Positions 1-64,000 of a stretch of 64,000 nucleotides of DNA are shown here, piece by piece (the first letter of the stretch is position 1; the number at the start of each line of letters is the position of its first letter). Location: the NCBI RefSeq assembly GCF_900114875.1, contig NZ_FPKW01000018.1:1-64000 (forward strand). The letters are read 5' to 3'. A program made the translations under genes and the position numbers. The DNA is from Chryseobacterium limigenitum (GTDB lineage Bacteria; Bacteroidota; Bacteroidia; Flavobacteriales; Weeksellaceae). The notes under the pieces were generated by a model. The model had not been told where the DNA came from and did not search any database. It saw nothing but the letters and a program-made list of their open reading frames with translations.

Positions 1-330
1 AGAAAAAGCGTACAATTTATCTGATGGCCTGAGGAAAATTTACAATCAAAACATTCAAAAATCCGTTGCACTGTTGAAATTGGCACATTGGTTTAAAGAG
101 GTGGAAGAATCAGGATTTAAAGCTTTCTCAGTGCTCAGAAAAACCATAATGAATCATTACAATGAGATTCTCAATTATTTTGAAAGAAGAAGCACGAATG
201 CTTCCGCCGAGTCTTTCAATGCTAAAATAAAAAACTTCAGAGTACAATTAAGAGGCGTGCGGGATAAAGCATTTTTCCTCTTCAGGTTGTCTAAACTTTT
301 TGCCTAGTCCCCAAGTTTTGAGATTGATCC
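1..330 (+). mobile_element. 3' end of an insertion sequence (DDE transposase type)
   Basis: The left edge cuts through an IS. The C-terminal part of a transposase is open from the window edge to a TAG at 305-307. It is followed by a short tail, CCCCAAGTTTTGAGATTGATCC (about 308-330, given here as its position range), of the kind that ends ISL3/ISAon1-type elements. The exact terminal repeat and any target duplication cannot be set because the left end is outside the window. Confidence 0.55.
2..307 (+). CDS. Transposase, C-terminal fragment (ISL3/ISAon1-like), partial at left edge
   Basis: The reading frame is open from base 2, so the coding region begins upstream of the window; the first in-frame start inside it (TTG at 74) is not the real start. 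The visible 101 residues end with NASAESFNAKIKNFR, then RGVRDKAFFLFRL. The ESFN..K-K.....RG pattern with a late acidic residue is typical of the last segment of DDE transposases of the ISL3 superfamily common in Bacteroidota. Whether the copy is intact cannot be judged. Two hairpins and a T-rich stretch follow at 402-475 and could stop its transcript. Confidence 0.7.
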   Translation, partial: EKAYNLSDGLRKIYNQNIQKSVALLKLAHWFKEVEESGFKAFSVLRKTIMNHYNEILNYFERRSTNASAESFNAKIKNFRVQLRGVRDKAFFLFRLSKLFA

Positions 331-401
331 CTTTTTGTTACCACTTTCTGCAAGATGTACAATCGTTAGACTGCCTGTTAGTCGGCTTTCCCTGAATTTT
401 T

Positions 402-475
402 CGTGACCCATTTTCAAATTTTCAAGATGGGTCACGGAATAGGTCATATAAATCGTGACCTATTTTAATTTTTTT
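402..475 (+). terminator. Tandem hairpins after the transposase, second followed by a T run
   Basis: Two adjacent inverted repeats are visible. The first has 10-bp arms CGTGACCCAT/ATGGGTCACG (402-411 and 427-436). The second has 9-bp arms AATAGGTCA/TGACCTATT (438-446 and 456-464). The second is followed by a T-rich run. The halves are also related as direct repeats (TCGTGACCcATTT and TCGTGACCtATTT), so one hairpin looks like a diverged duplicate of the other. They may be a terminator for the IS transcript or part of the IS boundary. Confidence 0.45.
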
Positions 476-494
476 TGATTCTAGCGCAAAACAA

Positions 495-528
495 AAAACG
501 CTGTAAACATCAATGTTTACAGCGTTTT
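495..528. terminator. Perfect 16-bp stem terminator (bidirectional), downstream of tRNA-Ser
   Basis: A perfect inverted repeat has arms AAAACGCTGTAAACAT (495-510) and its complement (513-528), with a 2-base loop. A-runs flank the 5' arm and T-runs the 3' arm, so it can act on both strands. On the minus strand it lies 25 bases past the 3' end of tRNA-Ser, its likely client. Confidence 0.8.
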
Positions 529-552
529 AGCTTATTTTAGTTTCTCAACCAG

Positions 553-637
553 CGGAGAGAGAGGGATTCGAACCCCCGGACCTGTTACAGTCAATAGTTT
601 TCAAGACTATCGCAATCGACCACTCTGCCATCTCTCC
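553..637 (-). tRNA. tRNA-Ser (anticodon TGA)
   Basis: Read on the minus strand, the 85-base sequence starts GGAGAGATGGCAGAGTGG and closes with TCTCTCC plus discriminator G; the 7-bp acceptor stem GGAGAGA/TCTCTCC pairs perfectly. The T arm carries GGTTCGAATCCC. The anticodon stem-loop is ATAGTCTTGAAAACTAT, giving anticodon TGA. The long variable arm between anticodon and T arms is the class II (Ser) hallmark. No CCA is encoded. It has its own promoter (672-702) and terminator (495-528). Confidence 0.97.
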
Positions 638-671
638 AAAAACTCCGATCGTATCGTTGTTTTCAGTGGTG

Positions 672-702
672 CAAATATAGAAAGTTTTTCAATTCTGTCA
701 AA
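672..702 (-). promoter_or_regulatory. Bacteroidota-type promoter for tRNA-Ser
   Basis: On the minus strand TATATTTG (672-679) matches the -7 consensus TAnnTTTG. A TTTG (699-702) lies 19 bases upstream, within the usual spacing for the -33 element. The predicted start is about 30 bases before the tRNA 5' end. Confidence 0.65.
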
Positions 703-780
703 ACATTTTCAAAAGAATTTCAATCAAAAAACAATAATCACCTAGAAATCAACTTAATTATTTTTCACAAACATCGACTG

Positions 781-1149
781 CTACAGTGAAGTTTGAATTT
801 TCATTCCTAAAATTACAGCTCCAAATCCTAAAACCAGACTTAATAAAACATATAAAGATAAGATTCCGAATTGTTGATTATGCCACAAAGAATAATTTTC
901 CACAGAGAAAGTAGAAAAAGTAGTGTATCCTCCACAAAGTCCTGTAATTAAAAGAAGTTTTAATGAATTGTCGCTCCTCATAAAATAAGAAGTCAGAAAA
1001 CCAATGAGAAGACATCCTGTAATGTTCACCAAAAAAGTTCCCATTGGAAATGAATTTATATTCCAAAGTTTTTGGGTATAATTTGATATCAAATACCTCA
1101 AAATACTCCCTAAACCGCCGCCAATAAATATGTAAAAAAGATTTCTCAT
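781..1149 (-). CDS. crcB: Fluoride ion channel CrcB/Fluc
   Basis: This 122-residue, four-helix inner-membrane protein exports fluoride as a dual-topology dimer. The family signatures are clear: GGGLGSILRY near the N terminus and GLCGGYTTFSTFSVE in the middle, where the conserved Phe and Thr-rich break lie. I place the start at ATG 1147-1149. A longer frame begins with TTG at 1170, but that start falls inside the trxB terminator hairpin. A single crcB copy suggests a homodimeric Fluc channel. No fluoride-riboswitch sequence is recognisable upstream. It is transcribed in the same direction as trxB but separated from it by a terminator. Confidence 0.93.
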   Translation of the reverse strand: MRNLFYIFIGGGLGSILRYLISNYTQKLWNINSFPMGTFLVNITGCLLIGFLTSYFMRSDNSLKLLLITGLCGGYTTFSTFSVENYSLWHNQQFGILSLYVLLSLVLGFGAVILGMKIQTSL

Positions 1150-1159
1150 CGTAAAAAAC

Positions 1160-1182
1160 AAACGCACCAAAAAGGTGCGTTT
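1160..1182 (-). terminator. Rho-independent terminator of trxB
   Basis: Arms AAACGCACC (1160-1168) and GGTGCGTTT (1174-1182) enclose a 5-base loop. On the minus strand the hairpin is followed by GTTTGTTTTTT. It lies 19 bases past the trxB stop and just before the crcB start. Confidence 0.85.
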
Positions 1183-1201
1183 TATATTTTAAAATTAATT
1201 A

Positions 1202-2143
1202 TTAATGTAATTCAGCTAAATATTTTTCAGCATCCATTGCAGACATACATCCACTTCCGGCCGCTGTAATAGCTTGTCTGTAGATATGATCCTGAACATC
1301 TCCTGCTGCAAAAACTCCAGGAAGATTGGTTCTTGTAGAACCTTTTTCAGTTACGATATATCCGTTTTCATCAAGGTCGATTTGTCCTGCAAAAATATCG
1401 GTATTCGGTTTGTGACCGATTGCGATAAAAATTCCGTGAACATCGATTGTAGATTTTTCCTGAGTTTGGTTGTTGATAGCAACCGCTCTTTCTACCAAAT
1501 TGTTTTCACCTTCGATACCAATTAATTCGTGGAAAAATTTCACTTCAATATTCGGTGTATTCTGAACTCTGTGGATCATTGCTTTTGACGCTCTGAACTC
1601 CCCTTTTCTCACCAACATCGTAACTTTATTGACCAATTTAGCAAGGTAAGTTGCTTCTTCTGCCGCCGTATCACCTGCTCCAACTACCACAACATCTTTC
1701 CCTCTGTAGAAAAATCCGTCACATGTAGCACAAGCTGAAACTCCTCCTCCATTGTACTTTTTCTCGTCATCAAGACCTAAATATTTTGCTGTAGCTCCTG
1801 TTGAAATAATTACTGTTTTAGCAAAAATCTCTTTAGTTCCGGCATATAATTTATGAACTCCTCCAACTTCTTTAGAGAATTCAACTTTAGTGATCATTTC
1901 GTAATGAACTTTAGTATCAAATCTTTCTGCCTGTTTTTGCAAATCCATCATCATTTCCGGGCCTGTAATCCCTGCCGGATATCCTGGAAAGTTGTCAACT
2001 TCTGTGGTTGTCGTTAATTGTCCGCCCGGCTCCAAACCTGTGTATAATTCAGGTTTTAAGTCTGCTCTTGCTGCATAAATTGCCGCTGTGAAACCAGAAG
2101 GTCCAGATCCAACGATCACACAATCTAAAATGTTTTGCTCCAT
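1202..2143 (-). CDS. trxB: Thioredoxin-disulfide reductase
   Basis: This cytosolic NADPH-dependent flavoprotein of 313 residues reduces thioredoxin. The FAD-binding GSGPSGFTAA motif is at about residues 12-21, the redox CATC at 138-141 and the NADPH-binding GAGDTA at about 155-160. A second FAD-contact region, AAGDVQD, is near the C terminus. Length and motif order are those of the low-molecular-weight bacterial enzyme. The ATG at 2143 is the only sensible start. A strong terminator follows at 1160-1182, so it is probably monocistronic. Confidence 0.97.
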   Translation of the reverse strand: MEQNILDCVIVGSGPSGFTAAIYAARADLKPELYTGLEPGGQLTTTTEVDNFPGYPAGITGPEMMMDLQKQAERFDTKVHYEMITKVEFSKEVGGVHKLYAGTKEIFAKTVIISTGATAKYLGLDDEKKYNGGGVSACATCDGFFYRGKDVVVVGAGDTAAEEATYLAKLVNKVTMLVRKGEFRASKAMIHRVQNTPNIEVKFFHELIGIEGENNLVERAVAINNQTQEKSTIDVHGIFIAIGHKPNTDIFAGQIDLDENGYIVTEKGSTRTNLPGVFAAGDVQDHIYRQAITAAGSGCMSAMDAEKYLAELH

Positions 2144-2279
2144 AATTTGCTTTTCAAAAAATTTAAAAATTTCCGACTGCTAATTTCGGAATTTTTAATA
2201 TGTAATTAAAGTTATTTTAATGATACTTGTCAATATTTAATATGTGAATAGTCGATTAGTTTTTGTCAATAAATCAATT

Positions 2280-2339
2280 GTCAATAGTGAATTTTTTATC
2301 ACGTAAAAATTGACACGTGAAACGAATTGACCATTCACA
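2280..2339. repeat. Dispersed intergenic repeat C, copy 1
   Basis: A 17-base block (2280-2296, reverse complement AAAAATTCACTATTGAC) and a 14-base block ATTGACCATTCACA (2326-2339) both recur exactly at 23218-23234 and 23237-23250. The first block is inverted relative to the second here but in the same orientation there. The 205-base trxB-holA gap holds nothing else that I can support. Confidence 0.6.
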
Positions 2340-2348
2340 ATTCACCTT

Positions 2349-3386
2349 CTAAACTTTCATCTTAATCTTATCAACATTGATAATCTTGTAAACCAATTCT
2401 TTGATCAATTCCGCTTCGCTCATATTTACCGCTCCAAGACCTTTTCCTTTCATATCAAATTCTCTCAAAATTGAGATCACTCTTGTGGCATGTTTTAAAG
2501 GATATAATCTTGCACTTTCGGCATAATCTTTTACAAAATAAGGATTAATTCCCATCTGTGAAGCGATAACCTGTGGCGGCTGACCAGCCATCGTATTGTA
2601 AATGATAACATTGGAAAAGTAGCTGTACAAATTAGCCAACATCATTACGAAAGGGTTATTTTTAGGATTTTTGCCCATAAAATGTGCAATTTTAAAAGCT
2701 GCATTGGCATTTTTTGTTCCTAAAGCTTTCTGTAATTCAAAGACATTGTATTCTTTACTGATCCCGATGTGGTTTTCGATAATTGTTCCGTCAAGCACTT
2801 CTCCCTCTTTAAGGATTATTTTTAATTTATTCAGTTCATTGGCAATTCTGGAAAGATCGTTTCCAAGGTATTCTGCCAAGAGATTTGAAATATTCGGAGC
2901 CGTTTTTATTTTTAATTTGAGACATTCATCAGCGATCCATTTTGGAAGATTATTTTCCCTGATAGATTCGCTCAGAAAAAGGGCTTTTGCTTTATCTAAA
3001 GCTTTCGTAACCTTTTTTCGACTGTCTAACTTCTTGTGTTTGTGAGCAAAAACCAAAACCGTTGACGGAACAGGATTTTCAACATAAGCTTCTAACGCTC
3101 TTCCTTCTTCTTCATTCAGCTTTAAATCCTGCGCTTCTTTTACGATAATTACCTGCTTGTCTCCCATCATCGGAAACTGCCTCGCTAACGAAAGAATTTC
3201 CTGATAAGTAGTATCTTTTCCGTAGGTAACAGTCTGGTTGAAAGCTTTTTCGTCTTCTTCCAAAAAGTCGTGTTCAAGAGCTTTTACTGCTGAATCAATA
3301 AAATAAGGTTCATCTCCGTGGAAAAAATAAATAGGTAAAACTTCTTTATTTTTAATATTTTTGAGGATTAAATCTAATTCTTTCAT
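2349..3386 (-). CDS. holA: DNA polymerase III subunit delta
   Basis: This is the clamp-loader delta subunit (345 residues), which opens the beta clamp. The N-terminal AAA+-like fold begins with the conserved LPIYFFHGDEPYFID, followed by QVIIVKEAQDL and VLVFAHKHKKLDSRK. The C-terminal collar region contains ALGTKNANAAFKIAHF. The frame can be extended upstream by 51 codons, but that extension would run through the start of the divergent gene at 3396 and has no family similarity. The ATG at 3384-3386 is therefore chosen. Only 9 bases separate the two divergent start codons. Confidence 0.93.
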   Translation of the reverse strand: MKELDLILKNIKNKEVLPIYFFHGDEPYFIDSAVKALEHDFLEEDEKAFNQTVTYGKDTTYQEILSLARQFPMMGDKQVIIVKEAQDLKLNEEEGRALEAYVENPVPSTVLVFAHKHKKLDSRKKVTKALDKAKALFLSESIRENNLPKWIADECLKLKIKTAPNISNLLAEYLGNDLSRIANELNKLKIILKEGEVLDGTIIENHIGISKEYNVFELQKALGTKNANAAFKIAHFMGKNPKNNPFVMMLANLYSYFSNVIIYNTMAGQPPQVIASQMGINPYFVKDYAESARLYPLKHATRVISILREFDMKGKGLGAVNMSEAELIKELVYKIINVDKIKMKV

Positions 3387-3395
3387 CTTACTATA

Positions 3396-3824
3396 ATGGA
3401 ACTCCCAAAACTGAATTTTCAGGAAACTTTTGATTTTAAATTCAAGAAAGACAAAGATAAGTTTTTTATTTATGATGTCGTTCGTAAAACTTACCTTTTG
3501 CTCACCCCCGAAGAATGGGTGCGGCAGCATTGGATACATTATTATCTCACCGTGAAATCCTATTCTGTATCCGCTTTAATTACCGAAAAAAAGATTGTTT
3601 TAAATGGTTTGACGAAAAGAATTGACCTTTTGGTTACCGAAAAAGCACAGCCAAAAATCCTGATCGAATGTAAAGCTCCGCAAATTAAATTAACGGAAAA
3701 AACATTTGAGCAAACTGCAAGATATAACTCTATTATCGGAGCAAAAGAAATTGTTTTGACGAATGGTTTGCAGCACATTCATGCGTTTTATGAAAATGAA
3801 GAATACCAATTTTATAAACCTTAA
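3396..3824 (+). CDS. Conserved protein with HsdR N-terminal (PD-(D/E)xK-like) domain
   Basis: This 142-residue soluble protein is recognisable as the short Bacteroidota family annotated as type I restriction enzyme R-subunit N-terminal domain protein. The nuclease-fold core is visible: RIDLLV (Asp77) then ILIECKAP (Glu91, Lys93), a D...ExK arrangement. No helicase, specificity or methyltransferase gene is nearby, so this is not a restriction system. It is a stand-alone domain of unknown role, divergent from holA at 9 bases. A DNA-repair or replication-associated nuclease is possible but unproven. Confidence 0.8.
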   Translation: MELPKLNFQETFDFKFKKDKDKFFIYDVVRKTYLLLTPEEWVRQHWIHYYLTVKSYSVSALITEKKIVLNGLTKRIDLLVTEKAQPKILIECKAPQIKLTEKTFEQTARYNSIIGAKEIVLTNGLQHIHAFYENEEYQFYKP

Positions 3825-3886
3825 TACGTTATAACATTCTATTAATCGATGTTGTAAGTTATTTTTATTAATTTAGATGAGGATTT

Positions 3887-3921
3887 CGTCGTTGCGAGGA
3901 GCGAAGCGACGAAGCAATGAC
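3887..3921. repeat. GTCATTGCGA-type dispersed palindromic repeat, copy 1
   Basis: The block GTTGCGAGGAGCGAAG followed by CGACGAAGCAATGAC has outer 6-bp arms TCGTCG/CGACGA. Related copies lie at 33751-33779 and, inverted, at 33826-33859. It is noncoding and sits between the HsdR-N-like gene and the possible flavo-1-like RNA. Confidence 0.6.
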
Positions 3922-3939
3922 AAACATCTGTAAATCCGA

Positions 3940-4020
3940 CAAATACCCTAGCCCCGATTGCAGTGAAAATCCTTTTTTGAAAAAAAAGATTGCAACGGAA
4001 AGCGGGATTAAGCTCCTAAA
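3940..4020 (+). ncRNA. Possible flavo-1-like structured RNA
   Basis: The stretch has TAGCCCCGATTGCAGTG at 3950-3966, a central CTTTTTT/AAAAAAG hairpin (about 3972-3989) and GCGGGATTAAGCTCC at 4002-4016. CCCG can pair with CGGG and AGC with GCT, closing a multi-part stem. From memory, this TAGCCCCGAT...AGCGGGAxxAGCTCC signature is extremely common between genes of Flavobacteriia and resembles the flavo-1 RNA motif. It ends 18 bases before the dienelactone-hydrolase start. A covariance-model search would be needed to confirm it. Confidence 0.5.
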
Positions 4021-4037
4021 AAAATAAATTACAAAAT

Positions 4038-4781
4038 ATGATACGTTCAATCTTACTAACAGCATTTCTAATGACTTCAGGAACAATTTTCAGTCAGAAT
4101 CTTAAAACGGTTTCTTATCAGGACGGTTCGCAAAAACTTAACGGTTTGGTAACTTCCAATGCCGGTAAAAAGCTTCCCGGAGTTCTGATTCTTCCTGCAT
4201 GGAAAGGAATTGATGATGAAGCAAAAACGGCTGCCGCTGAATTGGAAAAACAAGGCTACATTGCTTTTGTTGCTGATATTTATGGCGAAGGAAATATTCC
4301 GGCTGACGGTGATTCTGCTGCAAAAACTTCAGGATATTACAAAAAGAATTATGAAGCGTATCAGAAACGAATTTCGCTGGCTTTGGAACAATTAAAGAAA
4401 AACGGTGCTATTTCAGATAAAATTGCTGTGATTGGCTATTGTTTCGGAGGAACGGGAGCTTTAGAGTCTGCGAGAGGAAGTCTGCCTGTTGTGGGAGTTG
4501 TTTCCATCCACGGAAGTATTGGGAAAGACCAAACCCGAAAAAACGGAGCAATCTCTACTAAAATTTTAGTTGAAAATCCTGCGGATGACAAAGGTGTGAC
4601 TCCGGAAGATTACAATAATCTGATCAAAGAAATGAATGAAGGAAATGCGGATTGGCAGATTATCACTTATGCGCATTCAAAACACACTTTTACTGATCCG
4701 AAATCACCGGATTATAATGAAGTGATGGCCAAAAGAGCCTGGAACCACACGTTGATGTTTTTGAAGGAAATCCTTAAATAG
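4038..4781 (+). CDS. Exported dienelactone hydrolase family protein
   Basis: This 247-residue alpha/beta hydrolase carries an N-terminal signal peptide ending TIFSQ (about residues 1-20). The nucleophile elbow GYCFGG has Cys135, the nucleophile of carboxymethylenebutenolidase-type enzymes. The acid is probably Asp183/184 in ENPADDKG and the base His213 or His216 in YAHSKHTF. Export is unusual for classical dienelactone hydrolases, which are cytosolic, but this secreted form is widespread in Bacteroidota. The substrate is unknown. A possible structured RNA lies immediately upstream. Confidence 0.85.
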   Translation: MIRSILLTAFLMTSGTIFSQNLKTVSYQDGSQKLNGLVTSNAGKKLPGVLILPAWKGIDDEAKTAAAELEKQGYIAFVADIYGEGNIPADGDSAAKTSGYYKKNYEAYQKRISLALEQLKKNGAISDKIAVIGYCFGGTGALESARGSLPVVGVVSIHGSIGKDQTRKNGAISTKILVENPADDKGVTPEDYNNLIKEMNEGNADWQIITYAHSKHTFTDPKSPDYNEVMAKRAWNHTLMFLKEILK

Positions 4782-4795
4782 TGTAACAATTTATC

Positions 4796-4854
4796 AATCT
4801 AACAGTGTAACAATTTTACAGCTATTAATTGGTACATTTTTACACTGTTAGATT
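4796..4854. repeat. 15-bp inverted repeat between convergent genes
   Basis: Perfect arms AATCTAACAGTGTAA (4796-4810) and complement (4840-4854) are separated by 29 bases. The surrounding TGTAACAAT/ATTGTTACA extends the symmetry. It sits exactly between two convergent genes and may terminate both transcripts. The long loop and the repetition of GTGTAACAAT suggest a mobile or REP-like origin. Confidence 0.6.
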
Positions 4855-4866
4855 GTTACATTTATT

Positions 4867-5226
4867 TTACTCTTCTCTATTCACCAATTCCATTGAAAAG
4901 GCAGGAAGACAAATTGCAACATATTCACAAGGTTCAGCAAACGGATTGCTGTAACGAACTCTCGCTCCTTTTTCGACCAAAATACTTTGCCCTTTTTCAA
5001 GGATTATAACTTCTCCTTCTATTTCAAATTGTTTTTTACCGGAAATAATTACGGTATATTCATCAAATTGAGGAGTCTGATGCGGTTCACTCCAATCCGG
5101 CGGAGCGACCATGTGAGCAATTGAAATATTAGAATTTTGGGTAGAATTTCCCCAATGTTCTTCAATTAGTTTTCCGTCTGTGGTAGGAACTACAAACGGT
5201 GATTTTTGGATTTTAAATTTTTTCAT
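4867..5226 (-). CDS. Cupin-domain protein
   Basis: This 119-residue single-cupin protein shows the barrel features PHQTPQFDEYTVIISG (His/Glu metal-ligand motif 1) and a later G-x5-x4 turn around ILEKGQSILVEKG. The ATG at 5224-5226 overlaps the stop codon of the upstream acetyltransferase gene as ATGA, so the two are translationally coupled. A slightly longer frame would need TTG. The ligand cannot be told from sequence; sugar-phosphate, small-molecule sensing or isomerase roles are all possible. Confidence 0.8.
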   Translation of the reverse strand: MKKFKIQKSPFVVPTTDGKLIEEHWGNSTQNSNISIAHMVAPPDWSEPHQTPQFDEYTVIISGKKQFEIEGEVIILEKGQSILVEKGARVRYSNPFAEPCEYVAICLPAFSMELVNREE

Positions 5227-5750
5227 GACCAATTTTCTTTTTTGATTTCGTATACAAAATTAGTTCTTGTAGGTTCTCCGAAATAAGCAACTTCCTCTTC
5301 CGCAATCTTCTCTCCTCCAAGCCTTTCCAAAGCAATCTGCGAACGGAAATTCTCTTTACCAATATGGAAAAATACGTTGTCTACAAACTGGAAAATATAA
5401 TCCAGCATTAATTTTTTGACCTTTGGATTGATTCCTTTTCCCCAAGATTTTGTCCCGTAAAAAGTATAGCCAATGAAAATACCATTTTTATTTTCATCAA
5501 AATCATAAAAACGCGTACTTCCCAAGAAATATCCGGAACCTTTATCTATAATTTTAAAAGCACCTTCGCTTTCTATCGCACCTTTGAAAAAGTTTTCAAA
5601 AACTTCTCTTTGGTAACGATCTTTATTAGGGTGCTGTTCCCAAACTTTAGGATCAGAAGCAACTTCGTATAAAGACTCAAAATCCCCTTGCTGTAAGGGG
5701 ATTAATTGATATTCTTGATTTTCTAAAATAGGTTGAATAGAAAAGTTCAT
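5223..5750 (-). CDS. GNAT-family N-acetyltransferase (RimJ/RimL type)
   Basis: The 175 residues have the layout of ribosomal-protein/small-molecule N-acetyltransferases of the Acetyltransf_3 group. The N terminus has IPLQQGDFESLYEVASDP. The central strand pair is GSTRFYDFDE. The acetyl-CoA pyrophosphate loop is degenerate (GTKSWGKGINPKVKKLML), and FHIGKENFRSQIALERLGG is the characteristic x-N-x-x-S-x-x-x-x-E-x-L-G segment. The gene is the first of a two-gene unit with the cupin gene, joined by an ATGA overlap. The acceptor is unknown. Confidence 0.85.
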   Translation of the reverse strand: MNFSIQPILENQEYQLIPLQQGDFESLYEVASDPKVWEQHPNKDRYQREVFENFFKGAIESEGAFKIIDKGSGYFLGSTRFYDFDENKNGIFIGYTFYGTKSWGKGINPKVKKLMLDYIFQFVDNVFFHIGKENFRSQIALERLGGEKIAEEEVAYFGEPTRTNFVYEIKKENWS

Positions 5751-5800
5751 CTGTAAATATTTATTTTTTTAAGGTCAGATGTAATCTTACGATTTCATTC

Positions 5801-6406
5801 TTAGCTTTTTGTTTTTGCAGCGTCTGATTCGATTTTCTTGATCTCTTTCAGTTTTTCAGCAATTTTGGTTACTGCTTCCGGTTTTGCCGGTTTCAAAGCC
5901 ACTTCTGCCTGAGCAAGATCCCATTTCAATACTAAATTTGCAGAATTTTCATCTGTTGGGTTTAATGTAATTTCAAACCACTCCTGCTTGTCTGACAATT
6001 TGTTAACCGGAACTGTAACGTCTACAACATCCTGTTTTGGATCATAAGTATATGCTCCCCACTGTTGGAAATCTTTGTTTAAGATCACTTTCCATTCTTT
6101 TTCTGTAGGAACGATGAACAATCCGTAAGTTCCTGCAGCAACGATTTTTCCACCGAAGTTAACCGACTGTCCGAATGTAATTTTTGTAGAAGAGTTTGCT
6201 CCCGCTCTCCAGACCTGCCCGTAAGGAACCAGTTCTCCGAAGATTTTACGACCTTTCACTCCCGGTCTTCCGTAATCGATGGTAATTTTAGACATTGAAA
6301 ACTGCTGCTCTACCTGTTGACGCGGACTTGCTGCCGGTACCGAGTAGTCTTGTGCAAAACTGAAAGCTGAAGCTGATATGCAAAGTGCAAATAGTAACTT
6401 TTTCAC
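5801..6406 (-). CDS. Exported DUF2911 protein
   Basis: A 201-residue protein of the Bacteroidota DUF2911 family, recognisable by PRQQVEQQFSMSKITIDYGRP near the N terminus, then GELVPYGQVWRAGAN and AGTYGLFIVP. I choose the GTG at 6404-6406 because it gives a clean signal peptide (MKKLLFALCISASAFSFAQ). The frame can be extended to a TTG at 6439, which would add eleven residues before the basic region and overlap ogt. The C-terminal tail is Lys/Glu rich. Function is unknown; periplasmic location is inferred. Confidence 0.8.
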   Translation of the reverse strand: MKKLLFALCISASAFSFAQDYSVPAASPRQQVEQQFSMSKITIDYGRPGVKGRKIFGELVPYGQVWRAGANSSTKITFGQSVNFGGKIVAAGTYGLFIVPTEKEWKVILNKDFQQWGAYTYDPKQDVVDVTVPVNKLSDKQEWFEITLNPTDENSANLVLKWDLAQAEVALKPAKPEAVTKIAEKLKEIKKIESDAAKTKS

Positions 6407-6435
6407 GTGTAAATTTTTGTTTAAAAATACGAAAA

Positions 6436-6948
6436 TCAAAACAAAATAGCCTTCTCCAATTCTAATAATTTTTGTTTTCTCCAGATTCCGCCTGCGTAGC
6501 CTACCAATTCGCCGTTTGAGCCAATTACCCGATGGCAGGGAATTAAAATAGCTATTTTATTGATTCCGTTAGCCGTTCCTACCGCTCGGATCGCTTTTGG
6601 ATTTCCCAAAAACTCGGACTGCTGTTTGTAGGTTCTGGTCTCTCCTATCGGAATTTCACGCAAAAGATTCCAAACATTTTTCTGAAATTCTGTTCCTGTT
6701 ACAAATAATGGAACGTCAAATTGTTGTCTTTTTCCTTCAAAATATTCTGTTAATTCTTCTTCAAGCTGCTTGAAATGCTTGTTTTCACCTTGTACAATTT
6801 CTGCATGTAAAGCTTTAGATAACGAAGTGAATTGCTTTTCCATATTCTTTCGGTCTGTAAATTCAAGCAGACAAATACCTTCATCTACAGCGCACGCAAA
6901 CATTTCGCCAAGAGGTGTTTTTATTATTTTGCGATATATATTTTCCAT
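6436..6948 (-). CDS. ogt: Methylated-DNA--protein-cysteine methyltransferase
   Basis: A cytosolic suicide repair enzyme (170 residues) that takes the alkyl group from O6-methylguanine. The active-site motif IPCHRVIG has acceptor Cys138. It is preceded by the helix-turn-helix RAVGTANG and the Arg finger region, and followed by YAGG. Length matches Ogt-type enzymes without the Ada N-terminal domain. No Ada-like regulator is nearby. Confidence 0.95.
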   Translation of the reverse strand: MENIYRKIIKTPLGEMFACAVDEGICLLEFTDRKNMEKQFTSLSKALHAEIVQGENKHFKQLEEELTEYFEGKRQQFDVPLFVTGTEFQKNVWNLLREIPIGETRTYKQQSEFLGNPKAIRAVGTANGINKIAILIPCHRVIGSNGELVGYAGGIWRKQKLLELEKAILF

Positions 6949-7112
6949 CGAATTAAAAATAATAAAATTCCGGCATTTTTTATCTGTTTATTTTGAATGA
7001 ATAATTCCGTTTGTAGAATATAAAGTATTCTGTCTTAATTAAGACTGATCATTTTCTGTTAAGTTCCAAAAATAAAAGGTAATTTACTTCCTTTAAAATA
7101 ACCCAATCATAC

Positions 7113-7961
7113 ATGTTCAAAAAAATAAGTCTTTTCGTTCTTCTTTTCATCAATTTTTTACTTGTAAATGCCCAAGAAAAAATTCCGTTTAGAATAACCA
7201 AACATAATAATATCATTGTAAAGGCTTTGGTGAACGATAAAGATTCTCTGGATCTAATGTTTCAAATCGCAATGGAAGATGCTTCGATCTCTCCTGAACG
7301 TAAAAGAAAAGCCGATCATATTGTTTTTAAAGATGAAATCAGCGAAAATAATACCATAAAAATCGGAAAATTAACCCAGAAAAACATTCAATTCTATGAT
7401 AATGAATTGACAGGTCATGAAGCTGACGGAAAAATTGGAACGGGAATTTTCAAAGGAAAAGCTTTTAAAATTGATTATGATAACAATCAATTTCTTATTT
7501 ATGATAAAATGCCTGAGCTGAAAGGCTACGAATCAACACCTTTATTTTCTGAAAACGGACAGTTTTATATTGTTGCAGATAACGTTATTGGCGGTAAACA
7601 GGAGGAAGTTTATTTTCTTTTACAATCAGGATATTCAGGCGGAATTCTTTACAGCAACGAATTCGCAGACGGAAAAGAATTAGACAAAAAATTAACCGTC
7701 ACAGGCGAAAAAACATTAAAAAATTCTGCAGGAAAAAGCATCGTAACCAAACAAGGAGTTCTACCCTTTTTAAAGTTAGGAAACATCGTATTGAAAGATG
7801 TTTCGGCAGGATTTTTTGCAGGCGATCTTAAAACTCAAAAAACAAATTATTTCGGAGCCGATTTGCTGAGAAGATTTAACTGGATTTTTGATGCGGAAAG
7901 GAAAACGGCATATTTTAAACCGAGTAAGTATTTTTCTGAACCTTATTATAAGATTAAATAA
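7113..7961 (+). CDS. Exported protein, retropepsin-like fold without catalytic DTG
   Basis: This 282-residue protein begins with a signal peptide (to about residue 20, VNAQ). It has two internally similar halves of the kind seen in clan AA aspartic-protease-like proteins: strands, then FLLQSGYSGGILYSN where DTGAS is expected, then SAGKSIVTKQGVLPFLKLGNI and a FGADLLRRFNWIFD segment typical of the family C terminus. The catalytic Asp-Thr-Gly is replaced by Gln-Ser-Gly, and the first half has only KDSLDLMFQ. If the fold assignment is right, it is a non-catalytic or binding version. It converges with the next gene at 12 bases. Confidence 0.6.
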   Translation: MFKKISLFVLLFINFLLVNAQEKIPFRITKHNNIIVKALVNDKDSLDLMFQIAMEDASISPERKRKADHIVFKDEISENNTIKIGKLTQKNIQFYDNELTGHEADGKIGTGIFKGKAFKIDYDNNQFLIYDKMPELKGYESTPLFSENGQFYIVADNVIGGKQEEVYFLLQSGYSGGILYSNEFADGKELDKKLTVTGEKTLKNSAGKSIVTKQGVLPFLKLGNIVLKDVSAGFFAGDLKTQKTNYFGADLLRRFNWIFDAERKTAYFKPSKYFSEPYYKIK

Positions 7962-7973
7962 ATCAAATTTTTC

Positions 7974-8555
7974 TTACGTAATCCATAAGTTCAATCCCCT
8001 TACGATTACCCATTCTCCATTAATCTTTTCCAAAATATATGCCATCCCATCACCATACATTCCGGCAGAATAATACTCTACTTCAATATATGCTTTTTGA
8101 TGGTCTTTTGAGAAGTAGGGTTTTGTAAATTGATAATATTCATAGCGTTTCTCTTTCTCTCTGTCACGCAAGATATTTTCTAGCAAATCAAAATTATATT
8201 TCTTTTTTAAAGCATCACTAATTTCTGTTGGATCAGCATTTTGAGATTGCAATAAAAAATATTCATAATCATCTTTTGTAATTATTTTCTTTAATTTAAA
8301 ATTTGGCATCCCATCAGCTCCCATAGAAACTAACAAACCCTCAAATTCATTTGGTGTTGTATTGATTAAAGGCATCTCCGGTTTTTTGAATTGTCGTACA
8401 ATTTTATTAGCATAGTTCTTTTGAACTTTTGCACTATTACGTTCAATAATTTTGGTAATAATCAAATCTGTATCAATTTTATAAATATCAGCTATAGATT
8501 GACTTGAACATTTAATAAAAATGAATATAAAAAAAAGTAATAATTTGGTTTTCAT
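7974..8555 (-). CDS. Hypothetical exported protein
   Basis: I do not recognise the family. The 193 residues start with a strongly hydrophobic signal (MKTKLLLFFIFIFIKCSSQS); the Cys at residue 16 follows a lysine, so a lipobox is doubtful and ordinary cleavage after SSQS is likelier. The remainder is mixed alpha/beta, ending with KINGEWVIVRGLNLWI, a pattern of small NTF2/SnoaL-like or immunity-type proteins. The start is preceded by the same AAAAAACTATATG context as its two minus-strand neighbours. Confidence 0.65.
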   Translation of the reverse strand: MKTKLLLFFIFIFIKCSSQSIADIYKIDTDLIITKIIERNSAKVQKNYANKIVRQFKKPEMPLINTTPNEFEGLLVSMGADGMPNFKLKKIITKDDYEYFLLQSQNADPTEISDALKKKYNFDLLENILRDREKEKRYEYYQFTKPYFSKDHQKAYIEVEYYSAGMYGDGMAYILEKINGEWVIVRGLNLWIT

Positions 8556-8649
8556 ATAGTTTTTTATAGTAAGGAAAAATATTGTCTTTAAAGTTATGAA
8601 AAGTTCAATTATAATATCTATATCTTACTAACCCAATATTATGGACAAT

Positions 8650-9264
8650 TTATAGATTTTCACAATAAAGTTCAATTCCTTTTATTATGTCTGCAATTTC
8701 ATTTTTTTGATCTTCAAATTCCGAATTTTCTTTGGCTAAAATTGCATAGTGTTTTGCTTTTTCACATTTACCTGTATTCACCATTGTGAAAATCAAATTA
8801 TAATACAAAGCTGTTCTTTCAGCTTTACTTGGATTTAGTTTTAATCCTTTGATGAGAATACTATTTGCTTCATCATAAAGTTTTTTTTGATTCAGAAGCT
8901 TGCCATAATTTACATAACTTATTACATAAGAACTATCAATTGAAATACTCTTTTTATATTTAGCTTCTGCTTCACTTTTTTCTCCTTTTATATTTTCAAT
9001 ATTTGCTAAAGCATTTAAAATAATAACATTATTTGGTTGTCTTTTATTTGCTTCTCTAAAATATGTATAAGCTTCATTATAATTATTGTTTTCAAGTAAA
9101 TTCAAACCTTTTAAAAATATTTTTTTTGCAATTGAATCATTGATATATATATTTTCATAAACAATTATTTCTTTTTCTTGAGCTTTATGTACAATTTTTT
9201 CTTTGCTAGAATTATTACATGAACACAAAAAATAAAAGATAGAAAATAATAAATATTGTTTCAT
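8650..9264 (-). CDS. TPR-repeat lipoprotein
   Basis: The 204 residues begin with a lipoprotein signal (MKQYLLFSIFYFLCSC; Cys14 or 16 lipidated). Roughly four tetratricopeptide repeats follow, such as GLNLLENNNYNEAYTYFREA, then ANIENIKGEKSEAEAKYKKS and YGKLLNQKKLYDEANSILIK. A protein-protein interaction role at the membrane is inferred. AT content is higher than in the flanking core genes, and the 5' leader matches those of the genes at 7974 and 9388. Confidence 0.75.
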   Translation of the reverse strand: MKQYLLFSIFYFLCSCNNSSKEKIVHKAQEKEIIVYENIYINDSIAKKIFLKGLNLLENNNYNEAYTYFREANKRQPNNVIILNALANIENIKGEKSEAEAKYKKSISIDSSYVISYVNYGKLLNQKKLYDEANSILIKGLKLNPSKAERTALYYNLIFTMVNTGKCEKAKHYAILAKENSEFEDQKNEIADIIKGIELYCENL

Positions 9265-9387
9265 ATAGTTTTTTTAAAATTTTAATTAACTAGATTACCT
9301 TTTTCATCTTGTTTTTCAAACCTACCCCATATTGCCGTTTTAAGTATTTATATCTTTTAAAGCTTCGAATTTACTTGAAAACAATAA

Positions 9388-9606
9388 TTATAATTTACAT
9401 ACAAAGCCAAATTTCTGAATTGCTTTATTTCTATTTTTCACAAAGGATTGATATTTTGGTTGTGATAAAATTGTATCTATAGTCTTTTGCCAATATTCCA
9501 ATGTACATTTTTTAGAATTTTTTGGTTTAATTAACTTTATATCCAAAGCAAATTTTCCCCATGAAATAATACAAGGTGATAATTCTTTATTATTTTTGTC
9601 ATTCAT
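9388..9606 (-). CDS. Small hypothetical protein
   Basis: A 72-residue ORF rich in Lys and aromatic residues, with EYWQKTIDTILSQPKYQSF in the middle and two cysteines. No signal peptide and no family that I recognise. Its support comes from a typical A-rich start context (AAAACTATATCATG) nearly identical to that of the two downstream genes, and from the absence of a competing frame. It could be part of an immunity or toxin-like island, but nothing in the sequence proves it. Confidence 0.45.
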   Translation of the reverse strand: MNDKNNKELSPCIISWGKFALDIKLIKPKNSKKCTLEYWQKTIDTILSQPKYQSFVKNRNKAIQKFGFVCKL

Positions 9607-9674
9607 GATATAGTTTTATTTTAATGCCACCTAATTTACAAAAACATTTATATATTTAATTCTCATCGAACAAA

Positions 9675-9702
9675 AATCCCCGCAAGAAAACTTACGAGGA
9701 TT
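9675..9702 (-). terminator. Terminator of the pyrB-carA-carB operon
   Basis: On the minus strand AATCCTCGTAAG (12 bases) pairs with CTTGCGGGGATT using two U-G wobbles, around a UUUU loop, and is followed by TTTTTG. It lies 24 bases beyond the carB stop. Confidence 0.85.
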
Positions 9703-9726
9703 AAATTTATATTTTAGTTTCGAAAA

Positions 9727-12700
9727 TTACATCGTCTCCATTTTGAAACTCATACTTTCAATCACTTTAAGAATTGCTTCCACCGTATCCATTGATGTTA
9801 AACAAGGAACTCCGTTTTCAACACTCATTCTTCTGATCTGGAAACCGTCTCTTTCAGACTGTTTTCCTTTCGTCATGGTATTGACAACATACTGAACTTT
9901 TCCTTTTTGGATAAGATCAATTAAGTTAACGCTGTCCTCTCCGATTTTGTATCCGATCTTACAAGGAATCCCCTGTTCTGCAAAGAATTTTGCGGTCCCT
10001 TCCGTTGCCCAGATTCTGAAACCAACTTCATGGAACCTTGCTGCCAAATCAGCTGCTTCCTGCTTGTGTTTATCAGCTACCGTGAACAAAATTGATCCGT
10101 GCATCGGAACTTTTCTTCCGGCTGCAACCAATCCTTTGTACAATGCTTTTTCCAACGTTGTATCTTTCCCCATAACCTCTCCTGTAGACTTCATTTCTGG
10201 GCCTAGGGAGATATCAACTTTCGTTAATTTAGAGAAAGAAAATACAGGAACTTTTACATAAACTCCTTCTTTGTTTGGAACCAATCCGTTTTTGTACCCT
10301 AAATCTTTCAGTTTCTGACCCAAAATAGCTTTTGTAGCAAGGTTGGCCATCGGAACTTCCGTGATCTTAGATAAGAAAGGAACTGTTCTTGATGAACGTG
10401 GATTTACTTCGATCACGTAAACATTACCATCCAATAAAACATATTGAATATTCATTAATCCAATCACATTCAATCCTTTAGCTAATCTTTGAGTGTAATC
10501 TACCAAAGTATCGATTTCTGCCTGAGTAACATTTTGTGGCGGATATACTGCGATTGAATCCCCAGAGTGAACTCCGGCTCTTTCGATATGCTCCATAATT
10601 CCCGGAATCACAACTGTTTCACCGTCGCAAATTGCGTCTACTTCAACCTCTTTTCCTGTGATATAACGGTCTACTAAAACCGGCTGATCAGGACTTGCAT
10701 CTACAGCGAACTCCATATAGTGAGCTAATTCTGCTTCAGTGTAAACAATTTCCATTGCTCTACCTCCCAAAACGTAGCTTGGACGAACTAAAACCGGATA
10801 TCCAATTTCGTTAGCAATTTTTATCGCTTCTTCTTTTGAAGTTGAAGTTTTTCCTAAAGGCTGAGGAATCCCCATTTCCTGAAGGGCTTTTTCAAACTTA
10901 TCTCTGTTTTCAGCTCTGTCAAGATCTTCCAATGAAGTTCCTAGGATTTTCACTCCGTAACTTGCCAATTTATCAGCTAAATTGATCGCTGTTTGTCCAC
11001 CGAACTGAACAACAACTCCCATTGGTTTTTCAAGGTCGATGATGCTCATTACATCTTCTTCCGTTAAAGGTTCGAAGTATAATTTATCTGAAATTGAGAA
11101 GTCTGTAGAAACTGTTTCAGGGTTATTATTGATGATAATCGCTTCATAACCCAATTCTTTGATCGCCCAAACCGAGTGAACGGTTGCGTAATCAAACTCA
11201 ACTCCCTGCCCGATTCTGATAGGCCCGGAACCTAAAACGATGATTTTTTCTTTATCTGTAACGATACTTTCGTTTTCCTCTTCGTAAGTTCCGTAGAAAT
11301 ATGGGGTTTCGCTTTCAAATTCAGCAGCACAAGTGTCTACCATTTTGTAAACCGGAATTACGCCGTTCTCTTTTCTGAAGTTGTACACTTCTCTTTGAGT
11401 AGACTCCCATAAGTGAGCGATATTCTGATCCGAGAAACCTAATTTTTTAGACTGAATTAAAATTTCTTTGTCGAATTTATGAGCGGCAATTGTTTTTTCG
11501 AAATCAACTAATTTCTTTAATTTCCAGATGAAGAATTTATCAATTTTACTCCATTCTACGATTTGTTCCCAGTCGTAACCTCTTCTTAAAGCGTCACAAA
11601 TGATGAACAATCTTTCGTCATCACAAACTCTGATTCTTCTTTCGATATCCTCGTCTGTTAAAGCTGCAGCCTGTTTTGTTTTTAAGCCTAAATGTCTCAA
11701 GCCTGTTTCCAGAGAACGAACGGCTTTTTGTAAAGACTCTTCAAAATTTCTTCCGATTGCCATTACTTCTCCCGTTGCTTTCATCTGAGTCGACAATCTT
11801 CTGTCAGCCGTTTCAAATTTATCGAATGGGAATCTTGGGAATTTAGTTACTACATAATCTAAAGCCGGTTCAAAACAAGCGTATGTTTTACCTGTAACCG
11901 GATTCATAATTTCATCTAAAGTTAATCCAACTGCGATTTTAGCAGCAATTTTAGCAATCGGATATCCTGTTGCTTTTGATGCTAAAGCTGATGAACGAGA
12001 AACTCTCGGGTTAACTTCGATGATATAATATTCGAATGAATGTGGATCTAGAGCCAACTGTACGTTACATCCTCCTTCAATTCCTAATGCTCTGATGATC
12101 TTTAATGAAGCATTTCTCAATAACTGATACTCTCTGTCTGAAAGTGTCTGAGAAGGCGCAACAACGATCGAGTCACCTGTGTGAACTCCAACCGGATCTA
12201 TATTTTCCATGTTACAAACCACAATCGCATTGTCATTTGCATCACGCATTACTTCATACTCAATTTCCTTGAAACCTGCGATTGATCTTTCGATAAGACA
12301 TTGAGTAACCGGGCTATATTTTAGTCCTAATTCTGCAATTTCTTTTAACTCAGCTTCAGTGGCAGCGATACCACCTCCTGTTCCACCCATTGTGAAGGCA
12401 GGACGAACAATTACCGGATAACCAATTTCATTTGCAAAATTAATTGCTCCTTCAACTGTTGTTACGATGTCGGATTCAGGAACGGGTTCATTTAATTCTC
12501 TCATTAATTCACGGAACAAATCTCTGTCTTCCGCTCTGTTGATCGCAGAAAGTTTAGTTCCAAGAACCTCAACTTTACATTCTTCAAGAATTCCTGATTT
12601 TTCCAATTCTACCGCCATATTCAACCCCGTTTGCCCACCAAGTGTCGGTAAAAGTGCATCCGGACGCTCTTTTCTGATGATGTGACTTACAAACTGAAGT

Positions 12701-12906
12701 GAAATCGGCTCGATATATACTTTATCAGCGATTTCAACATCCGTCATAATCGTTGCAGGGTTTGAATTAATCAAAATCACCTTGTACCCTTCTTCTCTCA
12801 AAGACAGACAAGCCTGCGTTCCCGCGTAATCGAATTCTGCTGCCTGACCTATAATGATTGGTCCTGAACCGATTACTAAAATTGTTTTTATGTCGTTTCT
12901 TTTCAT
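9727..12906 (-). CDS. carB: Carbamoyl-phosphate synthase large subunit
   Basis: This 1059-residue enzyme makes carbamoyl phosphate from bicarbonate, ammonia and two ATP, feeding both PyrB and ArgF'. The two homologous ATP-grasp halves are visible: [20 protein letters not shown] at residues about 11-30 and [18 protein letters not shown] at about 557. Each is followed by a nucleotide-binding GGTGGGIA or GGRAMEIV region and an N-P-R-x-S-R-S/T motif ([28 protein letters not shown]). The C-terminal regulatory domain begins near residue 935. It is the last gene of the pyr operon, separated from carA by a transposase gene and palindromes. Confidence 0.97.
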
Positions 12907-12926
12907 TTTTTTTCTTTTTTATTATT

Positions 12927-13077
12927 CCATGGATTGCATCCGTGGCTATTATTATTGAACCATTTCATGGTTCAGTTTTCTCTTTGCACAGCCACGAAGT
13001 GGCTGAATTTTAATAGCCGTAGGTGAAACCTATGGATTGGATAATTAAATCATTCCAACAACCCATAAAATGGGTTG
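12927..13077. repeat. Array of five REP-like palindromes downstream of the RAYT gene
   Basis: Five small hairpins follow one another: 12927-12945 (CCATGGAT-TGC-ATCCGTGG), 12956-12974 (TGAACCAT-TTC-ATGGTTCA), 12989-13005 (CAGCCAC-GAA-GTGGCTG), 13017-13035 (CCGTAGGT-GAA-ACCTATGG) and 13059-13077 (CAACCCAT-AAA-ATGGGTTG). Arms are 7-8 bp and loops three bases, mostly TTC or its complement GAA. The arm sequences differ, but pairing is kept. Pairs are joined by a CTATTATTAT-type linker. Confidence 0.85.
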
Positions 13078-13085
13078 AATATTAT

Positions 13086-13532
13086 TTACCACAGATATTT
13101 TTCATCAAGTTCAACTCCATGAGATTTTAGCAAATTCTTATATTCATCCTCAAAAGATTCAGTTTTATGATGCTCTTTTTGATTTTTAATATAATTCATG
13201 ATCACATCTTTTTCTCTTTCCGAATAAGTAAATGCACCGTAACCACTTTGCCATTCTTCAAAATCAGGAAAAAGTCCGCTTTGCTTTATCCACAAGTTGC
13301 TTGAAACCTTAATATCTTTTACAAAACTGCTTAAAGAAACTGATGGATGTAAATCTGTAAATAAATGAATATGATCCGGCATTCCATTAATCCTATAAAG
13401 TTTGCAGTTTTTATTCTTGACAATTCCCCAAATATATTTATATAATTGATCTTCATGTTCAATATTCAACACAGGTTTTCTATGCTTCGTACTAAATACA
13501 ATCTGATAATATATTTGGCGAAATGTTGACAT
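13086..13532 (-). CDS. REP-associated tyrosine transposase (RAYT, Y1/HUH family)
   Basis: This 148-residue protein resembles TnpA of IS200/IS605. It has the HUH motif MPDHIHLFTD (His54, His56) and the catalytic tyrosine in IMNYIKNQKEHH (Tyr114, with Gln118 one helical turn on). Single-strand DNA cleavage and joining at hairpins is the family activity. The start is set at the ATG at 13530-13532 (MSTFRQIYYQIVFSTKHRKP); the frame upstream runs into a palindrome. No tnpB accompanies it. It sits between carB and carA, in the same direction, flanked on both sides by small palindromes, which is the typical RAYT arrangement. Confidence 0.9.
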   Translation of the reverse strand: MSTFRQIYYQIVFSTKHRKPVLNIEHEDQLYKYIWGIVKNKNCKLYRINGMPDHIHLFTDLHPSVSLSSFVKDIKVSSNLWIKQSGLFPDFEEWQSGYGAFTYSEREKDVIMNYIKNQKEHHKTESFEDEYKNLLKSHGVELDEKYLW

Positions 13533-13550
13533 TTTTCTTATTTTTCTTTC

Positions 13551-13631
13551 CACGGATTTCAATCCATGTTATTTTTATTTCATTCCATAAGTTTCACCTA
13601 TGGCTATTATTGTTGAACCACTTCGTGGTTC
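13551..13631. repeat. Three REP-like palindromes upstream of the RAYT gene
   Basis: Hairpins lie at 13551-13568 (CACGGATT/AATCCATG, one mismatch), 13585-13603 (CCATAAGT-TTC-ACCTATGG, one mismatch) and 13615-13631 (GAACCAC-TTC-GTGGTTC, perfect). The last two are separated by CTATTATTGTT, the same linker type as at 12946-12955. The first is nearly the inverse of the 12927 palindrome, so the RAYT gene is bracketed by inverted copies. Confidence 0.85.
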
Positions 13632-13639
13632 TCCTTTAT

Positions 13640-14713
13640 TTACTTTTTGAAATCCTCCATTAAAGTGATGAAATCATCAAATAAGTAGTTTGCATCTTCA
13701 GGACCTGGACTAGCTTCCGGATGATACTGAACTGAAAAACAAGGGTGAATTTTGTGTTTCAGACCTTCGTTTGTTCTGTCATTCAGCGCGATATGTGTTT
13801 CAATTAAATCTGTCCCTTTCAAACTTTCCTGATCAACAGCGTAACCGTGGTTTTGAGAAGTGATTGCTACTTTGTTTTTCTCTAAATCTAAAACAGGGTG
13901 ATTTCCTCCTCTGTGACCGAATTTTAACTTGAAAGTTTTCGCTCCACAAGCCAACCCGATTAATTGGTGTCCTAAACAGATTCCGAAGATCGGAACTTTT
14001 CCTAATAATCCGCGGATCATTTCCAACGCTTGTTGATTGTCTTCAGGGTCACCAGGCCCGTTTGACAACATGATTCCGTCCGGATCCATTAATAAAATCT
14101 CTTCTGCTGTTGTATTATGAGAAACAACGGTGATGTCGCAGTTCCTTTGAGATAATTCTCTGATAATCCCTAATTTAGATCCAAAATCTACCAACACAAC
14201 TTTCAAACCTCTACCCGGATTTGCATAAGAAGTTTTTGTAGAAACTGTTTCCACTTGATTTGTTGGGAATGTTGTGCCTTTTAATTCTGCTACAACTGCA
14301 TTTTCGTCGGCATCAGCATTTACAATTTTGCCTTTTACTACTCCGGAATTACGTAGAATTCTGGTCAGTCTTCTTGTATCAATTCCTGAAATTCCTGAAA
14401 GGTTTTTCTTTTTAAATAATTCATCTAAAGTAATCTGAGTACGGAAATTTGAAGGCAAATCACAAACTTCTTTTACAATAAGACCTTTGATAGCCGGCTC
14501 AATACTCTCATAATCATCTCTATTAATTCCATAGTTTCCGATCAGCGGATAAGTCATACAAACAATCTGACCGCAATATGATGGATCAGAAATCAATTCT
14601 TGATAACCCGTCATTCCGGTATTGAAAACCACCTCTCCTGCAGTCTCCAATTCTGTTCCGAAACCTTCTCCATGAAACACTTCACCGGATTCCAGTATTA
14701 ACTTTTTCTTCAT
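13640..14713 (-). CDS. carA: Carbamoyl-phosphate synthase small (glutaminase) subunit
   Basis: The 357-residue subunit hydrolyses glutamine and channels ammonia to CarB. The N-terminal domain starts KLILESGEVFHGEGFG. The C-terminal class I amidotransferase domain has the nucleophile elbow GICLGHQ (Cys246) and the HPE dyad (His331, Glu333) in QYHPEASPGP. Length matches the family. It is the second cistron after pyrB. The gap to carB holds a RAYT gene and eight hairpins, so carB expression may depend on read-through or an internal promoter. Confidence 0.97.
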   Translation of the reverse strand: MKKKLILESGEVFHGEGFGTELETAGEVVFNTGMTGYQELISDPSYCGQIVCMTYPLIGNYGINRDDYESIEPAIKGLIVKEVCDLPSNFRTQITLDELFKKKNLSGISGIDTRRLTRILRNSGVVKGKIVNADADENAVVAELKGTTFPTNQVETVSTKTSYANPGRGLKVVLVDFGSKLGIIRELSQRNCDITVVSHNTTAEEILLMDPDGIMLSNGPGDPEDNQQALEMIRGLLGKVPIFGICLGHQLIGLACGAKTFKLKFGHRGGNHPVLDLEKNKVAITSQNHGYAVDQESLKGTDLIETHIALNDRTNEGLKHKIHPCFSVQYHPEASPGPEDANYLFDDFITLMEDFKK

Positions 14714-14802
14714 TTTTTAAATTAGATATTAGATTTTAGAAATTAGAAGTCAGACTTCTGCATTCTGTTATTTTATTTATTTTTTTCTTAATTTTATTTA
14801 GC

Positions 14803-15693
14803 TTATTTAAAAGTATATCCTTCTTTTTCTAAGGCTTCTTTTAAAATGGCCATTCTTGCGAAGACTCCGTTCTGCATTTGTTTGAAAACTCTTGAACGTT
14901 CGCATTCTACTAAGTCTGTATCAATCTCAACTCCTCTGTTGATAGGTGCCGGATGCATGATGATGGCTTCTTTTTTCATCGCTTTTTCTCTTTCTTTCGT
15001 CAAACCATATTTTCTATGGTAATCTGAAGCGGAGAAACTCATTTTTGCATCGTGCCTTTCGTGCTGTATTCTTAGCAACATTAAAACATCAACATCTTTT
15101 ATCATTTCATCTACAGAAAGATATGTTCCATTAATTAAAGCGCCTTCGTCAAACCATTGTTCAGGTCCAGAGAAGTAAACTTTTGCGCCTAATCTTCTTA
15201 ATGCTTCAGCATTTGAATTGGCAACCCGGCTGTGTTTTACATCACCTACGATCCCTACTTTTAAGCCTTCAAATTTTCCAAATTCCTGATAAATTGTCAG
15301 CAAATCCAGCATACATTGAGATGGGTGATTTCCTGTTCCGTCTCCTCCGTTGATGACAGGAATTTTAATGTTTTCTAATTCATCAAAATATCTGTCTTTC
15401 TTGTCTCTTATTACAACTAGGTTTATTCCTAAACTTTCAATTGTTTTTACCGTATCATAAAGACTTTCCCCTTTGTTTACCGAACTGTGAGATGCATCGA
15501 AGGGAACCACCTGCAATCCTAATTTTCTTTCGGCAATATCAAAACTTGTTTTCGTTCTTGTACTGTCCTCAAAAAAGAGATTTGAGCAAAAAACTTCTCC
15601 TTCAATTTTGGCAGTTTTTCCATTCGCAAAAGCCATCGCTTCAGCCAGTATACTGTTGATTCTCTCGGTGCTTAGTTCTGTAATAGTAAACAT
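14803..15693 (-). CDS. pyrB: Aspartate carbamoyltransferase catalytic subunit
   Basis: The 296-residue enzyme forms N-carbamoylaspartate. The carbamoyl-phosphate loop is [12 protein letters not shown] (Ser44-Thr45-Arg46-Thr47), and the C-terminal half has LLRIQHERH and [12 protein letters not shown]. At 296 residues it is slightly shorter than E. coli PyrB. No pyrI gene follows, so allosteric control by a regulatory chain is not evident here; control more likely acts on the transcript leader at 15694-15826. The start ATG at 15691-15693 lies about 19 bases after the terminator T-run. Confidence 0.96.
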
Positions 15694-15712
15694 AATATCT
15701 TAAATTTTTCAC

Positions 15713-15742
15713 AAAAAAAAAGCGAAGAAAATATCTTCGCTT
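15713..15742 (-). terminator. Intrinsic terminator (putative attenuator) in the pyrB leader
   Basis: On the minus strand AAGCGAAGA (15742-15734) pairs perfectly over 9 bp with TCTTCGCTT (15728-15720) around a TATTT loop and is followed by an unbroken T run (15721-15713). It lies between the promoter and pyrB, two bases after the stop codon of a short leader ORF, so it would terminate transcription before pyrB unless something prevents folding. Confidence 0.85.
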
Positions 15743-15743
15743 A

Positions 15744-15812
15744 CTATAAATAAATATCGTAAAGGGCGTCTACGCCCGGTAATTCTAATGATATAAATAC
15801 TGTGTTATTCAT
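15744..15812 (-). CDS. Putative leader peptide of the pyrB operon (22 codons)
   Basis: An ATG at 15812 opens a 22-codon frame, starting MNNTVFIS and ending LYDIYL, that stops with TAG at 15744-15746, two bases before the attenuator stem. A second hairpin, GGGCG-TAGA-CGCCC (15777-15764), falls inside the frame and could pause RNA polymerase. The stretch between it and the stop is U-rich in the RNA. This is the arrangement of the enterobacterial pyrL-pyrBI leader: a ribosome close behind polymerase would cover the 5' arm of the terminator. The start codon lies only 6 bases after the -7 element, so translation would be leaderless or nearly so. Expression is not proven. Confidence 0.6.
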   Translation of the reverse strand: MNNTVFISLELPGVDALYDIYL

Positions 15813-15818
15813 TAGGTG

Positions 15819-15850
15819 CAAAGATACAATAAATTCTGAAACTGACAAAA
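15819..15850 (-). promoter_or_regulatory. Bacteroidota promoter of the pyrB operon
   Basis: On the minus strand the -7 element TATCTTTG (15819-15826) matches TAnnTTTG exactly, and TTTTG (15846-15850) lies 19 bases upstream as the -33 element. It drives the leader ORF, attenuator and pyrB. Confidence 0.8.
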
Positions 15851-15909
15851 CCAAAGTTTCAAATAAATTAAAAAACTTTAATCATTCTTTACTTTTCATT
15901 TTTAAATAC

Positions 15910-15917
15910 TATTTTTG
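15910..15917 (+). promoter_or_regulatory. Putative -7 element of the Lrp-type regulator gene
   Basis: TATTTTTG matches TAnnTTTG, 20 bases before the ATG at 15938. No good -33 element is visible at the usual distance, so this is tentative. It stands back to back with the pyrB promoter. Confidence 0.4.
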
Positions 15918-15937
15918 TTAAAACTCAAACCTTGTTT

Positions 15938-16399
15938 ATGGACTTAAAAGACAAAATGATTCTCAGCATCATTCAGGAGGACTCTACTTATTCTGTGAAA
16001 GACATTTCAGAAAAGATTGGTCTTACCTTCACTCCGACCTATGAAAGAATCAAACAATTAGAGAAACAAGGAATTATCGAGAAATATGTAGGGCTTTTGA
16101 ACCGCGAAAAACTGGGTTTAAATATTGTTGTTTATTGCAACGTGCGTCTCAAGGAACAGTCTAAAAAAGTATTGGAAACGTTCGAGAAAAACATCATGCA
16201 GTATGATGAAGTTCAGGAAATTATCAGTCTTTCCGGCGAATACGATTATATGCTGAAAATCATTGCAAAGGATATCAACTCTTATAATGAATTTGCGGTC
16301 AATATTATTTCAAATATCCCTAATATCGGGCAATATCACAGTTCTATTGTTCTTCACGAAGTTAAAAAATCTACTAAGTTTAAGATTGATTTGGGATAA
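15938..16399 (+). CDS. Lrp/AsnC-family transcriptional regulator
   Basis: The 153-residue protein has an N-terminal winged helix-turn-helix (MDLKDKMILSIIQEDSTYSV, then KDISEKIGLTFTPTYERIKQ) and a C-terminal RAM/ACT-like effector domain containing LSGEYDYMLKIIAKDINSYN, a standard Lrp/AsnC motif. The ATG at 15938 is preferred to the TTG at 15932. It lies divergent to pyrB and next to the arginine operon. Control of one of these, with an amino acid as ligand, is an attractive inference but not shown by sequence. Confidence 0.93.
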   Translation: MDLKDKMILSIIQEDSTYSVKDISEKIGLTFTPTYERIKQLEKQGIIEKYVGLLNREKLGLNIVVYCNVRLKEQSKKVLETFEKNIMQYDEVQEIISLSGEYDYMLKIIAKDINSYNEFAVNIISNIPNIGQYHSSIVLHEVKKSTKFKIDLG

Positions 16400-16477
16400 A
16401 TATTTAAATTACAAATCGTAGTCACCTCTTATTATTAGATATCCTACTATATAATCTAATCAAAAATTTCAATTTAA

Positions 16478-17029
16478 ATGATAATGCAAGAAGATTTAAT
16501 ACAAATCATTTCAGAAATTCCAGATACATCAGACAATAAGACTGAACAAATTTTTAATCTCGCTCATTCAATAAATAAAAACGGATTTCTAACAAAAGAA
16601 CTTGGAATGAAAATTTTAAACTGGAAATCACCAAGACCTTTTAAACATTACGATAAAAATACAAACGCTGATTTTGAAACAATTACTAAATATGCATTAA
16701 TGCAAGAAGATGAGAAAATAAAAATTCATATTCTGACGGCTTTGAATGGAGTAAATTATCCAAGTGCATCTGCAATTTTAATGTTTTCTAATCCATTAAA
16801 GTATCCCGTTATTGACATAAGAGTTTGGAGACAACTTTATAAAAACCAACTTGTAACAGAAAATCCTAAAGGGCAAAACTTTACTTTAACACAGTGGGCA
16901 AAATATTTAGAAGTTATACGACAAATTTCTAATAGTCTGAATATAACGCCAAGACAGGTTGAAAAACGTTTATTTGATTATGATAAATCTACACAAATTG
17001 GAACATTATATATTTCAAGTAAAAAATAA
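16478..17029 (+). CDS. Hypothetical protein, helix-hairpin-helix glycosylase-like
   Basis: A 183-residue, AT-rich gene. The most telling part is ALNGVNYPSASAILMFSN followed by YPVIDIRVWRQLY. It resembles the GVGxxxASAIL...YPIxDxR pattern of HhH-GPD-like proteins, in which the hairpin glycines contact DNA and the Asp is catalytic. No iron-sulfur Cys cluster is present. I would call it a stand-alone helix-hairpin-helix protein of unknown function. It converges with argH with a 19-base gap. Base composition is lower in GC than the neighbours, suggesting later acquisition. Confidence 0.6.
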   Translation: MIMQEDLIQIISEIPDTSDNKTEQIFNLAHSINKNGFLTKELGMKILNWKSPRPFKHYDKNTNADFETITKYALMQEDEKIKIHILTALNGVNYPSASAILMFSNPLKYPVIDIRVWRQLYKNQLVTENPKGQNFTLTQWAKYLEVIRQISNSLNITPRQVEKRLFDYDKSTQIGTLYISSKK

Positions 17030-17048
17030 ATCTCTCGCTTAGTCAAAA

Positions 17049-18353
17049 TCAACCCAATAATTTATTTTTCAGTTTATTAAACTGATATTCTATTTTCTCC
17101 AAACAAAGATTTCCGATACTTCCCTGATGGGTGTGGTTTAGGTTTCCTATTTCAAAATCAAACTCATTATTTTCAATCTCCTGCCCTACTTTTACATAGG
17201 CATCACGGAATGAACTTCCGTTTTTCACTTCTTCATTGATCTTTTCTACACTGAAAAGATATTTATACTTTTCATCTTCCAAAATTCCATCTTTTACCTG
17301 AATATTGGGTAATGTATAACTTAAAATTTCAAGGCATTCTTTCAAAGAATCGATAGCAGGGAAAAGAATTTCCTTTGTCAACTGCATATCTCGGTGATAC
17401 CCTGAAGGAAGATTATTCGTCAATAAAATAAACTCATTCGGCAGTGATTGAATTCTATTGCAACGTGCACGAACCAATTCAAAAATATCCGGATTTTTCT
17501 TGTGCGGCATAATACTGCTTCCTGTCGTAAATTCCTTTGGAAAGCTTATAAAATCAAAGTTCTGACTTAAATATAAACAAACATCATAAGCAAATTTCCC
17601 CAAGGTTCCTGCCAAAGTTGCCATTGCCATCGACAGCATTTTTTCAGACTTTCCGCGCGTCATTTGAGCGTAAACCGAATTATAATTCATCGACTGGAAG
17701 CCTAAATTATACGTTGTACTCTCACGGTCGATCGGGAAAGACGAACCATATCCCGCGGCTGAACCCAACGGGTTTTTATTAATGATGTTTTTAACCGAGA
17801 AAAGCATTTCAACATCATCCAACAAAGCTTCAGCATAAGCGCCAAACCATAATCCGAAAGATGAAGGCATGGCAATTTGTAAGTGTGTATATCCCGGAAG
17901 CAGAACATTTTTATGCTGATCCGCCAGTTTGATTAATATTTGAAAGAATTCGTCTGTCAACGCTGTAATTTCACGGATTTCATCAACTAAATACAGTTTT
18001 ATATCCAATAAAACCTGATCATTTCTAGATCTTGCGGTATGAATTTTCTTTCCTGTATCGCCTAATTTTTCAATTAAGACAGACTCTACCTGCGAGTGAA
18101 TGTCTTCCGCAGTTTTATCAATTTCAAAAGTTCCGTTTTCGATATCTTTCAAAATTTCTTCCAAAACAGATAACATCTGTTCTGATTCTTCATTGGAAAT
18201 AATTCCAACTTCTGCCAACATTTTACAGTGCGCCATAGAACCTTTAACATCGTATTTTGCTAAACGTTCATCAAAGTCAAGATCTTTCCCGACTGTAAAT
18301 TTATTGACTAATATATTGGTGGCCAGGTCATCCTTCTGCCATATCTTTTTCAT
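17049..18353 (-). CDS. argH: Argininosuccinate lyase
   Basis: Cleaves argininosuccinate to arginine and fumarate, the last step of the pathway. The 434 residues belong to the fumarase/aspartase superfamily: HTARSRNDQVLLD at about 105-117, GYTHLQIAMPSSFG at about 154-167 and the signature GSSIMPHKKNPDIFEL starting at residue 278, which includes the catalytic serine. It is the last gene of the arg operon, separated from the upstream deacetylase gene by a 413-base gap filled largely by a dispersed repeat. The neighbouring gene converges within 19 bases and no clear terminator is visible. Confidence 0.97.
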   Translation of the reverse strand: MKKIWQKDDLATNILVNKFTVGKDLDFDERLAKYDVKGSMAHCKMLAEVGIISNEESEQMLSVLEEILKDIENGTFEIDKTAEDIHSQVESVLIEKLGDTGKKIHTARSRNDQVLLDIKLYLVDEIREITALTDEFFQILIKLADQHKNVLLPGYTHLQIAMPSSFGLWFGAYAEALLDDVEMLFSVKNIINKNPLGSAAGYGSSFPIDRESTTYNLGFQSMNYNSVYAQMTRGKSEKMLSMAMATLAGTLGKFAYDVCLYLSQNFDFISFPKEFTTGSSIMPHKKNPDIFELVRARCNRIQSLPNEFILLTNNLPSGYHRDMQLTKEILFPAIDSLKECLEILSYTLPNIQVKDGILEDEKYKYLFSVEKINEEVKNGSSFRDAYVKVGQEIENNEFDFEIGNLNHTHQGSIGNLCLEKIEYQFNKLKNKLLG

Positions 18354-18536
18354 ATTTTTTTCTTTAAAAATTTAGTTTGTTCTGACAACTCAACAGGACA
18401 ATATTATTATTTTGTACAAGTCTTTCATTTCTAATTTAATTTTTGCATAAATCTTTATTAAAAATATTTCAAACTTCATTGCCTGCTGAGTGTAGTCAAA
18501 ACAGTAAAAAACTAACTAAAATCAAATTCTTTATTT

Positions 18537-18770
18537 TCTTTTGTCTTGAAACAAAAGAAACAAAAATTGCCTCCATAAAGTCGGCGAATGTTATTTCAAG
18601 ACTGGAAACTTTCGCTAAAAATTATTTCTGTTCTCTAAAAATTCTAAAACTTGCGCGAATTCAATATTTGTTTTTCAATTTAATATTTGTCTCGCGCTTC
18701 AAACAGTAGAATTTTCTTAACGTTCACAGAACTAATTTTCTTTACGCTTAATTTTCCGAAGTCGTTTTAT
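18537..18770 (-). repeat. Dispersed ~230-bp intergenic repeat, copy A (argE-argH gap)
   Basis: This copy shares an ordered series of blocks with 22979-23210: TTTTGTCTTGAAA, ACAAAAGAAACAAAAATT, TCAAGACTGGAAA, CGCTAAAAAT, ATTTGTCTCG, CAAACAGT, TTCTTAACG and CCGAAGTCG/CCTAAGTCG. It is noncoding; an 88-codon frame through it is not conserved in copy B. Its right end touches the argE stop codon. The rest of the 413-base gap (18354-18536) shows no feature that I can support. Confidence 0.8.
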
Positions 18771-19849
18771 AAAACTCTTTCTAGAATCTGGATATAAATC
18801 TCAATTCCTTCTTTTATTTCATCTATATATATGTATTCATCCGCAGTGTGCGAGCGCCTACTGTCACCGGGACCGATTTTTACCGATGTACACGGAATAA
18901 TTGCCTGATCAGATGAAGTTGGTGAACCGTAAGTTGTCCTCCCAATTTCCAAACCTGCCTTTACAAACGGATGATCCATTTCGATTTTTGATGAATTTAA
19001 TCTGAAAGATCTTGCCGTTAAAGTTGATTTCATCTGTGATTGAATGATTTCAAACGCTTCTTCATTAGAATATTCATCCGTAACCCTAACATCTAAAGTA
19101 AAAGCACACGATTCCGGAACTACGTTATGCTGAACTCCGGCATGAATTCCAGACAATGTAACTTTAACTTCACCCAAATAATCTGAAACTTTAGAAAATT
19201 TAAAGCTTAAAATTTGCTGTAAATCTTCCATACATTTTACAATCGAATTATCATTATTCGGATGAGCGGCGTGAGAAGGAGTGCCTTTCATTTCCCCATC
19301 AATAACCAAAAGTCCTTTTTCCGCGATTGCCAGATTCATCTGCGTTGGTTCCCCTACAATGGCAAGCTCGATATTTGGTAGTTGGGGAAATAAAGCTTCA
19401 ATTCCGTCAAAACCTGAAATCTCCTCCTCAGCCGTCAAAGCAACAACTAAATTATATTGTAAATCTTCTTTATCATAAAAATGTAAAAAAACCTGCGCCA
19501 TCGAAACCAGAGAAGCGCCTGCATCATTGCTTCCCAATCCAAATAACTTTCCGTCTTTTTCAATGGCTAAAAACGGATCTAAAGTGTAAGCTTTATTCGG
19601 TTTTACCGTGTCGTGATGCGTATTCAGTAAAATCGACGGTTTGAAAACATCAAAATTTTTGTTCACCGCCCAGATGTTATTTTTAAAACGTTTTGTCGGA
19701 ATATTGTTCTTTTTAAAAAAGTTTTCAATCTCCACAGACGTATTATATTCATCTTTGCTGAATGACGGAATTTCTATCAGTTTTTTCAGCAAATCCACTG
19801 CGTTATTCAGTAATTCTTCTTTACTATAAACAGATTTCAGTTCCTGCAT
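18767..19849 (-). CDS. argE: M20-family N-acyl-ornithine/citrulline deacylase (ArgE type)
   Basis: A 360-residue zinc peptidase-family hydrolase. Metal ligands and catalytic residues are in LNTHHDTVKP (His78, Asp80), GLGSNDAGAS (Asp109) and ALTAEEEISG (Glu141-143), followed by VGEPTQMNLA. With the acylornithine transcarbamylase in the same operon, its likely substrate is N-acyl-citrulline rather than N-acetylornithine. Its start overlaps the end of argB by 26 bases, indicating tight translational coupling. Specificity (acetyl or succinyl) cannot be read directly from the sequence. Confidence 0.93.
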   Translation of the reverse strand: MQELKSVYSKEELLNNAVDLLKKLIEIPSFSKDEYNTSVEIENFFKKNNIPTKRFKNNIWAVNKNFDVFKPSILLNTHHDTVKPNKAYTLDPFLAIEKDGKLFGLGSNDAGASLVSMAQVFLHFYDKEDLQYNLVVALTAEEEISGFDGIEALFPQLPNIELAIVGEPTQMNLAIAEKGLLVIDGEMKGTPSHAAHPNNDNSIVKCMEDLQQILSFKFSKVSDYLGEVKVTLSGIHAGVQHNVVPESCAFTLDVRVTDEYSNEEAFEIIQSQMKSTLTARSFRLNSSKIEMDHPFVKAGLEIGRTTYGSPTSSDQAIIPCTSVKIGPGDSRRSHTADEYIYIDEIKEGIEIYIQILERVL

Positions 19850-20618
19850 GATGGTTTTCTATATGGTTTTTCAATTCAGTTTCTTTAATTAAGAATACCT
19901 TATTTACATTATTTTTTACGGCTCCAAGAGCGTTTTCCAACTTGGGAAGAATTCCTTTGTGAAGTTTTCCTTCATTTTTTAAGGTTGAAAATTCTTCTTC
20001 AGAAATATTTTTTATAACAGATTCAGGATTTTCGACATCTTCCAAAACACCTGATTTATCAAAACAATACAATAATTCAACATCATATTTTGAAGACAAA
20101 GCCTGAGCAATTACCGAAGCAATCGTGTCTGCATTGGTATTGAAGAGATTTCCTTTTTTGTCGTGAGTGATTGCTGAAAATACAGGAACAAGTTTAAGTT
20201 TAATTAATTTTGAGATCAATTTCCTGTTCACACTTTTCTTCTCAATATCTCCTACAAATCCGAAATCTATTTCTGCGTGTTCTCTTTTTTTAGCTTTAAT
20301 TAAATTTGCATCAGCTCCCGAAAATCCTATTGCTTTACATTTTTTCTGCTGAAGTTTAGCCACGATATTTTTGTTGATTCCCCCCGCATAGACCATCGCC
20401 ACAATATCCAACGTATCTTTATCTGTGATTCTTCGTCCGTTGATCATTTTTTGTTCAACGCCTAATTTATCCGCCAATGTGGTTGCTAATTTTCCGCCTC
20501 CGTGAACTAAAATTTTCTTTTCCTTAATTTCAGAAAACTGCTTCAGAAATTCGTTCAATAATTCCTCATCATCAATTAAAGCACCGCCGATTTTTACAAC
20601 AAAAAGCTTTTCTTGCAT
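19824..20618 (-). CDS. argB: N-acyl-glutamate kinase
   Basis: The 264-residue amino-acid kinase phosphorylates N-acylglutamate. The N-terminal VKIGGALIDDEE and VHGGGKLATTLADKLG (glycine-rich loops) are typical, as are NTNADTIASVIAQALSS and LLYCFDKSGVL further on. It lacks the long N-terminal helix of arginine-inhibited kinases, so it is probably not feedback-regulated in that way. The gene is 7 bases after argF' and overlaps argE. Confidence 0.95.
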   Translation of the reverse strand: MQEKLFVVKIGGALIDDEELLNEFLKQFSEIKEKKILVHGGGKLATTLADKLGVEQKMINGRRITDKDTLDIVAMVYAGGINKNIVAKLQQKKCKAIGFSGADANLIKAKKREHAEIDFGFVGDIEKKSVNRKLISKLIKLKLVPVFSAITHDKKGNLFNTNADTIASVIAQALSSKYDVELLYCFDKSGVLEDVENPESVIKNISEEEFSTLKNEGKLHKGILPKLENALGAVKNNVNKVFLIKETELKNHIENHHAGTEICL

Positions 20619-20625
20619 GATTTAA

Positions 20626-21585
20626 TTATTTTGAATTAATTTCATCTAAAATTTCAGAGAAAACAGCCTGCGCAGAGAAAATTCGGTTTTTTGCCTGTTG
20701 ATAAATGATAGAATTTTCACCATCCATTACCTCATCACTCAATTCTACATTACGACGAACCGGAAGGCAGTGCATCACTTTTGCATGATTGGTATTAGCC
20801 AATTTTTCATTCGTCAGCATCCAGCTTTCTTTTACTTCAGGCATTGCGGCATAATCATCGAAAGACGACCAGTTTTTCACATAAATAAAATCCGCATCTT
20901 TCAACGCTTCATCCTGATTATGGATTACTTTTACATCTTTTGTGAAGTTTTTATCTAAATCATATCCTTCAGGATTAGCGATTACCAATTCCACATCCAT
21001 TTCCTGCATCCATTCTGCGAAAGAATTTCCTACCGCATGAGCAATCGGTTTGATGTGAGGCGCCCAAGTTAAAACCACTTTTGGCTTATGTTCTTTTTTC
21101 CAGTTTTCGGTAATCGTGATGCAGTCTGCCAAGCTTTGCAAAGGGTGACGGGTAGCCGATTCCAGAGAAATTACCGGAACTTTCGCATGTTGTTTAAATT
21201 GACTTAAAATACTTTCGTTAACATCATCTTCTTTGCTTTTCATTCCTGCAAAACAACGAACTGCAATGATGTCGCAATATTGATTTAATACTTCAATCGC
21301 ATCTTTGATGTGCTCTACGGTATCTCCGTTCATTATGGCTCCGTCTGCGAATTCCAGATTCCAGGCTTCTTGTGCTGCATTTAAAGTTAACACATTTAAC
21401 CCTAAATTTTGTGCTGCAATCTGACTGCTTAAACGTGTTCTCAAACTTGAGTTTAAAAATACAAGTCCGATTGTTTTTCCTTTTCCTTTCTCGGTTTCCG
21501 AAAGAGGATTTTCTTTAATTTGTAAAGCTTTTTTTATGATTTCCTGTAAGTTTTCAACATCGCTTACAGAGGTAAATTTTTTCAT
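20626..21585 (-). CDS. argF': N-acyl-L-ornithine transcarbamylase (probably N-succinylornithine)
   Basis: This 319-residue enzyme carbamoylates an acylated ornithine, replacing ordinary ornithine transcarbamylase. Motifs are SLRTR (47-51, carbamoyl phosphate), HPLQ (147-150) and HCLP (272-275). It has the AOTCase/SOTCase-type NAAQEAWNLEF and NGDTVEHI loops. From memory of published mutagenesis, the residue between Thr and Glu-His in that loop (Glu92 in Xanthomonas AOTCase, Pro90 in Bacteroides fragilis SOTCase) sets acyl specificity. Here it is Val90, which fits a succinyl enzyme. Confidence 0.94.
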   Translation of the reverse strand: MKKFTSVSDVENLQEIIKKALQIKENPLSETEKGKGKTIGLVFLNSSLRTRLSSQIAAQNLGLNVLTLNAAQEAWNLEFADGAIMNGDTVEHIKDAIEVLNQYCDIIAVRCFAGMKSKEDDVNESILSQFKQHAKVPVISLESATRHPLQSLADCITITENWKKEHKPKVVLTWAPHIKPIAHAVGNSFAEWMQEMDVELVIANPEGYDLDKNFTKDVKVIHNQDEALKDADFIYVKNWSSFDDYAAMPEVKESWMLTNEKLANTNHAKVMHCLPVRRNVELSDEVMDGENSIIYQQAKNRIFSAQAVFSEILDEINSK

Positions 21586-21723
21586 TTTGAATTGATTTTA
21601 AAGATTTTTTATCTTACATATTTGTGGTGAGTTTTTTAACGCAATGGTCGCAAAGCTTTTTTTAACTACAAAAATTTTTTACGTTCGCAAGGGCGTTTCA
21701 CTCAGCAATTGAAAGTTGCATTT

Positions 21724-21799
21724 GTCATTCTGACGAAGGAAGAATCTATTAATATTATAAAAGAGATTCTTCACTACACTTCGTTTCGTTCAGAACGAC
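21724..21799. repeat. GTCATTCTGA-type imperfect inverted repeat in argD-argF' gap
   Basis: GTCATTCTGACGAAGG-AAGAATCT (21724-21747) faces AGATTCTTC...GTTCAGAACGAC (21764-21799) across 16 bases. The AGAATCT/AGATTCT arms pair perfectly and the outer halves partly. It is of the same general design as the GTCATTGCGA repeats at 3887 and 33751. A smaller hairpin with a GAA centre (GCAATT-GAA-AGTTGC) is just upstream at about 21706-21720. The rest of the 235-base gap shows nothing else. Confidence 0.65.
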
Positions 21800-21820
21800 A
21801 GACCGTAATGTTTTCAAAGT

Positions 21821-22960
21821 TTAAATTTGCTCCAATACTTCTTTCAAAGCATTAATAAAAATATCGGTTTCTTCTTTTTTAATGTTAAGCGCCGGAAGAA
21901 TCCTCAACACAGCCTTATCTTTGGAGTTTCCTGTGAAAATATGATGATTGTACAACAAGTTATTCCTCACGTCCGAGCAATCCCTGTCGAGTTCAATTCC
22001 AATCATCAGCCCTTTCCTTCGGATCACTTTGATATGTGGAAAATCTTTAATTTCGTTTTCAATATACTCGCCCATTTTTTGAGCATTTTCGATGAGATTC
22101 TCATCTTTCATCACGTCCAATACAGCAATCGCAGCGACACAAGCTAAGTGATTTCCGCCAAAAGTTGTCCCCAGCAAACCGTTGCTTGCCTGAAATTTAG
22201 GGTGAATCAACACTCCGCCGATTGGGAAGCCGTTCCCCATTCCTTTTGCGGTTGTAATGATATCAGCCTCAATACCAAACTCTTGGTGAGCAAAGAAATA
22301 TCCGCTTCTTCCGTAACCTGACTGAACTTCATCTAAAATCAAAACAGCATCATGTTTTTCACATAATTCTTTAATTTTAGTTAAAAATTCAACCGTTGGA
22401 ATCATAATTCCGCCAACTCCCTGAATTCCTTCAATAATTACAGATGAAATTTCACTTCCCTGTTTTTCGAAAATTGCTTCAAGCTGTTCTATGTTATTCC
22501 ATTCAGATTTGATGAATCTTTCGTCATAATTTACCGGAGCTACAATTTTCGGGTTATCTGTCACGGAAACTGCCGCTGAAGTTCTGCCATGAAATGAACC
22601 TGAAAAATACAGCACTTTGCTTTTTCCGTTGTGAAAAGAAGCCAGTTTTAAAGCATTTTCGTTCGCTTCAGCTCCTGAATTACACAAGAACAAATTGTAA
22701 TCTTCTAAACCTGAAAGTTTTCCTAATTTTCCCGACAATTCAGTCTGTAATTCATTCTGAACCGAGTTTGAATAGAAAGATATTTTATCTAATTGGCTTT
22801 TTAATTGAGTTTGATAATGCGGATGGTTGTGCCCGATAGAAATTACCGCGTGACCTCCGTAAAAATCAAGATATTTTTCTCCTTTATCGTCCCAAAGAAA
22901 TGATCCTTGAGCTTTTACCGGATTTATGTTAAATAATGGATATACGTTGAATAAATTCAT
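21821..22960 (-). CDS. argD: Acylornithine aminotransferase
   Basis: A 379-residue class III PLP transaminase converting N-acylglutamate semialdehyde to N-acylornithine. The PLP pocket is visible: NSGAEANENALKLA (about 94-107), SFHGRTSAA, LILDEVQSGYGRSG with Asp210, and the Schiff-base lysine Lys239 in ITTAKGMGNGFPIGG. I place the start at ATG 22960 (MNLFNVYPLFNI), because the frame upstream runs 23 codons into repeat copy B. Fourth gene of the operon. Confidence 0.95.
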   Translation of the reverse strand: MNLFNVYPLFNINPVKAQGSFLWDDKGEKYLDFYGGHAVISIGHNHPHYQTQLKSQLDKISFYSNSVQNELQTELSGKLGKLSGLEDYNLFLCNSGAEANENALKLASFHNGKSKVLYFSGSFHGRTSAAVSVTDNPKIVAPVNYDERFIKSEWNNIEQLEAIFEKQGSEISSVIIEGIQGVGGIMIPTVEFLTKIKELCEKHDAVLILDEVQSGYGRSGYFFAHQEFGIEADIITTAKGMGNGFPIGGVLIHPKFQASNGLLGTTFGGNHLACVAAIAVLDVMKDENLIENAQKMGEYIENEIKDFPHIKVIRRKGLMIGIELDRDCSDVRNNLLYNHHIFTGNSKDKAVLRILPALNIKKEETDIFINALKEVLEQI

Positions 22961-22978
22961 TTTTTTTGTTTTAATTAA

Positions 22979-23210
22979 TTTCTTTTGTCTTGAAATCGAA
23001 GATTCGACGTAGTCAAACAAAAGAAACAAAAATTCAAGACTGGAAAATTCCGCTAAAAATTTAAATTAAATTCTAAAATCCCCAAAACTCGCACGAATTG
23101 ACTATTTGTTCTTTGATTGAGAATTTGTCTCGTGCTCAAACAGTGGGAATTTTTTAACGGATTAAATTTCAATTTTCTTAACGCTCCATTTTCCTAAGTC
23201 GGTTTTATTT
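22979..23210 (-). repeat. Dispersed ~230-bp intergenic repeat, copy B (argC-argD gap)
   Basis: Same ordered blocks and orientation as copy A at 18537-18770. The copies are clearly related but diverged, with indels (for example a TCGAAGATTCGACGTAGTC insertion near the left end). It fills most of the 291 bases between argC and argD. Confidence 0.8.
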
Positions 23211-23217
23211 TGAGTTT

Positions 23218-23250
23218 AAAAATTCACTATTGACTTATTGACCATTCACA
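23218..23250. repeat. Dispersed intergenic repeat C, copy 2
   Basis: Contains AAAAATTCACTATTGAC (23218-23234) and ATTGACCATTCACA (23237-23250), both exact matches to blocks at 2280-2296 (inverted) and 2326-2339. It is wedged between repeat copy B and the end of argC. Confidence 0.6.
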
Positions 23251-23251
23251 T

Positions 23252-24238
23252 TTAAAACGCTATAGGCTTCAAATTCAATCCTAAATTTTCTTCCCAACCC
23301 ATTGCAATATTCATGTTTTGAACTGCCTGTCCTGAAGCTCCTTTCAACAAATTGTCAATCGCTGAGTGAATAACCGCGACATTTCCACTCTTTTCTATAT
23401 GAATCACACAGCGATTGGTGTTGACAACCTGTTTTAAATCAATTGCTTTTTCACTTACCTTTACAAAAGGCTCATCTGCATAAAAATCCTTAAACAATTG
23501 CTCAATATCTGAAAGTTCTAAATCTGTTTTCACCGTGGAACTCGTAAAAATTCCTCTCGCAAAATCCCCTCTCCATGGAACAAAATTCAGACTGATTTCA
23601 TTCGTATTAAAAGAAACTAACTGCTGTAAAATCTCATCTACATGTTGATGTGTCAAAGTTTTATACGCTGAAACATTATCGTTTCTCCAAGTGAAATGCG
23701 TAGTCGGCTGTAAAGACTGACCCGCCCCTGTTGAACCTGTAATTCCCGTTGTGTAAACCTCATTCAACAAACCTTTTTGAGCTAATGGAAACAAGGCCAG
23801 TTGAATCGCTGTCGCAAAGCATCCCGGATTTGCAATACTTTTCGCTCCTAAAAGATCTTTTTTATTGATTTCAGGTAATCCGTAGATAAAATTTCTGTTT
23901 TCAAAATTCCCATCTAAACGAAAATCATTTCCTAAATCGATTACCAACGTTTCTTCTTTTACAGCATTTTGAGTCAGCCAATTTTGACTTTCTTTGTGAG
24001 GAAGACATAAAAATAAAATATCAACATCCTCAGGATGATCTGTTAAAACCATTTCACAAACCGTCGCTAAATCCGGGTACAAATCTGAAATCTTTGTCCC
24101 CGAATTCGAACGACTATATAAAAAACTCAAAGTCACATTGGGATGAAAAGCCAACAGACGAACTAATTCGCTTCCTGTGTAGCCGTTGGCACCGATTATT
24201 CCTGCTGTTTTTATTTCTTTTTGATTAATCGCAATCAT
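23252..24238 (-). CDS. argC: N-acyl-gamma-glutamyl-phosphate reductase
   Basis: The 328-residue NADPH-dependent reductase has the Rossmann motif GIIGANGYTGSELVRLL (about residues 13-29) and the catalytic cysteine Cys140 in SIANPGCFATA. The C terminus has HSAIDNLLKGASGQAVQNMN, the family's nucleotide- and substrate-binding segment. The third gene of the operon, separated from argG by a 59-base gap that is mostly a REP-like pair. Confidence 0.96.
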   Translation of the reverse strand: MIAINQKEIKTAGIIGANGYTGSELVRLLAFHPNVTLSFLYSRSNSGTKISDLYPDLATVCEMVLTDHPEDVDILFLCLPHKESQNWLTQNAVKEETLVIDLGNDFRLDGNFENRNFIYGLPEINKKDLLGAKSIANPGCFATAIQLALFPLAQKGLLNEVYTTGITGSTGAGQSLQPTTHFTWRNDNVSAYKTLTHQHVDEILQQLVSFNTNEISLNFVPWRGDFARGIFTSSTVKTDLELSDIEQLFKDFYADEPFVKVSEKAIDLKQVVNTNRCVIHIEKSGNVAVIHSAIDNLLKGASGQAVQNMNIAMGWEENLGLNLKPIAF

Positions 24239-24248
24239 TTTTATTTTA

Positions 24249-24293
24249 CCACAGGTTTCACCTATGGCTACTGTTATTGAACCCTTCGGGTTC
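24249..24293. repeat. Paired REP-like palindromes between argC and argG
   Basis: CCACAGGT-TTC-ACCTATGG (24249-24267, one mismatch) and GAACCC-TTC-GGGTTC (24279-24293, perfect) are joined by CTACTGTTATT. This has the same design, order and linker as the unit at 13585-13631 next to the RAYT gene, about 10.6 kb away, so it is a non-autonomous copy. Confidence 0.85.
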
Positions 24294-24297
24294 TCTG

Positions 24298-25491
24298 TTA
24301 AAATCCAGAATTAATCTGATGATATATATTTAAAGAATTGCTTACGATTTTCGTATAACCTTTCACATCTTCGCCCGTCCACGCTCTGTTTGCTTCGCCA
24401 TAACTTCCAAATTTATCAGACATTAGATCATGCTTAGATTCAATTCCGTTTAAAATAAATCTATAGGGATGAAGCGTTACAAAAACTTTTCCGCTCACCG
24501 TTTTCTGAGAATCAACTAAGAAAGACTCGATATTTCTCATCACAGGATCTAAGAAAAGTGCTTCGTGAAGCCAGTTTCCGTACCAATCAGACAATTGAGA
24601 CTTCATCATCTGCTGATATTTTGAAAGCGTATGTTTTTCCAATAAATGGTGCGCTTTGATGATCACAGACGCTGCTGCTGCTTCGAAACCGACTCTTCCT
24701 TTAATTCCAACAATCGTATCTCCAACGTGGATATCACGACCGATTCCGTACGCAGAAGCCAATTCTTCAATTTTCTGAATTGCATATACTGAATGTTCAA
24801 AATTTTCACCGTTTACCGCTACAACTTCACCATTTTTGAACTCAATTTCCAGTTCTGAAGGCTGAGTTTCTTTAATTTGAGATGGAAAAGCTTCTTCCGG
24901 AAGATAATTTCTTGAAGTCAACGTTTCTTTTCCGCCAACTGAAGTTCCCCAAAGTCCTTTATTGACAGAATATTGCGCTTTCTGGAATTCCATTTCATAG
25001 CCGTGGTTTTTCAAAAATTCAATTTCTTCTTCACGAAATAAGGACATATCACGAATCGGCGTAATAATTTCTACATTCGGGCACATTACCTGAAAAATCA
25101 AGTCGAAACGAACTTGGTCATTTCCTGCACCTGTACTTCCGTGAGCAATCGCATCAGCACCGATTTCAATGGCATATTTTGCAACTTCCTGCGCCTGGAT
25201 CGTACGTTCAGCACTTACAGACAACGGATACGTGTTGTTTTTCAAGACATTACCAAAGATCAAATATTTTACGCAAGAATTGTAATAATCCTCCTGAGCA
25301 TCAACGCACCTGTATTCTTTTACCCCAAGATTAAAGGCTTTTTTCTCCAGTTCTTTTTCCTCTTCTTTAGAAAAACCTCCGGTATTTACAGTTACTGCAT
25401 ACACCTCGTATCCAAGTGTTTCACTCAAATATTTGGCACAGTAAGAGGTATCTAGACCTCCGCTAAACGCTAAGATTACTTTCTTGCTCAT
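24298..25491 (-). CDS. argG: Argininosuccinate synthase
   Basis: Condenses citrulline and aspartate with ATP. The 397 residues start with the PP-loop ATPase motif VILAFSGGLDTSYCAKYL and carry AHGSTGAGNDQVRFD and GSYGEANRAWTGEDVKGYTK. The start overlaps the upstream GNAT gene by 29 bases, so it is co-translated with it. Second gene of the operon. Confidence 0.97.
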   Translation of the reverse strand: MSKKVILAFSGGLDTSYCAKYLSETLGYEVYAVTVNTGGFSKEEEKELEKKAFNLGVKEYRCVDAQEDYYNSCVKYLIFGNVLKNNTYPLSVSAERTIQAQEVAKYAIEIGADAIAHGSTGAGNDQVRFDLIFQVMCPNVEIITPIRDMSLFREEEIEFLKNHGYEMEFQKAQYSVNKGLWGTSVGGKETLTSRNYLPEEAFPSQIKETQPSELEIEFKNGEVVAVNGENFEHSVYAIQKIEELASAYGIGRDIHVGDTIVGIKGRVGFEAAAASVIIKAHHLLEKHTLSKYQQMMKSQLSDWYGNWLHEALFLDPVMRNIESFLVDSQKTVSGKVFVTLHPYRFILNGIESKHDLMSDKFGSYGEANRAWTGEDVKGYTKIVSNSLNIYHQINSGF

Positions 25492-26062
25492 TTTGATATT
25501 GATTTTCGGGTTGATTATTTACAACACCATTTACTTTATTATTTTCAGGAACGAAAAGCATTGCTGTACAAAGACAGTTTTTACGTTCTTTTTTCATTAA
25601 AATTTCATAATTCACACAGTTTTTGCAACCGTTCCAGAATTCTTCATCTTGTGTCAATTCAGAATAAATTACCGGTTTGTAACCCAAATCACTGTTGATT
25701 TTCATTACCGCAAGACCTGTTGTCAACCCAAAAACTTTCGCAGTCGGATATTTGTCTCTAGACAATTGAAAAACTCTGTTTTTTATCAAAGTTGCCACTC
25801 CTCTATTCCTAAAATTGGGAGAAACGATCAACCCTGAGTTGGCCACAAACTGACCATGTGACCAGGTTTCTATATAACAGAACCCCACCCATTCGCCGTT
25901 TTCAGTGGCTATTACAGCATTACCATCTGAAATCTTTTTACTTAAATATTCTATGGAACGTTTTGCGATGCCCGTTCCCCGTCGCTGTGCAGAATCATAC
26001 ATTTCCTGCTGTATTTCACTCACATACATTAAATGTTCGCATGAGGAAATTTCTATTTCCAT
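25463..26062 (-). CDS. GNAT acyltransferase, first gene of arg operon (likely N-acylglutamate synthase)
   Basis: A 199-residue GNAT protein. The acetyl-CoA-binding loop is SPNFRNRGVATLIKNRV (motif A, Arg-x-x-Gly-x-Ala). The C-terminal half carries five cysteines in GCKNCVNYE and NCLCTAML, an arrangement that could bind a metal. The operon contains no argA or argJ and begins with this gene, so it is the best candidate for acylating glutamate (acetyl or succinyl). This is inference from position. The last 25 residues are polar and overlap argG. Confidence 0.8.
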   Translation of the reverse strand: MEIEISSCEHLMYVSEIQQEMYDSAQRRGTGIAKRSIEYLSKKISDGNAVIATENGEWVGFCYIETWSHGQFVANSGLIVSPNFRNRGVATLIKNRVFQLSRDKYPTAKVFGLTTGLAVMKINSDLGYKPVIYSELTQDEEFWNGCKNCVNYEILMKKERKNCLCTAMLFVPENNKVNGVVNNQPENQYQNEQESNLSV

Positions 26063-26083
26063 TTATTTATCTGAATTTTTTGG

Positions 26084-26116
26084 CAAATTTAAAGCATAAT
26101 AACTTTAAAATCCAAA
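26084..26116 (-). promoter_or_regulatory. Putative promoter of the arginine operon
   Basis: On the minus strand TAAATTTG (26084-26091) matches TAnnTTTG, with TTTG (26113-26116) 21 bases upstream. The -7 element is 21 bases before the first ATG at 26062. Confidence 0.65.
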
Positions 26117-26147
26117 TAAAAAAGATATTATTTTTGTTTAAATAGAA

Positions 26148-26210
26148 TTAGCAGGTAAAATTATCTTTATAAGAAAATATAATTTTGCTAATTTATTATA
26201 TATTTGCTAA
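26148..26210. promoter_or_regulatory. TTAGCA inverted repeats and -7 elements before the InsA-like gene
   Basis: TTAGCAGGTAAAATTAT (26148-26164) faces ATAATTTTGCTAA (26179-26191), and a further TTTGCTAA ends at 26210, giving three TTAGCA half-sites. Two plus-strand -7 matches overlap them: TAATTTTG (26180-26187) and TATATTTG (26199-26206). The layout suggests an operator, perhaps used by the adjacent DNA-binding protein itself and able to affect the divergent arg promoter. Confidence 0.4.
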
Positions 26211-26220
26211 AATACTATAT

Positions 26221-26637
26221 ATGGAAAATAATTGCCCCAAATGCAACAGCAATAAAATTGTAAAAAGCGGAATCATCAATGAGAAACAAAGGTTCCTCTG
26301 TAAGGAATGTAATTATTATTTTACCGTAAAAAAATTAGGAAAAAAAATAGACGATTACTATGTAACAAAAGCACTCCAGCTTTATCTTGAAGGTTTAAGT
26401 TTCCGTGAAATAGAAAGAATTATTGGTGTTTCCCATGTTACAATTAGTTCATGGATTAAAAAGTATAACATTACAAGGCCACCACATTCTGAATTCCATC
26501 CTGTATATAAAATTTTAAAACAAAATGAATTGATTGAATACATGTCTAAGGAAGAAAATCTTAAAAATTCAGGAATTATTATTACTCAGTTTGCAGATAA
26601 ATATATGTTGATCAAATGGGAGCGTTTTAAAAAATAA
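26221..26637 (+). CDS. InsA-like zinc-ribbon/HTH protein
   Basis: The 138-residue protein starts with a four-cysteine zinc ribbon (Cys5, Cys8, Cys27, Cys30; CPKC...CKEC) like the N terminus of IS1 InsA. A helix-turn-helix follows (about residues 60-82, FREIERIIGVSHVTISSWIK). After PPHSEF the C terminus is short and holds no DDE catalytic domain. No insB, terminal repeats or target duplication are visible, so it looks like a domesticated DNA-binding derivative rather than an active IS. The ATG at 26221 is preferred, since the upstream in-frame start lies in the promoter palindromes. Confidence 0.75.
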   Translation: MENNCPKCNSNKIVKSGIINEKQRFLCKECNYYFTVKKLGKKIDDYYVTKALQLYLEGLSFREIERIIGVSHVTISSWIKKYNITRPPHSEFHPVYKILKQNELIEYMSKEENLKNSGIIITQFADKYMLIKWERFKK

Positions 26638-26645
26638 GGTTAAAG

Positions 26646-26793
26646 AGTTATGAGTTTTAAATTATGAATTATAAGCTTTTCAAACAATCATATTAAATAC
26701 ATAACAAATTATTAATCAAAATATTAAAAACAAATATAATTAAAAATTTTAACACTTCCAGAACTCATAATTCATAATTTAAAACTCATAACT
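26646..26793. repeat. 27-bp perfect inverted repeat flanking 94 bases
   Basis: The 27-base arm at 26646-26672 (AGTTATGAGTTTTAAATTAT...) is exactly complementary to 26767-26793. The 148-base unit is noncoding and AT-rich, and looks like a small MITE. A diverged one-sided relative (ACTTATGAATTTTAAATCAT) is at about 56670-56690. It fills most of the gap between the InsA-like gene and the porin gene. Confidence 0.7.
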
Positions 26794-26887
26794 ATAAACT
26801 TACCACTAATATATATTAAATTTTCGTAAACAAATTATTAATTACAATTTGGCTTTCACAAAAAACAACGCCAAAAATTGATAATTT

Positions 26888-28267
26888 ATGAAGAAAATAC
26901 TCACATTTATTGGATTAGCTCTAATCAGTAATTCTTTATACTCACAAGGCTCCCACGATTACGGAGGCGGACTTAAATTAAACCTCAATCCTCAAGGCGA
27001 CAAATACGTCAGGTTTATCTTATGGGATCAATTTTGGTTAAGAAATACCCAAATGAATCCAGGAAGCATGGTTGGAGGCGAACCAACAGACAATTCCTGG
27101 AGCTTAGGAAACAGACGATTACGTGTTTTAGCATACGCTCAGATTTCCAAAAGATATATGATTCTGGCTCATTTTGGGATTAATAATCAAACATTTATCA
27201 ACGGAGGCGGTTCGGGAACTTCCGGAACTGGAGGTTATGGAAACGGCAAAAAGCCTCAAATGTTTTTTCATGACGCCTGGAACGAATACGCAGTTATTTT
27301 ACCTGGAGAAGCGGGAAAATTCAGTTTATCTTTAGGAGCCGGACTTCATTATTATATGGGACTTTCTCGTATGACAATGGCTTCTACATTGAATTTCCTG
27401 ACGGTTGATTCCCCTATTTTCACATGGCCTTTGATAGATAATTCTGATCAGTTTGCAAGGCAATTAGGAATGTTTGCCAAAGGAAAATACGGCAAATTAG
27501 AATATCGTTTTAGCTTAAATAAACCTTTTGCAACAGATTTAATTCCTGCAAATGTAACTGATCCCGCAAAAGCCGTAGCAGTTGACAATAACGGAAATCC
27601 TAATTTTTCAAAAGCAGGTTATGTTGAATATCAATTCCTTGATGAAGAATCAAATACGCTTCCTTTTAAAGTAGGTTCTTATTTGGGGACTAAAAAAGTT
27701 TTCAATTTGGGAGCTGGCTTTTATCACCAGAAGGACGGAACAAGAACTTCCGTTAATTCAACCATAGAGAAACACGATATCACGCTTCTTGCCGTCGATG
27801 CTTTCGCAGATATTCCTTTGGGAAATGCTAAAAATAAAATGGCAGTTTCAGCTTATGCAGGCTATTACAACTATCAATTCGGTTCGAATTATATCAGAAA
27901 TTTAGGCATTATGAATATCGCAGCTTCCGATCCTAATTTTATCGGTGATAAAGCTATTGCAGGAACAGGAAACCTACAGCCAACCATCGGAACAGGTAAT
28001 ATTATCTACGCACAGGCTGGTTTACTGTTACCCAATCAGGCAGAAAAACCTAAAGTAAGAATTCAGCCTTTTGCAGCTTACACACATAAAAGTTTCGATG
28101 CTCTAGAAAAATCATCTTCACAGTTCGATGTCGGAGCCAACTGGTTTATTGACGGACATCACGCAAAAATTACAACACAATATTCAACACGACCTGTTTA
28201 TACGAGTCCGACAGAAAGTCCATCTTCTAAAGGAGAATTTATTGTGCAATTTCAAATTTATTTATAA
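26888..28267 (+). CDS. Outer-membrane porin (beta-barrel), probable carboxylate uptake
   Basis: A 459-residue exported protein with signal peptide ending SNSLYSQ. It has alternating aromatic/polar strands, Gly-rich turns (GGGSGTSGTGGYGNGKK) and a C-terminal EFIVQFQIYL strand ending in a hydrophobic residue, as outer-membrane barrels do. The segments YVRFILWDQFWLR and LGNRRLRVLAYAQ recall porin-family proteins that precede an MFS symporter and acyl-CoA synthetases in Flavobacteriia. Its position before the MHS transporter and acs suggests a shared substrate; this is inference. Confidence 0.75.
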   Translation: MKKILTFIGLALISNSLYSQGSHDYGGGLKLNLNPQGDKYVRFILWDQFWLRNTQMNPGSMVGGEPTDNSWSLGNRRLRVLAYAQISKRYMILAHFGINNQTFINGGGSGTSGTGGYGNGKKPQMFFHDAWNEYAVILPGEAGKFSLSLGAGLHYYMGLSRMTMASTLNFLTVDSPIFTWPLIDNSDQFARQLGMFAKGKYGKLEYRFSLNKPFATDLIPANVTDPAKAVAVDNNGNPNFSKAGYVEYQFLDEESNTLPFKVGSYLGTKKVFNLGAGFYHQKDGTRTSVNSTIEKHDITLLAVDAFADIPLGNAKNKMAVSAYAGYYNYQFGSNYIRNLGIMNIAASDPNFIGDKAIAGTGNLQPTIGTGNIIYAQAGLLLPNQAEKPKVRIQPFAAYTHKSFDALEKSSSQFDVGANWFIDGHHAKITTQYSTRPVYTSPTESPSSKGEFIVQFQIYL

Positions 28268-28305
28268 AACTATCAAGCTTAATATAATTTAAAACTAATA
28301 AAATC

Positions 28306-28490
28306 TTAACCACAAAAGATACAAAAGCTATTCGTCTATTTAGAAAACAAAGGTTTATTACAAAAGAATAATATTTCGACTCCGCTCAATACAAGAAGAT
28401 TTTTTAAACTCATGTGTTCTTCTTATTGACAGTTTAATAATAAACTTAAAAATAACTAATGTGTTAATCTTTTGTCTCTTTTGTGGTTAA
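28306..28490. repeat. 185-bp MITE-like element with 22-bp terminal inverted repeats
   Basis: TTAACCACAAAAGATACAAAAG (positions 28306-28327) and its complement with one mismatch (28469-28490) bracket 141 noncoding bases. It occupies most of the 281-base gap between porin and transporter genes. No coding or promoter signal is evident within it. Confidence 0.65.
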
Positions 28491-28548
28491 ATTAAAAATA
28501 AATTATAAAACTCAATATCAATTTTAACTAACATCAAAATCAAGCAAT

Positions 28549-30129
28549 ATGAGCGAAAATCATCATGATACTTACGAAAACATGACCGAAAAGCAGAAAA
28601 ACCGCACCATTTGGAGCGTGATCACTGCCTCATCACTCGGTACATTGATAGAATGGTACGACTTCTACATTTTTGGAAGCTTGGCAGTTGTTTTAGCTAC
28701 GAAATTTTTCCCGTCAGACAATCCAACCGCAGCATTTTTATCTACATTGGCAACTTTTGCTGCCGGATTTGTGGTAAGACCTTTCGGAGCTCTATTCTTC
28801 GGAAGATTAGGAGATATTATCGGGAGAAAATATACGTTTTTGGTTACTTTATTAATTATGGGATTTTCAACCTTCCTCATCGGATGTATCCCTAGTTTTG
28901 AAACCATCGGATATCTTGCGCCTGTTTTAGTTTTAATCTTAAGATTATTACAAGGATTAGCATTGGGTGGAGAATACGGAGGTGCAGCGACTTACGTTGC
29001 AGAATACGCCCAACCACACAGAAGAGGTTATTGGACTTCTTGGATCCAAACCACTGCAACAGCAGGGCTTTTCATTTCTTTAATTGTAATTTTAATTACT
29101 AAAAACACCCTTTCTGCAGAAGAATTTGATGGTTGGGGATGGAGAGTTCCTTTCTGGATCTCGATTTTAATGGTGGGAGTCTCTTATGTCATCAGAAAAA
29201 ACATGAAAGAATCTCCGCTTTTTGCCAAAGCTAAAAGTGAAGGAAAAACTTCAAAAAACCCTTTAAAAGAAAGTTTCGGAAATAAATACAACTTCAAATT
29301 TGTCTTATTGGCATTATTCGGAGCTGCAATGGGACAAGGGGTAATCTGGTACACGGGACAATTTTACGCCATGAGTTTCCTTCAAAAAGTAATGAATGTA
29401 GAATCTTCACAGGTCGATTCTTTAATGGCAACCGCCTTATTGATGGGAACACCGTTTTTCGTATTTTTCGGTTGGCTCTCAGATAAAATAGGAAGAAAAG
29501 CCATAATGATGACCGGAATGCTGGTGGCAATCTTAGCCTACAGACCGATTTATGATGCTATGTTTAAAAGTGTAAATCTTGAAGCCAAAACTGTCGCAGC
29601 CAACGGAATTACAGAAAAAAGAACTGCGAAAATTCATAAAGATATCGCTTCAGACAGTCTTGTCACTTTCCATAAAGAAATATTGTACACAGACGGAACT
29701 TTAATTAAAAAAGACAGTGTTGTTCATTGGGCACCGAGTGGTGTTGCGATGAAAGACGGAAAAGCTGAAGAACCAAAAGTTTCTCAAACCGTGAAATTAG
29801 CCGACAATACAAAATGGTATTTGGTGTTTTTGGTATTCATTCAGGTGATATTTGTAACGATGGTTTACGGCCCGATTGCCGCTTTCCTAGTAGAAATGTT
29901 CCCGGTGAGAATCCGTTATACATCGATGTCTTTGCCGTATCATATTGGAAACGGGGTGTTTGGAGGACTTCTTCCTGCCGTTGCAACCTATTTAGTAACC
30001 GTCGGGAAAGATGCAGGACATCCGACCTGGTATCTTCAGGGACTTTGGTATCCGATCGGGGTTGCTGCAGTCTGCCTGATCATCGGAATGATATATCTTA
30101 AAAATAAGAACAATAATATTCACGATTAA
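28549..30129 (+). CDS. MFS transporter, metabolite:H+ symporter (MHS) family
   Basis: The 526-residue inner-membrane protein has the MHS signatures GTLIEWYDFYIFG at about residues 31-43, FGRLGDIIGRKY between helices 2 and 3, and RLLQGLALGGEYGGAATYVAEY. Twelve membrane helices are expected. The insertion between helices 8-9 (about residues 340-420) is unusually long and polar, with TEKRTAKIHKDIASDSLVTF and SVVHWAPSGVAMKDGK, where most MHS carriers have a short loop. The family moves carboxylates, proline, betaine or alpha-ketoglutarate. The neighbouring acyl-CoA synthetases favour a short-chain carboxylate. Confidence 0.9.
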   Translation: MSENHHDTYENMTEKQKNRTIWSVITASSLGTLIEWYDFYIFGSLAVVLATKFFPSDNPTAAFLSTLATFAAGFVVRPFGALFFGRLGDIIGRKYTFLVTLLIMGFSTFLIGCIPSFETIGYLAPVLVLILRLLQGLALGGEYGGAATYVAEYAQPHRRGYWTSWIQTTATAGLFISLIVILITKNTLSAEEFDGWGWRVPFWISILMVGVSYVIRKNMKESPLFAKAKSEGKTSKNPLKESFGNKYNFKFVLLALFGAAMGQGVIWYTGQFYAMSFLQKVMNVESSQVDSLMATALLMGTPFFVFFGWLSDKIGRKAIMMTGMLVAILAYRPIYDAMFKSVNLEAKTVAANGITEKRTAKIHKDIASDSLVTFHKEILYTDGTLIKKDSVVHWAPSGVAMKDGKAEEPKVSQTVKLADNTKWYLVFLVFIQVIFVTMVYGPIAAFLVEMFPVRIRYTSMSLPYHIGNGVFGGLLPAVATYLVTVGKDAGHPTWYLQGLWYPIGVAAVCLIIGMIYLKNKNNNIHD

Positions 30130-30172
30130 GCATTGAATCACTCAATTTTTTATTAATTTTAATACTACTAAA

Positions 30173-30400
30173 ATGGACACACTAAAAAAAATATTTGGCG
30201 TTATCTGGATCGTAGCTGCTCTTGTAGTGGGATATTTCGGAATAACGGTCATGGGAATCCCAAAGATCACTTCAGGAAAGCAGGAAGATCTGGTATTCGG
30301 GATCATTATTCTGTTTGTTTTGATGCCGATTATCTCCGGAGGATTAGCAATTTTCGGCTACTATTCTTTAACAGGAGAATATTCTGACGATAAAGTCTAA
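30173..30400 (+). CDS. Small two-helix membrane protein
   Basis: The 75 residues form two hydrophobic segments, FGVIWIVAALVVGYFGITVMG and FGIIILFVLMPIISGGLAIFG (each given by position: about residues 8-27 and 42-62), joined by a polar loop KITSGKQEDL. It lies 43 bases after the transporter gene and is widespread in that position in relatives, to my recollection. An accessory subunit of the transporter is possible. Confidence 0.7.
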   Translation: MDTLKKIFGVIWIVAALVVGYFGITVMGIPKITSGKQEDLVFGIIILFVLMPIISGGLAIFGYYSLTGEYSDDKV

Positions 30401-30412
30401 CCATAAATCATG

Positions 30413-30465
30413 AATGATAATTGATAAATGATGAGTTAAGCACCGTCGATTTATCAATTATCATT
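30413..30465. repeat. 17-bp perfect inverted repeat between small membrane genes
   Basis: AATGATAATTGATAAAT (30413-30429) and its complement (30449-30465) flank 19 bases. It is noncoding and lies between the two small genes, so it may modulate read-through to the downstream kinase genes. Confidence 0.6.
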
Positions 30466-30480
30466 TATTAATTATCACTT

Positions 30481-30675
30481 ATGAAAAAGAGACACGAACA
30501 AAAATTAATCCTCCTGAGCATCGGACTTTTGATTGCATTCAGCATTCCTATTTCATTGCTGTTCAACAGTGAAAAGGAAGTTTTGGGCTATCCGATGATT
30601 TTGATTTATGTGTTCGCAGTCTGGATGATTTCCATTATTATTTCTTTTGTAATCGTAAAAAAATATGATGAGTAG
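30481..30675 (+). CDS. Small two-helix membrane protein, partner of the transporter-kinase
   Basis: A 64-residue protein with a basic N terminus (MKKRHEQK), two membrane segments and a charged tail KKYDE. Its end overlaps the next gene by 11 bases. Small two-helix proteins encoded immediately before SLC5-type transporters are common as companion subunits, so a stabilising or assembly role is plausible. Confidence 0.7.
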   Translation: MKKRHEQKLILLSIGLLIAFSIPISLLFNSEKEVLGYPMILIYVFAVWMISIIISFVIVKKYDE

Positions 30676-33379
30676 TTTTGCGTTATTTATCGTTGTTTTG
30701 ATCTACCTGGCACTTTTGTTCTTAGTCGCTCATTTGGCGGAGAAGAAAAAAAGCAAAGTCTGGATCAACAATCCTTACATCTACGCGCTGTCTTTAGCAG
30801 TGTACTGCACGGCCTGGACGTACTACGGAAGCATTGGCGTTGCAGCTACAAGCGGACTCAATTACCTTCCCATTTATATTGGCCCCATCATGGTAATTCC
30901 TGCATGGATCTACATTAATACACGAATTGTAAGAATTTCAAGGGTTAATAAAATAAGCAGTTTGGCAGATTTTATTTCGTTGAGATATGGTAACAGCAGA
31001 AGTTTCAGTGCAATTATTACAATCGTCTGTCTTTTGGCGATTGTGCCATACATTGGGTTACAGATCAAAGCGATATCAGAAACTTTTCACTTGGTGACAG
31101 AAACTGCTATGTCACAAAATATTCTGACGGACAATGCAACCTTTGTTGTTATTTTAATTGCTTTATTTTCATCCTATTACGGAACGAAATATGTTGATGC
31201 TTCAGAAAAACGGTTAGGAATTATTTCAGCTATTGCATTGGAAAGCTTTCTAAAATTATTCTTCATTATTATTTTGGGATTATTCGTAATTTATTATGCT
31301 TTTGATGGTTTTTCGGACATTTATGAAAAGGCGAGTAAATTTGAAGATTTTAAACAAAAAAATACCTTCAACGGAATCGAAGGCGCAATGAACTGGATGG
31401 TTCTTTGTTTGATTTCAGGAACAGCAATCTGTATTCTTCCGAGACAATTTCACACAGCAATTATTGAGAACAGACAGGAAAAACATATCAAAACAGCTAT
31501 TTGGTTCTTCCCTTTATATTTATTGATTTTCACCATTTTTATCTTCCCAATCGCTTGGGGAGGAAGATTGATTTTTGCCGGGCAAAACGTTAATCCGGAG
31601 TTCTACTCTATTTTAATACCGCAACATTTTGATAATACTTTAATTACTGTTTTGGTTTTTCTTGGAGGGTTAAGTTCTTGTATTTCAATGATCATTATTT
31701 CGGCAATTACTTTATCCATCATGCTTTCGAACAATTTGATTATTCCTTACGGTTTGTTGGGAAAATTTAAATCAGAAAATGAAATTCAGAATACCAGAAA
31801 CATTACCAACATCAGGAAATTCAGCATTTTCGCATTGATTATCATGGCGTTTGGCTTTTATAAATATTTTATTTTAAAAACTTCACTGGATTCTGTTGGT
31901 TTGATTTCATTTGTCGTGATCGGGCAATTGGCACCCGCATTTTTCGGCGCATTATTCTGGAGAAGAGGAACCTATAAAGGCGCAGTTATCGGATTGCTGG
32001 CAGGATTAGCAATTTGTTATTTTGGATTAATTATTCCACAATATTATTTCTCCTATAATCAAGAATTAAAGGGAGCTTTGAGAGAAATATATAATGCTTT
32101 TGATTTTTTCAGCATCTCTTTTTTAAGTAAAATTCCGCAGATTTTCTTTTGGTCAATGCTTGTAAATACCGCTTTATTTGCCATCATTTCTGTTAGTGTG
32201 AAGGGGAATTATCGTGAAAGAAATTTCGCCGAGTTATATGTTGATATTGATAAATACATTCAAAATCACGAAAATGCTTTCATCTGGCGCGGAACAGCTT
32301 ATGTTTCGGATATTAAAAATATTCTGGAACGATTTTTAGGTAAAAATAAAACGGAGCAGGCTTTGAGAATTTTCAATTTAAAATATAATATTGATTCTCA
32401 GACAGAAACAGCCGATTCAAGGTTCATTAAATTCTCTGAAAATCTTTTGGCAGGAAGAATCGGAACAGCTTCCGCAAAAATTTTAATTGAAGGTGTAACC
32501 AAAGAAGATAAAATATCTTTAAAGGAAGTTTTAAACATTTTAGAGGAATCTAAAGAAAATATTACTTTAAATAAAAAGCTCACCGAACAGTCGGATGAAC
32601 TCCAAAAACTATCGGATGATTTGCGAAAAGCGAATGAAAGTTTAATCATTAAAGACCATCAGAAGGACGATTTCCTGGATTCCGTGGCTCATGAATTAAG
32701 AACTCCAATTACCGCGATTCGTTCGGCCGGAGAAATTTTAGCCGACGACGACGATATTCCTTTAGACATTAAAAGAGAGTTTTTAAATAATATTATCACA
32801 GAATCCGACAGATTAAGTGAAATTATTAATGACATTTTGTACCTGGACAAATTGGAGCATGGTGAAATCACCTTACATATCAGGCAAAACAATATTATTG
32901 AAACGTATAAAAAAGCTTTAAATCCGCTTCTCCATTTAATTCAACAGAAAGATATCCATATAAGTGAGGTCAATCTTCTGAACCAGTTTTTATATGAATA
33001 TGACGAAGCAAGGATGATTCAATTATTTCAGAATATTTTAGGAAATGCTTTAAAATTTACAGACGACCAGGGAACAATACAAACTAAATTATCTGAAAGG
33101 GAAAGTCAATTGATCATCACCATTTTCAACACAGGAAAACATATTCCTGAAGAAGACCTGGAAATGATATTTGATAAATTTTATCAGTCGAAAAACCAAA
33201 ATATCCTAAAACCGACAGGAAGCGGACTTGGATTGGCTATTTCGAAGAAAATAGTTCAAGCTCAAGGCGGAACCATAAAAGCAGAAAACAGCGGACTGGG
33301 TGTAACTTTCACCATCACCCTTCCCAAAAAAATAAAAGAGATTAAAAATGAAGTTGAACAAAATCAAAACACAATATGA
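30665..33379 (+). CDS. SLC5 (sodium:solute symporter)-STAC-histidine kinase fusion, CbrA/CrbS-like
   Basis: This 904-residue protein joins a transporter to a sensor kinase. Residues about 1-510 form 12-13 membrane helices with SLC5 features (YCTAWTYYGSIGVAA; ISSLADFISLRYG). Residues about 540-625 fit the STAC linker (ILERFLGKNKTEQAL, then FSENLLAGRIGTASAKILI). After a coiled coil, the kinase core has the phospho-acceptor His676 in SVAHELRTPITAIRSAGEIL, an N box NALKFTD and G box GSGLGLAISKKIV. No PAS domain is evident. The next gene overlaps by 4 bases and encodes its probable response regulator. Sensing or transport of acetate/propionate is inferred from the acs/prpE neighbours. Confidence 0.92.
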   Translation: MMSSFALFIVVLIYLALLFLVAHLAEKKKSKVWINNPYIYALSLAVYCTAWTYYGSIGVAATSGLNYLPIYIGPIMVIPAWIYINTRIVRISRVNKISSLADFISLRYGNSRSFSAIITIVCLLAIVPYIGLQIKAISETFHLVTETAMSQNILTDNATFVVILIALFSSYYGTKYVDASEKRLGIISAIALESFLKLFFIIILGLFVIYYAFDGFSDIYEKASKFEDFKQKNTFNGIEGAMNWMVLCLISGTAICILPRQFHTAIIENRQEKHIKTAIWFFPLYLLIFTIFIFPIAWGGRLIFAGQNVNPEFYSILIPQHFDNTLITVLVFLGGLSSCISMIIISAITLSIMLSNNLIIPYGLLGKFKSENEIQNTRNITNIRKFSIFALIIMAFGFYKYFILKTSLDSVGLISFVVIGQLAPAFFGALFWRRGTYKGAVIGLLAGLAICYFGLIIPQYYFSYNQELKGALREIYNAFDFFSISFLSKIPQIFFWSMLVNTALFAIISVSVKGNYRERNFAELYVDIDKYIQNHENAFIWRGTAYVSDIKNILERFLGKNKTEQALRIFNLKYNIDSQTETADSRFIKFSENLLAGRIGTASAKILIEGVTKEDKISLKEVLNILEESKENITLNKKLTEQSDELQKLSDDLRKANESLIIKDHQKDDFLDSVAHELRTPITAIRSAGEILADDDDIPLDIKREFLNNIITESDRLSEIINDILYLDKLEHGEITLHIRQNNIIETYKKALNPLLHLIQQKDIHISEVNLLNQFLYEYDEARMIQLFQNILGNALKFTDDQGTIQTKLSERESQLIITIFNTGKHIPEEDLEMIFDKFYQSKNQNILKPTGSGLGLAISKKIVQAQGGTIKAENSGLGVTFTITLPKKIKEIKNEVEQNQNTI

Positions 33380-33738
33380 AAAAGATAATCATTGCAGATG
33401 ATGAACACAAAATTTTAATGTCGCTGGAATACAGTTTCAAGAAAAATGGCTATGATGTCTACATCGCAAGAGACGGAACAGAAGTCTTGGAATTTTTAAA
33501 AACAATGATTCCCGACGTCATTCTACTCGATATCATGATGCCCAATCTAGATGGTTACAGCACGTTGGATATTATTAAACAAGACAAAAAATTAAAAGAT
33601 ACAAAAGTCATTTTTCTAAGTGCGAAAAACAATCCGAGAGATATTGAAAAAGGTCTGAAAATGGGAGCTGATGCTTATGTAACGAAACCTTATTCGATTA
33701 AAAAACTGATGCAGCAGATTGAGGAAATGTTTGAGTAG
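33376..33738 (+). CDS. Single-domain response regulator (receiver only)
   Basis: The 120 residues form one receiver domain: acidic pair Asp8-Asp9, phospho-acceptor Asp52 in VILLDIMMPNLDGY, Ser82 in FLSAK and Lys104 in YVTKPYS. No output domain follows; the frame stops at 33738. It overlaps the kinase gene by 4 bases, so the pair is cognate. CrbR, the counterpart in Proteobacteria, has a DNA-binding domain. Here the signal must pass to another protein, act by direct protein contact or serve a phosphorelay. Confidence 0.93.
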   Translation: MKKIIIADDEHKILMSLEYSFKKNGYDVYIARDGTEVLEFLKTMIPDVILLDIMMPNLDGYSTLDIIKQDKKLKDTKVIFLSAKNNPRDIEKGLKMGADAYVTKPYSIKKLMQQIEEMFE

Positions 33739-33750
33739 AATTTTACACAT

Positions 33751-33859
33751 CGTCATTGCGAACAAAGTGAAGCAATCTCAAAATTTAAACCATTAAGTTT
33801 TAAATTCAGAAGTTAAAATTATTAAGAGATTGCTTCGTCACTTCGCTCCTCGCAAAGAC
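33751..33859. repeat. Inverted pair of GTCATTGCGA-type repeats upstream of prpE
   Basis: One copy (33751-33779, CGTCATTGCGAACAAAGTG...) faces an inverted copy (33826-33859). Arms GCAATCTC/GAGATTGC pair perfectly around 46 bases. The second copy is closely related to the inverse of the repeat at 3887-3921. The pair fills the response regulator-prpE gap and could fold in the mRNA. Confidence 0.7.
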
Positions 33860-33883
33860 AAACACAATAATACAAAAATCAAT

Positions 33884-35770
33884 ATGAACCCAGATATTTC
33901 ATTTAAACAAAGCATAGAAGACAAAGAGAATTTCTGGAAGGAACAGGCTCAGGAAATCAACTGGTTTGAATTTCCCACACAAATTCTTTCTAAAGACCAA
34001 AATGATTACACCCAATGGTACTCCGATGGAAAGCTCAATATATGCTATTTGTGTATTGATAAACACGTTGAAGACGGTTTTGGAGAACAGATTGCCATTG
34101 TTTACGACTCTCCGGTTACCAAACAAAAAATACAGTACACTTTCAATCAGGCAAAAGAGGAAATTTCAAAATTGGCAGGAGGTTTGGTTTCTCTGGGATT
34201 GAAAAAAGGGGATACAGCCGTTGTTTATATGCCGATGATTCCGCAGACGCTTTTTGCAATGTTGGCTTGTGCAAGAATCGGAGTGATTCATAATGTTGTT
34301 TTTGGAGGCTTTGCACCTCACGAATTGGTGGTAAGAATTGACGATTGCAAACCAAAAGCATTAATTACAGCAACAGCCGGAGTAGAAATCACCAAGAGAA
34401 TTCCTTATTTACCATTGGTTGAAAAAGCAATTGAACTCGCTCAGGACAAAGTTGAAAATATTATTGTTTACAACAGAAAATTAATTGATAATCAACACGA
34501 AATGTTTGATGGACTAATTGATTATGAAGAATTGGTTCAAAAATCAGAGCCTGCTGACTGTGTTTCTGTTGAATCTACTCACCCACTCTATTTGTTGTAT
34601 ACATCAGGAACAACAGGAAAACCCAAAGGTATTACTCGTGACACAGGAGGTTACGCCACGGCTTTAAAATTTTCCATGAAATATATTTATGGAATTGAAG
34701 AGGGAGAAACTTTTTGGGCAGCTTCGGATTTTGGATGGGCGGTTGGTCATAGTTTTTCGGTTTATGGACCTTTAATTAATAGAAATACCACGATTATTTT
34801 CGAAGGAAAACCCATTATGACGCCCGATGCAGGAACATTTTGGAGAATAATTTCCGAGTATAAAGTTTCTGCGATGTTTACGGCTCCAACAGCGATTCGA
34901 GCCATTAAAAAAGAAGATCCGAACGGAGAACTGGTGAAAAAATATGATTTAAGCCATTTCAAAAAACAGTTTTTGGCAGGAGAAAGATGTGATGTAGCCA
35001 CTTTGGATTGGTTTGAAAAACATATCGGAGTTCCCGCAATCGATCATTGGTGGCAGACAGAATCAGGCTGGCCGATGTTAGGCTTAATGACGTTTGATGA
35101 TAATTATAAAATTAAAAGAGCCGCTGCCGGAAAACCAATTCCGGGATACGATATTAAAATTTTTGATGAAAACGGATACGAATTGGATGCTCATCAGGAA
35201 GGCTATTTAATTATAAAGCTTCCGCTTCCGCCAGGTTCATTATTGGGAATTTGGAATGATAATGAGCGTTTTCAGGACAGCTATTTGTCACAATATAAAG
35301 GTTATTATTTCTCTGGCGACGGAGCCATAAAAGATGAAGACGGTTATATTTTCATCACAGGTCGGGTTGATGATGTGATCAATGTAGCAGGGCACCGACT
35401 TTCAACTTCAGAAATGGAAGAAATTGTTTCGTCACATCCCGATGTTGCAGAGTGCGCCGTTGTTGGAATTGATGATGATCTGAAAGGTCAGATTCCTTTT
35501 GCAACGGTTGTTTTAAAGAATGGTTCAACAATTTTAGAAGAAGAAGTAGAAAAAGATATTGTAAAAACGGTTCGTGAAAAAATCGGTGCCGTTGCCTGTC
35601 TTAAAAATGTGATGATTGTCAAACGTTTGCCGAAAACACGTTCCGGAAAAATTTTAAGAAAGCTCATCAGAACATTATTAGACGGTAAGGAATTTCAGAT
35701 TCCGTCAACGATTGATGATGAAAAAATCATTGAAGAAATTCAACAAAAAATCGAGGGATATAGGGCTTAA
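33884..35770 (+). CDS. prpE: Propionate--CoA ligase / short-chain acyl-CoA synthetase
   Basis: A 628-residue adenylate-forming enzyme that activates propionate or a similar acid to acyl-CoA. The P-loop-like motif is LYTSGTTGKPKGITRDTGG; then come ASDFGWAVGHSFSVYGPL and WWQTESGWP. The C-terminal swinging lysine is in KTRSGKILRKLIR. The GITRDTGGYA sequence after the TSGTTGKPKG box is PrpE-like, whereas Acs has GMLHTCAGY. I start at ATG 33884; the frame extends 18 codons upstream into the repeat. It lies upstream of acs in the same direction. Confidence 0.88.
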   Translation: MNPDISFKQSIEDKENFWKEQAQEINWFEFPTQILSKDQNDYTQWYSDGKLNICYLCIDKHVEDGFGEQIAIVYDSPVTKQKIQYTFNQAKEEISKLAGGLVSLGLKKGDTAVVYMPMIPQTLFAMLACARIGVIHNVVFGGFAPHELVVRIDDCKPKALITATAGVEITKRIPYLPLVEKAIELAQDKVENIIVYNRKLIDNQHEMFDGLIDYEELVQKSEPADCVSVESTHPLYLLYTSGTTGKPKGITRDTGGYATALKFSMKYIYGIEEGETFWAASDFGWAVGHSFSVYGPLINRNTTIIFEGKPIMTPDAGTFWRIISEYKVSAMFTAPTAIRAIKKEDPNGELVKKYDLSHFKKQFLAGERCDVATLDWFEKHIGVPAIDHWWQTESGWPMLGLMTFDDNYKIKRAAAGKPIPGYDIKIFDENGYELDAHQEGYLIIKLPLPPGSLLGIWNDNERFQDSYLSQYKGYYFSGDGAIKDEDGYIFITGRVDDVINVAGHRLSTSEMEEIVSSHPDVAECAVVGIDDDLKGQIPFATVVLKNGSTILEEEVEKDIVKTVREKIGAVACLKNVMIVKRLPKTRSGKILRKLIRTLLDGKEFQIPSTIDDEKIIEEIQQKIEGYRA

Positions 35771-35831
35771 ACAGGAAATTAAGCATACATTTAAATTATA
35801 AATAAATTCAAATTTCAAAAACGAAAGGGAT

Positions 35832-37739
35832 ATGAGAAATTACTTAATAGAAGATCTTCCGCAATATTTTGAAGAGTATAAAAACTCTATTAAAAATCCT
35901 AAAAAATTCTGGGACAAAATAGCAGATCAGAACTTCGTATGGTATCAAAGATGGAGTAAGGTTGTGAAGTACGATATGAATGAAGCAAAAATCATCTGGT
36001 TTAAAAATGCCAAATTAAATATCACTAAAAACTGTATCGACAGGCACTTAAATGAAAGAGGCGAAAAAACCGCAATCATTTGGGAACCCAACGATCCGAA
36101 AGAAGAAGCACAGCATATCTCTTACAACGAATTATACACTCGCGTCAACAAAACAGCCAATATCTTAAGAGATATGGGCATCGAAAAAGGAGACAGAGTC
36201 TGCATTTATCTTCCAATGATTCCTGAATTAGCAGTTACAATGTTGGCTTGTGCAAAATTAGGCGCGGTACATTCTGTAATTTTCGCAGGGTTTTCGGCAG
36301 CCGCAGTTGCGTCCAGAATTAATGATTGTGAAGCAAAAATGATCATCACATCAGACGGAAGTTATAGAGGAAGCAAGGTTTTAGATCTAAAAAGTATTGT
36401 TGATGAAGCGTTGGAAAAAACGCCAACGATTGAGTCTGTTTTAGTTGTAAAAAGAACTCACAACGAGATCAAAATGAAAGAAGGCAGAGATCATTGGATA
36501 GCTGATCTTTACGAAAAAGCTTCTCCGGATTTTGTAACCGTAATTATGGATGCAGAAGATCCGCTTTTCATCCTATACACTTCAGGATCAACAGGAAAAC
36601 CAAAAGGAATGCTTCATACCTGCGCAGGATACTTGGTTTACACTGCCTATACTTTTAAAAATATTTTTAATTATCAGGAAAATGATATTTACTGGTGTAC
36701 CGCAGACATCGGTTGGATCACCGGACACTCATACATCCTTTACGGGCCGCTTTGTAACGGAGCTACCACCGTAATTTTTGAAGGTGTACCAACTTATCCT
36801 GAGCCCGACCGTTTCTGGGAAGTTATTGAAAAACATAAAATTACGCAATTCTACACCGCTCCAACCGCCATTCGTTCATTAGCGAAAGAAAGCGCAGAAT
36901 GGGTTGATAAACATGATTTGAGTTCATTAAAAGTGATCGGATCTGTTGGTGAACCTATTAATGACGAAGCTTGGCATTGGTTCAATGATCATGTTGGAAG
37001 AAAAAAATGTCCTATTGTAGATACCTGGTGGCAGACAGAGACAGGCGGAATTATGATTTCACCACTCCCTTTCATCACTCCGACAAAACCTACATATGCT
37101 ACTCTACCTCTTCCTGGTGTTCAACCCGTTTTAATGGATGATAAACGCAATGAAATCACAGGAAATCAGGTTACCGGAAATCTTTGTATCCGTTTTCCAT
37201 GGCCGGGAATTGCAAGAACGATCTGGGGCGACCACCAAAGATATAAAGAAACTTATTTCACTGCTTTTCCGGGGAAATATTTCACTGGTGATGGTGCCTT
37301 GAGAGATGAAGTTGGATATTACAGAATTACAGGCCGTGTGGATGATGTTATTATTGTTTCCGGGCACAATTTAGGAACAGCTCCGATTGAAGACAGTATC
37401 AACCAACATCCCGCTGTTGCAGAATCCGCAATTGTTGGTTACCCTCACGACATCAAAGGAAATGCTTTATACGGTTATGTTGTTTTAAAAGAAACAGGAG
37501 AAAGCCGCCAGAGAGAAAATCTGAAAAAAGAAATCAATCAGTTAATTTCAGATCAGATTGGCCCGATTGCTAAGTTGGGTAAAATTCAGTTTGTTTCCGG
37601 GCTTCCTAAAACTCGTTCAGGAAAGATCATGCGTAGAATTTTGAGAAAAATTGCGGAAGGTGATTTTAATAGTTTTGGAGATATTTCAACATTGCTAAAT
37701 CCTGAAATTGTGGAGGAAATTAAGAACGAAAAAATATAA
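35832..37739 (+). CDS. acs: Acetate--CoA ligase
   Basis: The 635-residue enzyme makes acetyl-CoA from acetate via acetyl-AMP. Key segments are LYTSGSTGKPKGMLHT, WCTADIGWITGHSYILYGPL, DTWWQTETGG (the Trp that limits the pocket to acetate) and the C-terminal LPKTRSGKIMRRILR. The lysine in that last segment is the one reversibly acetylated in the family. The last gene of the module, ended by a terminator at 37793-37816. Like CrbSR-linked acs in Proteobacteria, it stands next to a transporter-kinase. Confidence 0.96.
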   Translation: MRNYLIEDLPQYFEEYKNSIKNPKKFWDKIADQNFVWYQRWSKVVKYDMNEAKIIWFKNAKLNITKNCIDRHLNERGEKTAIIWEPNDPKEEAQHISYNELYTRVNKTANILRDMGIEKGDRVCIYLPMIPELAVTMLACAKLGAVHSVIFAGFSAAAVASRINDCEAKMIITSDGSYRGSKVLDLKSIVDEALEKTPTIESVLVVKRTHNEIKMKEGRDHWIADLYEKASPDFVTVIMDAEDPLFILYTSGSTGKPKGMLHTCAGYLVYTAYTFKNIFNYQENDIYWCTADIGWITGHSYILYGPLCNGATTVIFEGVPTYPEPDRFWEVIEKHKITQFYTAPTAIRSLAKESAEWVDKHDLSSLKVIGSVGEPINDEAWHWFNDHVGRKKCPIVDTWWQTETGGIMISPLPFITPTKPTYATLPLPGVQPVLMDDKRNEITGNQVTGNLCIRFPWPGIARTIWGDHQRYKETYFTAFPGKYFTGDGALRDEVGYYRITGRVDDVIIVSGHNLGTAPIEDSINQHPAVAESAIVGYPHDIKGNALYGYVVLKETGESRQRENLKKEINQLISDQIGPIAKLGKIQFVSGLPKTRSGKIMRRILRKIAEGDFNSFGDISTLLNPEIVEEIKNEKI

Positions 37740-37792
37740 ATTAAGATTGAGATTTTAAAGGTAGATAAAAGTTAACCGAAAACATCCATAGG

Positions 37793-37816
37793 AACGGGCT
37801 TTAGCCCGTTTTTTTT
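37793..37816 (+). terminator. Terminator of the prpE-acs unit
   Basis: AACGGGCT-TT-AGCCCGTT (37793-37810) is followed by T8. A second small palindrome with the same GGCTTTAGCC core (TTGGCT-TT-AGCCAA, 37831-37844) follows, so the terminator may be part of a dispersed palindrome pair. Confidence 0.85.
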
Positions 37817-38013
37817 AAGAATCCGGTCAATTGGCTTTAGCCAAAACCTGAATTATAAATTAACAAAAATTTAAACGCACATTCAATAGACAGTTTCATA
37901 AATTTTAACAATTAAATATAGATAAAATAATATAATATTAATTTTATTAAATTAAATACAACATATATGAAATTTATTTATTACCTTTAAGTACAATTTA
38001 AAAACTATTGCTT

Positions 38014-38379
38014 ATGTCAAATATATTAGCTGGATTATTTGAACATCACAGCGATTACAAACAACTCGAAACTGATCTGGAAAATTCAGGATTTGGAAAT
38101 TCGGATTACATTGTATATCTCAATGATACACATCATCACCCTCAATACATGACGAGTGTTTGTGTAAAAGATAAAGATCAAATAGACAACGCAAAGAGCA
38201 TTTTTAGTCAGAATTCTGCAGTAAAAACTTATTTGTTTGAAAATATAAATATAGAACAGGCAGATTATAACAATATCAAAAGGCTCATTGACGCCAGAAA
38301 CAGAGCGGAAATACACAATAGTCCTGATGTAAAAATAAAAGCTTCAAGCCACGGTATTGACTCTGAAGTAAAATTCTAG
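38014..38379 (+). CDS. Small stress-type cytosolic protein, function unknown
   Basis: The 121 residues have no signal or membrane segment. A pattern of LFEHHSDYKQLETDLENSGF at the start followed by DYIVYLND and KSIFSQNSAVKTYLF resembles small proteins related to general-stress YflT-type domains, which predict amino-acid-binding-like folds. I would not assign a function. The ATG at 38014 is preferred to the TTG at 38008. The 274 bases upstream include the acs terminator and palindrome and otherwise AT-rich sequence without a clear promoter. Confidence 0.65.
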   Translation: MSNILAGLFEHHSDYKQLETDLENSGFGNSDYIVYLNDTHHHPQYMTSVCVKDKDQIDNAKSIFSQNSAVKTYLFENINIEQADYNNIKRLIDARNRAEIHNSPDVKIKASSHGIDSEVKF

Positions 38380-38404
38380 TAACAAAATTAAATACTAATA
38401 ACCG

Positions 38405-38434
38405 AAAATCCGTAGAACATTCTGCGGATTTTTT
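38405..38434 (+). terminator. Terminator after the small stress-type gene
   Basis: AAAATCCGTAGAA and TTCTGCGGATTTT pair over 13 bp (one wobble) around two bases and are followed by T's, 25 bases after the stop at 38379. Confidence 0.85.
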
Positions 38435-38493
38435 AATGCTTTGAAAAGTCGGAAAATTTTCGTATTTTCGTTTAAATATAGGCTTTTACACAA

Positions 38494-40704
38494 ATGAGTT
38501 ACGATTTAGAACAGGAAAACAAAGAGATTCTTGCTAGATATAAGGATCTGATTTCGAACACCTACAGAACTTTGGATGAGGAAAATAATAAACTTATCCG
38601 AAAGGCATTTGATATCGCATTAGATGCCCACAAGGATCAAAGGAGGAAATCCGGCGAACCTTACATCTATCACCCCATTGCCGTTGCGAAAATCGTAGCG
38701 ACAGAAATTGGTTTGGGAGCAACTTCCATTGCCTGTGCCTTGTTGCACGATGTAATCGAAGATTCGGATTACACTTACGAAGATCTCAAAAAGATATTTG
38801 GAGAAAAAATTGCCAATATTGTGAATGGATTAACCAAAATATCCATCATGAATCATCAGAATATCTCCGTACAATCTGAAAATTACAGAAAGCTTTTGCT
38901 TACTTTGTCTGAGGATTTCAGGGTTATTCTGATCAAAATTGCCGACCGGCTTCACAATATGCGAACGTTGGAAAGCATGGCGCCCGACAAACAGAAGAAA
39001 ATAGCTTCTGAAACGGTCTATATTTATGCTCCGATGGCGCACCGTTTAGGTTTGTATAACATTAAATCTGAACTTGAAGATCTTTCTTTAAAATATAATA
39101 ATCCCGAAGTTTTTAACGAAATCACGGAAAAATTAGAGCTAGCCAAAGAAAACCGTGAAAGATATATTGATGAATTTAAAAAAGAAGCTTCCGAGAGATT
39201 AAAGGAAGAAGGATTAAATTTCACCATTAAAGGCCGCGCGAAAGCCATTTCTTCCATTTACAGAAAAATGCTGAAACAGGGAGTTTCCTTCGAGGAAGTA
39301 TTTGACAATTATGCGATTAGAATTATTTATAAATCTGATGCTAAAAACGAAAAGTTCTTAGCGTGGAAAATTTATTCTATTGTAACAGACGTTTATCACA
39401 GTAATCCATCAAGAATGCGTGACTGGATCACCCAGCCCCGCTCTACCGGGTATGAAAGTTTGCATTTAACCGTTCTTGGTCCTGATAAAAAATGGATTGA
39501 AGTGCAGATTCGTTCCGAAAGAATGGACGAAATTGCAGAAAAAGGGGTTGCAGCACATTATAAATACAAGGAAGGTTACAAACAAAGCTCTGACGATAAG
39601 AATTTTGAAAGATGGGTAACGGAAATCCGTGATGTTCTTGAGCAGCAGCAGGATCTTTCCACGTCTGAACTTTTAGATAATATTAAACTTAATTTATATT
39701 CAAAAGAGGTTTTCGTTTTCACTCCAAAAGGGGAAATTAAAATCTTACCGACCAATGCAACGGCTTTAGATTTTGCATTTTCAGTTCACTCCGATCTGGG
39801 AATGAAGTGTTTAGGCGCAAAAATCAATGGCAAATTGGTTCCTATTTCTTATGTTCTTCAAAATGGAGATCAGGTTGATATTCTTTCTTCTCAGAATCAA
39901 AAACCAAAATTTGACTGGTTAGAATTTGTTGTTACTTCAAAGGCCAAATCAAAGATCAAAGGTTATCTGAATTCTCAAAAAAATCAGTTGGTTGATGAAG
40001 GAAAAGAGACTTTACAGAGAAAACTTCGTCATGCAAAAATTAATTTTAATGATGAAGAAATCAACAAACTTCAAAAATTCTTTAACTTAAAAACTTCTCA
40101 GGAATTATTCCTGAAATTCCAGACGAACGAACTGGATGCAAGCAGTTTAAGAAAATACATTGAAAGTAAGAATGTATTTAATAATTTACTTTCAAGATTC
40201 AGAAAATCTCCGACAAAAAATACGGCTTATATAGAGCCAAAAGAGCAGAATCTTGACATGATCGTCTTCGGAAAAGATGAAGAAAAGCTGAATTATACCT
40301 ATGCAAAATGCTGTACGGTAATTCCGGGAGACAAAATTTTCGGATTTATTACTATTTCGGAAGGTATAAAAGTTCATAGCGACAATTGTCCAAACGCAAT
40401 CAATCTTAGAGCGCAATACGACTACAGGGTGATTCCTGCGAAGTGGGTAAATGCTGAAAGCTTCCAGAACAGAGTGAAAATTGAGATCGAAGGTCTCGAC
40501 AGAATGGGAATGATCAACGATATTACAGCTGTCATAAGCGGTTCTATGGGAATGGATATGAAAAGTATGTCTATTGAATCCAACAACGGAATCTTTACAG
40601 GAAATATTAACCTTGAGGTTAAAAACAAGAGTCAGCTTGAAGAAACATTCACAAAACTGAAAGATATTAACGGAGTTTCACGAGTGAGACGATTACAATC
40701 ATAA
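38494..40704 (+). CDS. rsh: Bifunctional (p)ppGpp synthetase/hydrolase (Rsh)
   Basis: A 736-residue RelA/SpoT homolog. The hydrolase HD domain has HDVIED at residues 85-90. The synthetase region contains QPRSTGYESLHLTV, followed by a TGS domain (VFVFTPKGEIKILPTNATAL) and a C-terminal ACT domain. Because the HD motif is intact, it should both make and degrade (p)ppGpp. It is the long Rsh form typical of Bacteroidota. nhaA begins two bases after the stop, so the genes are coupled. Confidence 0.96.
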   Translation: MSYDLEQENKEILARYKDLISNTYRTLDEENNKLIRKAFDIALDAHKDQRRKSGEPYIYHPIAVAKIVATEIGLGATSIACALLHDVIEDSDYTYEDLKKIFGEKIANIVNGLTKISIMNHQNISVQSENYRKLLLTLSEDFRVILIKIADRLHNMRTLESMAPDKQKKIASETVYIYAPMAHRLGLYNIKSELEDLSLKYNNPEVFNEITEKLELAKENRERYIDEFKKEASERLKEEGLNFTIKGRAKAISSIYRKMLKQGVSFEEVFDNYAIRIIYKSDAKNEKFLAWKIYSIVTDVYHSNPSRMRDWITQPRSTGYESLHLTVLGPDKKWIEVQIRSERMDEIAEKGVAAHYKYKEGYKQSSDDKNFERWVTEIRDVLEQQQDLSTSELLDNIKLNLYSKEVFVFTPKGEIKILPTNATALDFAFSVHSDLGMKCLGAKINGKLVPISYVLQNGDQVDILSSQNQKPKFDWLEFVVTSKAKSKIKGYLNSQKNQLVDEGKETLQRKLRHAKINFNDEEINKLQKFFNLKTSQELFLKFQTNELDASSLRKYIESKNVFNNLLSRFRKSPTKNTAYIEPKEQNLDMIVFGKDEEKLNYTYAKCCTVIPGDKIFGFITISEGIKVHSDNCPNAINLRAQYDYRVIPAKWVNAESFQNRVKIEIEGLDRMGMINDITAVISGSMGMDMKSMSIESNNGIFTGNINLEVKNKSQLEETFTKLKDINGVSRVRRLQS

Positions 40705-40705
40705 T

Positions 40706-41881
40706 ATGAATTTATCTGTATATTTTAAAAAATTTTTCAACAACAGTCAGTCATCAGGAATTATACTTATTTTTTGTGTATTAATTTCGTTACTGATTGC
40801 AAATTCTTCGGCTGGAGAAGGTTTTCAGCATTTTTTGGATAATGAAATCGGTATCGGTCTTTTTCATTTAAAATACCCTGTCAGCATTTGGATCAATGAC
40901 GGTTTAATGGCTGTTTTTTTCCTTTTGGTTGGGTTGGAAATTAAAAGAGAGATGGTAGAAGGTGAACTTTCATCTTTTAAAAATGCTTCGCTTCCTATTT
41001 TCGCAGCCATCGGAGGGATGGTGGTTCCTGCAGCAATTTACAGTATTTTCAATGCAGGAACAGCTTACGCTAACGGTTGGGGAATACCCATGGCAACGGA
41101 TATTGCTTTTTCATTGGCGATTATTTCCATGTTGGGAAGCAAAATCCCGAATTCGATTAAAATTTTCCTTGCTGCATTAGCGATTGTTGATGATTTGGGA
41201 GCAATTTTGGTTATTGCAATTTTTTATACAGAACAAATTCACTGGACATATTTATTCCTATCTTTTGGAGTAACCGCTTTATTATTTTTATTAAATTTCT
41301 TAAAAGTCACCAAAATTATATTTTATATTATTCCGGGACTATTTTTGTGGTATTTCTTACATCATTCAGGAATTCATTCGACCATTGCGGGAGTTTTATT
41401 AGCGTTTTCAATTCCGACAAATGCTTCCAACGTAGAAATCTCACCTTTGGAAAAATTAGAACATACATTGCATTTCCCTGTAAGCTTTCTGATCATGCCC
41501 ATATTTGCTTTAACCAATACCAATATTGCTTTTAATAAGGGAATGATCGAAGGTTTAACAAGCACTTTAGGTTTAGGAATAATTGGAGGATTGATTATAG
41601 GAAAATTAATAGGAATTAATCTATTCTCACTAATCGCCATTAAATTTAAGCTAAGTTCACTCCCTCAAAACAGTTCTTGGACCCAAATGATAGGCGTAGG
41701 TTTCTTAGCCGGAATTGGTTTCACGATGTCTATTTTCATCGCACTTCTTTCATTTAAAGGAGAAATTGAAATTCAGGATCATGCTAAATTTGCTATTTTA
41801 ATTGCTTCTTTTTTGGCAGCTTTTTTAGGATACCTTATTTTAAATTTGGGGTCTAAAAAGAAAGAAGTTATAGAGAATTAA
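40706..41881 (+). CDS. nhaA: Na+/H+ antiporter NhaA
   Basis: The 391-residue, 12-helix antiporter extrudes Na+ in exchange for H+. The family hallmarks are NDGLMAVFFLLVGLEIKREM near residue 65, ATDIAFSLAIISMLG and LAIVDDLGAILVIAIFYT, whose paired Asp residues form the ion site. There is one base between the rsh stop and its ATG, which suggests a link between the stringent-response gene and ion homeostasis, but the coupling could be incidental. Convergent with the next gene, overlapping by 4 bases. Confidence 0.96.
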   Translation: MNLSVYFKKFFNNSQSSGIILIFCVLISLLIANSSAGEGFQHFLDNEIGIGLFHLKYPVSIWINDGLMAVFFLLVGLEIKREMVEGELSSFKNASLPIFAAIGGMVVPAAIYSIFNAGTAYANGWGIPMATDIAFSLAIISMLGSKIPNSIKIFLAALAIVDDLGAILVIAIFYTEQIHWTYLFLSFGVTALLFLLNFLKVTKIIFYIIPGLFLWYFLHHSGIHSTIAGVLLAFSIPTNASNVEISPLEKLEHTLHFPVSFLIMPIFALTNTNIAFNKGMIEGLTSTLGLGIIGGLIIGKLIGINLFSLIAIKFKLSSLPQNSSWTQMIGVGFLAGIGFTMSIFIALLSFKGEIEIQDHAKFAILIASFLAAFLGYLILNLGSKKKEVIEN

Positions 41882-42252
41882 TTTTTTGTTACCGACCAGG
41901 TTCCGTTTAAACTACCCATTTTCCATGTTCCCGATTTACTTTCTAAATTTCCATATAAAGTAAATCCGGAATTAGATGTGGCACTATTTATCGACGAGCC
42001 TATAAGTCCTGAATGAAAGGTCTCTTGGTGTCCTTGGGAAATTTTAGTTCCTTCTATTGTTCCGCTTTTACTTATATTTAAAATTAAAGTTCCGCTTTGA
42101 TCTCCTGAATAGGTTCCACTCCATTTTCCCATGTAAGGAGAGGTATAGTTTTCTTCCTGCTTATCCCGCTCTATTTCGTCAAGAACATGTTGGCATGAAA
42201 AGACCGATAGTAATGGAAACATGATTAGTAGGTATTTAATTTTTAATTTCAT
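41878..42252 (-). CDS. Small lipoprotein, function unknown
   Basis: The 124 residues begin with a lipoprotein signal (LLSVFSC; Cys20). The rest is a beta-rich repeat of GKWSGTYSGDQSGTLILNIS and GNLESKSGTWKMGSLNGTWS, with Trp/Gly-Thr patterns of lipocalin-like or bacterial beta-sandwich domains. The gene converges with nhaA, with stop codons overlapping by 4 bases. Function unknown. Confidence 0.7.
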   Translation of the reverse strand: MKLKIKYLLIMFPLLSVFSCQHVLDEIERDKQEENYTSPYMGKWSGTYSGDQSGTLILNISKSGTIEGTKISQGHQETFHSGLIGSSINSATSNSGFTLYGNLESKSGTWKMGSLNGTWSVTKN

Positions 42253-42276
42253 AGTTTTTATATTTTCATCTGTTTT

Positions 42277-43233
42277 TTAATCATTATCTTTAGAATAACA
42301 ACGTGAATCTTCCTTTTTAAGCTCATCAGACAGCAACTTCTCCACTCTTAGTTTTCTAAGAGCCATATTTAATTCATTCCCAAACAACAGAAGATAGACG
42401 TTTACATTTACCCAGACCATCAGCAGGATCATACTTCCGATCGATCCGTATAAGACGTTATATCTGGCGATATTTTTAACATACAATGCAAAAAAGTAAG
42501 TCGTAACCACAAACAAAACAGTCGTAAGAATTGCACCAGGAACAGCCTGTCTGAATCTCGCAATTTTCACGGTTCCCAGCCAGTAAAATAATGTCAAAAG
42601 GATAAAATAAAATAATGGAAATGAAACAAATCCAATGATGCTCGAGAGGTTTTCTACCAACCACGAAATATTAACATCAGGAGTGAATAATTTCATAACA
42701 ACTTCCACATAATAAACCCCGAAAAGCGACAGAAAAACAATCGTTATGAAGCCTATTGTAATGAAAAATGAAAGGATAAATTCTTTTACATCCGTTAATT
42801 TTTCGTCAGAATTTTCATTAAACCCATTGATCAGGGAAAAAGTTCCGTTCGTAGCAAAGATCAAAGCTAAAACGATTGTCAAATTACTTATTCCCTTCAT
42901 ATTAGGAATAATATTATTTTCAATATACCCTCTCACTTCATTTTCCATATGTGATGGAAAAATATTATGAATCAATACTTCAAAAATATAAAACTGAAGT
43001 TTATCATAGTGAGGCATATACGGCAAAACCGATAGCAAAAAGAGAAGAAACGGAAATAAACTTAATGTAAAACTCCATGAAATTGATGCCGCTTTTCGTC
43101 CAATCTTACCCTTAAAAACTCCCGTAATATAGATCTGAAACATCTGCCACAGCGAAATACCCAACACGGGAATGTGTATATCATCAAAGAATTTTTGAAT
43201 TTTTAGGATGAATGTGGGAATTTTAAGATTCAT
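42277..43233 (-). CDS. YihY/BrkB-family inner-membrane protein
   Basis: A 318-residue protein with six predicted membrane helices; family features are the early KAASISWSFTLSLFPFLLFL and the middle TNGTFSLINGFN followed by LTDVKEFILSFF. The family was once called ribonuclease BN, but that assignment is wrong; its role is unclear. Expressed divergently from rlmH with only 31 bases between start codons and face-to-face promoters. Confidence 0.9.
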   Translation of the reverse strand: MNLKIPTFILKIQKFFDDIHIPVLGISLWQMFQIYITGVFKGKIGRKAASISWSFTLSLFPFLLFLLSVLPYMPHYDKLQFYIFEVLIHNIFPSHMENEVRGYIENNIIPNMKGISNLTIVLALIFATNGTFSLINGFNENSDEKLTDVKEFILSFFITIGFITIVFLSLFGVYYVEVVMKLFTPDVNISWLVENLSSIIGFVSFPLFYFILLTLFYWLGTVKIARFRQAVPGAILTTVLFVVTTYFFALYVKNIARYNVLYGSIGSMILLMVWVNVNVYLLLFGNELNMALRKLRVEKLLSDELKKEDSRCYSKDND

Positions 43234-43237
43234 AAAG

Positions 43238-43260
43238 TATATTTGCGCCTAGCAAATATA
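43238..43260. promoter_or_regulatory. Overlapping divergent promoters in a 23-bp palindrome
   Basis: TATATTTGC (43238-43246) and GCAAATATA (43252-43260) are perfectly complementary around GCCTA. Each holds a TAnnTTTG -7 element, one for rlmH (plus) and one for yihY (minus), pointing at each other. The two initiation complexes would overlap, so the genes may be transcribed in mutual exclusion. Confidence 0.6.
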
Positions 43261-43264
43261 AGAA

Positions 43265-43738
43265 ATGCGTATCAATTTACTCTGCATTGGCAAAACGGAT
43301 GATAAAGAAATCACTTCTTTGATCAATTATTACCTTACCCGCCTCCCCAAACACTGGAATTTTGAAATTATTGAAATTCCGGATGTAAAAAATGCCAAAA
43401 ACCTTTCTCCGGATTTATTAAAAAAAGAAGAAGCCAAGCTATTCTCTAATCATATCGATAAAAATGATTTGGTCGTTCTTTTAGACGAAAAAGGAAAACA
43501 GTTTACAAGTAGAGAGTTTTCACAAAAAATAGATACCTGGATGAACTCTTCGGTGAAAAAAGTTCACATCTTAATTGGTGGAGCGTATGGTTTTTCAGAA
43601 GAAATTTACACCAGAGCAAACGAAAAAATGTCATTATCTAAAATGACATTCACGCACCAGATGATCCGGTTATTTATCGTTGAACAGTTGTATCGTGCAG
43701 ACCAGATTTTACAGGGAAAACCTTATCATAATGATTAA
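43265..43738 (+). CDS. rlmH: 23S rRNA (pseudouridine-1915-N3)-methyltransferase
   Basis: The 157-residue SPOUT-family enzyme methylates pseudouridine 1915 of 23S rRNA. The knot is visible in LIGGAYGFSEEIYTRANEKM and TFTHQMIRLFIVEQLYRADQI, ending in the conserved KPYHND. Start at 43265. Convergent with trmL 22 bases later. Confidence 0.97.
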   Translation: MRINLLCIGKTDDKEITSLINYYLTRLPKHWNFEIIEIPDVKNAKNLSPDLLKKEEAKLFSNHIDKNDLVVLLDEKGKQFTSREFSQKIDTWMNSSVKKVHILIGGAYGFSEEIYTRANEKMSLSKMTFTHQMIRLFIVEQLYRADQILQGKPYHND

Positions 43739-43760
43739 ATTACAGATATTTAATTAAATA

Positions 43761-44216
43761 TTAAACTTTTAAACCAATTTGTCTTTTTGCTTCACCCACC
43801 ACAAAGGCTACAGAATTTGCAATATTAAAACTTCGGATTAAATTTGACATCGGAATCGTTAAATGATTATCAAAACGAGATAAAACATCTTCATTTAACC
43901 CCACACTTTCTTTTCCGAAAACGAGCCAGTCGCCATCCTGAAAATCAGTGTCCAAATAGGATTTCTCAGCATGTGAACTCATCAAAAAAACGCGGGATTT
44001 ATCCGGTATCTGCTGAATCCATTCATCAACGTTTGCATATTCTGAAACATCAAGATGAACCCAATAATCTAAACCGGAACGTTTCAGGTTTTTATCATTA
44101 ATTACAAATCCAAAGGGATGAATTAAGTGTAATTTACTTTCCGTACCTACACATAAACGTCCGATATTTCCTGTATTATTTGGTATTTCGGGTTCTACGA
44201 GAACAATGTTTAACAT
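43761..44216 (-). CDS. trmL: tRNA (cytidine/uridine-34-2'-O)-methyltransferase TrmL
   Basis: The 151-residue SPOUT methyltransferase modifies the wobble base of certain tRNA-Leu. It starts with the N-terminal signature VEPEIPNNTGNIGRLC, carries FGKESVGLNEDVL, and ends with the knot LTIPMSNLIRSFNIANSVA. The length is typical of TrmL. Confidence 0.95.
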   Translation of the reverse strand: MLNIVLVEPEIPNNTGNIGRLCVGTESKLHLIHPFGFVINDKNLKRSGLDYWVHLDVSEYANVDEWIQQIPDKSRVFLMSSHAEKSYLDTDFQDGDWLVFGKESVGLNEDVLSRFDNHLTIPMSNLIRSFNIANSVAFVVGEAKRQIGLKV

Positions 44217-44265
44217 ATTTAATTTTTACTGGTTTTTCAGAGAAAACCTTATCATAATGGGTAAA

Positions 44266-45087
44266 TTATTTTGCAGGTGCTGCCGTACATTTTGCATAAT
44301 AATCTGCGAGAAGACCTTTTTCGTAGCCTAAACTTACGGCTTTATCCAGTGTTGTACATGCTTCTTTTGGCTTTGCAGTATCAAACAAAATCAAAGCTTT
44401 TGTAACATAAGATTGAGAAAATTTAGGATCTATTGAAATCGCTTTATTAACATCAACAAGAGCTTCTTTAGATTTTTTCATTTTAAGATAAACATCAGCT
44501 CTTCCGTTGTACAAAAGAGATTCGGGCTTTTCGGAAATTAACTGATTATAATCTTTTAAAGCACCTTCCAGATCACCGCTGTTCTTTTTCAGATTGGCTA
44601 ATCCTGTTTTTGCATAAATATTATCTGCCGCAAAACTTAAAATCTGATTTAAATCTTTTAAAGCCAGCTCTTTTTTCCCCTGACTTTCATAGATTTTAGA
44701 ACGCGTTAAATACATGTCAACATTTTCAGGCTCTATCTGGAGCCCTTTATCAATGTATTCAAGAGCTTTTGCCTTGCTTCCTCTCTGGCTGTTTAATGAA
44801 GCCAGATTTGAATAAACAGAAGCGGATAAAGGATTTGCTCTCAAAGCAGCTTCATAGGATTTAAAAGCCAAAGCAGTCTTTCCTAGTCTTCTCTGTGACG
44901 TTCCTAAATTGTTATAATAATCAGATTGAAATTTCTGAATCTGTTCTTTTTCAGCAAGTTTAGCATATTGCTCTTCTGCGCATTTGTAGTCTGCTTTTTT
45001 AAAGCATTCTTCAGCTATTTTAGCATCCTGAGCATAAAAATTCAATGAGGAAAAGGCTGATACCAGAATTAATAAATGTTTTTTCAT
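44266..45087 (-). CDS. Exported TPR protein
   Basis: A 273-residue protein with a signal peptide ending LNFYAQ. About six tetratricopeptide repeats follow, such as AFKSYEAALRANPLSASVYS and AKALEYIDKGLQIEPENVDM. A periplasmic scaffold role is typical. Its start overlaps the PAP2 gene stop as ATGA (45084-45087), so both are made together. Confidence 0.85.
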   Translation of the reverse strand: MKKHLLILVSAFSSLNFYAQDAKIAEECFKKADYKCAEEQYAKLAEKEQIQKFQSDYYNNLGTSQRRLGKTALAFKSYEAALRANPLSASVYSNLASLNSQRGSKAKALEYIDKGLQIEPENVDMYLTRSKIYESQGKKELALKDLNQILSFAADNIYAKTGLANLKKNSGDLEGALKDYNQLISEKPESLLYNGRADVYLKMKKSKEALVDVNKAISIDPKFSQSYVTKALILFDTAKPKEACTTLDKAVSLGYEKGLLADYYAKCTAAPAK

Positions 45088-45650
45088 GAGGTTATATTTT
45101 GTTTATTGATTACTTTTTTGGCAAGTGCACCAAATATCACTCCCAATAAAAGTCCAACAAACGCCCCCACCAAAATATCTATCGGGAAATGTACACCTAA
45201 ATATATTCGGCTGTATGCTACCACCACAGCCCACACAAATATAGCATAAGGAAACCAATTGAGTTTCTTTTTTAATAAAATACTTAAATAAGTTGCCAAA
45301 AAGAAGGTGTTGGAGGCATGCGCAGAATAGAAACCAAACTGCCCTCCACATTTCACGATTCTCATGTGATGCTCTAAAGTAGGGTCATGACAGGGTCTTA
45401 ATCTTGCCACACCGAATTTGAAAACACTAGCCAACTGATCGGAAACCGTAGCTCCAATCACTATGAATATGAGAATAAAAACTAAAGACCTTAGTTTGTA
45501 ATTTTTATATAAAAAGTAAAGAAATATAATGTAAAGCGGAACCCAGATCCAAGTGCTGGAGATCAGCATCCAGAACTGATCAAAAGAAGAATCTCCCAAA
45601 TTATTGAGAAACAAAAAAGCCTTCTTATCTTCCTGAATAATTTCTTCCAT
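45084..45650 (-). CDS. PAP2-family membrane phosphatase
   Basis: The 188-residue protein has five to six membrane segments and the three phosphatase motifs: KFGVARLRP (Lys...Arg-Pro), SAHASNT in the position of PSGH, and SRIYLGVHFPID (Ser-Arg...His...Asp). Motif 2 deviates (SAHA) but keeps the histidine. Likely substrates are lipid phosphates such as undecaprenyl pyrophosphate or phosphatidate. It starts 3 bases after tatA. Confidence 0.9.
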   Translation of the reverse strand: MEEIIQEDKKAFLFLNNLGDSSFDQFWMLISSTWIWVPLYIIFLYFLYKNYKLRSLVFILIFIVIGATVSDQLASVFKFGVARLRPCHDPTLEHHMRIVKCGGQFGFYSAHASNTFFLATYLSILLKKKLNWFPYAIFVWAVVVAYSRIYLGVHFPIDILVGAFVGLLLGVIFGALAKKVINKQNITS

Positions 45651-45653
45651 GGA

Positions 45654-45989
45654 TTATCTGCTTACAGGCCCTTCATGAGTTTCGTCATCGACAGGCTTTA
45701 GCTTAGCTGGTTCATTAGATTCGGTAGGATTCGGTAAGAAGTCTTTCTCCATATCTTTCATTGGATTGTACTCTTTTGCGGCATCTTTTACCTTCTCTAT
45801 TTCACGCTTTATTTCAGAAACAGGGTTATCCGTTTCCTTCATTATCTCAGTTTTGATATCTTCCACTGCGCCACGCATTTTTCTTATGCCCGAGCCTAAG
45901 TCACGTGCTATCGAAGGAAGTTTATCCGGTCCGAATAATACAACAATCGCAACTGCGATCAGTGCCATTTCTCCAAAGCTTAATTCCAT
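45654..45989 (-). CDS. tatA: Twin-arginine translocase subunit TatA-type
   Basis: The 111-residue protein has one N-terminal membrane helix (FGEMALIAVAIVVLFGPDKL) followed by an amphipathic helix (IARDLGSGIRKMRGAVEDI) and a long polar tail, which is longer than usual and Pro/Lys/Glu-rich. It follows the SCO gene and precedes the PAP2 gene in the same direction. No tatC is in the window. A -7 element TAATTTTG lies only 4 bases before its start. Confidence 0.9.
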   Translation of the reverse strand: MELSFGEMALIAVAIVVLFGPDKLPSIARDLGSGIRKMRGAVEDIKTEIMKETDNPVSEIKREIEKVKDAAKEYNPMKDMEKDFLPNPTESNEPAKLKPVDDETHEGPVSR

Positions 45990-46066
45990 GTTACAAAATT
46001 ACAAAAGATATGTGAAACTGAATATGAAATATTAAGTTTTAATAAAATATTAAGCTTTTCATATCA

Positions 46067-46711
46067 TTACTCGGCTTTCAGTTCTTTAATATCTTTTATA
46101 AGTTGCTCCATGTCAGTCTGTAAAGTTCCGTTATAAATTCCTCTTATTTTCTTGTTTTTATCTGTAAGAATAATATGTTCCGTATGTAAAAACTCTGTGC
46201 TGTCACGCGTAAAACCGAGATCTTCTTCCGCAAAATACGATTGACGGGCAAGTTTATAAATTTCTCCTTTCTTTCCTGTCAGAAAATGCCAGTCTGGATT
46301 GTTTATTTTATTTAAATTTTTAAAATCTTTCAGTTTTTTTGGAGTATCGATCCAAGGAGTAACAGAAAAAGACAGGAAAACCACATTGGGATCTTTTTCA
46401 TATTTTTTATTTACAGCACTTAAATTTTTAATCATTATTGGACAGATACTTCCACAAGAAGTAAAAATAAAACTCGCAATATGTATTTTATGATCAATTG
46501 TTTTATCAGTAATTATTTTATTATCCTGATCAGTAAACGAAAATGGTGCAATTGCATGAGTAATTTTCTTCAAAGCATCTTCTTTCGATAAAAATTGTGG
46601 ACTAAAATCCGGAGTATTAAAATATGGCAAAGAATTATCTTCCTGTTTTTGACAGGAAAACAGGATCAATAATACAAAAAAACTACTTCTGAAAAATACT
46701 GTCTGTAACAT
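46067..46711 (-). CDS. SCO1/SenC-family lipoprotein (copper chaperone-like)
   Basis: The 214-residue thioredoxin-fold lipoprotein (Cys20 in LILFSC) carries the CxxxC metal/redox pair CGSIC (Cys86, Cys90) and the distal His, probably His176 or His179 in FLHTEHIIL. SCO proteins deliver copper to cytochrome oxidase or other cuproproteins. The start overlaps the preceding gene by 29 bases, and the YHYH-lipoprotein gene is close, which supports a copper-related trio. Confidence 0.9.
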   Translation of the reverse strand: MLQTVFFRSSFFVLLILFSCQKQEDNSLPYFNTPDFSPQFLSKEDALKKITHAIAPFSFTDQDNKIITDKTIDHKIHIASFIFTSCGSICPIMIKNLSAVNKKYEKDPNVVFLSFSVTPWIDTPKKLKDFKNLNKINNPDWHFLTGKKGEIYKLARQSYFAEEDLGFTRDSTEFLHTEHIILTDKNKKIRGIYNGTLQTDMEQLIKDIKELKAE

Positions 46712-47255
46712 TTACACAATTTTTTGTTCCTAACAATCCGTACCGTTTTCCGTTTTTGATCACGTAATTTGATCTTATCTTTCCGTTGTCATAAAATTGT
46801 TTTTGGCTTCCTTCTTCGTATCCTAATTTGTAATTCATGAGTTTTATGAGTCTTCCTTCCCTGTTCCATTCTTTAAATTCTCCATTATTTTCACCTTTAA
46901 GAAAAGAGCCTGAAATTTTCATTTTCCCGTTTTCCCACCACTCTTTTAACGTTTTCACTTTTATTCCGTTCTCGAAATACCGTTGTTCTTTTAATTTTTT
47001 ATTTGGATAAAATCTTCTCCATTCTCCATTTTCTTTTCCATTATTAAAACCCATTACTTCCGCAGTATCTTTTGTATCAGGATAAAGTGAGTAAATAACC
47101 CCCGTGAATAATATATTATTACTCATCAATAAGCCATTCTTATTTTCTACATTAATCTCTTTGAAATTAAAATATTTCGGTTTCTCATTAGAAGATTTAC
47201 AGGAAATTAAAAGAAGAAATAAAAAACTAATTACTAACAGTTCCCGGCGTCCCAT
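46683..47255 (-). CDS. Lipoprotein with YwqK/MORN-like repeats
   Basis: The 190 residues begin at one of three closely spaced ATGs; the ATG at 47255 gives the cleanest lipoprotein signal (LLISC). MORN-like units such as NGKENGEWRRFYPNKKLKEQ, GKMKISGSFLKGENNGEFKE and YEEGSQKQFYDNGKIRSNYV make up the rest. Family members are annotated as antitoxins or membrane-associated proteins, but no toxin is next to it. It overlaps both neighbours, which indicates a single operon. Confidence 0.8.
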   Translation of the reverse strand: MGRRELLVISFLFLLLISCKSSNEKPKYFNFKEINVENKNGLLMSNNILFTGVIYSLYPDTKDTAEVMGFNNGKENGEWRRFYPNKKLKEQRYFENGIKVKTLKEWWENGKMKISGSFLKGENNGEFKEWNREGRLIKLMNYKLGYEEGSQKQFYDNGKIRSNYVIKNGKRYGLLGTKNCVNVTDSIFQK

Positions 47256-47994
47256 AAAATCCATTTCCATTGATATAAGGATCTGTACTTGTGATGTGAT
47301 AATGATAAATTCCGCTCGGATAATCTGCTGTCACAGAAGTATGCCCATGATAAGCATCTAATGAAGCACTTGCAACTGCAGAACCATTTTCTTCAGGACC
47401 ATACACCGGAAAACCATCCAATAAAAAGCCTAACAATGCAGATTTTGATGCTTTTACCGTTGTAAGATATTTTGGTTCAACATGATAATGATAATCTCCG
47501 CCCGGAGCAGGATGTCCCCACCATTGATCAAAAGAAACAATTTCTCCGGATAAAGGTTGATTTGGACCCGCGTATTGATTGAAAAAAGGAACTCCGTTCA
47601 GAGAGACTCCAATCGGACCAAGCGGTGTTGCTGAATGTGCCGAATTCAAAGCAGGATTTATTGGAATTTTAAATGTATAATTTTTTGTTGAAATAGAATT
47701 CGGGTTTTTTGAAAATACATATCCTCCAAAAGTTGTTCCCGAAAAATTTTCATACAGACTATTGCTTGTAGCATAATAAACGCTTTTATGATCTGGCGTT
47801 CCATTCGTTTTTATGTAAACATAAGTGCCGTCTGAGGTAATACTTGATGCTCCGTAAATCTTTTTATAAATCGCAGGAACTTCCGAATTATTCCCATTAT
47901 CAGTACTTTCCTGGCTCGTTGAATCATCGCTATTACTGCATCCAACAAATACGGCTACTGTAATTAAGCCTAAAAATATTCTGCAAATTTTCAT
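47227..47994 (-). CDS. YHYH-domain lipoprotein
   Basis: A 255-residue lipoprotein (MKICRIFLGLITVAVFVGC; Cys19) followed by a Ser/Asp/Asn-rich linker. The core has the two family HxH signatures DYHYHVEPK and GIYHYHITS, with GFPVYGPEE between. The histidine-rich pairs suggest metal binding. The ATG at 47994 is preferred to an upstream start that adds a non-signal segment. It is the first gene of the YHYH-YwqK-SCO operon. Confidence 0.85.
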   Translation of the reverse strand: MKICRIFLGLITVAVFVGCSNSDDSTSQESTDNGNNSEVPAIYKKIYGASSITSDGTYVYIKTNGTPDHKSVYYATSNSLYENFSGTTFGGYVFSKNPNSISTKNYTFKIPINPALNSAHSATPLGPIGVSLNGVPFFNQYAGPNQPLSGEIVSFDQWWGHPAPGGDYHYHVEPKYLTTVKASKSALLGFLLDGFPVYGPEENGSAVASASLDAYHGHTSVTADYPSGIYHYHITSTDPYINGNGFYGTPGTVSN

Positions 47995-48084
47995 ATTTAT
48001 GTTATTTTCGCTAAATATATAAAAATACCACAACAAAAATTAGATTTAACTTAATATTTTACATAAAATATCACTTTTTTAAAT

Positions 48085-48120
48085 AAAAAAAAGATGAAAC
48101 AATTAACTTGATTCACCTTT
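48085..48120 (-). terminator. Terminator of the Tet-like MFS gene
   Basis: On the minus strand AAAGGTGAA pairs with TTCATCTTT (one G-U) around 13 bases and is followed by T's. It lies 22 bases past the stop at 48142. Confidence 0.6.
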
Positions 48121-48141
48121 TCTTTATTTTTTTAATACTTT

Positions 48142-49362
48142 TTACTTTATTTTATTCTTTTGAAAAGCATAATAGGTAGCAACTACACTCGCTGCCATCA
48201 ATAAAAATGCCAGGAAAAATGGTGCTCCCGAGAACTTAAAAGGTGCTTCATCATGGGTAAAATAATAAAACAAATTCGTCATCATTGGAGGGCCGACAAT
48301 AGAAGTTGCACTCATCAAACTCGTTAATGCTCCCTGAAGCTCACCCTGTTCGTTTGCAGGAACACTTTTCGTGATCACGGACTGAAGAGCCGGGCCGCAA
48401 ATTCCTCCTAAACAATAAGGAATTAAAAAAGCAAACATCATCCACCCTTCTGTAGCAAAGGCAAATAGTAACATTCCGAGTGCGTATAATGCCAATCCGT
48501 AATAAATACTTTTATGTTCACCCAATCTCGGGGTCGTCCATCGAATTAAAACTCCCTGAACCAGTCCAACCAATAATCCGACTACTCCGAGGGAAATCCC
48601 AACCATTCTTTCTGTCCAGCTGAATTTATACATGGTAAAGAAACTCCAGTTACTTTGTACGGCATGTCCTGCAATATAAATTAAAATCAAGGCAACAATC
48701 AATCCTGAAATTTCCGGATGCTTTCCTAAAAACTTAAATGAACCTACGGGATTTGCTCGTTTCCAATCAAATTCTCTACGCTTATCTTTATCTAAACTTT
48801 CCGGAAGAATGAAGTATCCGTAAAGGAAATTAAGCAAACATAAACCTGCTGCTGCATAGAAAGGAACTCTCGCCCCATAGTGACCTAAAATACCGCCAAG
48901 AACAGGTCCGATAATGAACCCTAAGCCAAAAGCCGCTCCAATTAATCCAAAATTTTTCGCTCGATCTTCATCCGTGGAAATATCTGCGATATAGGCACTG
49001 GCCGTTGTGACACTGGCACCGGTGAGTCCGGCAATGATCCGCCCTAAAAAGAGCCACCAAATTGTTGGTGCCAACGCAAGGAAAATATAATCCACCGCAA
49101 AACCAAAGAGGGAGATCAGAATAATAGGTCTCCGCCCATATTTATCACTCAGGTTTCCTACAACCGGTGAAAATATAAATTGAGTAAAAGCATACGCAAA
49201 TCCCAACCAGCCACCATATTTAGCGGCTTCACTGATGTCTGCATGAATTAGTTCCTCAATTAGTTTGGGAACAACAGGAATGATGATTCCCCATCCTGTA
49301 ATGTCAATCAACAGCGTTATAAATATAAAGCCTATGGCCGCTTTTTTCCTTGAATTTTCCAT
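48142..49362 (-). CDS. TetA-like MFS efflux transporter
   Basis: The 406-residue, 12-helix major-facilitator carries motif [20 protein letters not shown] between helices 2 and 3, motif C-like [10 protein letters not shown] in helix 5 and the TCR-family opening [20 protein letters not shown]. Homologs of this type export tetracyclines or other drugs and metabolites. The chromosomal setting and lack of a TetR neighbour make dedicated tetracycline resistance unlikely; I call it a putative drug or metabolite exporter. A -7 element (TATTTTTG on the minus strand, 49370-49377) lies 7 bases before the start. Confidence 0.88.
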
Positions 49363-49474
49363 AATCCTGCAAAAATAATCAAATTGAGAAAAATAATGGT
49401 TCTAAATTGTATTAATTAGTTGTTAGATCTTAGAAGCTAGATATTAGTTTTAAAATAATACCATATTAATGCAA

Positions 49475-49503
49475 AAAAAGCCTTTCAAATTGAAAGGCTT
49501 TTT
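49475..49503 (-). terminator. Terminator of secDF
   Basis: A 13-bp perfect stem AAAAAGCCTTTCA/TGAAAGGCTTTTT around AAT (49475-49487, 49491-49503). It is followed by T's on the minus strand, past the secDF stop. Confidence 0.9.
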
Positions 49504-49523
49504 CTTATTTATTGTAGTAATAC

Positions 49524-52436
49524 TTATTTTGAAGCAAGTACTTCTTTAGAAGTAGTCGTTTTTCCGTGTACTTCATCTTCTTTTCCAGATTTAAGGAAGT
49601 CATACGCAATTGCCGAAGCAATGAATATGGATGAATAAGTACCGAATCCAATACCGATCAACATCGCAAACATAAATCCTCTTAGATTGTCTCCACCAAA
49701 GATGAAGATCGCTAAAATTACAAGGATCGTTGTAAATGAAGTGTTGAATGTTCTTCCTAATGTACTAGAAATAGAGTCATCAAATAATCCTGCTAACGTC
49801 AGAGATTTCTTCTCTCTTAAATACTCTCTAATTCTATCAAAGATAATAACGGTATCGTTAATTGAGTAACCCAATACAGTAAGGATCGCTGCAACGAAAT
49901 CCTGATTGATCTCCATGTTGAACGGCATATACTTGTGAAGCAACGAATAAGCTCCCAAGATAATAACCGCATCATGGAACAATGCTGCAACAGCACCTAA
50001 AGAGAATTGCCATTTTCTAAATCTTAATAAGATGTATAAGAAAATACCTCCCAAAGCAGCAGCTACTGCAAGAACACCGTGAGTTTTAATATCATCTGCT
50101 ACCGTAGGTCCTACTTTTTCAGAAGAAATAATTCCTGCATGCTCTTTATCTGCAGATTTGAAATCATGTAATGTTACATTTGCCGGTAAGCTTGATTTTA
50201 AACCTTCATATAATTTTTGTTCTACAGTCTGGTCAGCTTTTAAAGATTCGTCTTCGATAAGGTAATCTGTAGAGATCTTTAATTGCTTGTCGTTACCAAA
50301 AGTTTTAGCTTCAACAGAAGAGTTTTTACCGTCTTCAGTTTTGAATATTTTTACTAAGTTCTGTTCAACATCCTCAGCATTTACCGCTTTATCAAATCTT
50401 ACAACGTAGTTTCTACCACCTGTAAAATCGATTCCGTATTTGAATCCGTTGATTGCAATTGAGCCAATACAAACAACTGTTAATACAGCAGAAATGATAT
50501 AAGCATATTTTCTTTTCCCTATAAAATCGATCCAAGTATTTCTGAATAGGTTTTTCGTTGGAGCCGTCCAAACAGAAAGTTGTTTTCCTTTATTCAATCT
50601 AGAGAAGATCATTACTCTTGAAAGTAATACTGAAGTAAAGAATGTCATCAAGATACCAATTCCTAACGTTAAAGCAAATCCTTTAATAGGACCTGTTCCG
50701 AATAAGAATAATACACCTGCCGTTAATAATGTCGTTAAGTGACCATCAACAATCGCACTTAATGCATGTTTGAAACCATCTTTATAAGCTTCTAAAATGC
50801 TCTTTCCTGCAAATAATTCTTCCTTCGTTCTTTCGTAGATAATTACGTTCGTATCGACGGCCATAGCCATTGTAAGAACGATACCTGCGATACCAGGAAG
50901 TGTTAATGTAAAGTCTCCGGAATCCATGATTCCGAAAATATAGAATAAGTTAATGATCATTGCAATTACAGCGTATACACCTGCACCACCGTAATAGAAA
51001 ATGATATAAACGATAATAATCAAGAATGCAATAGCAAATGAAATAACCCCGGCATCAATAGACTCTTGTCCTAATGATGGTCCTACAACAGTAGCCTGAA
51101 CCACTTTTGCACCTGCAGGTAATTTACCCGCTCCTAGAACGTCAACCAATTCTTTAGCTTCTTCCTGAGAGAAGTTACCCGAGATTTGAGTTCTACCGTT
51201 CGGAATGGCACCTACAACGTTTGGCGCAGTATAAACTCTACCATCCAATGTTACAGCAACCGGTTTACCAACGTTTTTCTCAGTTAATGTTTTCCATTCT
51301 TTAGCACCTTTAGAATCCATCTGCATGTCTACTACTACTCTGCTTAGCTCATCATAGCTAATGCTTGCAGTTTCAACGGCACCGTCTACAGGAGCTTTTT
51401 GGCTAATGTTACCTCTGATTGCATACAATACTAAGCTTTCAGTATCTGTAGCTTCAGGCTTGTAACCCCAAAGGAACTGTGTATATTTAATATTTGAAGG
51501 ACGTAAAGACTGCGCTACTTTGCTGTTCAAGATCTTGTTTACAGTAGCTGTATCAGATAATTTTACACTTCCAACAGCGCTTTGACTCATAGACTTACCT
51601 CCCTGCATGATGTTCATGAAGTTGACATTCTTGGCAACTCCCATAGAATCACCTTTTACAGCGATCATTGTAGCTAATGTTTGGAAATAAGGATAAACTT
51701 CAGGAGCTTGCTGTACTTCCCAGAACTGAAGTTTTGCAGAAGTCTGAAGCATTTTTTTCACCTTATCGATATCTTTCATACCAGGCATTTCAACAGAAAT
51801 TCTTGCCGTACCAGGTACTCTCTGAACGTTTGGCTGCACCGCACCCATTTTATCGATTCTGGTTCTGATTACCTCAAAAGCTGTTCCTACAGAAAGGTCA
51901 ATTCTTCTTTTGATAATGCTTTTTACCTGCTCATCAGAAGTATTATACTTGATTTCTGATAAATTGGTATTTCCGAAAAGTTCCGGATCTGCAAGTTTAA
52001 GATTTGTTCCTTTTGCTTTGTTTACAGCATCAAACTCAACAAAGAAATTGTCGATATAAGATTTTGTAGAATTCTTCTGAGCTTCATCAGTTTTATTTAA
52101 AGCCTCGATAAGAACAGGATTTGTAGAGTAATTTGTAAGATCGTTTACCAAATCTCTTTGGTTGATCTCCAAAAGAACGTTAATCCCACCTTTCAAGTCA
52201 AGACCAAGTTTCATTTCCTTGTCTTTGGCTTTAGTGTAATAAAGTTTTGTGAATCCCAGGTTCAGCGTATCTTTAGAAAGTCTTGCAATTTCTTTCTGAT
52301 ACTTTTCCGGATTGTCTCCTGCAACAGCAGTCGCCTGCTTTTCAATTTTGCTGGCGTACCAAGTTGGTAATAGCTCATTTAAGCAAATTAACCCTAGTAC
52401 AATAGCAACAATTGTAATAAGTCCTTTTCCTTGCAT
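49524..52436 (-). CDS. secDF: Fused protein translocase subunit SecDF
   Basis: The 970-residue membrane protein joins SecD and SecF, the proton-driven accessory of SecYEG. The SecD half has LGLDLKGGINVLLEI at about residue 76 and a large periplasmic P1 region, followed by TLPGIAGIVLTMAMAVDTNVI. The SecF half starts near residue 640 and has FKYGIDFTGGRNY and LTVLGYSINDTVIIFDRIRE. Fusion into one chain is normal in Bacteroidota. Its terminator is at 49475-49503. Confidence 0.96.
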   Translation of the reverse strand: MQGKGLITIVAIVLGLICLNELLPTWYASKIEKQATAVAGDNPEKYQKEIARLSKDTLNLGFTKLYYTKAKDKEMKLGLDLKGGINVLLEINQRDLVNDLTNYSTNPVLIEALNKTDEAQKNSTKSYIDNFFVEFDAVNKAKGTNLKLADPELFGNTNLSEIKYNTSDEQVKSIIKRRIDLSVGTAFEVIRTRIDKMGAVQPNVQRVPGTARISVEMPGMKDIDKVKKMLQTSAKLQFWEVQQAPEVYPYFQTLATMIAVKGDSMGVAKNVNFMNIMQGGKSMSQSAVGSVKLSDTATVNKILNSKVAQSLRPSNIKYTQFLWGYKPEATDTESLVLYAIRGNISQKAPVDGAVETASISYDELSRVVVDMQMDSKGAKEWKTLTEKNVGKPVAVTLDGRVYTAPNVVGAIPNGRTQISGNFSQEEAKELVDVLGAGKLPAGAKVVQATVVGPSLGQESIDAGVISFAIAFLIIIVYIIFYYGGAGVYAVIAMIINLFYIFGIMDSGDFTLTLPGIAGIVLTMAMAVDTNVIIYERTKEELFAGKSILEAYKDGFKHALSAIVDGHLTTLLTAGVLFLFGTGPIKGFALTLGIGILMTFFTSVLLSRVMIFSRLNKGKQLSVWTAPTKNLFRNTWIDFIGKRKYAYIISAVLTVVCIGSIAINGFKYGIDFTGGRNYVVRFDKAVNAEDVEQNLVKIFKTEDGKNSSVEAKTFGNDKQLKISTDYLIEDESLKADQTVEQKLYEGLKSSLPANVTLHDFKSADKEHAGIISSEKVGPTVADDIKTHGVLAVAAALGGIFLYILLRFRKWQFSLGAVAALFHDAVIILGAYSLLHKYMPFNMEINQDFVAAILTVLGYSINDTVIIFDRIREYLREKKSLTLAGLFDDSISSTLGRTFNTSFTTILVILAIFIFGGDNLRGFMFAMLIGIGFGTYSSIFIASAIAYDFLKSGKEDEVHGKTTTSKEVLASK

Positions 52437-52653
52437 TTTGTTATAACTACGTTAAATTAAGTCGGCAAATATAATGATTTTCTTGATATTTTATGAATTT
52501 TTAAGAACAGAAATCGTTTATTTTCAGATATATCGGCTATTTCACTTCTATTTAAGATTTATCAATTTTTCTGTTATATTATGATGATATCTAAAATTTG
52601 ATTGGTACGAAATTTTCATTCACTTAATTCAACACACTAAATATCAAAATATT

Positions 52654-54024
52654 ATGAAAAAATTACTTTTTACGGCAAGTATTTTTTCTTCCTTAATCCT
52701 TAATTCTCAAACAATTATTTTGGAAGAATTTGCCACCGGACTTACGGCTCCGGTCGAGATTACAAATGCTAATGACAGTAGGCTTTTTGTAGTGCAGCAG
52801 AACGGAATGATTAAAATTATTCAACCAAACGGGACAATTAACGCCACGAATTTTTTAAATATCAGTTCTAAAATTCTTTATGGCGGCGAAAGAGGACTTT
52901 TAGGCTTGGCATTTCATCCACAATACTCGACAAACGGGTATTTTTTTGTGTATTACAACAACACGGCAGGAAATATTATCGTTGCGAGATACACCGTAAC
53001 TTCCGATGCGAATGTTGCAGATCCTAATTCTGAAAAGATCTTACTGAATATTCCAAAACCATTCGACAATCACAATGGCGGAAGTATTCATTTTGCCCCA
53101 GACGGAAATTTATGGATCGTCACCGGAGATGGCGGAAGCGGTGGAGATCCCAACAACAATGCTCAAAACAAAAATTCTCTGTTAGGGAAAATGTTGAGAA
53201 TTGATGTTAATGCAACGGGACCATACAATATCCCGTCAGGAAATCCTTTTATTGGCTCAACTGTTGATGGCTTAGACGAAATCTGGGCTTACGGACTCAG
53301 AAATGCCTGGAAATGGTCTTTTGACCTTACAACAGGAAATGCGGTGATTGCAGATGTTGGACAGGGACAGATTGAAGAAATCAACAGAATGCCGCTCACA
53401 CAGGCCGGAATCAACTACGGATGGCGCTGTTATGAAGGAAATACAGCCTACAACACGACAGGCTGTCAGAGTGCTTCAACAATGACTTTCCCAGTTGCCG
53501 TTTATGATCATTCGGGGGGAAGATGCTCCATAACCGGAGGTTACGTTTACAGAGGAACGACCTATCCTACTCTTCAAGGGAAGTATCTTTTTTCAGATTA
53601 TTGTACTCCACAGATTGGAGTTTTAGATTCTGGAAATTCAATTACATGGACAACCTCATTTGCGGGCAATAATTTCTCAACTTTTGGGGAAGACAACCAA
53701 AAAGAACTTTATGTTGCGGCTGTAAATAATGGAAAAATTTATAAAATTAAAACAGAAACGTCTTTATCTACACAGGAAAACAATAGCTTGAAGCAAATCA
53801 AAGTATATCCGAATCCTGCTTCTAAAAAAGTTTTTATTGACGGTTTGAAAGATAAAGATATTTCCGCCGAAATTATAAGCTCAGAAGGTAGAAAAGTTCT
53901 TGAAAATGCGAAGATCAACAGCGATAACAGCATTGATATTACTGGAATTCCTGCAGGAGTCTATTATATTAATTTAAAATCCGGGGAGCTTAAATCTTAT
54001 AGTCAGAAATTGATTATCAAATAA
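52654..54024 (+). CDS. Secreted PQQ-type sugar dehydrogenase with T9SS sorting domain
   Basis: A 456-residue protein with a signal peptide (to about residue 19, NSQT). Then comes a GSDH/sorbosone-dehydrogenase beta-propeller marked by GGERGLLGLAFHPQY, HNGGSIHFAPDGNLWIVTGD and GGDPNNNAQNKNSLLGK. The C-terminal 75 residues form a type IX secretion sorting domain (IKVYPNPASKKVFIDG ... GVYYINLKSG ... SQKLIIK). It would therefore be carried across the outer membrane by T9SS and attached to the surface or released. Expressed from its own 217-base upstream region. Confidence 0.93.
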   Translation: MKKLLFTASIFSSLILNSQTIILEEFATGLTAPVEITNANDSRLFVVQQNGMIKIIQPNGTINATNFLNISSKILYGGERGLLGLAFHPQYSTNGYFFVYYNNTAGNIIVARYTVTSDANVADPNSEKILLNIPKPFDNHNGGSIHFAPDGNLWIVTGDGGSGGDPNNNAQNKNSLLGKMLRIDVNATGPYNIPSGNPFIGSTVDGLDEIWAYGLRNAWKWSFDLTTGNAVIADVGQGQIEEINRMPLTQAGINYGWRCYEGNTAYNTTGCQSASTMTFPVAVYDHSGGRCSITGGYVYRGTTYPTLQGKYLFSDYCTPQIGVLDSGNSITWTTSFAGNNFSTFGEDNQKELYVAAVNNGKIYKIKTETSLSTQENNSLKQIKVYPNPASKKVFIDGLKDKDISAEIISSEGRKVLENAKINSDNSIDITGIPAGVYYINLKSGELKSYSQKLIIK

Positions 54025-54030
54025 AAAAAT

Positions 54031-54064
54031 TAAAAGCCTCAGAATATTCTTTTTGGGGCTTTTA
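54031..54064. terminator. Terminator shared by convergent genes
   Basis: TAAAAGCC (54031-54038) pairs with GGCTTTTA (54057-54064) and the stem continues inwards with wobble pairs. It follows the dehydrogenase stop at 54024 and overlaps the last codons of the convergent membrane-protein gene. Confidence 0.7.
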
Positions 54065-55244
54065 TAAAATACCAAAATCCAGCAAGAATTGGAATTACCA
54101 TCAATATTCTTTCAATTAAAGAAAATCTTGCCACTTCAAAATCAAATAATTCGGGTTGAGTTATTGCTAAGAAAACCATTACCAACGCTGAAATTATCAT
54201 TAATACAACAGGAAATTGTTTCGGCTTATCTGCATTATTTTTAAATTTCAAATTCAAGATCCAATATCCCAAAAACATCGTCATATAAGGAAAAGCCCAG
54301 ATTCTATACGTATCCCATGCAACGAAATGAAGTAATAGTGGGAAAAAAACAGCGATCATGAATAGAAAAAATAAAGGCAAACCTATTCTTTGGTATTCTC
54401 TGTAAACAATAAACAGTAAAAACAAAATCGGAATACTAAAAGCGAAAGATTTATGATAAATCATTTTTATAATAAAACTTTTACTCTCTGTTTCTAAATA
54501 ATGTGTAAATTTTTCAGTGTACGATGTTGCAACCAGATCTGCAATATCTTTTTTAATAAACCCTGAACCATTAAGATAATTGAACAAATTTAAATAATTC
54601 TCCTTTCCATAAAGTTCCTGATAATAAGACAAAAAGAACATCAAAACAACAGGAAGCGTCAGAAATAAAACACTTTTCTTGACTAATTTTATATTAAAAG
54701 CTTCTTTGAAAGAAAATTTTTCATCGGACATTTCTGCGACAATTAAAGCAAAAAGAGAAATAGGAATTGTCAGGAAAAAAGATATTTCATGAATCAGCAA
54801 ACTTATGCAGACCAATATTGATGAAAGAAAGATCAGATTTTTTCTTATTAAATAAATAATCAATATCGTCAATAAAAAAACAATATGGTCAAAGTAACCA
54901 ATGATATGGGCACTTAAAACCATATACTGCGACAGAAAGAAAACTAAATAAAATACTACTTGATAGATATTTTTCGAAAGATTATTCGTCTGTTTTAAGA
55001 CAATAAAGTATATACATCCATAAAGAATCAACAATATTACTGCTGAAACCAACAGAATATTAAATTCATTTTTCTGAAAAAAGAAACCAAATATTTGTCC
55101 TGCAAGACCTCTTTTAATAAATCCGAACCGATAATCGATCAGCCAATGCGCTTCTGACCACTCATTCGGAAATCTTATCGTTTTAAGAACACTGAAAATC
55201 AGTGCATACAAATAAAGTAAAGCAAGCAGAACCTTCCCCTTCAT
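54039..55244 (-). CDS. Polytopic membrane protein, function unknown
   Basis: A 401-residue integral membrane protein with about ten hydrophobic segments. It starts with NEWSEAHWLIDYRFGFIKRG after a first helix; this IDYRFGFxKRGL signature marks a conserved family in Bacteroidota and other groups that resembles polysaccharide-polymerase or glycosyltransferase-like proteins. No catalytic motif is clear. It lies 3 bases after hemN and probably shares its transcript. Confidence 0.75.
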   Translation of the reverse strand: MKGKVLLALLYLYALIFSVLKTIRFPNEWSEAHWLIDYRFGFIKRGLAGQIFGFFFQKNEFNILLVSAVILLILYGCIYFIVLKQTNNLSKNIYQVVFYLVFFLSQYMVLSAHIIGYFDHIVFLLTILIIYLIRKNLIFLSSILVCISLLIHEISFFLTIPISLFALIVAEMSDEKFSFKEAFNIKLVKKSVLFLTLPVVLMFFLSYYQELYGKENYLNLFNYLNGSGFIKKDIADLVATSYTEKFTHYLETESKSFIIKMIYHKSFAFSIPILFLLFIVYREYQRIGLPLFFLFMIAVFFPLLLHFVAWDTYRIWAFPYMTMFLGYWILNLKFKNNADKPKQFPVVLMIISALVMVFLAITQPELFDFEVARFSLIERILMVIPILAGFWYFIKAPKRIF

Positions 55245-55247
55245 AGA

Positions 55248-56606
55248 CTAGATCGTCATTGAGAAAATTCTTGTCTCAGGTTTGTTTCTCATCATTCTAA
55301 GGTCAAAAACCATCGCAACATTTCTCGTAAATGCTCTACCTTTTTCGGTAATTTTTATCTGATTATCATGAATTTCAACCAACTCGTCTTTTTCCATTTC
55401 TGTCAGCATTTCAAAAGCATTTTCCAGCTCAGGGAAAGAGTTTTGAGCATCGAAAGTTGTTTCAAGCTGACACATTAAATTCAAAATATGTCTTCTTACA
55501 GTCAGATCTTCTTCATTTAAAATATGCCCTTTTACCACAGGGATTTCACCCTCTTCAACCGTCTTCTGGTACTCTTCAACCGTTTTTACATTCTGAGCAA
55601 AAGCATACCATGAATCAGAAATAGAAGACATTCCAAGACCAACCATCAATTGAGTGTTGCTCGAAGTATATCCCATGAAGTTTCTGTGAAGCTTTTTCTG
55701 AATTAATGATTGGTACAAATCATCATGCTCCAAAGAGAAATGATCCATTCCCACTTCAATATATCCTAGATCTTCCAATAATTTTTTACCATCTTCATAC
55801 AAACGGCGTTTTTCTTCTCCGCTTGGCAGGTCATTTTCATCAAAACCTCTTTGTCCAACTCCTTTTACCCACGGAACGTGCGCGTAAGAATAAAAAGCAA
55901 GTCTGTCAGGTTTTAATTCCATTGTTTTACGAATTGTATGTTCCATCGCTTCCCAAGTCTGATGCGGAAGTCCGAAAACCAAATCGTGACTGATCCCTCT
56001 GTAGCCAATTTCTTTAGCCCATTCCGTCACATTTTTTACATTTTCAAAAGGCTGAATTCTGTTGATCGCTTTCTGAACTTTAGGATCGTAATCCTGAACC
56101 CCAAAACTTACCCTTCTGAAACCTAGATCATACAAAGTCTGAAGATGATCTTTCGTTGTATTATTCGGGTGACCTTCGAAAGAAAACTCAGGATGTTCTG
56201 CAATTTCCACACTTTCAAAGATACCTTCCAATAAAGTTTTTAAGTTTTTAGGAGAAAAAAATGTTGGTGTTCCTCCGCCTAAATGAAGTTCTTTTAATTT
56301 TGGCTTTTCATTAAAAAGCTCCAGATAAAGCTTCCATTCTTTTAAAACACTCTCCAAATAAGGTGTTTCTACGCTATGCTGTTTTGTAATACGCTTGTGA
56401 CACGCACAAAACGTACACAAAGCCTCACAGAAAGGCAAATGGATGTAAATAGAAATTCCTTCCGCTGCATTGCTTTCCTTAAATGACCTTACAACGCTTT
56501 CCTTCCACTTTTCAGGTGAAAAAGTACTCTCGTCCCAATAAGGAACAGTAGGATAAGAAGTATAACGAGGTCCCGGAATATTATATTTATCTATTAAAGA
56601 ATTCAT
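55248..56606 (-). CDS. hemN: Oxygen-independent coproporphyrinogen III oxidase
   Basis: The 452-residue radical-SAM enzyme oxidatively decarboxylates coproporphyrinogen III in anaerobic haem synthesis. The N-terminal NIPGPRYTSYPT and the cluster-binding Cys60, Cys64 and Cys67 (CEALCTFCACHK), then GGGTPTFF and HPNNTTKDHL, are characteristic. I place the start at the ATG at 56606, as the upstream extension lacks similarity. A -7 element (TAATTTTG on the minus strand, 56655-56662) lies upstream. Confidence 0.95.
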   Translation of the reverse strand: MNSLIDKYNIPGPRYTSYPTVPYWDESTFSPEKWKESVVRSFKESNAAEGISIYIHLPFCEALCTFCACHKRITKQHSVETPYLESVLKEWKLYLELFNEKPKLKELHLGGGTPTFFSPKNLKTLLEGIFESVEIAEHPEFSFEGHPNNTTKDHLQTLYDLGFRRVSFGVQDYDPKVQKAINRIQPFENVKNVTEWAKEIGYRGISHDLVFGLPHQTWEAMEHTIRKTMELKPDRLAFYSYAHVPWVKGVGQRGFDENDLPSGEEKRRLYEDGKKLLEDLGYIEVGMDHFSLEHDDLYQSLIQKKLHRNFMGYTSSNTQLMVGLGMSSISDSWYAFAQNVKTVEEYQKTVEEGEIPVVKGHILNEEDLTVRRHILNLMCQLETTFDAQNSFPELENAFEMLTEMEKDELVEIHDNQIKITEKGRAFTRNVAMVFDLRMMRNKPETRIFSMTI

Positions 56607-56696
56607 TGAAAATGTAAATTTAAAAAAAGGAACTCCAAAAGGAATTTCATATTGCAAAATTAAATATAACTTATGAATTTTAAATCATGAATTATA

Positions 56697-57608
56697 TTAG
56701 GGTTTCTTTTCGAAATTTATAATGAGTCTAAATACCGCATCCGCAAAATTCTTTCCCAAATCGATGTAACCTGCACTGTCATAGTGCCAAGGGTCATTTC
56801 CGTAATTATATTTCACCGTTGATCGGATGATTGCAGCATTTTTATCATTCTTCACAAATTTTTCCTGAGCATATTGCACCAACTCCCCTGTCGGCCAAAC
56901 TTTCCCGACTTCATTCTTCCCGGAATCTGAGATTTTCCCGATCACAACAGGCAGATCATCGATTAATAAAGTTGCTCTCATTTGATTCATCAATATTTTC
57001 AGGTGATCGTAATATTTATTGGCAATTTCTTCTGTGAAACTTGCATCACCTTCACCCTGCATCCAAAGAATTCCGGAAGGTATCAATTCGTCCTTTTTGC
57101 CGTTTCCGTCGATATCCGCTTCAGATAAAGCATTTTTCACGGTTTTTAAAAAGTTATCGTATTGGTTGATTCCATTTTTTCCGTTAAAATCTGCATCCCA
57201 GCATCCGAAATTAGCAGCTGCGAGGCTGTCGATGGAAGTTCCTTCTCTTGCATACTTTATTAAGGCAATTTTATCATTCGGGAAAAGTTCTTTCATTCTT
57301 TTCGCAAAAGTGATTTCTAAACCGAATCGGTCTGAAAGCGCATTGGTTTTCCCATCTGTTTTAAATCCGGTCCCATGTCCGGGTTTTAAAACATCCCATT
57401 TTCCGACTCCGCCATTCAAATCTCCGTCCGGAACTGAATTTCCCTGAAAAATATAGACGTCTTTAAAATTTTTCAAATCATTCGGAAGATCTTTACTGTA
57501 ACCGAAACCATTCATATTGGATTGTCCGGCCAGAATAAAAACTCTAATTTTTTGTGTATAAAATAAAGCTGGAATTAGTAAAAGAAAGAATATTTTAAAG
57601 TTTTTCAT
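56697..57608 (-). CDS. Exported SGNH-type esterase (sialate O-acetylesterase-like)
   Basis: The 303-residue protein has a signal peptide (to about residue 19, FYTQK) and the DUF303/sialate-esterase signature VFILAGQSNMNGFG (catalytic Ser30). WMQGEGDASF and the C-terminal DPWHYDSAGYIDLG supply Asp and His. The enzyme probably removes acetyl groups from cell-surface or environmental glycans. The neighbour at 57687 is also exported. Confidence 0.88.
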   Translation of the reverse strand: MKNFKIFFLLLIPALFYTQKIRVFILAGQSNMNGFGYSKDLPNDLKNFKDVYIFQGNSVPDGDLNGGVGKWDVLKPGHGTGFKTDGKTNALSDRFGLEITFAKRMKELFPNDKIALIKYAREGTSIDSLAAANFGCWDADFNGKNGINQYDNFLKTVKNALSEADIDGNGKKDELIPSGILWMQGEGDASFTEEIANKYYDHLKILMNQMRATLLIDDLPVVIGKISDSGKNEVGKVWPTGELVQYAQEKFVKNDKNAAIIRSTVKYNYGNDPWHYDSAGYIDLGKNFADAVFRLIINFEKKP

Positions 57609-57686
57609 GCGAAAATTTTAACCAAAATTAAGTTGAAGAAAGTTTTAATAAGACGTTTTTAAAGAGATATGCTCTATATGAAAAAT

Positions 57687-58709
57687 TTAAAATTTTAATT
57701 TAAGTAAAGATATTTTGTCTTTTCCAGCCAAAACAATTGTATTTCCGTTCACCCATTTACAGACAAAAAATCCTTTTTCATCTGAAATTTTCTTCCACGT
57801 TTTTCCAAAATCTGAGGAATAACTGATGTGTTGATCTCCAACGGAAATAATTTCTTTTCCTTTTGAATTTGGTTTAATTTTTACACAAGTTGTATATCCC
57901 GCATTTTTTCCGGAAGCCTGAATTTGCCATGTTTCTCCACCGTCGTTAGTCGTTGCAATATTATTGACATTTGCATCTTGTTTTGTATAATCTCCACCAA
58001 CTGCAATCCCGAATTTATCGTTAATAAAATCTATCGAATACATTCCCTGAGAAGATTCTCCCTGAATAAAAGGTGTATCGAATATTTCAAACTTTTCATT
58101 TTTAAATGCTAACCTTAAAATTCGCGATGCTTTTCCCCCTGTTGCAATCCAGAGATAGTTTTTAGTTGAAGCTATGTTAGTATTACTTGCTGCAAATGCG
58201 GCTTCACCGGGATTTAGTTTACGTTCATTTTCAATCAAATACCATTTATTCCTTCCTTTTGAATTAAAAACGGCAAGCTTTAAATTATTATCTTTATCAG
58301 AATCACTGAACGCATATGCCAAATCCTCATTTACATAATGTAAAGCATCATAAAAAGCAGTTTTTGTAGTATCTGTAAATATCGTTTGTGATTTCAAACT
58401 TTTTTTATCAATCTTAAAAAAGTAAGCCGGACTTTCAATATTTATAGCATAAAATGAAGTTTTATCCTGAGCCAAAGTTCTGAATTGAAGTTTCTTTTCG
58501 GATAATTTGATCTGTTTTTGATTATTAAAATTCTTTAAATCAACACAACCAAACTTTGAATCTGTTCCGCTGTACCAGACTTTCCCATCATAAATTTCCA
58601 AAGCTCGGATGCTTATTTTATCATTTAAAATAGTTGTCAGACTTTCTACTTGTTGAGAAAATGTAAGTATTCCCAAGAATAAAAATAAAAATGGTAAAGG
58701 CTTTTTCAT
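57687..58709 (-). CDS. Exported BNR/Ycf48-like beta-propeller protein
   Basis: The 340-residue protein has a signal peptide (FLFLGILTFSQQ) followed by six or so propeller blades. The most recognisable ones are TTNDGGETWQIQASGKNAGY and SSDFGKTWKKISDEKGFF, which are bacterial-neuraminidase/Asp-box repeats (S/T-x-D-x-G-x-x-W). Catalytic activity is not apparent. It might be an oxidoreductase-like or binding protein in the periplasm. Confidence 0.8.
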   Translation of the reverse strand: MKKPLPFLFLFLGILTFSQQVESLTTILNDKISIRALEIYDGKVWYSGTDSKFGCVDLKNFNNQKQIKLSEKKLQFRTLAQDKTSFYAINIESPAYFFKIDKKSLKSQTIFTDTTKTAFYDALHYVNEDLAYAFSDSDKDNNLKLAVFNSKGRNKWYLIENERKLNPGEAAFAASNTNIASTKNYLWIATGGKASRILRLAFKNEKFEIFDTPFIQGESSQGMYSIDFINDKFGIAVGGDYTKQDANVNNIATTNDGGETWQIQASGKNAGYTTCVKIKPNSKGKEIISVGDQHISYSSDFGKTWKKISDEKGFFVCKWVNGNTIVLAGKDKISLLKLKF

Positions 58710-58723
58710 ATTAGCAAAAATAA

Positions 58724-58749
58724 AAAATCCACAGAATTCTGTGGATTTT
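58724..58749 (-). terminator. Terminator of the APC permease gene
   Basis: A 26-base perfect palindrome, AAAATCCACAGAA and its complement, with A/T-rich flanks. It lies 19 bases past the permease stop and just upstream of the next minus-strand gene. Confidence 0.85.
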
Positions 58750-58767
58750 AAGTTGAATATTTTTTAA

Positions 58768-60309
58768 TTAATCTAGATCTGGTTTTTCTAAAGGCTGCTG
58801 TTCAGCTTTAAAAGTTTCTCCAAAACCTCCGTTTTGAAGTTTAGAGTTTCTTTTACTGTATAGGAAATAAATAATGAAACCGATAATTAACCAAGCAAAA
58901 GAATATAGTTTAGCTTCTTTACTTAAGTTAAAAATCAAATAAACATTAATTAAAATACCTAAACAAGCGATCAAAGGTAAAGCCGGAACTTTGAAATTTC
59001 TCTGTAAATTAGGTTCTTTTACCCTCAATACCCAAACGGCAACACAAACCATCGTGAATGCGAATAAAGTCCCGAAACTTGTCATGTGAGCAAGGTCATT
59101 AATTGGTGTTAAAGAAGCAACAACAGAAATTACACCTCCCAAAATAATAAGGTTTTTCGTTGGAACCCCAGTTTTAGGGTTTACTTTTGAGAAAGTAGCA
59201 GGGATAAGACCATCTTTAGACATTCCCAAGAAAATTCTTGACTGTCCCATGATCATTACCATTAATACTGAAATCAAACCAACTGTCGCTGCAATCGTAA
59301 TGATGTAACCAGCCCAAGCATATCCGGCAATATCAAATGCGTAAGCTACAGGAGCTTTGATAGCATCAGGATATTTACCAAGTGGATTGAAATCTGTATA
59401 ATGCATCATTCCCGTTAAAACAAGAGATACTAATATGTATAAAAGTGTACAGATAATTAATGAAGTAATAATAGCAAAAGGAACGTCCTTTTTAGGATTA
59501 ATCGCTTCTCCGGCTTGTGTGGAAACTGCGTCAAATCCTACATACGCAAAGAAAATAGCAGATGCTCCCGCCACTACTCCGCCTATACCGTATGCAGAAT
59601 GCGAGACCCCGCCTTCCGTAATAGTTGTAGCTTCAGGGATGAAAGGAATCCAGTTTTTAAAAGGATCAGCTGAACCGAAAATAATAAATGCTCCAGCAAC
59701 AATTACAAAAATGATAGCCGAAACTTTAAGGATAACGATAAAGTTGTTTGCTTTTGCCGCTCCTTTTGTTCCTCTAACTAAAATAGAAATTACAAATAAA
59801 ACGATAAAAAATGCCGGTAAATTCATTGAGAAACCTGAGTTTCCTGCCGCCCAATACGTTTGTGGATCAGTTGTAAGCCAAGCTGGCAAATGTAACCCAA
59901 ACATCTTGAGAAGTTTTGCGAAATATCCCGACCAGGATACTGCAACTGTCATTGATCCCATTGCGTATTCAAGAATCAGTCCCCAACCAATGATCCAGGC
60001 GAAGATCTCTCCTACTGTTCCATAAGCATAAGCGTAAGCCGAACCTTCTACAGGAAGTATCGATGCAAATTCTGCATAACACAAAGCTGCAAATACACAG
60101 GCAATTCCTGCGATCACAAATGACAAAGCCAATGCAGGACCTGCATTATAATAAGCTCCTGTTCCCGTCAATACAAAAATTCCTCCTCCGATAATTGCTC
60201 CGATTCCAATAGCAGTAAGGCTCCATTTTCCAAGAACGCGTTTCAGCTCACTCTTTTTGATATCAGCTTCATAGGCGCTCATCGGTTTTTTAACCCAAAT
60301 TTTAGACAT
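58768..60309 (-). CDS. APC-family amino acid permease
   Basis: The 513-residue, 12-13-helix protein shows the APC opening GIGAIIGGGIFVLTGTGAYY, the conserved helix-2 ASILPVEGSAYAYAYGTVGE and FAYVGFDAVSTQAGEAINPK in helix 6. It resembles cationic amino acid transporters (CAT-like). Substrate is not determinable from the sequence alone. The start at 60309 is the only good ATG before a long polar stretch. Confidence 0.92.
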   Translation of the reverse strand: MSKIWVKKPMSAYEADIKKSELKRVLGKWSLTAIGIGAIIGGGIFVLTGTGAYYNAGPALALSFVIAGIACVFAALCYAEFASILPVEGSAYAYAYGTVGEIFAWIIGWGLILEYAMGSMTVAVSWSGYFAKLLKMFGLHLPAWLTTDPQTYWAAGNSGFSMNLPAFFIVLFVISILVRGTKGAAKANNFIVILKVSAIIFVIVAGAFIIFGSADPFKNWIPFIPEATTITEGGVSHSAYGIGGVVAGASAIFFAYVGFDAVSTQAGEAINPKKDVPFAIITSLIICTLLYILVSLVLTGMMHYTDFNPLGKYPDAIKAPVAYAFDIAGYAWAGYIITIAATVGLISVLMVMIMGQSRIFLGMSKDGLIPATFSKVNPKTGVPTKNLIILGGVISVVASLTPINDLAHMTSFGTLFAFTMVCVAVWVLRVKEPNLQRNFKVPALPLIACLGILINVYLIFNLSKEAKLYSFAWLIIGFIIYFLYSKRNSKLQNGGFGETFKAEQQPLEKPDLD

Positions 60310-60461
60310 ATTTTATTATTTATTAAAGATTTACGAAAATATAAAAAATTTAGAAATACTAACGTTTATTGACAAACTTTCGTCATTTATTTTAAATTTT
60401 AAAACTTAAAAACCTGATTCACATATAATTTAAGGCATTTTCAGGTGTCTGAATTTTTGTT

Positions 60462-60469
60462 TATTTTTG
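60462..60469 (+). promoter_or_regulatory. Putative -7 element of pnuC
   Basis: TATTTTTG matches TAnnTTTG and ends 5 bases before the ATG at 60475. No clear -33 is seen. The spacing implies leaderless translation if used. Confidence 0.4.
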
Positions 60470-60474
60470 ACCTC

Positions 60475-61152
60475 ATGAATTTATACGATCTTTTCGTAAA
60501 ACCGTATGAGAGCTATACTGATTTACAAATTCTGTTAGAAGCCAGCGGAACGGTCTTCGGGATTTTAAGTGTTTATTTTTCCATCAGGAAAAATATTTGG
60601 GTGTACCCTACCGGTATTGTTTCTACTTTGATTTATGTTTACATTCTTTTCAACTTCGGATTATTGGGAGATTGTATGATCAACGTTTATTATACCGCAA
60701 TGAGTGTTTACGGTTGGATTTTATGGGCTAAAAATTCTAAAGATCATATTCATGTTGATGTAACGTGGGCTACCAAAAAAGAATGGGTTTTTGCAATCTT
60801 CCTTTTCATAATAAGTCTGCTTTTAGTTACCATCATATATTATTATAAACCTTACATTGATAATAGGTTTTCAATGGAGGGTACCAACTTAGGTCTATAT
60901 TATCTTGACTGGGCAAATTGGCTGGATGTTATCACCACTTCAATATTTTTAGTCGGGATGTGGTTTATGGCCAAACAGCGCATTGAGAACTGGATTTTCT
61001 GGATCATCGGAGATTTTATTTGCATGCCGATGATGATTTTTAAGGGTCTCGGTATCACTTCGGTTCAATATTTGGTATTTACAATAATGGCGATCTTAGG
61101 ATACGTCAGTTGGAAAAAAAGTTTTAAAGAAAAAAGTACAATAAAGTCATGA
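60475..61152 (+). CDS. pnuC: Nicotinamide riboside transporter PnuC
   Basis: The 225-residue, seven-helix importer has IWVYPTGIVSTLIYVYILF, GLLGDCMINVYYTAMSVYGW and the family tryptophan cluster near YLDWANWLDVITT. Imported nicotinamide riboside is used for NAD synthesis. The ATG at 60475 is preferred to a GTG at 60445. It overlaps the next gene by 4 bases (ATGA). Confidence 0.93.
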   Translation: MNLYDLFVKPYESYTDLQILLEASGTVFGILSVYFSIRKNIWVYPTGIVSTLIYVYILFNFGLLGDCMINVYYTAMSVYGWILWAKNSKDHIHVDVTWATKKEWVFAIFLFIISLLLVTIIYYYKPYIDNRFSMEGTNLGLYYLDWANWLDVITTSIFLVGMWFMAKQRIENWIFWIIGDFICMPMMIFKGLGITSVQYLVFTIMAILGYVSWKKSFKEKSTIKS

Positions 61153-61826
61153 AAAATTTATTAAAAATAACATTAAGTATTTTCGCTATAGCAAGCTTAA
61201 CATCTTGTCTTGCTTATTCAGACGGATACACAGATAATGGATACGGAGATCCATATTATAACAATGGAAATTATTATGCTCCGCAAGGATATTATGGCGG
61301 AGGCGGATATTATGGTAACGACGGATATTATTACAGAAATGATATCAATTATTACTATGACAACGGCGCCCCATATTATTATGGAAGCAACCGAAGAAAA
61401 GTGTATGTAGAAAGAAGAAATACAACAACTACACAGAGACCTAATAACGGTTTCCCTACAAATTCCAATTCAAACAGAAATAATAACGGAAACGGATTTA
61501 GAAATAACGGGAATAACAACGGAGGTTTCAGAAACTCAAATTCCGGAAGTAATCAAAATAGCGGAGGTTTCAGAAATACTACACCACCGGCGAATAATGG
61601 CAATAACGGAGGATTTAGAAACAGTACGCCATCAAATAACAATAGTGGCGGATTCAGAAATCAGCAACAAACTACTCCCGCACCACAAAATAACAACAAT
61701 GGTGGATTTAGAAACGATAACAGCTCGTCAAACAGCAATAGCGGAGGATTTAGAAACAGTTCAGGCTCACAGAGCGCTCCACAAACCACAACTCCCACGA
61801 GATCAACCGGAGGCGGATTTAGATAA
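61149..61826 (+). CDS. Low-complexity lipoprotein with GGFRN repeats
   Basis: A 225-residue lipoprotein (Cys20 in IASLTSC). The first third is rich in Tyr/Gly (NGYGDPYYNNGNYY; GGGGYYGND), the rest in Asn/Ser, with seven GGFRN-type units (one of them NGFRN) and a terminal GGGFR. Both halves are predicted to be disordered. The function is unknown; surface exposure is likely. It overlaps pnuC by 4 bases and is followed by a terminator, so the two form a unit. Such tandem units may mutate by slippage. Confidence 0.75.
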   Translation: MKNLLKITLSIFAIASLTSCLAYSDGYTDNGYGDPYYNNGNYYAPQGYYGGGGYYGNDGYYYRNDINYYYDNGAPYYYGSNRRKVYVERRNTTTTQRPNNGFPTNSNSNRNNNGNGFRNNGNNNGGFRNSNSGSNQNSGGFRNTTPPANNGNNGGFRNSTPSNNNSGGFRNQQQTTPAPQNNNNGGFRNDNSSSNSNSGGFRNSSGSQSAPQTTTPTRSTGGGFR

Positions 61827-61842
61827 AACGATTATAAATAAG

Positions 61843-61872
61843 AAAACGGACAGCTAACACTGTTCGTTTTTT
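61843..61872 (+). terminator. Terminator of the pnuC unit
   Basis: AAAACGGACAG pairs with CTGTTCGTTTT (61860-61870, one wobble) around 6 bases and is followed by T's. It lies 16 bases beyond the stop. Confidence 0.85.
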
Positions 61873-61885
61873 GTTTTAAATATAG

Positions 61886-61893
61886 TAATTTTG
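61886..61893 (+). promoter_or_regulatory. Putative -7 element of dapF
   Basis: TAATTTTG matches TAnnTTTG 27 bases before the ATG at 61921. A TTTTTTG lies only 12 bases upstream, too near for a standard -33, so this is tentative. Confidence 0.45.
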
Positions 61894-61920
61894 CACGTTT
61901 ATATTTTAGACAAGAAAAGT

Positions 61921-62688
61921 ATGGAATTTTATAAATATCAAGGCACGGGAAATGATTTTGTAATGATCGACAATCGTGATCTGCAGTTTCCTAAAGAAAA
62001 AAATACGATCGAAAAATTGTGCGACAGACGTTTTGGAATCGGGGCTGACGGTCTTATTTTATTGGAAAATGAAGACGGTTATGATTTTAAAATGGTATAT
62101 TATAATTCTGACGGCGGAGAAAGCACAATGTGTGGAAACGGTGGAAGATGTCTTGTAGCCTTTGCTTTTTTCCTTGATATTTTTGAAGATAAATGCAAAT
62201 TCATCGCCATTGATGGTGATCATGAAGCTGAAATCCACAACGGGATCATTAAACTGAAAATGATTGATGTAGAAACTGTTTCCAGTGACGGAGAAGATGC
62301 CGTGATGAATACCGGCTCACCTCACTATGTAAAATATGTGGAAGACCTGGTAAATTACAATGTTTTTGCACAGGGAAATAGCATCAGAAACTCTGAAAAT
62401 TATAAAGAAAAAGGTATCAACGTAAATTTTGTTGAAAAAATTACCGATGATGAAATCTTTGTAAGAACCTATGAACGAGGCGTTGAGGACGAAACTTTCA
62501 GTTGCGGAACAGGAGTTACAGCTTCTGCTTTAACTTTTCTGCAAAAACATAATCTAATCTCTGTAAAAGTTAAAACTTTAGGCGGAAACCTTAAAGTGTA
62601 TGCTGAAAAAAACGGAGATTCTTTCCAGAACATTTGGTTAGAGGGTCCTGCAAAACAGGTCTTTAGAGGAAAAGTAGATCTTATTTAA
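61921..62688 (+). CDS. dapF: Diaminopimelate epimerase
   Basis: The 255-residue enzyme interconverts LL- and meso-diaminopimelate for lysine and peptidoglycan. The two catalytic cysteines are in MCGNGGRC (Cys71) and FSCGTGVTA (Cys195), and YQGTGNDFVMID opens the protein. The ATG at 61921 is preferred to an upstream start that adds ten residues lacking similarity. It is followed by mltG in the same direction, which fits a cell-wall theme. Confidence 0.96.
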   Translation: MEFYKYQGTGNDFVMIDNRDLQFPKEKNTIEKLCDRRFGIGADGLILLENEDGYDFKMVYYNSDGGESTMCGNGGRCLVAFAFFLDIFEDKCKFIAIDGDHEAEIHNGIIKLKMIDVETVSSDGEDAVMNTGSPHYVKYVEDLVNYNVFAQGNSIRNSENYKEKGINVNFVEKITDDEIFVRTYERGVEDETFSCGTGVTASALTFLQKHNLISVKVKTLGGNLKVYAEKNGDSFQNIWLEGPAKQVFRGKVDLI

Positions 62689-62719
62689 AAACAACAAAAA
62701 CTTTTAATCAATTTTAATA

Positions 62720-63745
62720 ATGAAAAAAGCTATTCTCATTATCATTCTGCTAATTATCGTAATTGCAGGATTTTTTGGTTTTAGATTTTATACTAAATAT
62801 TACGGAAACAACGTAGAAAAAGACGGATATGTTTTGATCCCTCATAATGCAAGTTTTAAACAGGTATTAGATTCTATTGCTCCATATATTAAAAATAAAG
62901 AATCTTTCGAAGATGTTGCAAAGGATAAAAATCTTGATAAATATTTAAAAGCAGGTCGTTACCACATCCAAAGCGGAACAGGAAACACCAACTTGGTAAA
63001 TATGATCAAAGCCGGAAATCAGACTGAGAATACATTTAGAATTGGTGATTTTGGAGATATTTATCAAATGGTTGGTAAAGTAACCAAGAAAACAGAACTG
63101 GATTCTTTACAATTTGTAAATGATTTTAATAAAATTGCCACAGAAAAAGGATATAATAATGCAGAAGATCTGAAAAAATATTTTTTCATTGATACTTATA
63201 ATTTTTTCTGGACGGTAACTCCAAAAGAGTTCTTTAATAAGTTTGACAGTCAGTACAACGAGTTTTGGAATAGCGAAAGAAAAGCTAAAGAACAACAATC
63301 CGGCTTAACAAGAGATCAGATTTATGCTTTGGCTTCCATCGTTTATAAAGAATCGGGAGGTAAGAAGGATGAAATGAAAACGATCTCAGGATTATATTTA
63401 AACCGTTACAGAAAAGGGATGAAATTACAATCTGACCCAACGGTAATTTATGCCATCAATAAGCAGACAAATTTTAAAGATCCAATAAAAAGAGTTTTCT
63501 ATAAACATTTAACAACCCCTTCTCCTTACAATACGTATGCTAATAAAGGAATTCCGCCGGGGCCAATTTGTATTGTAGATAAAAGCTCTGTTGATGCCGT
63601 TTTGAATGCGGAAAACAACAACTTTATCTTTATGTGTGCAGATCCTAAAAGATTTGGATATCACAAATTTACTGCGAGTGCAGAAGAGCACGCAATTAAT
63701 GCAAAAGCGTATCAGGATTGGCTGAATTCAAAAAATATAAAATAA
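62720..63745 (+). CDS. mltG: Endolytic transglycosylase MltG
   Basis: The 341-residue inner-membrane anchored enzyme (one N-terminal helix, about residues 3-24) cleaves nascent glycan strands and helps end their synthesis. The active-site region is LASIVYKES (Glu211), followed by ISGLYLNRYRKGMKLQSDPT and SPYNTYANKGIPPGPICI. Where E. coli has EKE, this one has YKE, keeping only the second Glu. It lies 31 bases after dapF. Confidence 0.93.
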   Translation: MKKAILIIILLIIVIAGFFGFRFYTKYYGNNVEKDGYVLIPHNASFKQVLDSIAPYIKNKESFEDVAKDKNLDKYLKAGRYHIQSGTGNTNLVNMIKAGNQTENTFRIGDFGDIYQMVGKVTKKTELDSLQFVNDFNKIATEKGYNNAEDLKKYFFIDTYNFFWTVTPKEFFNKFDSQYNEFWNSERKAKEQQSGLTRDQIYALASIVYKESGGKKDEMKTISGLYLNRYRKGMKLQSDPTVIYAINKQTNFKDPIKRVFYKHLTTPSPYNTYANKGIPPGPICIVDKSSVDAVLNAENNNFIFMCADPKRFGYHKFTASAEEHAINAKAYQDWLNSKNIK

Positions 63746-63912
63746 TAAATAAATTTAACTTTATTTTAACAATCTAATAATTAACATTTAGGTTAAAAAA
63801 ACGACATATATCTTATAAATAATAAAATAAACTTAATATCTTGAAATGTATTTAATTAACAATTTCATAATATTAAGAAAGATTTTTCACGATTTTACAC
63901 AAACAATACCTT

Positions 63913-64000
63913 ATGAATCAGACGGAAATTATCAATATTTTCACAAAAAGAACTTTAGGGCTTACTTTTGTACTCTCGGCGGCGGCGTTCGCCTTTGGAC
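63913..64000 (+). CDS. N-terminal fragment of an unrecognised exported or membrane protein (right edge)
   Basis: An ATG at 63913 opens a frame that runs off the window. The 29 visible residues (MNQTEIINIFTKRTLG ... LSAAAFAFG) end in a hydrophobic segment, so a signal peptide is likely. Too little is visible for a family. The 167 bases before it are AT-rich with no clear structure. Confidence 0.5.
   Translation, partial: MNQTEIINIFTKRTLGLTFVLSAAAFAFG

Follow-up and report, generated by a model that had tools for sequence, protein, structure and literature searches.

A leader ahead of pyrB-carA-carB in Chryseobacterium and related genera: a probable UTP-sensing, ribosome-coupled transcription attenuator

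The pyrB-carA-carB genes of Chryseobacterium limigenitum are preceded by a leader whose architecture was confirmed as real, and which probably acts as a ribosome-coupled, UTP-sensing transcription attenuator working like that of E. coli pyrBI. The leader is on the minus strand of the analysed window, a stretch of 64,000 nucleotides (contig NZ_FPKW01000018.1, positions 1 to 64,000). An earlier note on this DNA had described a promoter, a 22-codon ORF, a GGGCG-TAGA-CGCCC hairpin, a U-rich stretch, a terminator and pyrB, and inspection of the sequence located each of them where it had been described. The parts, their spacing and the open frame can be read directly from the sequence, and comparison of sequences gave no detectable antiterminator and no PyrR.

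The −7 promoter box TATCTTTG (TAnnTTTG) was identified at 15819–15826, separated by CACCTA (6 nt) from the leader ATG at 15812. From the position of the box, transcription is predicted to start at about 15814, 2 nt before the leader ATG, with a 5′UTR of about 2 nt; this placement follows Flavobacterium psychrophilum, in which the TAnnTTTG box is found at −12 to −5 according to PMC9723704. The leader ORF (MNNTVFISLELPGVDALYDIYL) occupies 15744–15812 and comprises 22 codons, as judged from sequence and translation, followed by TAG (15746–15744). Folding indicated a 5′ hairpin with the start codon, P1 (CUAAUGAAUAA / UUAU-A-UCAUUAG), at 15785–15815, and folding energy compared with that of shuffles indicated a second hairpin within the ORF, P2 (GGGCG-UAGA-CGCCC), at 15764–15777, which is the putative pause hairpin. 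The U-rich tract ATATTTATTTAT (RNA AUAUUUAUUUAU) at 15746–15757 was delimited by its U fraction and is the putative UTP-sensitive pause region. An intrinsic terminator with a 9-bp stem, a 5-nt loop and a T run was found in the sequence at 15713–15742, the nine pairs being formed by AAGCGAAGA/TCTTCGCTT at 15742–15720. Two details of the first description had to be amended: the stop codon does lie just before the stem, at a distance of one base and not two, and the 9-bp stem was found as described, with two of the T residues of the T9 run inside the stem and not after it. P1, the near-leaderless transcript predicted here and the nucleotide-level conservation in Chryseobacterium are absent from that first description.

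All three downstream genes, also on the minus strand, were above the cut-offs of their families: pyrB, encoding aspartate carbamoyltransferase, at 14803–15693 with its ATG at 15693 (NF002032, 356.9 bits, cut-off 263); carA, for the small subunit of carbamoyl phosphate synthase, at 13640–14713 (NF009475, 484.5 bits, cut-off 221); and carB, for the large subunit, at 9727–12906 (NF003671, 1626 bits, cut-off 599). The gap between carA and carB (12907–13639) contains an IS200/IS605-family transposase gene (13086–13562; NF033573, over cut-off), surrounded by several short terminator-like inverted repeats, and this region may interrupt or insulate the operon. A gene for an Lrp/AsnC-like regulator (15932–16399, plus strand; best match NF008370, below cut-off) is divergent from the pyr promoter, on which its product might also act. 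Elsewhere in the window, a Flavo-1 RNA (RF01705, 70 bits), a motif of unclear function, was found at 3946–4013 of the plus strand.

The combination of parts is more than a chance arrangement. The scan pattern comprised the box, 5–6 nt, an ATG, an ORF of more than 15 codons and a terminator stem 45–110 nt from the ATG, the stop codon being at most 10 nt before the start of the stem or beyond it. The full pattern matched once in the window and not at all in 40 shuffled windows; in 80 related loci (691,039 nt) it gave 80 matches at the leader and none elsewhere. The leader RNA, from AAUG to the T run, was more stable than 200 of 200 shuffles (z −3.9), and its predicted fold consists of P1 with the AUG, then P2, then the terminator.

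The genus set was made up of the best 80 of 153 relatives, 79 of them titled Chryseobacterium and one a Weeksellaceae MAG. The leader layout preceded pyrB in all 80 loci with the ORF open in every one, and the conservation of ORF and terminator in close relatives, on which the earlier note had staked its proposal, was thus observed in 80/80 kept pyrB loci. When 320 family genomes were searched with a covariance model of the 67-nt core, 172 of the 173 genus members gave matches, whose location before pyrB was checked only among the matches listed; the single genus genome that was missed is 73% complete. The core is near-invariant in Chryseobacterium: its mean pairwise identity is 0.94, whereas pyrB reaches 0.63 at third positions and the sequence preceding the promoter 0.55 (ungapped). 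Within the leader, the third codon position was as conserved (0.93) as the first two (0.935), and the variation was concentrated in two hairpin loops (identity 0.77 and 0.61), which indicates that in this genus it is the nucleic acid, and not the peptide, that is under selection. Peptide-specific control was rejected on the same figures and because the peptide differs between genera.

Two other weak leader matches were found in the window's own genome, and the likeness at L003 is a terminator after another gene. When model R2 was run on 295 genomes of the class, strong matches were confined to the window's own genome and two others of the genus; the remaining 7 of the 10 matches were at chance level (E 0.03–0.09). 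Among additional R2 matches within the family, those in G290, G099 and G403 look like ordinary gene-end terminators.

The strong nucleotide conservation in Chryseobacterium is beyond what the logic of pyrBI alone explains; so near-invariant a core seems more than a loose pausing device needs, and to that extent counts against the pyrBI-like reading. It would be expected of a structured RNA sensor, in which a metabolite or a protein would be recognized by P1, P2 and the unpaired linkers and would control the terminator without translation, as would the confinement of most variation to two hairpin loops and the stable fold of the leader. Such a sensor is nevertheless quite unlikely. The frame stays open across genera; P2 and the linkers change from genus to genus and only part of the leaders have P1, variation that is hard to reconcile with an aptamer. 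Over the set of leaders no alternative partner of the terminator was found, and Rfam 15 gave no family at gathering score in the leader region. With E values up to 10, 16 weak Rfam matches to the leader were obtained, all far below gathering. A pure aptamer, suggested by the near-invariant Chryseobacterium core, was weakened as a candidate by the other genera, which keep the layout and not the letters.

Since Chryseobacterium alone left the choice between a translated leader and a structured sensor undecided, the pyrB upstream regions of the family's other genera were compared. Outside the genus, 83 of 147 family genomes (80 + 3) were searched for PyrB; 17 of the 80 gave no PyrB at 1e-30, and 65 loci were obtained with G101, a fragment, left out. 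The box, 5–6 nt, an ATG and a terminator were found before pyrB in 60 of the 65 loci, representing 18 further genera, with the ATG 5–6 nt after the box in 60/60 leaders; 20 of the 60 come from g2 and 14 from g3. The terminators were mostly of the type ACGAAG..CTTCGT. A TTG 14–28 nt upstream of the box, the −33 distance, was present in only 27/60. All five loci without the leader belong to g52, whose different PyrB is only 51–52% identical. Upstream of pyrB in four of the five g52 genomes (L223, L225, L226 and L227), a terminator-like palindrome, AACATCTTA..TAAGATG, with a T run was seen in place of the leader; it is perhaps another attenuator or the end of the upstream gene.

The 17 sampled genomes with no PyrB at E 1e-30 belong to g59, g61, g71, g72, g76 and g80, genera which may have no de novo pyrimidine synthesis; one of the PyrB-negative genomes, G330, is only 56% complete. 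PyrR was not found in the tested members of g59, g71, g72, g76 and g80, g61 being outside that test. In G398 (genus g77) a second layout was found before carB, which in this genome is set apart from pyrB-carA by at least one other ORF. It consists of TATTTTTG, an ATG, an ORF and a ATACGGAG..CTTCGTAT terminator at L256:4184-4284 (R2 match, E 6.6e-4), showed no clear P2, and may be a genuine copy of the leader.

The frame was tested with one leader per genus, the window counted (n = 19). In 18 of the 19 genera the ORF ran on to at most 11 nt short of the terminator stem or past that point, where dinucleotide shuffles gave an expectation of 5.6 (P 2e-9) and the two control frames were open in four genera each; like all probabilities in this work, this one ignores shared ancestry. 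The failing genus is represented by L177, with 18 codons and a stop 13 nt before the stem; in L200 the stop is 8 nt before the stem. In 51 of the 60 leaders of the other genera, the distance between stop codon and stem was −2 to +13 nt; in the remaining nine the ORF continues into or past the terminator, as in E. coli pyrL. That the arrangement is a leftover or constitutive one, with an accidental ORF and a terminator that merely lowers basal pyrB expression, is highly improbable in view of its retention over 19 genera and the 18 open frames against 5.6 expected.

For the RNA structures, 30 representatives were used, defined as leaders with over 15% difference from others of the same length. 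Four of the nine terminator pairs showed two-sided changes that keep the pairing. RNAalifold on a MAFFT alignment recovered the terminator only; P1 and P2 do not align by sequence, and they were therefore tested per sequence against shuffles. The part of the leader that holds P2, from within the ORF up to the terminator, was in combination more stable than shuffled sequence (Fisher P 8e-10, ignoring relatedness), although P exceeded 0.1 for 16 of the 30 leaders taken singly. Twenty-three different stem strings were found in P2, several of them with the common core GGCA/UGCC, and the sister leaders L172 and L173 have GGUA/UACC and GGCA/UGCC; L183 and L209 have a weak P2. In 24 of 29 leaders (L209 left out), the 5′ arm of P2 has its first GG in ORF frame 0, 15 of the 24 having an ATG-to-GG length of 36 nt and nine having 39, 45, 48 or 54 nt. 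The U fraction after P2 was 0.13–0.40 at +1 to +9 and 0.47–0.90 at +10 to +19, so that the anatomy of a pause region, a hairpin and then a U-rich tract, was found with U enrichment from +10. In the 13 nt directly ahead of the stem, the U fraction was 0.66 and that of A 0.26, whereas early in the ORF U stood at 0.33 and A at 0.41. The evidence for P1 was of two kinds: a stem of at least 5 bp holding the start codon was present in 21 of the 30 representatives with 11.5 expected (P 2e-4, ignoring relatedness), and the folding energy of the P1 region barely exceeded chance (Fisher P 0.038). P1 may limit the time for ribosome loading. Taken together, the 19 genera retain the ORF, the hairpin, the U-rich tract and the terminator while their sequences change, and the comparison among relatives that had been proposed as a check came out in favour of the proposal.

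PyrR (NF003549, E 1e-10) was found in none of 46 sampled genomes of the family, including the window's own, and the statement that no PyrR-type protein was visible thus held well beyond the window. Of 26 genomes sampled from the order's other families, 25 have PyrR, its gene standing beside pyrB in 25/25. The absence of antiterminator pairing, also remarked on before, was upheld over the set of 30 leaders, in which pairing with the 5′ arm of the terminator was no better than in shuffled sequences (Fisher P 0.44); L217 and L221 singly paired with the arm at P 0.01 and 0.04. The lack of excess pairing with the terminator arm implies that antiterminators of the PyrR, trp or common riboswitch type have not been kept.

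A leader ORF that ends at the terminator could also couple the ribosome to a signal other than UTP, namely charged tRNA or the overall speed of translation, in which case AT-rich codons alone would account for the U tract. This possibility draws on the best-supported parts of the leader, the ORF and the position of its stop at the stem; Ile and Phe occur in 30/30 representatives, with Ile within the last nine codons in 27, and strong clues for leader-peptide attenuation before amino-acid operons of Flavobacterium psychrophilum are reported in PMC9723704. No amino acid stands out as a control codon in the 30 representatives, however: Asp is present in 25 and Arg in 18, and the universal Ile and Phe have U-rich codons. 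Furthermore, the 30 leaders as a set show no antiterminator, U exceeds A only late in the leader, and in amino-acid attenuators the terminator is more than 20 bp away from the stop, which avoids repression, according to PMC4824070. We therefore consider a signal of this kind unlikely.

Given a stop codon next to the base of the stem, with a hairpin and U tract shortly ahead of it, attenuation that senses UTP and is coupled to translation is the simplest interpretation. The start site, translation of the ORF, pausing, dependence on UTP and the direction of regulation are predicted as follows. Transcription would begin about 2 nt ahead of the ORF; a ribosome would load at the 5′ end of the RNA and translate the 22-codon ORF behind RNA polymerase. 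Once outside the polymerase, P2 would favour pausing when the RNA 3′ end is about 10 nt beyond the hairpin, where the U-rich tract begins. With ample UTP, the polymerase would run on, the terminator about 10–14 nt downstream would fold, and transcription would end before pyrB. With scarce UTP, the polymerase would linger in the U tract, and the ribosome would catch up and melt P2. At the stop codon by the foot of the stem, the footprint of the ribosome would extend over the 5′ arm of the terminator, which could then not fold, and pyrB-carA-carB would be transcribed.

Data from E. coli bear on several of these steps. In PMC4824070, a terminator a few bp after a stop codon was repressed by the coupled ribosome, nearly fully at short distance, and in PMC5021804 suppression of the pyrL terminator required tight coupling. 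The reading of P2 as a pause hairpin is by analogy with E. coli pyrL; for the pause there, the authors of PMC9291695 report no effect of NusA and no rescue by compensatory mutants, and place the pause about 24 nt upstream of the one studied earlier.

As in E. coli pyrBI (pyrL), the leader of the family combines a short ORF, a hairpin, a U-rich tract 10 nt on and a terminator in reach of the ribosome, followed by pyrB; in E. coli (NC_000913) the hairpin GCGUCU/AGACGC is followed by 10 nt and then UUUUUCUU. The same layout is known for Salmonella pyrBI. Judged from the sequences, the ORF of the pyrBI type appears to be present in 18 of 19 genera and in 80/80 loci, and a terminator within presumed ribosome reach in 60 of 65. 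The differences are several. The E. coli pyrL ORF has 135 nt and ends past the terminator, whereas the family leaders mostly have 22–26 codons and end at the stem; the distance from hairpin to stem is 39 nt in E. coli pyrL and 16–27 nt in 29/30 family leaders. Unlike in pyrBI, the ATG of the family leader is about 2 nt from the predicted transcript end, without room for a Shine-Dalgarno site, many lineages of the family have an extra 5′ hairpin with the AUG, and the downstream genes are pyrB-carA-carB and not pyrB-pyrI. The leader peptides show no likeness by eye to the enterobacterial pyrL peptide, and an origin independent of enterobacterial pyrL seems likely, as far as can be inferred.

The rph-pyrE attenuator of E. 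coli is also modulated by UTP, the response proposed for the family leader; its ORF is the whole gene rph, in contrast to the 22-codon leader of the family. Earlier experiments, cited in PMC2784333, suggest that the distance of the stop codon from this attenuator matters, and the evolved strains of that paper had no significant rise of pyrE in earlier expression data. With trp- and his-type attenuators the family leader has the leader peptide, hairpins and terminator in common; it differs from them in having no standout control codon, no competing hairpins, and the terminator at the stop codon. The control codons together with mutually exclusive hairpins that characterize the trp type were not found. 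PyrR-dependent attenuation controls pyr operons by termination, a feature that the family leader would share without PyrR (0/46 genomes) and without an antiterminator over the set. For Bacteroides thetaiotaomicron, short ORFs reminiscent of leader peptides are reported. No description of such an attenuator of pyr genes in Bacteroidota was found in the open-access literature searched, most subscription papers being outside this coverage. As far as the sequence tells, the leader would work like pyrBI, but with a near-leaderless start, the stop at the terminator, shorter spacing and an added 5′ hairpin.

P1 has no role in the pyrBI model and counts against the pyrBI-like reading, as do the g52 loci without the leader, the stops of L177 and L200 ahead of the stem, the weak P2 of L183 and L209, the many single P2 tests above 0.1, the arm pairing of L217 and L221 and the NusA and rescue results for the E. 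coli pause. Both P1 and the replacement of PyrR would find a place in a two-gate attenuator on a near-leaderless RNA, in which P1 occludes the start codon and sets the time window, so that a ribosome can join only by loading before P1 has folded, with the polymerase still close, P2 and the U tract measure UTP, and the device replaced PyrR at the time of the family's change of pyrB-carAB; this extended scheme is conceivable, and we hold it with considerable doubt. PyrB of the family is 38–44% identical to the PyrB matches in other families of the order, most of which have pyrR beside pyrB. Among solved structures, 3r7d, 2at2 and 6pnz (329–349 bits) were far closer to the family PyrB than 1at1 (132 bits). 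We take the first three to be the Bacillus and Staphylococcus enzymes and 1at1 to be that of E. coli, and such a relationship would fit a history in which the family exchanged pyrR-pyrB for an acquired pyrB-carA-carB and the attenuator became the new control.

If the UTP-sensing, ribosome-coupled reading is true, pyrB would be governed throughout the family by an attenuator that needs no regulatory protein, in contrast to the PyrR of its relatives. It would also provide evidence for coupling of ribosome and RNA polymerase in the Bacteroidota, a phylum without ordinary Shine-Dalgarno starts, and the scores of natural variants in hairpin, U tract, ORF and terminator would allow direct tests of the pausing and coupling model.
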